Shown here: positions 1 through 25,647 of the stretch, in pieces
Numbering within the stretch: the first letter of the stretch is position 1
Layout: every line of letters starts with the position of its first letter
Origin: a virus
IMG/VR virus record: IMGVR_UViG_3300047356_000900
Location: 1-25,647 of that record
Direction: 5' to 3' (one strand)
DNA length: 25,647 nt
Position numbers and translations under genes: made by a program
Notes under the pieces: generated by a model
Database searches by the model: none
Seen by the model: only the letters and a program-made list of their open reading frames with translations
Told to the model about the DNA's origin: nothing

Positions 1-366
1 GCAGTTAAAGAAGGTTACATTGTCAAGCAACTTGGATCAAAAAAATTCCGTGTTGAAGAAATTGAAACACCCGGAACATTTGATTGTACTCTAGCAACTG
101 GTAAATTACCTGCGGCTTTAAGTGCAGGTGAAATGTCAATTTCAGTACAAGGTGCTGACTCAGAAACATATGGTGTTGCAAAAATTACAGGACGTAAAGT
201 TGTTTTAGCATCTCCAAGTGCTACTGGATCAAATGCATTAGCAGGAACATCGTTAAAATACGCTCTAACAGGTGCGGCCGCGGCTGGATTAGTTAGAATG
301 GAAGAAGCTGGTGATGATAACACATTATCAGGTACTGATGACGACGATCTAACAGAAGACGCATAA
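1..366 (+). CDS. Small virion-associated protein of unknown function, 5'-truncated
   Basis: Frame 1 is open from the first base to the TAA at 364-366, so the true start lies upstream of the window. The visible 121 residues begin AVKEGYIVKQLGSKKFRVEE. They look like a small beta-rich domain followed by an Ala/Gly-rich stretch and a very acidic C-terminus (DDDDLTEDA). Short proteins with an opening like VKQ.GSKKF occur, as far as I recall, among marine T4-like phage genes next to structural genes, but I cannot assign a role. An internal ATG at 139 could start a shorter product. Reading from base 1 is preferred because the upstream codons have the same composition and lack stops. Its location just before fibre genes suggests a structural or assembly role, which is inference only. 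Confidence 0.7.
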   Translation, partial: AVKEGYIVKQLGSKKFRVEEIETPGTFDCTLATGKLPAALSAGEMSISVQGADSETYGVAKITGRKVVLASPSATGSNALAGTSLKYALTGAAAAGLVRMEEAGDDNTLSGTDDDDLTEDA

Positions 367-374
367 ATGTTTTT

Positions 375-394
375 GGGGGTATTTAATTACCCCC
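375..394 (+). other. 7-bp perfect inverted repeat (stem-loop) between genes
   Basis: GGGGGTA (375-381) is complementary to TACCCCC (388-394), with a 6-base TTTAAT loop. It lies between the stop at 366 and the ribosome binding site (AAGGA, 403-407) of the next gene. No T-run follows the stem; the T-run lies before it. A classical intrinsic terminator is therefore unlikely. It could stabilise or mark the 3' end of the upstream message, or act as a weak attenuator. Confidence 0.5.
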
Positions 395-414
395 ATTACT
401 TTAAGGAATTATAA

Positions 415-1365
415 ATGTCAAAAATTTTAAATGTAAATACCGGTAACTATGTAGCAAGAGTATCAAGTGGAAATACTATTACACTTGACACAGGTACTCA
501 AGCAGGTACAGTTGTTGTTACAGGCGACTTACAAATTAATGGTACACAAACTACTGTTAATTCACAAACATTAGATTTAGTTGACAACATTATCACTTTA
601 AATAAAGGTGAGAATGGAGCAGGTGTTACTGAAAACACAGCAGGTATACAAATTGATAGAGGAACTGCTAGTGATGCGTTCATGGTCTTTGACGAACAAA
701 CATCGTTTAATGATCCTGTAACTCAAACAGTTAAAGCAGGAACATTTGTTTTTAAAACAGCAGATAATGCAATTATTGGATTAAGAACAAATGCTATTAC
801 TACTGGTGGAGGAGATTTATATCTTATTAATAGTGGAACTGGTGTAATTAGTGTAAGTGGTACAAATGACTATGAAACACAAATTACTGACGACGATGAC
901 GTACCTAATAAAAAATACGTTGACGATGCTATTACAACAGGTATTCAAACTATTACAATTCAAAGTATTGCAAGAGGAGACTCAGGTCTTAATTTGTTTG
1001 ACGAAAGTATTGATGGTGGAGTTAGTAATTTAAAAATTACTATTGACGGTGCAGAAGTAGCACAGTTTAAAAAGAATACAACAGAAATTGAAGACATTGT
1101 ATTTCAAGATAATACAATATCAACATTAACTAGTGCAACAGACTTAACACTTAGTAGTTCAGGAACTTCATTTGTAACTATTGACGGCATTTTAAAAATG
1201 CCTGTACAAGCTAGTGGCACAAGCGTAAACCCAGGTACAAATATTGCAATATACGGAAAAGATCCTGCAATAGGCAATAGCGGTGTTTGGTACAAAAACA
1301 AAGATGCATACGAAGACGAATTGATAAGTACTAATAGATCACTATTGTTTAGTATGTTATTTTAA
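415..1365 (+). CDS. Tail-fibre-like virion structural protein (316 aa)
   Basis: This is a Thr/Asn/Gly-rich beta-repetitive protein with no signal peptide or membrane segment. Residues about 36-85 carry a module (GDLQINGTQTTVNSQTLDLVDN, split here as GDLQINGTQ then TTVNSQTLDLVDN, followed by ITLNKG and AGIQIDRGT) that I recognise from fibre and neck-appendage-like proteins of marine phages. The middle is a run of short strands typical of a trimeric beta-structured fibre. The C-terminus (DELISTNRSLLFSMLF) resembles an ending I recall in other cyanophage/pelagiphage fibre-like proteins. The start is fixed by AAGGA at 403-407, 7 bases before the ATG. The gene leads a tight run of three genes (415, 1378, 1723) with gaps of 12 and 0 bases, so they are probably co-transcribed. 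The structural role is likely; the exact virion position is unknown. Confidence 0.8.
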   Translation: MSKILNVNTGNYVARVSSGNTITLDTGTQAGTVVVTGDLQINGTQTTVNSQTLDLVDNIITLNKGENGAGVTENTAGIQIDRGTASDAFMVFDEQTSFNDPVTQTVKAGTFVFKTADNAIIGLRTNAITTGGGDLYLINSGTGVISVSGTNDYETQITDDDDVPNKKYVDDAITTGIQTITIQSIARGDSGLNLFDESIDGGVSNLKITIDGAEVAQFKKNTTEIEDIVFQDNTISTLTSATDLTLSSSGTSFVTIDGILKMPVQASGTSVNPGTNIAIYGKDPAIGNSGVWYKNKDAYEDELISTNRSLLFSMLF

Positions 1366-1377
1366 GGAAAGAAAAAT

Positions 1378-1722
1378 ATGGCAATTATAAACGGACAACT
1401 TTCTATTGCAGATAAAACACACTTAACAGTTCCAGCTGGTAAGAGATATGCAATTACAACTATTATGATTTGTAATACACAACCTGTAGACACAGGCGGT
1501 AACAATGATTCACAGTTTGATTTGCATGTTATACCAAGTGGACAAACTAAAGGTACAGCAGATCCAAACGCTAACCAAATTATTAATAATTTAGTAGTTG
1601 CTGGCGCTGACACATTTACGTTTGATACTGAAAAGTTAGTTTTAGAAGCAGGCGACACTATTGTTACATCAGGTCAAGCACCAGCTAACTTAGTAATGAC
1701 TATTAGTTATTTGGAAGTATAA
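1378..1722 (+). CDS. Small beta-sandwich virion protein, paralogue group 1 (114 aa)
   Basis: This 114-aa protein is predicted to be almost all beta-strand. The pattern is a threonine-rich lead, then a LTVPAGKRYAITTIMICNT segment, a polar loop, a VLEAGDTI turn and a hydrophobic ending LVMTISYLEV. The same order (xxVPA, a strand with N/C-N, a late basic or acidic turn, a final aliphatic strand) recurs in the products at 10199 and 21408, so I treat the three as distant paralogues. It follows the upstream fibre gene by 12 bases, with AAGGAAAG before the ATG. Its TAA is immediately followed by the next ATG, implying translational coupling. It may be a small fibre-associated or head/tail decoration subunit. 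No enzyme motif is present. Confidence 0.75.
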   Translation: MAIINGQLSIADKTHLTVPAGKRYAITTIMICNTQPVDTGGNNDSQFDLHVIPSGQTKGTADPNANQIINNLVVAGADTFTFDTEKLVLEAGDTIVTSGQAPANLVMTISYLEV

Positions 1723-2241
1723 ATGAGATTTTTAAAAGCACAAACAACTTCTAGAGGTATTAACTCAGATTCTAAAGGCATAAACATTGATGCTTTAGGA
1801 GTCACAACGGTTAATACTGACAAAGCAGTTATTGTACCTAAAGGAACACAGAATCAACGTCCGTATACTGGTATTGAAGGTATGCTTAGATATAATTCAG
1901 ATACTAACGATTTTGAAGTTTATCAAAACAGTGTTTGGAAACCAATTAGATTTAGAGAACCAACAACTATTGTTCAACAAAACTTGGGCAATGGTAACGG
2001 CACTGAAACTACATTTGGACCATTAAATTCAGGAGATAGTTACTACCCTGTACCTATTTCAGAAAACAATATTTTAGTTACTATTGAAAACGTATTTCAA
2101 TTAGCAACAACTAACTACACAGTTGTTCAAAATCCAAGTTCAGGCCCAGGCGCTCCATATGCGGCAGGGTATTATCTAGTATTTGGAACAGCAGTACCAA
2201 CAGGCAAACCAGTACAAGTACTACATAACTTCGACAAGTAA
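1723..2241 (+). CDS. Short fibre-like protein with PKGTxxQRP module (172 aa)
   Basis: The ATG starts directly after the TAA of the preceding gene (zero spacing), which suggests translational coupling; GGAAG at 1713-1717 can serve as ribosome binding site. Residues 39-72 hold a common phage fibre module: PKGTQNQRP, then GMLRYNSDT, then FEVY and a Trp. The C-terminal half (NILVTIENVFQLATTNYTV, then VQVLHNFDK) matches a beta-domain I recall from fibre-like proteins of T4-like marine phages. The N-terminus (MRFLKAQTTSRGIN) is short and may be the attachment peptide. This is a structural protein, probably an accessory fibre or fibre cap. The transcription unit ends here, because a late promoter follows at 2246. 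Confidence 0.78.
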   Translation: MRFLKAQTTSRGINSDSKGINIDALGVTTVNTDKAVIVPKGTQNQRPYTGIEGMLRYNSDTNDFEVYQNSVWKPIRFREPTTIVQQNLGNGNGTETTFGPLNSGDSYYPVPISENNILVTIENVFQLATTNYTVVQNPSSGPGAPYAAGYYLVFGTAVPTGKPVQVLHNFDK

Positions 2242-2245
2242 TTAC

Positions 2246-2253
2246 TATAAATA
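2246..2253 (+). promoter_or_regulatory. T4-type late promoter (TATAAATA)
   Basis: TATAAATA is the exact T4 late-promoter core recognised by gp55-type sigma. It lies 5 bases after the stop at 2241 and 24 bases before the ATG at 2278. Five related elements occupy equivalent positions before other genes of the window. No -35-like element is needed in this system. Confidence 0.85.
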
Positions 2254-2277
2254 GTAGTAATATAGAGAGGGAATATA

Positions 2278-5200
2278 ATGAGTACACAAGTTGCCCGCAT
2301 TGGTGGACAGTTACTACAAGATAACTTATTAAGAGAATTAGCAGATTTAAAATTTGATAATGATCTTCTTGTTGTCAAACGTGATAATACTTTAGGTATT
2401 AACACTACAACAACTCCTCGTAACTTAACAATAAACGGTACAATACGTACAGCATCAGGTAATAGTGATCCAGATATTATATTTGGTAACAGTCTTAAAG
2501 TTGGCGATATTACACTTGCAACTACAGGTATTAGTACACCTAGCGGAAATGTTACACTTAAATCTACACACTCTCAAGGATACATAACAACCACAGGTAT
2601 TGGTAGTTATAACTTTGCCGTTAAAGGTGATGGTATTCAAGCCTTACAAACTAACGGCGGTATTGGTATTAAGTCAGAAGTTCTTGACGGACAAACAGCG
2701 GCTTGGAATTCAAACGGCAACTACGGAAACTATTGGAATCCAGGACCAAAGATAAGTGCAAGTAGCCCACCAAACGACATGGATCGTTTGTATGATTATG
2801 CACTATCATTATCACAATCAGGTAACTGGACAGCAGAAGAACTAGCGGCACTTGACTGGGACGGTGACGGCGATATTCAAGCAGATGACGTATTACAGTT
2901 AAAAGAATTAAACACACAATTTGTTAGTGGTACTGCTTTTCCTGCTTCAAACACATTAGCAGAACATGCAAACACAACAGCATTTAAAGCATACATTGAA
3001 AAATATTATCCAAGAAGTGTTCCAAGACAATTACAGTTACAAACAGGAGGAACACTTACTGTAACTGGTAATGTACACGCTACTGGAGATATTACATACG
3101 GTGGTACTTCAATTACAATCGGTGATGATAGTACTGACACAGCAAGTTTCTTAGCAGAATTTAAAAACGATTTAATACCAGATGATAGTGATAGATTTCA
3201 TATTGGTAAAGACGATGATAGTACAGGCCCTGCAAAAGGATTTAAAATTGCTGTTGATAACTTAGTTTCAGATAGTGTAAAAGCAAACGGACTAGTTTAT
3301 CAAGGCATTGAACTTACAAAAGATGTTGGTATCTACTTTGTATCGTCTAACAACGGTGCAGATACTAATGACGGTAATAACCCAGGCGGTCCATTTGCTA
3401 CGCTTACAAAAGCCCTTAGCGTTGCTGTAGACGGAGATCTAATTTACATATACCCAGGACAGTACCAAGAAACATTTCCAATGACTGTACCTAAGGGTGT
3501 TACAATCCAAGGTGATAGTATTCGCGGCGTAGAAATATATCCAACAAGTGCAACACAAAGTAATGATGCATTTTTAGTAAACAGCGATGTTACTATTGAA
3601 AATATTACTCTTAAAGATTATTATTATAATAGTGGAGCAAATACAGGATACGGATTTAGATTTGTTAATAACTTTTCAACAACTATATTTGAACAAGAAC
3701 CTGGAAGAAGTCCGTATATAAGAAATGTAACTGTACTAACTAAAGGTACAACTACAAGTGCAAGCGATCCTAGAGGCTTTGCCGCAGGCGATGCTGGTAA
3801 AGGAGCTCTAGTTGACGGACAAGTAGTTGCATCAAATAGTAGAAGTGCAAGTATGCTATTTCATAGTTGTACATTTATTACTCCTGGTGTAGATGGATTA
3901 ACAATTACAAATGGCGTAAGAGTTGAATGGCTTAATAGTTTCACATACTTTGCTAACAGAGGCATTTATATGTCGCAAGGATCTGCTGGTAGAACAACAC
4001 CAGAAGCAACAACAGTATACGGAGGCGAATTAAGAACTATTGCAAGTGCTAACGTATATGGTAACAAAGGTATTGAAGCAGATGGCGCTAATTGTTTAGC
4101 ATATATGATTAATCAAAATTTTGCATACATTGGCTCTGGCAAAAATGTTACTAATGATAATACAACAACTATTCAAGCAAATGAAGTAATAGAATTAAAC
4201 AATGCTAAAGTATACTTTACAGGACAAGACCAAAAAGGAAACTTTAGAGTTGGTGACAAGTTTTTAGTTGACTTAGAAAATGAAAGAACTAGTTTTGATA
4301 TTGAAAGTATTTTTGCAACAAATTCACAAGTACAAATACGTAATAACAATGACACAGTTACACTTAATCAAGGAGTAGTTGCATTAGATAATATTGTTGT
4401 TCAAGGCAATGTAATTGAAGCAACTAAATCTGCTATTAACTTTAATAGTGTTGGAAACATTGTATTCCAAGGAAATGTAACTGCACCAAGTGTTGATATG
4501 ACAGGCAATTTATCAATTGATGGCGCACTTACTACAATAGGTGATGCTCCAACTGATACTGTTGATTTTAACACAAACATTAGTCAAGACTTTGAACCTG
4601 GTTCAACTGAAGGTTTAACTTTAGGTACTGCCGCAAATCGTTGGAAAGAATTACATACTAAAACAGCGAATATTAATACTATTAGTATTTCGTCTCAAAC
4701 TATTGCAACTAACGAATCAAATGCAGATTTATATATTACTGCAAAAGGTACAGGTAAAGTTCGTGTAGAAAACTTAGAATTTGAAGATAATAAAATTATT
4801 GGTAAGTTTAGTCCGGAAGGTGAATTTATTGTTACTGATTATGAATTATCAACTCCTGATATATTTAACGGAAATCAAGGATTTAAAACACAACTTCCAA
4901 GGTATACTACAGTATTTGGTATTCCTGTATTAGGTACAGCAAACGTTAGTGACCTTGCAATTAAACATGCGGCAAATATGTTAGCAAGTTATTTAGATAA
5001 CAACTTTGATGGTGTTGCTGATAATACAGCATTACTTGCAACGTTCTCGAGCGGATTATACGGAATTGTTGTATATGCTGATGCAAGTGAAGAAACAACA
5101 TTAGCAAGTACATTTGGATCATTTGCTGTAAACAGAACCTTTGGTGTTTATCAAAACGAAATGAATAGTTATTTAGGTGACGGTGTAGGTAGTCAAAGAG

Positions 5201-6333
5201 ATTTAGCAAGCGAAAAAATATTAAAAAATATGATTATTCCAAGAATAAGCGGATTGCACACAGCGTTAAGTACAACTAGACCAAGCACACTTACAACTGC
5301 AATGGATTCTGCACGTGGCGGATATCAAGAAGGTGGACAAGCAGGCTATAACTATCCAGCATTTGCATGGTATACTGATCCTACAGGATTGAACTATAAT
5401 GATTTATGTTATGAGTACTTGTACTTGTTAACAACAGCAATGTCTGGAGCGTTAGTTTGGAGAGCACCTAGCATAACATCATTATTTGATCATTACTCAA
5501 GTTTATTACTAGCAAGTAACGATGCGGCAGGATATTCAATAGTAAACACTGCTTCTTTTTACTTGCCTATTACAAACACTCCTTCAATAGATTATTGGAC
5601 AAGTGTAACAAATGTTTTAGGAGGAACTAGTAGAGATGTTATACTTAAACCCGCAGGTAATGTAACTGTAAGTGCAACAAGTAACATAACACTTCCTAAA
5701 GGTACAACAGCCCAACGTCCAGCATTACAAGGTGGTATAAGATATAATAATACTTTTGATACGCTCGAAGGATTAGAAGTTGCTGGTAGTGTCTCACTTG
5801 ATGGTATTTACGATACTGATAGAGATACTTACTTAGACTTATCAAACAATCAGTTTAACTTTGTTACAGCAGGACAAACGAATCATACACTTAACGGAAC
5901 ACTAATTGAATCAAATGGATTTAGTAGTGAGCATAAATTTAGTATTGACGGTAATATAGTTTCAAGTGACGAATCTAATGGTACAAGTATACTTAGATCT
6001 AATGGAACTGGATATACTGAAATAGAAAATATTAAATTTAGAGATAGTGAGTTATGGAACTGGTCAAGTGATAACTTCACTTTTGGCTTAACCAATACAA
6101 CAGGTGAAGCTTTCTTAAAAATTGACAACACAAGCGGTATGGTTGTACCGCAAGGTACTACAGCACAGCGTCCTGCAGGACCAGAAGTTGGACATACTAG
6201 GTACAATTTAACACTAGAATATCTTGAAACTTGGAACGGATCTAACTGGATTAATGCGGCTGGTGAAGTTGAAAGTATTGAATCATCTGATGTTGAACAA
6301 TTGGCCTACGTTTTTAACCTTATACTAGACTAA
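2278..6333 (+). CDS. Giant tail-fibre-like protein with beta-helix, dockerin-like loop and inserted helical domain (1351 aa)
   Basis: Paralogue of the product at 6473. Residues about 1-55 (ARIGGQLLQDNLLRELADL) match that protein's N-terminus and are probably the virion anchor. Residues 193-204 form a textbook EF-hand/dockerin loop (DWDGDGDIQADD). IGD..TDT modules sit at about 281 and 754. Residues about 352-615 are a DUF1565-like right-handed beta-helix (IYPGQYQETFPMTVPKGVTI). A VYFTGQDQKGNFRVG module is at 645. Residues about 862-1115 are a non-repetitive, largely helical domain with a second Ca-type loop (DNNFDGVAD, 907-915), absent from the paralogue. C-terminal PKGTTAQRP and PQGTTAQRP modules are at about 1140 and 1291. 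GAGAGGGA precedes the ATG. The protein is probably trimeric and on the virion surface, for host binding; the function of the inserted domain is unknown. Confidence 0.82.
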   Translation: MSTQVARIGGQLLQDNLLRELADLKFDNDLLVVKRDNTLGINTTTTPRNLTINGTIRTASGNSDPDIIFGNSLKVGDITLATTGISTPSGNVTLKSTHSQGYITTTGIGSYNFAVKGDGIQALQTNGGIGIKSEVLDGQTAAWNSNGNYGNYWNPGPKISASSPPNDMDRLYDYALSLSQSGNWTAEELAALDWDGDGDIQADDVLQLKELNTQFVSGTAFPASNTLAEHANTTAFKAYIEKYYPRSVPRQLQLQTGGTLTVTGNVHATGDITYGGTSITIGDDSTDTASFLAEFKNDLIPDDSDRFHIGKDDDSTGPAKGFKIAVDNLVSDSVKANGLVYQGIELTKDVGIYFVSSNNGADTNDGNNPGGPFATLTKALSVAVDGDLIYIYPGQYQETFPMTVPKGVTIQGDSIRGVEIYPTSATQSNDAFLVNSDVTIENITLKDYYYNSGANTGYGFRFVNNFSTTIFEQEPGRSPYIRNVTVLTKGTTTSASDPRGFAAGDAGKGALVDGQVVASNSRSASMLFHSCTFITPGVDGLTITNGVRVEWLNSFTYFANRGIYMSQGSAGRTTPEATTVYGGELRTIASANVYGNKGIEADGANCLAYMINQNFAYIGSGKNVTNDNTTTIQANEVIELNNAKVYFTGQDQKGNFRVGDKFLVDLENERTSFDIESIFATNSQVQIRNNNDTVTLNQGVVALDNIVVQGNVIEATKSAINFNSVGNIVFQGNVTAPSVDMTGNLSIDGALTTIGDAPTDTVDFNTNISQDFEPGSTEGLTLGTAANRWKELHTKTANINTISISSQTIATNESNADLYITAKGTGKVRVENLEFEDNKIIGKFSPEGEFIVTDYELSTPDIFNGNQGFKTQLPRYTTVFGIPVLGTANVSDLAIKHAANMLASYLDNNFDGVADNTALLATFSSGLYGIVVYADASEETTLASTFGSFAVNRTFGVYQNEMNSYLGDGVGSQRDLASEKILKNMIIPRISGLHTALSTTRPSTLTTAMDSARGGYQEGGQAGYNYPAFAWYTDPTGLNYNDLCYEYLYLLTTAMSGALVWRAPSITSLFDHYSSLLLASNDAAGYSIVNTASFYLPITNTPSIDYWTSVTNVLGGTSRDVILKPAGNVTVSATSNITLPKGTTAQRPALQGGIRYNNTFDTLEGLEVAGSVSLDGIYDTDRDTYLDLSNNQFNFVTAGQTNHTLNGTLIESNGFSSEHKFSIDGNIVSSDESNGTSILRSNGTGYTEIENIKFRDSELWNWSSDNFTFGLTNTTGEAFLKIDNTSGMVVPQGTTAQRPAGPEVGHTRYNLTLEYLETWNGSNWINAAGEVESIESSDVEQLAYVFNLILD

Positions 6334-6345
6334 TTTTCTTTTTAA

Positions 6346-6353
6346 GCTAAATA
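6346..6353 (+). promoter_or_regulatory. Variant late promoter (GCTAAATA)
   Basis: GCTAAATA lies 12 bases after the stop at 6333. It matches the TAAATA core of the other late elements, and the same eight bases occur at 21381-21388 before another gene start. It is 119 bases from the ATG at 6473, much further than the other five elements (17-27 bases), so a transcript from here would carry an unusually long leader. Confidence 0.55.
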
Positions 6354-6357
6354 ATAG

Positions 6358-6472
6358 TAACGCATCACAAAGGGTAGACCAACCCGATGCTGGACAAACT
6401 GTGGTTAGCCGGCAAAGAACAATATGTTGAGAATTTGGCTAGAGGGACAGGATCCCCGTATTAGGAGAGAAG
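6358..6472 (+). ncRNA. Candidate structured 5' leader RNA (unidentified)
   Basis: This is the only long untranslated stretch of the window (139 bases between stop and start). Bases about 6359-6456 are near 50% GC by hand count, clearly above the flanking coding DNA. GCATC (6362-6366) pairs with GATGC (6386-6390) and encloses GGGT/ACCC (6372-6375 with 6382-6385). GCTGG (6389-6393) can pair with CCGGC (6409-6413). TTAGCC (6405-6410) can instead pair with GGCTAG (6436-6441), which is mutually exclusive with the previous stem. GGGA/TCCC (6444-6447 with 6453-6456) forms a last hairpin just before the ribosome binding site AGGAG (6463-6467). It does not match any riboswitch or ribozyme consensus I can recall. 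Confidence 0.4.
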
Positions 6473-9400
6473 ATGGCAATTGGTCGCATATCGGGTCCTC
6501 TCTTAAAGGAAAATCTCCTACGTAATGGTACGGATTTAGCCTTTGAGACAGACTTATTATACTTAGATGTAACAAACCGTCGAATCGGTGTTAAAACTAC
6601 CAATCCTCAATACGCATTAGATGTTGCAGGCGTTGCCAGAGTAACAGATCTAGAAATTACAAACACTACTTTCCAAGTTGGAAACGTAACTATTAATGGT
6701 GCAACTAGCACTATTTCAACTTCCGCACAAGAATTTGCTATTGCAACTGCTGACAATACTATTGTTGGTAATAGAGTTGTTGTAGGCGACTTAGAAATTA
6801 ATAATACATTTATTGAAAACACAAATACAAATGATGATTTGTATATACGTGCTAACGGCACTGGCGTAATTAATATTGTAGGTAACACAACTGTTACTGG
6901 TAACTTACACGCTACAGGAAATATTAGTGCAGACGGAAATATTACAATTGGTGACAGTGACACTGATAACATTTTTATTAATGCAGACATTGCAAGTGAT
7001 ATTATGCCTGATGTGCATAACACTTATAATATTGGTACTGCAACAAAACGTTGGGCAACAGGTAACTTTGCTAACGTAACAACAAACACACTAACAACAA
7101 ACGACCTAGACTTTGGTGCTATTGACTTGATCAGTATACCAGGAAATATTATATATGTAGCAACTAACGGTAGTGATGCAAGAACAGGTACACACCCACA
7201 AGATCCAGTTGCAACTATTGCAAAGGGTTTAGAGCTTGCTGGCTTACACGACACAGTTTACATTTATCCTGGACAATATCAAGAAGCATTTCCATTAACA
7301 GTACCACAAGGTGTTACAGTAAGAGGACACAGTTTACGTGCAGTTGAAATTGCACCAACAAGCGGAACACAAAGTAATGATGCTTTTGTAATGAATGGCG
7401 ACTCAGCAGTTGAAGATGTTACTATCAAAGATTTTTATTATAATAGTGGAGCAGTAACAGGACATGCTTTTCGTTTTGCAAACAACTTTAGAGTTTATGA
7501 AAGATCACCTTATATTAGAAATGTAAGTGTAATTACAAAAGGTACAACAATTTCTAATACAGATCCAAGAGGATTTGCGGCAGGTGATGCAGGACGCGGA
7601 GCATACTTAGATGGTAGCGTTGCACACGTAGACTCACGTGAAGCATCAATGTTATTCCACAGCGTAACATTTATTACACCAAATGCAAGTGGACTAAAAG
7701 TTACTAATGGTGCAAGAGTAGAATGGCTAAACTGTTTTACATATTTTGCAGACAAAGGTATTGAAATACTTGAAGGCACAACTGGTCTTAAAGGCGATGG
7801 TAAAACAAGAATTAAGTATAGCGGATTAGCAGGAACAACACCTGCCGCAGGACAAACAATTACACTTAAAGATGCAAGTGGAACACAATTAGCACAATCA
7901 ACTATTGAAAGCGTTGCAACTAATGAAGTTATTATTGATGGCAGAGCCAACGGATTTATTACTCCATTAAGCAGAGCTAAGAAAACAGTTACAGCAGTTG
8001 GCAATGCACAGATAACAACAACTGCTCCAGTTAAATATGGTACTGGTATAGGATTGTTTGACGGTACTGATGATAGATTTACATTAACAACAGCAAGTGA
8101 CTTTGGATTTGGAACTGGCGACTTTAGTGTTGAATGCGTAATTTATATTGCAGATGATACTGGAACTGAAAGTAAATTTGATTTTAGAGCAGGATCAGAT
8201 ACAGACAACGCATTACATTTTTATACAGTTGATAGACAGCCTAAAGTATACATTGGTAATACAGAGATTATGGCTCCTGCAATTACTTTAGTAAACACTA
8301 CTTACTATCATATTATGATATCAAGAGTAGGAACTACAATCAAATTATTTGTAGATGGTGCAGTACAAGCAACAACAAGTAACAATACTAATTTAGGTAC
8401 TACTAAGCCGTTAGTAATTGGTAACAACTATGCAGGTACACAAGGCTTTGACGGACGTATAGATGACTTTAGAGTTAGAAAAGGCGCTGGAGTAACAAAC
8501 GCATTTAGTAATCCTACAGCACCAACAGTAGTTGATCAATATACAGTTTTAAAATTAGACTTTAATGGTGACAACGGATCACAAATTTTAGTAGACGATG
8601 ATACGTTTATTCAAGACATTGACTTTAGTGCAGGTGGTACAGCTACAGCACTAACACTAATTGACCATTCGGACTTTGGTGGAGAAATTAGAAGTATTGC
8701 AAGTGCAAGTGTTTACGGCAACTATGGAATACATGGCACAGGTAGCGGATCAGTTGTTTATGCAATTGGTATGAACCTTGCTTACATTGGCACAGGTAAA
8801 GATGTAACTAACGATACAACAGCAGTAATACAAGCAAACGAAGTAGTTGCTAATAGTGATGCAAACGTTTACTTTAGCACAGTTGATCATAAAGGTGACT
8901 TTAGAGTTGGAGACTTATTTAGAATTAATCAAGAAACAGGCGAAGTAACATTTACTAATGCAGAATTCTTATTCAATAACAATCAGGGTATTACATTTAC
9001 TGACGGGACAAGTACAACAATAATTGATGGTACAAAAGTTGAAAGTGGAAATATTAGAATAAGCGGGAATACTATTAGTAGTACAAGCGGTGATATTAAT
9101 ATTAATAGTTCTACTAGTACAATTAATTTACAAGATAATGTTAATATTACAGGTAACTTAGATGTTACAGGAAACGTAACTGTCGGCGGCAATATTACAC
9201 TTGGTGACGAAGATACAGATACAATTAATATTAATGCAAGAATTGACAGTGACATTGTACCTAATCTTGATGACACATACAAATTAGGTACAGCATTACT
9301 AAACTGGTCAGAAGCAAACATTGGTAAAGTATACATTGATGATATTATTATTGATAATGATACAATTACTACAACTGCAAGTAACGGTGATATTAATATT

Positions 9401-10189
9401 ACAACTAATGGTGTTGGCCAAGTTATTATTGACAACATCGAACTTAGTGGAAATACTGTTGCTAACCCGGGCGGAGATATTGTATTAGATCCAAGTAGTC
9501 AAACTGTAACAATTAATGGTACAGGATCTTTAACATTACCTAAAGGTACAACAGCACAACGTCCTGGATCACCTACAGCAGGTATGATACGTTACAACAC
9601 AGATACTTCGGTATTTGAAGCATATACTACTAGCTGGAATACACTAGGTGGTGTATACGATCTTGATAGAGATACTTATATCACACCAGAAATAACACCA
9701 GGTGCAGATGACGATACATTACGCTTTTATGCTGGTGGATCGCTAGTAGCTGATGTTACTGCACAAAGATTTGATGCAAAACGTTTAGAAGTTGATGATA
9801 TTGCTGTACACGGTAACGTATTAGAAACAATTACAACCAATCAAAACTTGCTTTTACGTGCAAATGGAAGCGGTTATGTTGCTGTTGAAAACTTTAGTTT
9901 TAACGGAAATCAGATAACTAATACTATAGACGGTGCTGTTACTTCATTAAAGCAACAAGGTTCAGGCTACTTTAAAGTTGACGGTACAGGCGGTTTTGTT
10001 ATTCCAGTTGGTAATAACGCAAATAGACATCCTAGTCCAGAACTTGGCATGATGCGTTATAATACAGTGGAAGACAGAGTTGAAATATATGATGTAGGTA
10101 ATAACTGGGTTTCAGTTGCAGGTGCTACTGGTGCTGTTACATTTAACGATGCAGAGGAAATTGCAATTAAACTTGCATTAACAATTTAG
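6473..10189 (+). CDS. Giant tail-fibre-like protein with beta-helix and LamG-like domain (1238 aa)
   Basis: Paralogue of the product at 2278. The N-terminus (GRISGPLLKENLLRNGTDL) aligns with it. IGD..TDN modules are at about 159 and 910, and a DUF1565-like beta-helix starts near 226 (IYPGQYQEAFPLTVPQGVTV). Residues about 430-735 are an insert relative to the paralogue. It contains a concanavalin-like LamG domain (about 519-685): GLFDGTDDRFTL, then FSVECVIY, then YHIMISRVGTTIKLFVDGA, ending GRIDDFRVRKGA. After the insert the common scaffold resumes with GGEIRSIASASVYGN, and VYFSTVDHKGDFRVG follows at 799. The C-terminus carries LPKGTTAQRP (about 1023) and a degenerate copy near 1178. LamG folds bind carbohydrates or proteins, so this fibre probably contacts a surface glycan (inference). 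The ATG is set by AGGAG at 6463-6467. Confidence 0.82.
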   Translation: MAIGRISGPLLKENLLRNGTDLAFETDLLYLDVTNRRIGVKTTNPQYALDVAGVARVTDLEITNTTFQVGNVTINGATSTISTSAQEFAIATADNTIVGNRVVVGDLEINNTFIENTNTNDDLYIRANGTGVINIVGNTTVTGNLHATGNISADGNITIGDSDTDNIFINADIASDIMPDVHNTYNIGTATKRWATGNFANVTTNTLTTNDLDFGAIDLISIPGNIIYVATNGSDARTGTHPQDPVATIAKGLELAGLHDTVYIYPGQYQEAFPLTVPQGVTVRGHSLRAVEIAPTSGTQSNDAFVMNGDSAVEDVTIKDFYYNSGAVTGHAFRFANNFRVYERSPYIRNVSVITKGTTISNTDPRGFAAGDAGRGAYLDGSVAHVDSREASMLFHSVTFITPNASGLKVTNGARVEWLNCFTYFADKGIEILEGTTGLKGDGKTRIKYSGLAGTTPAAGQTITLKDASGTQLAQSTIESVATNEVIIDGRANGFITPLSRAKKTVTAVGNAQITTTAPVKYGTGIGLFDGTDDRFTLTTASDFGFGTGDFSVECVIYIADDTGTESKFDFRAGSDTDNALHFYTVDRQPKVYIGNTEIMAPAITLVNTTYYHIMISRVGTTIKLFVDGAVQATTSNNTNLGTTKPLVIGNNYAGTQGFDGRIDDFRVRKGAGVTNAFSNPTAPTVVDQYTVLKLDFNGDNGSQILVDDDTFIQDIDFSAGGTATALTLIDHSDFGGEIRSIASASVYGNYGIHGTGSGSVVYAIGMNLAYIGTGKDVTNDTTAVIQANEVVANSDANVYFSTVDHKGDFRVGDLFRINQETGEVTFTNAEFLFNNNQGITFTDGTSTTIIDGTKVESGNIRISGNTISSTSGDININSSTSTINLQDNVNITGNLDVTGNVTVGGNITLGDEDTDTININARIDSDIVPNLDDTYKLGTALLNWSEANIGKVYIDDIIIDNDTITTTASNGDINITTNGVGQVIIDNIELSGNTVANPGGDIVLDPSSQTVTINGTGSLTLPKGTTAQRPGSPTAGMIRYNTDTSVFEAYTTSWNTLGGVYDLDRDTYITPEITPGADDDTLRFYAGGSLVADVTAQRFDAKRLEVDDIAVHGNVLETITTNQNLLLRANGSGYVAVENFSFNGNQITNTIDGAVTSLKQQGSGYFKVDGTGGFVIPVGNNANRHPSPELGMMRYNTVEDRVEIYDVGNNWVSVAGATGAVTFNDAEEIAIKLALTI

Positions 10190-10198
10190 GAAAAATAG

Positions 10199-10528
10199 AT
10201 GGCAACTAATTTTAAAAATATTATAGGCAAAGAAATTGGTACTCAACGGGTAGCAGTTTACACAACACCGGCCGCAACAAGTACAACTGTTATTGGTATG
10301 AACATTGCTAACTTAACAGGTAGTATGGTAAGCGTTGATATCGAAATTGGCGATGAAGCAAGTTCCATTGGATACATGATTAAAGGAATGCCTATTCCTC
10401 CAAGTACCGCAATGAAGCCAATTGGTAAAGGTGAAAAAATTGTCCTTGATGCAAGCAATACGTTGTATGTTACATCGGACACAACTGAGTCACTTGATGT
10501 GATTCTTAGCTTAGTGGAGATAGTATAA
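10199..10528 (+). CDS. Small beta-sandwich virion protein, paralogue group 1 (109 aa)
   Basis: A 109-aa all-beta protein without known catalytic motifs. Key features are VYTTPAATSTTVIGMNIANL, a polar middle containing IEIGDEAS, a KPIGKGEKIVLDA turn and a final strand ending LSLVEIV. It shares strand order with the products at 1378 and 21408. The gene begins 9 bases after the giant fibre gene (AGGAAA before the ATG), and its TAA overlaps the next ATG by one base (TAATG, 10526-10530), so the pair is translationally coupled. It is probably a minor structural subunit accompanying the fibres; the location in the virion is unknown. Confidence 0.72.
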   Translation: MATNFKNIIGKEIGTQRVAVYTTPAATSTTVIGMNIANLTGSMVSVDIEIGDEASSIGYMIKGMPIPPSTAMKPIGKGEKIVLDASNTLYVTSDTTESLDVILSLVEIV

Positions 10529-10887
10529 TGAGTGATGGTAGTTTAGGACAAAGTCTTTCAGATATGGTCAATCAAGTTGACGCAAGATATTTTTATGGAT
10601 TACGTAGAACATCTGAAGGTGAACTATACTTTGGTAAAGTTGATCAACTAAAAAGTCACGAAAGTATTGTAATTAATAACGAAGGTGATCCTTCAGAAAA
10701 TTACGAAGATTTTCAACAAGGCGAAGACTTTCTTGAAGGTAGAGATGTAAATCACAAAAGGGTTTACCTAAATTTAAACTACGAGCAGTTTAGATGGGAT
10801 AATAGAAACATTAGTTATTATATTGACGATAGCGGAAATTTAGTAGCACGAATTAATGAGGATTATACATACCCGGCAGGAGTATGA
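10528..10887 (+). CDS. Conserved T4-like marine phage virion protein (119 aa)
   Basis: The product contains ELYFGKVDQLK (32-42), a central acidic part (NYEDFQQGEDFLEGRDVNH) and a C-terminal aromatic part NYEQFRWDNRNISYYIDD ending in DYTYPAGV. I recall near-identical motif strings (YFGKVDQLK, GRDVNH, NYEQ.RWD) from small structural proteins of T4-like cyanophages next to fibre genes, without a defined function. It is predicted soluble, beta-rich and acidic, with no signal peptide. It is coupled to the upstream gene by a 1-base overlap. The late promoter of the next gene overlaps its stop codon (TGA, 10885-10887). It may link fibres to the baseplate; that is inference from position. Confidence 0.78.
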   Translation: MSDGSLGQSLSDMVNQVDARYFYGLRRTSEGELYFGKVDQLKSHESIVINNEGDPSENYEDFQQGEDFLEGRDVNHKRVYLNLNYEQFRWDNRNISYYIDDSGNLVARINEDYTYPAGV

Positions 10888-10894
10888 ATAAATA
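10887..10894 (+). promoter_or_regulatory. T4-type late promoter (AATAAATA)
   Basis: AATAAATA begins on the last base of the preceding stop codon and ends 17 bases before the ATG at 10912. One mismatch from TATAAATA, at the first position. AAAGG at 10899-10903 is the ribosome binding site of the downstream gene. Confidence 0.7.
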
Positions 10895-10911
10895 CGTAAA
10901 AGGTAAAGAAA

Positions 10912-13900
10912 ATGGCAGAATTTAAACTTAGTAGAATTAGATTTAACTGGAAAGGCGAATGGGCCGGTGGTAGTGATTATATCGTTGATGATATGATACA
11001 ATACCAAGGTTTTACGTATGTAGCATTAAAAACACATACAGCAGGAACTTTCTATAATGACGTAGCAGGTACAGACGTTACACCAGCTGAACCAAAATGG
11101 ACTAAACAGTCAGAAGGTAAAGTTTGGAAAAATGTTTGGGCTGTAAGTACACATTATTCAATTGGTAACTTAGTAAAATACGGTGCTAGTATTTACGAAT
11201 GTACTGAATCACATACATCTGCCGCTACATTTGTTTCAGGTTCAGACGGTCTAGTTGCTGACATTGGAAAATGGACATTAGTTGCTGTTTCGTCCGCTGA
11301 CTGGAAATACAACTGGACAATTAATACATTATATAGAACAAACGATCTTGTACGTTACAATGGTAAAGTTTACAAAGCAACTAATCAGCACGTTTCTGCC
11401 GCAACTACGCTATTAGGACTTGAAGCTAACCAAGGTGACTGGACTGTATTATCAGACAGTGATACATGGAGAGCTACATGGTCAATTGGTACACGTTATC
11501 GTGTTAATGATATTGTTAAGTACGGTGGTATTGTTTACCAATGTGTTCAAGGACACACATCAGCAGATTCGATTGCACTTGGACTAGAAGAAGACCAAGC
11601 TAAATGGGCAGTACAACTTGATGGTATTGAGTATGTATCAAAAGTTTATACAGATTCAGAATCATTAGAAGAAACAATTGAAGGTATTTGGCAAGCAGAT
11701 TATAGATATAAGAAAAACGATATTGTAAAACGTGGCGCTAACTTAATGAAGTGTCTAGTTGGACATACTTCAACAACAGGTGCAAGTGGATTTAATACAG
11801 ACTATGCCGGAAGTAAATGGTCATTGTACTTGCCTGGTAGCGAATATGAAAATGTTTGGGGAGATAATGTTTATTATCAACCAGGTGATACTGTACTTTA
11901 CGGTGGTTACATTTATAAAGCAGTTACATTTAATGTAGGACTAAAACCAAGCCAATATGGAACTGATTGGAACGTATCATTTGAAGGTTATAAGTTTAGA
12001 GGTGATTGGAACGGCGAAGGCGGCGACAGTTCATTTGTAGATTACAAAACAGGTGACCTAGTACGTCTTTCAGGTAACCTATATATGGCTATCCAAGACA
12101 GTACAAACTTACAGCCTGATGCATGGCCAGCATACTGGGAATTAGTTATTGATGGCAGACAGTGGCGTGACTATTGGGAAGACAATATTGAGTACTTTAA
12201 AGGTGATATAGTTAACTGGGAAGGATCTTCCTATACTTGTTTACAATACCATCGTTCAAGTGAATCAGCATCAAGACCAGATTTAGATGTAGAACAACCA
12301 GATCAAAACTATTGGAAAGTTGCAGTACTTGGCACACTAACTAACAAGTTAGCAAGAAAAGGTGACTTAAAAACATTCCAAGATCAAGATTCTACAGCAA
12401 TTGACACATTACGTTTACCAATTGGTGCAACAGGACAAACACTAAGAGCAACTAGTGGCATGCCAGCATGGGATACACTAGATTTACAAGACAATTTATA
12501 TTATGTTTCACTTAATGGCGTTGATGATGCAACACAAGGTGGATCATTAAATGCTCCATTTAGAACTATTAGATTTGCAATGAGTTACTTATTAGCAGAT
12601 GAACCTAATAGAGTTGGTGAACATGCAACAGTTAAATGTATGGCGGGCGAATTTGCAGAAATACTTCCAATTAGTATTCCAAGTAAAGTTGCACTAGTAG
12701 GTGCAGAACTTAGAACAACTACAATTAGACCAGCTATGACTGCTCAAGGCGATGTTGTACTAGGCGAAAAAACTTATATACACGGTGTACCACAACCACA
12801 AGTAGCATTAACTATTCCATCAGCTAACAACATATCAAATATGTTTTATGTTAGAAATGGTTGCGGACTTAGAAACTGTACACTAAAAGGATTAACAGGA
12901 GTATTGGTAGGACCAAACGATTACGGAACAAGTCGCCCAACAGGCGGAGCATTTGTTTCATTAGATCCAGGTACTGGACCAGACGATACAAGTGTTTGGA
13001 TTGCAAACGTAAACAACATGCAGTATACACCAACAGCTGGTACTTATGCCCCAGCAACAGGTGTAATGACATTAACTCTTCCAACAGCACAGTATACACC
13101 TACAACAGGAACAACTTATGATCCAGCAACAGGACAAATGACATTAGCATTTGACGCAGTACACGGATTAGCTGTAGGAGAAGAAATTAGCTTTGCAAAT
13201 AATAGTTTAACATTTAAATGTGCAAAAGATAATTATGCAACAGATCATACTTATCCAAGAGTTACAGATCCAGCATATGGAGAAAAGCGTAAAATTGTTG
13301 CTAGAACAGATAAAACAATTACTGTAAATGTTGGAGTTAATCCAGATGGGGTTTACGACCACAGATTTGTAAGTTCTACTGCTAACTCTATAACTTGGGC
13401 TCACAATATTAAAATTGGAAATTCTGTTACAATTGATACAAGCAGTTTGGTATTTACTTGTGCTATGGACAGTCATGCAACAGATCATCCTTACCCAAGA
13501 GCAACAGATCCTTATGCAGGTAAAAATATTGAAATTACAAACGTAAGCGGAAACGTTATTACAATGAATGTTGGAATTAGTTCTAATACTTCTGCACACT
13601 TGTTTAAGAGTGCATCAGCAGGTGCTGTTAACTTAAAAAGAATTGCAGGCGGTAGATCAACATATGTACAAGGTGTTACAACAATTGGTGACAACTGTGT
13701 AGGACTAAAAATTGATGGCGCATTACACAACGGTGGTAATAGATCGATTGTTGCTAATGACTTTACACAAGTACTAAGTGACGGTATTGGTTACTGGGCT
13801 ACAAACAGAGGACGTTCAGAGCTAGTTAGTGTGTTTACATATTATGCACATATTGGTTATCTAGCAGAAGCTGGCGGAATTTTACGTGCTACTAATGGTA

Positions 13901-16500
13901 ACAACTCTTACGGAACGTTTGGTAGTGTATCAGAAGGATTTGATTCAACAGAAACTCCGCAAAATGCTACAGTTAATAACCAAAGCGGAGAAGCAACAGT
14001 TGACGAAGTTTGGTCAACAGGTACTTCTATACTTGCACTAGCATACAAAAACACAGGACAAACATATACACAAGCAACAGCATCAACTACACAAGCATCA
14101 GGTGTTGGATTAGATATGCAATTTGATGAGTTTAGACAAGGTGCTATTTCAAAAATTGATTTACAATTACCAGATGACAGTACAAACGTTGGTGGTAGAG
14201 GATTTAAATCTTTTGGTAACTCAGCACAAGGCGGAGATTTATCAAGCATTATCTTAGCGGCTTCAGAAGTAAGAACTGCGGCTCAGCTAATAGGAATGCG
14301 TATTCTTATTACAGAAGGTATTGGAGCTGGTCAGTATGGATGGATTCAAAATTATAATCCGGCAACATTTACTGCAACAGTATATACAGAATCAACTAAC
14401 TCACCAGGTTGGGATAATATTGTTCCAGGTAAATTAAACGTAACAGCATTAACAGCAACCACAGTTTACTTTTACGAGCCAAGAGTTAGTGTTACAAGTC
14501 CAACGTTTAGTAAGTCTAATAATAGTGTACAAACAGGTGCACTTGATATGGGCTATAGTCCAAGCATTGGTATGTGGTATTATGCACCAAGTGGAACAAA
14601 TGACTTTTATGTTTCAACAGATGGAGCAGTTTGGACACTTAGAGATTTACCAGACTATAGTTTAAGTTGGTCAGGTTTTGCAAAAAATGGTCCAGTTATA
14701 GCGGCAGTAGCAGATGGTAGTAACAAATTAGTTTATTCAAATGATGGTATTAACTTTGATCATTCAACACTTCCAGCAAGTACAACATGGAAGCATGTAG
14801 AAGTTGGCGGACCTAATAACGATACTATTATGGCACTAGCAACAGGTAGTGCAAACATTTATAAAAACACACTTGAAACTGGCGGAGACTCAACACAAGT
14901 TCCTTCAGGAAGTTGGACTACAGTAGCAACTGGCGGAAGTGCAACTACATGGGTAGGACTAGCATACGGTGCAGGCAAATGGATTGCAATCGCTGAAGAC
15001 GGTACTACGGTTATTTCAACAAACAACGGTGTAAGTTGGACAACAGGAGCGGCAGTAACACCTGCGGCACCAGAAGTATATAGCGATTTAGTTTTTGGTA
15101 ACAACTGTTGGATTGCAACGATGGCACAGTCAGATAGAGTTATCTACAGTGACACTGGTACTGCTTGGTCAGACGCACAATTAGTTGGAGACTCGGGTAG
15201 AGAAAATTGGAAAATTGGTTATACACAAGGTACATTCTTAGCAGTAAGTAGTACTGGTACAACAGTAAGTTCAGATAATGGATACGGTTGGACAGTAAGA
15301 GAAGCTACAGGAAACTTAACAGCAATAGCAGGCGGACTTAGAAATAACTTGCCAACATGGGTTGGCTTATCAAATGCAGGATCAGTTGGTAATATTATTA
15401 CTGGTGGTGCAACAGCATTTGCAAGAGTTGAAGTAAAAGATGGAAAATTAAATCAGTTTAATATTTACAATCCAGGCAGTGGATATATTACTCCACCAAC
15501 AGTAACAGTTACAGATCCTGAAGAGTATGGCGAGCCGTACTACGTTGTTGATATTAACAATGGTGCTTTACCGCAACCAACTTTTGTTAATAGAGGTACA
15601 GGATATCAAAGTGCGATTGTAACAATAGCTGGTAACGGTTTTGGAGAAGAATTACAAATTGGTAACACTATGAAAATTAGTGGACTAAGTTTAATTCCAG
15701 GTCCTGGTGCAAACGTAAGATTTACAGGAAGTGATGTAATTTATAGATTAGTTAAAGTTACACAATCAACCGGCGTAGCACCAAATATTGAAATTACATT
15801 CCAAATTAGTCCAGTTCTAGGTCGTGCATTAGCACCAATACATGGAACAGGAGTTACTATACGTGAACGTTATAGTAGCTGTAGACTTACAGGACATGAC
15901 TTCCTAGACATTGGTACAGGTAACTTTGCTAATACAAATTACCCAGGACTTTATGTATTTGGACAAACTGCCTCAAATGAAACAAGACAAGCAAATGAAG
16001 TTGTTGAATCAAATGGCGGACGAGTATTCTACACAAGTACAGACCAAGATGGTAACTACAGAGTTGGTGAACTATTTAGAGTTTCACAAGCACAAGGTGG
16101 AGTTACATTAAGTGCAGACTTCTTTGACTTAGAAGGACTAGACGAGTTAAGACTTGGTGGAATTAGAGTTGGCGGAACACAGGCTGTTATTAGAGAATTT
16201 AGTACTGATAACACTTTTGTTGCTAACTCAGACAATATTATTCCAACACAAAGAGCGTTGAAACTATATATAGAAAATAGATTTAATGGTGGTGGATCTA
16301 ATTTGTTTACAAACAAACTAACAGCAGGTCAGTTAGTATTCGAAGACACTACATGGTCAAACACAGCTGGAGTAAATGTTCCAGACTCACAGGCTAATGT
16401 ATTAGTTGATATGACTGTTAACGGACCACTAGGCGGTGGATTAGCCGCACTAAACATGTTTATGTCGGGCAGAACTGAACGAGATGACTTTAACGGATAA
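10912..16500 (+). CDS. Giant fibre-like protein with CBM-like repeats, beta-helix and Asp-box propeller-like domain (1862 aa)
   Basis: Paralogue of the product at 16537 (shared MAEFKL.RIRF start). Residues about 13-470 hold eight aromatic repeats of the type W...Y..nD.V.YgG..Y....HTs, resembling chitin/glycan-binding CBM5/12 modules. A DUF1565-like beta-helix starts near 530 (LYYVSLNGVDD). Residues about 703-916 are an insert with two YTPTxG..YxPATG units and two copies, exactly 80 residues apart, of a C.....ATDH.YPR motif (770-783, 850-863). The helix resumes at YVQGVT (918). Residues about 1195-1503 contain five Asp-box-like turns (STDGAVW 1235, SNDGINF 1276, STNNGVSW 1369, SDTGTAW 1413, SSDNGYGW 1453), suggesting a sialidase-like propeller fold, absent from the paralogue. 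FYTSTDQDGNYRVG follows at 1706. Probably an extended host-contact fibre; no catalytic residues can be assigned. Confidence 0.82.
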   Translation: MAEFKLSRIRFNWKGEWAGGSDYIVDDMIQYQGFTYVALKTHTAGTFYNDVAGTDVTPAEPKWTKQSEGKVWKNVWAVSTHYSIGNLVKYGASIYECTESHTSAATFVSGSDGLVADIGKWTLVAVSSADWKYNWTINTLYRTNDLVRYNGKVYKATNQHVSAATTLLGLEANQGDWTVLSDSDTWRATWSIGTRYRVNDIVKYGGIVYQCVQGHTSADSIALGLEEDQAKWAVQLDGIEYVSKVYTDSESLEETIEGIWQADYRYKKNDIVKRGANLMKCLVGHTSTTGASGFNTDYAGSKWSLYLPGSEYENVWGDNVYYQPGDTVLYGGYIYKAVTFNVGLKPSQYGTDWNVSFEGYKFRGDWNGEGGDSSFVDYKTGDLVRLSGNLYMAIQDSTNLQPDAWPAYWELVIDGRQWRDYWEDNIEYFKGDIVNWEGSSYTCLQYHRSSESASRPDLDVEQPDQNYWKVAVLGTLTNKLARKGDLKTFQDQDSTAIDTLRLPIGATGQTLRATSGMPAWDTLDLQDNLYYVSLNGVDDATQGGSLNAPFRTIRFAMSYLLADEPNRVGEHATVKCMAGEFAEILPISIPSKVALVGAELRTTTIRPAMTAQGDVVLGEKTYIHGVPQPQVALTIPSANNISNMFYVRNGCGLRNCTLKGLTGVLVGPNDYGTSRPTGGAFVSLDPGTGPDDTSVWIANVNNMQYTPTAGTYAPATGVMTLTLPTAQYTPTTGTTYDPATGQMTLAFDAVHGLAVGEEISFANNSLTFKCAKDNYATDHTYPRVTDPAYGEKRKIVARTDKTITVNVGVNPDGVYDHRFVSSTANSITWAHNIKIGNSVTIDTSSLVFTCAMDSHATDHPYPRATDPYAGKNIEITNVSGNVITMNVGISSNTSAHLFKSASAGAVNLKRIAGGRSTYVQGVTTIGDNCVGLKIDGALHNGGNRSIVANDFTQVLSDGIGYWATNRGRSELVSVFTYYAHIGYLAEAGGILRATNGNNSYGTFGSVSEGFDSTETPQNATVNNQSGEATVDEVWSTGTSILALAYKNTGQTYTQATASTTQASGVGLDMQFDEFRQGAISKIDLQLPDDSTNVGGRGFKSFGNSAQGGDLSSIILAASEVRTAAQLIGMRILITEGIGAGQYGWIQNYNPATFTATVYTESTNSPGWDNIVPGKLNVTALTATTVYFYEPRVSVTSPTFSKSNNSVQTGALDMGYSPSIGMWYYAPSGTNDFYVSTDGAVWTLRDLPDYSLSWSGFAKNGPVIAAVADGSNKLVYSNDGINFDHSTLPASTTWKHVEVGGPNNDTIMALATGSANIYKNTLETGGDSTQVPSGSWTTVATGGSATTWVGLAYGAGKWIAIAEDGTTVISTNNGVSWTTGAAVTPAAPEVYSDLVFGNNCWIATMAQSDRVIYSDTGTAWSDAQLVGDSGRENWKIGYTQGTFLAVSSTGTTVSSDNGYGWTVREATGNLTAIAGGLRNNLPTWVGLSNAGSVGNIITGGATAFARVEVKDGKLNQFNIYNPGSGYITPPTVTVTDPEEYGEPYYVVDINNGALPQPTFVNRGTGYQSAIVTIAGNGFGEELQIGNTMKISGLSLIPGPGANVRFTGSDVIYRLVKVTQSTGVAPNIEITFQISPVLGRALAPIHGTGVTIRERYSSCRLTGHDFLDIGTGNFANTNYPGLYVFGQTASNETRQANEVVESNGGRVFYTSTDQDGNYRVGELFRVSQAQGGVTLSADFFDLEGLDELRLGGIRVGGTQAVIREFSTDNTFVANSDNIIPTQRALKLYIENRFNGGGSNLFTNKLTAGQLVFEDTTWSNTAGVNVPDSQANVLVDMTVNGPLGGGLAALNMFMSGRTERDDFNG
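10948..12321 (+). repeat. Eight CBM5/12-like protein repeats in the 10912 gene
   Basis: The encoded repeats run W-x3-W...Y...(N/G)D.V.Y.G..Y....H(T/V)S and are diverged at the DNA level. Units open at KGEW, KNVW, KYNW, RATW, EGIW, ENVW, RGDW and RDYW. Units 6 (YQPGDTVLYGGYIYKA) and 7 (longer, RGDWNGEGG) are distinctive, and both have counterparts in the same order in the 16537 product. Confidence 0.7.
13201..13512 (+). repeat. Pair of coding repeats with exactly 240-bp spacing (C..ATDHxYPR motif)
   Basis: The units at 13201-13272 and 13441-13512 encode NSLTFKCAKDNYATDHTYPR and SSLVFTCAMDSHATDHPYPR, each followed by xTDP. The spacing is 240 bases (80 residues). Each is followed by a strand pair ending TVNVG or TMNVG. 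The second unit has one more His, and the Cys-Asp-His-Tyr-Pro-Arg core is identical. This is an internal domain duplication within the giant protein, missing from its paralogue. Confidence 0.75.
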
Positions 16501-16501
16501 T

Positions 16502-16509
16502 GATAAATA
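16502..16509 (+). promoter_or_regulatory. T4-type late promoter (GATAAATA)
   Basis: GATAAATA starts 2 bases after the stop at 16500 and ends 27 bases before the ATG at 16537. Its eight bases are identical to the element at 24775. CGGAG at 16526-16530 is the downstream ribosome binding site. Confidence 0.75.
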
Positions 16510-16536
16510 TGTATAATATCAAGAACGGAGCAAAAA

Positions 16537-19500
16537 ATGGCAGAATTTAAGCTAGGTAGAATTAGATTTATTTGGAAGGACTCGTGGACAACAGGAACGA
16601 GTTACCTAAAAGATGACGTAATTAGGTACGGTGGACGTACTTACGTTGCAGTGAAAGGGCATACTTCAAGTGCTGATTTCTACACAGACGCATCACATTG
16701 GAACTTATTCAGTGATGGTACAAAATGGCAAAGTGATTGGTCAACATCAACATTTTACAAAATTAATGATATCGTAAGATATGGTGGTATTATTTACATT
16801 TGTAACAGTGGCCACACAGCACAAGCAACATTAGAAGCTGATCAATCAAAATGGGATCAGTTTGCTACATCAATTGACTGGAAAGATAATTGGGTAGCTG
16901 GAACAGTTTATAAAGCAAACGACTTGGTAAAATATGGTGGTAACATTTATTTGTGTAACACTGGTCACACTGCCGCGGCTAGTAATGCACTTGGACTTGA
17001 ACAAGATATTTTAAAATGGGATTTGTTCTCAGAAGGTCAAGACTGGAAACAGAATTGGGCTATTTCAACTCGTTACAAAATTAACGATATTATTAGATAT
17101 GGTGGAACACTTTATGTTTGTAATACTGGGCACACTTCAAATGCTACAGCCGCAGGCGGACTCGAAGGAGATCAAGCCAAGTGGGATTATTTAAACAAAG
17201 GTTTTGAATATTTAGGCGAATGGGTTAACGCTTATAGATATAAAGTTAACGACATTGTACTATTTGGTGCAACACTTTATATTTGTACTACTCATCACAC
17301 ATCGGTTGTTACTAATAATGATTCACAGTTAGGTACACTACAAGCAGATATTGCGAATTGGGAAAAATTTGTACCTGGACTAGAATTTGAAAATTCATGG
17401 CAACCAGATGAAAGATATCAACCAGGTGACTTTGTAACTTATGGTGGTAACCAATATGTTGCTAATGATAATGTTTTTGCAGAAAATCCTGCATCAAGTT
17501 CTAAATTTGATCTAGTAACTTCAGGCTTTAATAATAGAGGTGACTGGGGAGATGACTCTACTAACCAAGATTACAGAATTGGTGATGTTGTTAGACTAGG
17601 TGGTTATACTTACCTAGCTATTGCTGACAACCAAGCACAACGTCCACCAAACACTACTTATTGGTCAAGACTAAACCAAGGTATTGAATGGAAAAACGGT
17701 TGGACAACTGCTACATTATATGATGCAGGTGATACAGTACGTGAAGGCTTAATAAGTTATATTTGTATCCTTGCACACACATCAAGTGGTACTAATAAAC
17801 CATCAGCAGATGATGGTACATATTGGAATACACTAGCAAGTGGTGCTGAAGAATCAGCAATTACCACTGAAGGTGATTTACTTTATCGTTCAGGATCAGG
17901 TCCTGCAAGATTACCAATTGGTGGCGAAGGACAAGTACTAAGCGTTAGTGCAAGTGGAATACCTGAATGGAGAGATTTTGGTTTAACTCCAGATGTTTAC
18001 TATGTTGCAACTAACGGTGCAAATAAAGTATTCCCAACAGGCGGCGCAACACTTGATCGTCCTTGGAAATCAATTCGTTACGCATGTGAAGAAATTGAAA
18101 AAGGACCTAAGAATCCAAATGCGGCATCACTGTTAGAAGAAAACAGAATGTTTATAGCATACGAAACTGCTAAATGGGCTAAGAGACAAATCATTACACA
18201 GACATCACCATTCTTTATTGGTTTTGCTTTTGATGAAGCTAAGTTCCAAAGACTAGCAGGTTTTGCTTTAGACGGTATTGTATTAGATCTTAAAAAAGGT
18301 GGAAACATACATACTGTTAGAGTTGCACAAGCAATGAAAGACAACGTAAGTCCAGATTACTTTACAACAGGTGGAGAATCACAAAATGTTGCGGCACTTA
18401 ACTTTGTAATTGATCTAGTAGAAGATGTACTAGATAGTGCTACACCTCCAGCAGACTATCAAGATTTAGATAGTGTTGCATCAGCTGATAGATACTTACA
18501 AATTAAAGATGCTACAAGAGTTGAAGAAGCAACTGCATTAGCAGAGTTAACAGCAAGTATGGCTATTATTACTTCAGCAGTTTCACTAGGTGCAGGTTAT
18601 ACAGTTCCAACAGCAAAGAAAACACACAAAGTTATCTATGTTAAAACAGGAACATACAAAGAAGTACTACCTATTAGAGTTCCAGAACTAACAGCTATTG
18701 TTGGTGACGAACTACGTAGTACAAGGGTTGAACCAGCAGGTCAGCAAACACAAGCAAGTGATACAACTTATTCACTAGCTGGTATTTTGCACATGAAATC
18801 AATTATTGATGACGTTATTGAAGGTACAGCTATTACAAGACAAACTGGTAACACACTTACACAGAATGTTAGTAAGCCTTGGAGTACTAGTGGTGTATCA
18901 ACTTATGTTGAAAACTTATGTACAGAACTTTATGATCAAATTGATTATTTAGTTAACGGCGCATCAGGCGATAGTACAGCACCATTATATAGAGGTGCGA
19001 ATGAAAGAGTTGATGATCAAACTAAGTTTGCGGCGGCAAGAATACTGCATTTGAATAAAGCGTTTATTGGCGAAGATGTAACAAAATATATTAATGTTAA
19101 CTATCCGTCATATACGTTTAACGAAACAACTTGTAAATCAGACGTTGCACATTATATTGATGCATTCATATATGACTTAATTAATGCAACAGGCGAAGGT
19201 AGTAACTATGCTACACTAACAGCAGGATTAATGTACGGTAACAGTGTAAACGGTTCTGCATTAGAAAATATGTACCTACTAAGAGATGGTACAGGTATTA
19301 GAAACCAAACACTAGGCGGATTAACAGGTGTACTAGGATCAGCAAACGCATACGGAACTAAACGTCCAACAGCAGGAGCATACTGTTCATTGGATCCAGG
19401 ATGGGGTCCAGATGATGATCGAGTATGGATTACAACACGTTCTCCATATGTACAAGGTGTAACAAACTTTGGTACTGCATGTGTTGGATTAAAAATTGAT

Positions 19501-21378
19501 GGTTCATTACACAACGGTGGTAACGATTCTATTGTTGCTAACGACTTTACGCAGATTTTAAGTGATGGTATTGGTGCATGGGTTACTAACTTAGGTAGAG
19601 CAGAACTTGTTTCAGTGTTCTCATACTATGGACATATTGGTTACCTAGCTGAAAACGGCGGTAAGATACGTGGTACTAATGGTAACTGTTCATACGGTGA
19701 CAGAGGTGCAGTATCAGAATTTATTGACGTTACTGAGATTCCAACAACAGGTGGTGTGAACAATAGAAAACTTGAAGCACAAATTGGTAGAGCATTAACA
19801 GACGGTAATCAAATTATACATTTTGAATATACTAACGCTGGTAATAACTACTCAAGTTCAACTTACACAATTAGTGGAGATGGATATGGTGCAGTAGTAG
19901 CTAACGGTAACTATGTAAACAATGGATTGTTCGAAGTTAGATTACGTAACCCAGATGACGGATCCAGTTACAATGAAAAAGATACTAATAGCGATGGACT
20001 GTTTAACGATTCAGACTCAATTGGTGGTAGAGGTTACTCTAGCAGTGAAAACACTGCACAGGCAGGTAATGCTACGACTATTACATTGTCAAACACTGAA
20101 ACAGCTAACAGTACAAAATACGTTGGTATGAGAGTTGTAATTACAGCAGGTACAGGCGCAGGGCAGTATGGATTTATTGCTTCATACAATCCAGGTACTA
20201 AAGTTGCTAATATTGCAAAAGAAAGTGATAATGCGGCAGGATGGGAAACATGGCATCCAACAAACGGTATCCAGGCAACACTAGACGCTACAACAGCATA
20301 TAGTATTGAACCAAGAATCCAAGTAGTTGGTGGCGGTGGTAGTGGTGCTCAAGTTAGAGCAGGTGTTACAACTGGCAGAATTACACAGTTCTACATTATT
20401 AATCCAGGTAGCGGTTATACAAGTACTCCGACACTAACAATTACAGACCCAAGTGAAACTACTGAAGTTCCATGGCAATGTAGAGTTGGTAATGGTGTAC
20501 TAGCACAGCCTACATGGACTGCAAGAGGTACAGACTTTGAAACAGCTGGCGGTACTGTAACAGGTGATGGTTATGCTGACATTTATCAATCAGCACAATT
20601 TATGAACGTTTACGGAATGAGTGATGTTCCAGTTGAAGGTGCAAACTTACAACTTGATGGCGATAGTAGATTCTTTAAAATTGTGTTTGTTAGAGAATTG
20701 TTAGGCAGTGCAGGAAACTATACTGCTAACTTACAAGTGTCACCAGACTTAGGAGTTGAAACTTCTCCAGAGCATGGCACTAACATTACAATAAGAAAAC
20801 GATTTAGTCAAGTTAGATTAACAGGACATGACTTCCTAGATATTGGTACAGGTAATTTTGCAAGTACAAACTATCCAGGAACACCATCTGTTGCTAACGA
20901 TCCAAATGACGAAGTTCACGAAGCTGGCGGAGGTAGAATATTCTACACAAGTACTGACCAAGATGGTAACTTTAGAGTAGGTAGATTGTTCAACGTTGAA
21001 CAGTCAACAGGATCTGCGAGCTTGAATACAAGTGCATTTAGTTTAGCAGGACTACAAGAATTGTCACTAGGTGCAGTTGGCTTAGGACAAGGCGGCGCTG
21101 TTATTAATGAATTTAGTACAGATGGTACATTTAGTGCTAGTTCAGATAACGTTGTTCCGACACAAAGAGCAATTATCACATACATCAATTCACAGATTGG
21201 TGGAGGTAGTAGCTCTCTGAACGTTAACGCAGTTACAGCAGGTAAAATAAATATTACTGGTAATACAATAGGTACAACCGATAATAGTCCAATTACTGTA
21301 ACTACGGGAATGAACTTTAACGGCGGTGTAAGTGGAAGTCCAGTTGCATTTGCGTACTTTTTAACAAGTAAAACATAA
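16537..21378 (+). CDS. Giant fibre-like protein with CBM-like repeats, beta-helix and two helical inserts (1613 aa)
   Basis: Paralogue of the product at 10912. It has the same N-terminus and eight aromatic CBM5/12-like repeats (about 13-433) in matching order, then a beta-helix beginning YYVATNG (488). Inside the helix two related alpha-helical segments occur: about 532-600 (LLEENRMFIAYETAKW, then DGIVLDLKKGGN) and about 836-900 (ILHLNKAFIGEDVTKYI, then C866, then IDAFIYDLI). Between them the strand KVIYVKTGTYKEVLPIRVPE resumes the DUF1565-like scaffold. YVQGVT to YLAENGG is nearly identical to the paralogue. Its downstream part (GGGGSGAQVRAGV joined to NPGSGYTSTPTLTITDP) lacks the propeller insert. 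FYTSTDQDGNFRVG is at 1469, and the C-terminus (NVVPTQRAIITYIN, LNVNAVTAGKI) is typical of marine T4-like phage structural proteins. It is probably a surface fibre; the role of the helical inserts is unknown. Confidence 0.82.
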   Translation: MAEFKLGRIRFIWKDSWTTGTSYLKDDVIRYGGRTYVAVKGHTSSADFYTDASHWNLFSDGTKWQSDWSTSTFYKINDIVRYGGIIYICNSGHTAQATLEADQSKWDQFATSIDWKDNWVAGTVYKANDLVKYGGNIYLCNTGHTAAASNALGLEQDILKWDLFSEGQDWKQNWAISTRYKINDIIRYGGTLYVCNTGHTSNATAAGGLEGDQAKWDYLNKGFEYLGEWVNAYRYKVNDIVLFGATLYICTTHHTSVVTNNDSQLGTLQADIANWEKFVPGLEFENSWQPDERYQPGDFVTYGGNQYVANDNVFAENPASSSKFDLVTSGFNNRGDWGDDSTNQDYRIGDVVRLGGYTYLAIADNQAQRPPNTTYWSRLNQGIEWKNGWTTATLYDAGDTVREGLISYICILAHTSSGTNKPSADDGTYWNTLASGAEESAITTEGDLLYRSGSGPARLPIGGEGQVLSVSASGIPEWRDFGLTPDVYYVATNGANKVFPTGGATLDRPWKSIRYACEEIEKGPKNPNAASLLEENRMFIAYETAKWAKRQIITQTSPFFIGFAFDEAKFQRLAGFALDGIVLDLKKGGNIHTVRVAQAMKDNVSPDYFTTGGESQNVAALNFVIDLVEDVLDSATPPADYQDLDSVASADRYLQIKDATRVEEATALAELTASMAIITSAVSLGAGYTVPTAKKTHKVIYVKTGTYKEVLPIRVPELTAIVGDELRSTRVEPAGQQTQASDTTYSLAGILHMKSIIDDVIEGTAITRQTGNTLTQNVSKPWSTSGVSTYVENLCTELYDQIDYLVNGASGDSTAPLYRGANERVDDQTKFAAARILHLNKAFIGEDVTKYINVNYPSYTFNETTCKSDVAHYIDAFIYDLINATGEGSNYATLTAGLMYGNSVNGSALENMYLLRDGTGIRNQTLGGLTGVLGSANAYGTKRPTAGAYCSLDPGWGPDDDRVWITTRSPYVQGVTNFGTACVGLKIDGSLHNGGNDSIVANDFTQILSDGIGAWVTNLGRAELVSVFSYYGHIGYLAENGGKIRGTNGNCSYGDRGAVSEFIDVTEIPTTGGVNNRKLEAQIGRALTDGNQIIHFEYTNAGNNYSSSTYTISGDGYGAVVANGNYVNNGLFEVRLRNPDDGSSYNEKDTNSDGLFNDSDSIGGRGYSSSENTAQAGNATTITLSNTETANSTKYVGMRVVITAGTGAGQYGFIASYNPGTKVANIAKESDNAAGWETWHPTNGIQATLDATTAYSIEPRIQVVGGGGSGAQVRAGVTTGRITQFYIINPGSGYTSTPTLTITDPSETTEVPWQCRVGNGVLAQPTWTARGTDFETAGGTVTGDGYADIYQSAQFMNVYGMSDVPVEGANLQLDGDSRFFKIVFVRELLGSAGNYTANLQVSPDLGVETSPEHGTNITIRKRFSQVRLTGHDFLDIGTGNFASTNYPGTPSVANDPNDEVHEAGGGRIFYTSTDQDGNFRVGRLFNVEQSTGSASLNTSAFSLAGLQELSLGAVGLGQGGAVINEFSTDGTFSASSDNVVPTQRAIITYINSQIGGGSSSLNVNAVTAGKINITGNTIGTTDNSPITVTTGMNFNGGVSGSPVAFAYFLTSKT
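16573..17835 (+). repeat. Eight CBM5/12-like protein repeats in the 16537 gene
   Basis: The repeat units open at KDSW, QSDW, KDNW, KQNW, LGEW, ENSW, RGDW and KNGW. Each continues Y...ND.V.YGG..Y.C..GHT or a variant. Units 2-4 are closest to the consensus. Units 6 (YQPGDFVTYGGNQYVA) and 7 (RGDWGDDSTNQDYRIGD) match units 6 and 7 of the 10912 product, showing that the eight-unit array predates the duplication. Confidence 0.7.
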
Positions 21379-21380
21379 TG

Positions 21381-21388
21381 GCTAAATA
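21381..21388 (+). promoter_or_regulatory. Variant late promoter (GCTAAATA)
   Basis: GCTAAATA lies 2 bases after the stop at 21378 and 19 bases before the ATG at 21408. It repeats the variant element seen at 6346. It probably drives the block 21408-24772. Confidence 0.55.
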
Positions 21389-21407
21389 CTAACATAGGAG
21401 TAATAAA

Positions 21408-21734
21408 ATGGCATCAGGAATATTAGGATCAAGCGATCTTTCAGCAAATACAAATACTACGATCTATACAGTACCAGCTGATACATATAGTGTTGTTACT
21501 ATCAACTTTTGTAACAGAGGTTCGAATACAACAAACATTAGATTATCAACAAGTACTAGTGATACACCAGGAGCGGCAGAATACTTAGAGTATGATGTAT
21601 CCGTTGGTCCAAATGGCGTACTAGAGAGAACTGGTATTGTAATTGACGCAACTAAAAAAGTTGTGGTAAGATCAAGTCAAGCATCTGTAACCTCAATGGT
21701 TATGGGTATTGAAACAGCCGTACCAGCGGCATAA
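21408..21734 (+). CDS. Small beta-sandwich virion protein, paralogue group 1 (108 aa)
   Basis: A 108-aa beta-rich protein. Residues about 17-45 (TTIYTVPADTYSVVTINFCN, then RGSNTTNIRLSTS) give the most typical form of the family that also includes the 1378 and 10199 products. The C-terminal half has a GVLERTGIVIDATKKVVVRS turn and ends in a hydrophobic strand. There is no signal peptide and no enzyme motif. AGGAG (21396-21400) sets the start. It is the first gene of a block leading to the Cys-rich triplet, so it may be an adaptor or collar for those proteins; that is inference from order only. Confidence 0.75.
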   Translation: MASGILGSSDLSANTNTTIYTVPADTYSVVTINFCNRGSNTTNIRLSTSTSDTPGAAEYLEYDVSVGPNGVLERTGIVIDATKKVVVRSSQASVTSMVMGIETAVPAA

Positions 21735-21754
21735 CATAAGGATAGGATAAAGCA

Positions 21755-22210
21755 ATGGGAAGAAGAATATCAGTAGGTTCACCAGGTTTAACTGTCCCTT
21801 TTGGAACTACAGCACAAAGAACTACTAATGCAGGCGGTGGTGCTTTAAGATTCAACACAGATTTAAGTGTGTTAGAACTTTATAGTACTGATCAATCAGC
21901 ATGGTTACCAGTGGGTACTTTGAGTGCTAAGACAGTTACAACAACGTATTCAGCGGCATCAGGAGAACAGTTATTCTGTGATACTAACGGCGGCGGATTT
22001 ACTATTACACTTCCAGGTTCACCAGCAGTAGGTGACGTCATAAGATTCTTTGACTTAAGAAAAACTTTTGACTCCAATGCTTTGACACTAGCAAGAAATG
22101 GTAAACTAATACAAGGCGATTCGGCCAATTTGACTGTTAGTACAGAAGGCGCGGCATTTGATATTGTTTATTCGGGCGATAGCTACGGATGGCGTATCTA
22201 CACTGTATAG
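21755..22210 (+). CDS. Short fibre-tip-like protein (151 aa)
   Basis: The N-terminus carries VPFGTTAQR (about 14-22) followed by GGALRFNTDLSVLELY and a Trp, the same module as in the larger fibres. From about residue 65 there is a C-terminal beta-domain: GEQLFCDTNGGGFTITLPGS, then PAVGDVIRFFDL, LTLARNGKLI, and an ending YSGDSYGWRIYTV. This domain is familiar from ends of phage tail fibres, where it forms a trimeric tip. AAGGATAGGA precedes the ATG. It lies between the small beta-protein gene and the Cys-rich triplet with short gaps. It is probably a short fibre or fibre extension; a role in receptor contact is plausible but unproved. Confidence 0.78.
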   Translation: MGRRISVGSPGLTVPFGTTAQRTTNAGGGALRFNTDLSVLELYSTDQSAWLPVGTLSAKTVTTTYSAASGEQLFCDTNGGGFTITLPGSPAVGDVIRFFDLRKTFDSNALTLARNGKLIQGDSANLTVSTEGAAFDIVYSGDSYGWRIYTV

Positions 22211-22231
22211 AGAATTATTAAGGAAACGTAA

Positions 22232-23071
22232 ATGGCAACATACAGCAGTTACAAAAAGGTTACATCGGAAGGAATACCCGACGGATCAATCACACGTACC
22301 AAGTTACAACCTGGTGCAGGTGCTTGTCGTAAGACACAATGGGTATTCAACGAACGCGGTATGCAATGTCATATGTGTGCAAGAACATCAGGATGTTGTC
22401 AACAGGCAAATGGTAGATGTTGCTATTGGTGTGCACCAGACAATGTCTACAAAGTAACATTTGAAATTTGGGGCGGCGGAGGCGGCGGTCCAGGACATAC
22501 ATGTTGTAATTGTTGTTCATTTGCAATTGGTGGTGCAGGCGGAAACTATGCAATTCAAACAATTGATACCAATCCAGGATGTCAATATAGTGTTTGTGCA
22601 GGCGGAAGTTGGCCATGTGGTAAATCACATACGTGTTCAGCGGGCATGGGTTGTAAATCCTATGTTAACGGTCACAACCTAAGTAACTTTTGTGTTACTG
22701 GGGCATGTGGCGGTTGGATGTGTAATGGTGATGCATGGGGTCAAAGACATGCTGTAACAAACTGTGCGAACTGTTTAATTTGTGGAATATTTGGTGCTGA
22801 CTTTGGAATGATGGGCGGTATGGGTATTAAAGCAGGTACAACAACTTGTAGATGTCACGGACAAACAGGTTGGACAGGAGCGGCCGCAGGTATGGGTGTA
22901 TACGCTGGTACAACTACTAACGAAGCGTGGTGTGCTTGTGGATGTCATATTGTTTGGCCAGCAGGCGGCGGTGTTCCAGGAACATCTAGTTACTGTAACA
23001 ACTGGGCAAAATGCTGTTCAGGTGGTTCAGGTCAAGGCGGATCTGGCATAGTAAAAATAACGTTTGTATAA
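22232..23071 (+). CDS. Cys/Gly-rich adhesin-like protein, copy 1 (279 aa, 31 Cys)
   Basis: First of three tandem paralogues. By hand count it has 31 cysteines (about 11%), many as CC, CxxC or CxC, for example CHMCARTSGCC, CCNCC, CANCLIC and CACGC. Residues 1-30 (MATYSSYKKV, then GSITRTKL) are a low-complexity lead like virion-attachment peptides. EIWGGGGGGPG and GGAGGNY recall glycine-rich fibre domains and the poly-glycine adhesins of T-even phages. GCKSYVNG, LSNFC, GWMCNG and CGIFGADFG (188-192) are shared by all copies. Residues about 197-230 differ strongly between copies. It ends WAKCCSGG...GSGIVKITFV. No signal peptide. Cysteines may bind metal or form disulfides after release; neither can be decided from sequence. 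The ribosome binding site is AAGGAAA. Receptor binding is inference. Confidence 0.8.
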   Translation: MATYSSYKKVTSEGIPDGSITRTKLQPGAGACRKTQWVFNERGMQCHMCARTSGCCQQANGRCCYWCAPDNVYKVTFEIWGGGGGGPGHTCCNCCSFAIGGAGGNYAIQTIDTNPGCQYSVCAGGSWPCGKSHTCSAGMGCKSYVNGHNLSNFCVTGACGGWMCNGDAWGQRHAVTNCANCLICGIFGADFGMMGGMGIKAGTTTCRCHGQTGWTGAAAGMGVYAGTTTNEAWCACGCHIVWPAGGGVPGTSSYCNNWAKCCSGGSGQGGSGIVKITFV

Positions 23072-23083
23072 GGAAAGAAAATA

Positions 23084-23920
23084 ATGGCAACATACGCAAG
23101 TTATAAAACATTAACAGCAGACAACTTCCAAGAAAATAGTATTACGGCGGCTAAACTAGGTGCAGGCGCTGGTAACAAATATTGTGTATTTTGGGTTTAT
23201 AATGAACGTGGCATGTATTGTCAAGCATGTTCAGATGCTGGCGATTGTTGTGAACAAGCAAATGGTAAGTGTTGTTACTGGACAGTTCCAGCTAACACTT
23301 CAAAAGTAGTATTTGAAATTTGGTCAGGTGGAGGCGGTGGCGCAGGCGCTACTTGCTGTAACAACTGTATGCACTCTGCAGGTGGATCAGGCGGTAACTA
23401 CGGTGTAAAAACTATTGATACATGTCCAGGTTGTACATATTCAATTTGTGCAGGTGGAACATGGCGTTGTAGTAAATCACATACTTGTGTAGCAGGTATG
23501 GGTTGTAAGAGTTATGTTAATGGTGCAAATTTAAGTAACTTCTGTACTACAGGTGGATGTCCGGGTTGGATGTGTAACGGTGGTGCATGGGGACCGAACC
23601 ATACACAAACATGTGGTAATTGTAATATATGTGGAATTTTTGGAGCAGACTTTGGAATTATGGGATCAACCGGGGTAACAGGTGGACACGGTGGATGTCA
23701 ATGTAAATCAGGTGACTGGGGAATGTCAGGTGCGGCACCTTTTGTAGGCAGACATAGTGCAGGCGCAACTACACAAGCATGGTGTAACTGTGCATGTTAT
23801 GTTAACTGGCCAGCAGGTGGCGGACAAACAGGAATGAGTTCATATTGTGGTAACTGGGCAAAATGTTGTGCAGGCGGCAATATGGGTGGATCAGGCATGG
23901 TTAGAATAACATTCGCATAG
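23084..23920 (+). CDS. Cys/Gly-rich adhesin-like protein, copy 2 (278 aa, 30 Cys)
   Basis: Second copy, 12 bases after copy 1 (AAGGAAAG before the ATG). It has 30 cysteines, nearly all in register with the other copies. This copy lacks some Cys present in copies 1 and 3: the YWC position reads YWT, and CCNCC reads CCNNC. It has an extra one in TIDTCPGC. The glycine-rich signature is EIWSGGGGGAG, and GADFG is at 187-191. The divergent segment (about 195-231) reads STGVTGGHGGCQCKSGDWG and then a His/Ala-containing stretch, unlike either neighbour. The end is KCCAGGNMGGSG and a short hydrophobic strand. It is the most divergent member overall, which may reflect a different ligand; that is inference. 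Confidence 0.8.
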   Translation: MATYASYKTLTADNFQENSITAAKLGAGAGNKYCVFWVYNERGMYCQACSDAGDCCEQANGKCCYWTVPANTSKVVFEIWSGGGGGAGATCCNNCMHSAGGSGGNYGVKTIDTCPGCTYSICAGGTWRCSKSHTCVAGMGCKSYVNGANLSNFCTTGGCPGWMCNGGAWGPNHTQTCGNCNICGIFGADFGIMGSTGVTGGHGGCQCKSGDWGMSGAAPFVGRHSAGATTQAWCNCACYVNWPAGGGQTGMSSYCGNWAKCCAGGNMGGSGMVRITFA

Positions 23921-23932
23921 TAAGGATAAGAA

Positions 23933-24772
23933 ATGGCAACATACGCAAGTTATAAAAAAGTAGCAAATGACAGTATAGTTAACGGAACAATTACATCCGC
24001 TGATATCGCACACGGTAACGGTAACAATATGGGTGTAAAATGGATTTACAATGAACGTGGCATGCAATGTCATCAGTGTGCTAGACAATCAGGTTGCTGT
24101 CAACAAGCAAACGGAAAGTGTTGTTACTGGTGTGTACCAGATGGTGCAAGTACAGTAACATTCGAAATTTGGTCAGGTGGCGGTGGTGGCCCAGGTCACA
24201 CTTGCTGTAACTGTTGTTCATTTTCAATTGGCGGCGCTGGAGGCAATTATGGGTCTAAGACTATTGCAACATCTCCAGGATGTCAGTACAGTGTATGTGC
24301 TGGTGGTGCTTGGCCGTGTGGTAAAGCACATACTTGTGGTGCAAGTATGGGTTGTAAGAGTTATGTAAACGGACATAACTTATCGAATTTTTGTACAGTA
24401 GGCGGCTGTGGTGGCTGGATGTGTAACGGAGACGCATGGGGTCCAAGACACACACACTTTGGTTGTGAAAACTGTAATAGATGTGGTATTTTTGGAGCAG
24501 ATTTTGGAATGATGGGATCTACAGGATGGGAACCAGGACATGGTTACTGTCACTGTGTGTATCAGTATTCAGGATCAGGACAACCTCCATTAATTGGTAA
24601 AATGACAGTATCAGTAACTAGCGAAGGATGGTGTAACTGCGGTTGCCATATTGAGTGGCCAGCAGGGGGCGGAATGCCAGGCGTTAGTTCATATTGTGGT
24701 AACTGGGCTAAGTGCTGTGCAGGTGGATCTGGACAAGGCGGCTCAGGCGTTGTTCGAATAACATTCATGTAA
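23933..24772 (+). CDS. Cys/Gly-rich adhesin-like protein, copy 3 (279 aa, 30 Cys)
   Basis: Third copy, 12 bases after copy 2 (AAGGATAAG before the ATG). The first half is very close to copy 1 (CHQCARQSGCCQQANGKCC, CCNCCSFSIGGAGGNY, GCKSYVNGHNLSNFC), so these two may be the most recent pair, or may be homogenised by recombination. The N-terminus (MATYASYKK) is closer to copy 2. GADFG is at 188-192. The divergent segment (about 196-231) is EPGHGYCHCVYQYSGSGQPP followed by LIGKMTVSVTSEGW. It ends CCAGGSGQGGSGVVRITFM. The mosaic similarity pattern suggests recombination among copies. Same uncertain role as copy 1: probable surface adhesin or fibre tip. Confidence 0.8.
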   Translation: MATYASYKKVANDSIVNGTITSADIAHGNGNNMGVKWIYNERGMQCHQCARQSGCCQQANGKCCYWCVPDGASTVTFEIWSGGGGGPGHTCCNCCSFSIGGAGGNYGSKTIATSPGCQYSVCAGGAWPCGKAHTCGASMGCKSYVNGHNLSNFCTVGGCGGWMCNGDAWGPRHTHFGCENCNRCGIFGADFGMMGSTGWEPGHGYCHCVYQYSGSGQPPLIGKMTVSVTSEGWCNCGCHIEWPAGGGMPGVSSYCGNWAKCCAGGSGQGGSGVVRITFM

Positions 24773-24774
24773 AT

Positions 24775-24782
24775 GATAAATA
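24775..24782 (+). promoter_or_regulatory. T4-type late promoter (GATAAATA)
   Basis: GATAAATA lies 2 bases after the stop at 24772 and 19 bases before the ATG at 24802, and equals the element at 16502. It gives the chaperone-like gene its own transcript besides read-through from the triplet. Confidence 0.75.
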
Positions 24783-24801
24783 GTTTTAGGAGCTGAATAA
24801 C

Positions 24802-25593
24802 ATGAGAAAAATTGAAAAAACATTTACTTACCCAATTTGGGACGAGTGGAGAAAAAATAGTTTTGAAAACGGAAGAACCGGCACCTTTACTTATAAAGGT
24901 CCTGAATTTTTAACGTTTGAAGTAGGTAATGACCCTGCAGATACAGACAACTACCAAAAAGAATCTGGTTGGTGTTTATGGGAAAAGACGGATCTTGAAA
25001 GACCAACTGCCGCAGATATTACAAGAGTTACTGTTGACTGTAAAGAAAATCCTTTACTATGTGAAATTGGTAATGATGATGGTAAAGAAGAAGGTGTACA
25101 ATTAAGACGTCAAAGAGAATGGAAAGTTCTTTGGGACGCACCAGACGGTTATATGGATGTTGAATATACAGACGAATTAGAGCCAAGAGATGTTTACGAC
25201 GAACAAAACATTACATATGATTTTGCTACAGAAACATTTAATATTGGTATTCATGATTGGGCCGCAACAGGTACAAAAATGGATCTAACATGGCAAGATC
25301 TTAGAGATGTTAGAGATTCACAATTACATGATACAGACGCTAAAGTTGGACAGACAGATGCTCCTGAGGCTATTCAACAGACTTGGAAAGATTACAGACA
25401 AAGACTAAGAGATTTGCCAGCTTGGGCACAAGCAAACGGTTACGAGCCATGGCAAGCAGTTATGATGTTTCCTACAGTACCAAAAGATATGCGTGATCCA
25501 GACACATCAGCAGATCCAGAAGATCCGTATAGAGAAGGTGCATTTGCTATTGACGTAGCAGTTGCCGCTCAAAAGGTTGCAGGTAAAAAATAA
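24802..25593 (+). CDS. Tail fibre assembly chaperone-like protein (263 aa)
   Basis: Residues about 164-206 match the phage tail assembly chaperone pattern (Phage_tail_APC type): W164-Q-D-L-R-D-V-R-D, then about 20 residues, then W195-K-D-Y198-R-Q-R-L-R-D-L-P206. In the family this is W(Q/R).vR..Rd......Wa.YRqaLRDlP. The N-terminal 150 residues are charged and beta-rich (FTYPIWDEWRKNSFENG, EWKVLWDAPDGYMDVEYTDE) and are not recognised. The tail, from WQAVMMFPTVPKDMRDP, is acidic then Ala-rich and ends in Lys. Family members act in the cytoplasm to fold or trimerise fibre proteins and are usually encoded just downstream of their client, which here would be the Cys-rich triplet or the fibres before it. 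AGGAG (24788-24792) sets the start. The client assignment is inference. Confidence 0.78.
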   Translation: MRKIEKTFTYPIWDEWRKNSFENGRTGTFTYKGPEFLTFEVGNDPADTDNYQKESGWCLWEKTDLERPTAADITRVTVDCKENPLLCEIGNDDGKEEGVQLRRQREWKVLWDAPDGYMDVEYTDELEPRDVYDEQNITYDFATETFNIGIHDWAATGTKMDLTWQDLRDVRDSQLHDTDAKVGQTDAPEAIQQTWKDYRQRLRDLPAWAQANGYEPWQAVMMFPTVPKDMRDPDTSADPEDPYREGAFAIDVAVAAQKVAGKK

Positions 25594-25618
25594 ATTTAGC
25601 ATTATAAATTAATAAATT

Positions 25619-25641
25619 AAGGGCCACTAGGCCCTTTTTTT
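25619..25641 (+). terminator. Intrinsic transcription terminator
   Basis: GGGCC (25621-25625), loop ACTA, GGCCC (25630-25634), then seven Ts (25635-25641). Flanking AA/TT can extend the stem by two pairs. It lies 25 bases after the stop at 25593. A clear rho-independent terminator, closing the late block. Confidence 0.92.
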
Positions 25642-25647
25642 ATGACT

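What the first reader, a model, noticed from the sequence alone, without database searches (positions are those of the whole stretch)
4861..5622. Globular, mainly helical domain inserted into a beta-structured fibre
Residues about 862-1115 of the 2278 product are non-repetitive and lack the Thr/Asn-rich fibre composition. Motifs are TVFGIPVLGTANVSD, KHAANMLASYLDNNFDGVAD (with a Ca-type loop 907-915), MDSARGG (1009-1015), YNYPAFAWY (1024-1032) and YEYLYLLTTAMSGALVWRA. The string is reminiscent of a family of uncharacterised secreted proteins I recall from marine bacteria and algae, with HAAnvlAqYLDNdeDG and ARGG...YP..AWY...EYlYW blocks. That recollection is unverified. The paralogue at 6473 lacks the domain. 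A cellular-type secreted domain on a phage fibre would be new to me.
Basis: partly seen in the sequence, partly recalled or inferred. Interest (0 to 1): 0.75.

Follow-up and report, generated by a model that had tools for sequence, protein, structure and literature searches.

The report
Bacterial secreted domain on phage fibre
A fibre protein of a large marine bacteria-infecting virus carries, inserted in its shaft, a compact domain related to an unnamed secreted bacterial protein, apparently stripped of that protein's most enzyme-like motif and kept, probably, for gripping something on the host surface.

Summary
Residues ~852-1121 of the 1351-residue fibre protein (window 2278-6333) form a non-repetitive insert that the paralogue at 6473 lacks at the same site. 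No Pfam, PHROG, NCBIfam or PDB entry matches it. The same insert occurs in 29 IMG/VR contigs (43-100% identity; same gene and site where checked; purifying selection). Seven of eight sampled contigs carry a T4-type capsid gene; the one compared is 67-70% identical to jumbo phages (GAP32, CBB). A second relative ends a giant baseplate-operon protein of another contractile-tail phage. Both relatives carry EEIxH; all 14 aligned fibre copies have E[KR]Ix[KR] instead, while the calcium-type loop, His, ARGG and EYxY are kept. Best reading: a secreted bacterial domain recruited as a calcium-stabilised, probably non-catalytic binding module. Fold and ligand are unknown (AlphaFold pLDDT 33 and 52); 'mainly helical' is unproven.

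The parts
2278..6333 (+). 1351-aa virion fibre protein (P0001) that carries the domain
   Evidence: PHROG tail / 'baseplate wedge subunit' matches to residues ~343-577
4831..5640 (+). the inserted domain, residues ~852-1121
   Evidence: alignment blocks A1/A2/A4; insert relative to paralogue
4966..5001 (+). HAANMLASYLDN segment (residues 897-908); His, Y, L, D, N invariant from phage to secreted protein
4996..5022 (+). calcium-type loop DNNFDGVAD (residues 907-915), D-x-[DN]-x-[DN]-[GN]-x-x-[DE] in all 16 aligned members
5212..5226 (+). EKILK (residues 979-983), the position of EEIxH in the secreted protein and in L056; Glu kept, second Glu and His replaced by Lys/Arg in every aligned fibre copy
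5302..5322 (+). MDSARGG motif (residues 1009-1015)
5347..5373 (+). YNYPAFAWY motif (residues 1024-1032)
5413..5427 (+). EYLYL (residues 1046-1050), EYIYW in the secreted protein
3340..4008 (+). module shared with cyanophage gp7-type and other tail proteins (residues ~355-577), probable beta-helix shaft
   Evidence: the beta-helix reading is inferred
6473..10189 (+). paralogous fibre (P0002) without the domain, with Laminin_G_3 at 8060-8479

Best explanation
P0001 is a virion fibre of a T4-like marine jumbo phage. Between two shaft segments it displays a ~265-residue globular domain homologous to an unnamed secreted bacterial protein. Shown by sequence: homology, clean insertion at one conserved site, vertical inheritance with the fibre, purifying selection, retention of the calcium-type loop and of the His, ARGG and EYxY positions, and replacement of EEIxH by E[KR]Ix[KR] in all fibre copies examined. 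Inferred: the loop binds calcium and rigidifies the domain; the altered motif means that whatever activity the EEIxH residues supply was dropped; the domain now serves as a binding head that holds the virion to a surface polymer or protein of the host, as the LamG insert of the paralogue and the FG-GAP insert of a relative presumably do.
For: Homology to the secreted protein: HMM E 5.7e-28, hhalign E 5.8e-22 over 239 columns. 29 IMG/VR contigs carry the domain; same gene and site where checked, and synteny holds down to 54% fibre identity. dN/dS about 0.15-0.20 against near relatives (L002-L008), like the flanks. Motif states. The same fibre system takes other cellular-type inserts: LamG in the paralogue, a ~400-aa FG-GAP repeat insert in L011's copy. 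A second contractile-tail phage fuses the same family to a giant protein behind gp25-like and Baseplate_J-like genes. Jumbo-phage fibres are known to carry adhesion domains (PMC7824862).
Against: No ligand, fold or virion location is shown. The EEIxH state rests on two sequences, only one of them complete. The function of EEIxH is unknown, so its loss need not mean loss of activity. The cellular nature of L061 rests on an apparent signal peptide, a stand-alone ORF at a provirus edge and an identifier that looks isolate-derived; it could be a prophage cargo gene.
Confidence: 0.6

Rival explanations
1. The domain is an active depolymerase or peptidase that uses residues other than EEIxH (for example the invariant His, Glu and Arg of HAAN, E979, ARGG and EYxY) to cut a host surface polymer during entry.
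For: Many kept polar residues: H897, E979, D1010, R1013, E1046. Tail-associated metal-dependent hydrolases are predicted in jumbo phages (YHYH domain, PMC7824862).
Against: The most enzyme-like motif of the relatives is replaced by Lys/Arg in every aligned fibre copy; no similarity to any known enzyme family or solved structure.
Confidence: 0.2
2. The domain is a structural part only (spacer, trimer clamp or folding aid for the fibre) with no binding role.
For: Fixed site and co-inheritance with the shaft.
Against: The paralogous fibre does without it at the same site; its closest relatives are a stand-alone secreted protein and a terminal domain of an unrelated baseplate-operon protein, contexts where a shaft clamp is not needed.
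Confidence: 0.15
3. It is an ordinary phage fibre domain or a continuation of the beta-structured shaft.
For: It lies in a fibre gene with PHROG tail matches.
Against: No convincing Pfam, PHROG or NCBIfam match for any of 15 members; no match in 50,697 phage records; homology to a stand-alone secreted protein.
Confidence: 0.03

Closest known systems
Unnamed secreted bacterial family, exemplar P0003 (L061, IMGVR_UViG_2751185719_000002)
   Same: Full-length homology; HAAN..YLDN segment, calcium-type loop, ARGG, YP..AW, EYxY
   Different: Stand-alone with apparent signal peptide; EEIWH intact; EYIYW has Trp where the phage has Leu; P0003 lacks the phage C-terminal SIDYWTxVTNxLGG block
C-terminal domain of the 1959-aa baseplate-operon protein of L056 (IMGVR_UViG_3300012950_001160)
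   Same: Same family (38-40% identity to P0003), on a tail structural protein
   Different: EEILH intact; terminal instead of inserted as far as the cut contig shows; unrelated carrier protein
Laminin_G_3, discoidin, C1q and YHYH domains on jumbo-phage fibres (PMC7824862)
   Same: Cellular-type extracellular domains displayed on fibres of jumbo phages
   Different: Different domain families; the present domain has no family model in the libraries searched
Cyanophage gp7-type / 'baseplate wedge initiator' long tail proteins
   Same: Share the shaft module, residues ~343-752
   Different: None in the phage collection carries the domain

Membership tests
Unnamed secreted family (exemplar P0003) | significant full-domain homology | tested here: met
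   E 5.7e-28; hhalign prob 99.4, 239 columns
Unnamed secreted family (exemplar P0003) | HAAN-x2-A-x-YLDN plus D-x-D-x-D-G-x-x-D loop | tested here: met
   third loop position is Asn in the window
Unnamed secreted family (exemplar P0003) | ARGG, YP..AW and EYxYW blocks | tested here: met
   final Trp is Leu in the window
Unnamed secreted family (exemplar P0003) | EEIxH motif | tested here: not met
   EKILK in the window, E[KR]Ix[KR] in all aligned fibre copies; hence a divergent homologue, not a full member
Unnamed secreted family (exemplar P0003) | own signal peptide / stand-alone secreted protein | tested here: not met
   inserted in a fibre without signal peptide
Zincin metallopeptidase | HExxH | tested here: not met
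   absent in the window domain, P0003 and the L056 domain
Zincin metallopeptidase | zincin fold | tested here: inconclusive
   model pLDDT 52; no significant Foldseek match; one VIA row at Z 4.3 over 74 residues, within noise
EF-hand / dockerin | 12-residue loop with acidic residue at position 12 | tested here: not met
   positions 1, 3, 5, 6, 9 fit; position 12 is Ala in the window, Leu in P0003 (sequences)
Standard phage fibre domains | match to a PHROG or Pfam fibre/tail family within 852-1121 | tested here: not met
T4-like jumbo phage (GAP32/CBB relatives) | T4-type capsid gene near the fibre locus, closest to these phages | tested here: met
   in syntenic contigs; the window itself does not contain the capsid gene

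The most novel reading that the evidence does not exclude
A previously unnamed family of secreted bacterial proteins with an EEIxH motif has been captured at least twice by contractile-tail phages, and in one jumbo-phage lineage converted into a pseudoenzyme in which Lys/Arg replace the motif's second Glu and His, displayed on a fibre as a receptor-binding head that may use the bacterial protein's own binding surface.
Probability: 0.3. Interest if true: 0.75.

Novelty: new variant of a known kind. Interest (0 to 1): 0.55.

Why it matters
It links an uncatalogued secreted bacterial family to phage host recognition and gives that family a first functional anchor: what the phage grips may be what the bacterial protein acts on. 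It also adds a new module to the cellular-type domains that jumbo phages display on their fibres, with an apparent step from motif-bearing to motif-less copies visible in sequence.

Tried and rejected
Metal-site modelling: the first AlphaFold job on the window domain gave pLDDT 33, the second on P0003 with 16 rows gave 52; neither supports a site. Fold searches in PDB and BFVD gave nothing significant; the single VIA row above Z 4 (a lethal factor chain, 74 residues) is treated as noise. Two genome-contig scans found no relative, but their peptide patterns were taken from phage-specific stretches, so they do not show absence from bacteria; bacterial genomes could not be reached with the genome search. 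Plasmid and phage records: no match (one chance-level hit). Pattern scans for EY.YW..T...GA, EEIxHLI...G[YF] and ARGG-N8-YP..AW[YF] gave no further family member beyond L061 and L056. A dockerin/EF-hand reading of the loop was rejected (position 12). Algal homologues could not be searched.

Full report
What is there. The ORF at 2278-6333 encodes a 1351-residue fibre-like protein, P0001. Its residues ~343-577 match PHROG tail families and cyanophage gp7-type proteins. The stretch has no similarity to the rest of the protein, to the paralogue P0002, or to any Pfam, PHROG, NCBIfam or PDB entry.

It is an insert. BLASTP between P0001 and P0002 aligns 569-878 with 719-1027 and 1112-1343 with 994-1231, leaving the domain unmatched. 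The conserved blocks across relatives run from about residue 852 to 1121. P0002 has a Laminin_G_3 domain elsewhere, and the P0001 orthologue in L011 carries an extra insert of about 400 residues with FG-GAP repeats. So this fibre system exchanges globular modules.

Distribution. 29 IMG/VR contigs hold the domain at 43-100% identity, in the same fibre gene and syntenic surroundings where checked. No phage isolate record holds it. A T4-type major capsid gene occurs in seven of eight such contigs; the copy from a contig syntenic with the window (L085) is 67-70% identical to jumbo phages such as Cronobacter phage GAP32, Pectobacterium phage CBB and Vibrio phage 2.275. One contig reaches 262 kb. 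The host is unknown. The domain diverges at about the pace of the whole protein and is under purifying selection, dN/dS about 0.15-0.20 against near relatives; dS is saturated against the distant ones, so their ratios are not used.

Relatives outside the fibre. A degenerate scan for HAAN.LA.YLDN found two further members. L061/P0003 is a stand-alone 287-aa protein starting MSRIKISILLIFSLIVIGKAHA, a signal peptide by inspection, at the very end of a 16.6-kb provirus record beside sheath, tube and GPD tail genes; the record identifier looks like that of an isolate genome (inference). The HMM of the phage copies matches it at E = 5.7e-28, and hhalign aligns 239 columns at 99.4% probability. L056 is a 1959-aa protein behind gp25-like and Baseplate_J-like genes of another contractile-tail phage; the family domain is at its end, cut by the contig (hhalign E = 3e-11).

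What changed. P0003 has EEIWH and L056 EEILH; the window has EKILK, and all 14 fibre copies in alignment A4 have E[KR]I[LF][KR]. hhalign aligns this stretch without a gap; MAFFT puts one gap next to the His, but no His is present in the fibre copies in either case. The calcium-type loop, the His of HAAN, ARGG and EYxY are kept. Since two otherwise unrelated carriers share EEIxH, the fibre state is most simply derived. This is an inference from two sequences, without a rooted tree.

How it most likely works. A fibre shaft that carries interchangeable cellular-type domains, and a domain that kept its conserved core but lost its most enzyme-like motif, point to a binding head used in host attachment. 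A published survey describes such adhesion domains on jumbo-phage fibres (PMC7824862). The ligand, the fold and any metal are not shown.

Limits. Both structure predictions are too weak to use: mean pLDDT 33 and 52. The better one suggests a mixed alpha/beta fold, so 'mainly helical' is unproven.

Noticed in passing
window 2776-2904 (P0001 residues 167-209): A sub-threshold dockerin type I match (E 0.038) with DWDGDGDIQADDVLQL, a second calcium-type loop in the same fibre.
   Followed up: no
window 22232-24772: Three tandem paralogues of 278-279 aa, each with 30-31 Cys and 54-56 Gly: unusually cysteine-rich for phage virion proteins.
   Followed up: no
L011 3070-4290: FG-GAP repeats (E 1e-55) inserted in the orthologous fibre, absent from the window.
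   Followed up: partly
L007 ~5470-5800 and L019 (fibre residues ~781-878): An extra insert of about 100 residues upstream of the domain; L007's copy has no Pfam match.
   Followed up: partly
window 2278-6333 against 6473-10189: The domain-bearing fibre diverges faster between relatives than its paralogue (54% against 63% in L029, 88% against 96% in L006), as expected of a recognition protein.
   Followed up: partly
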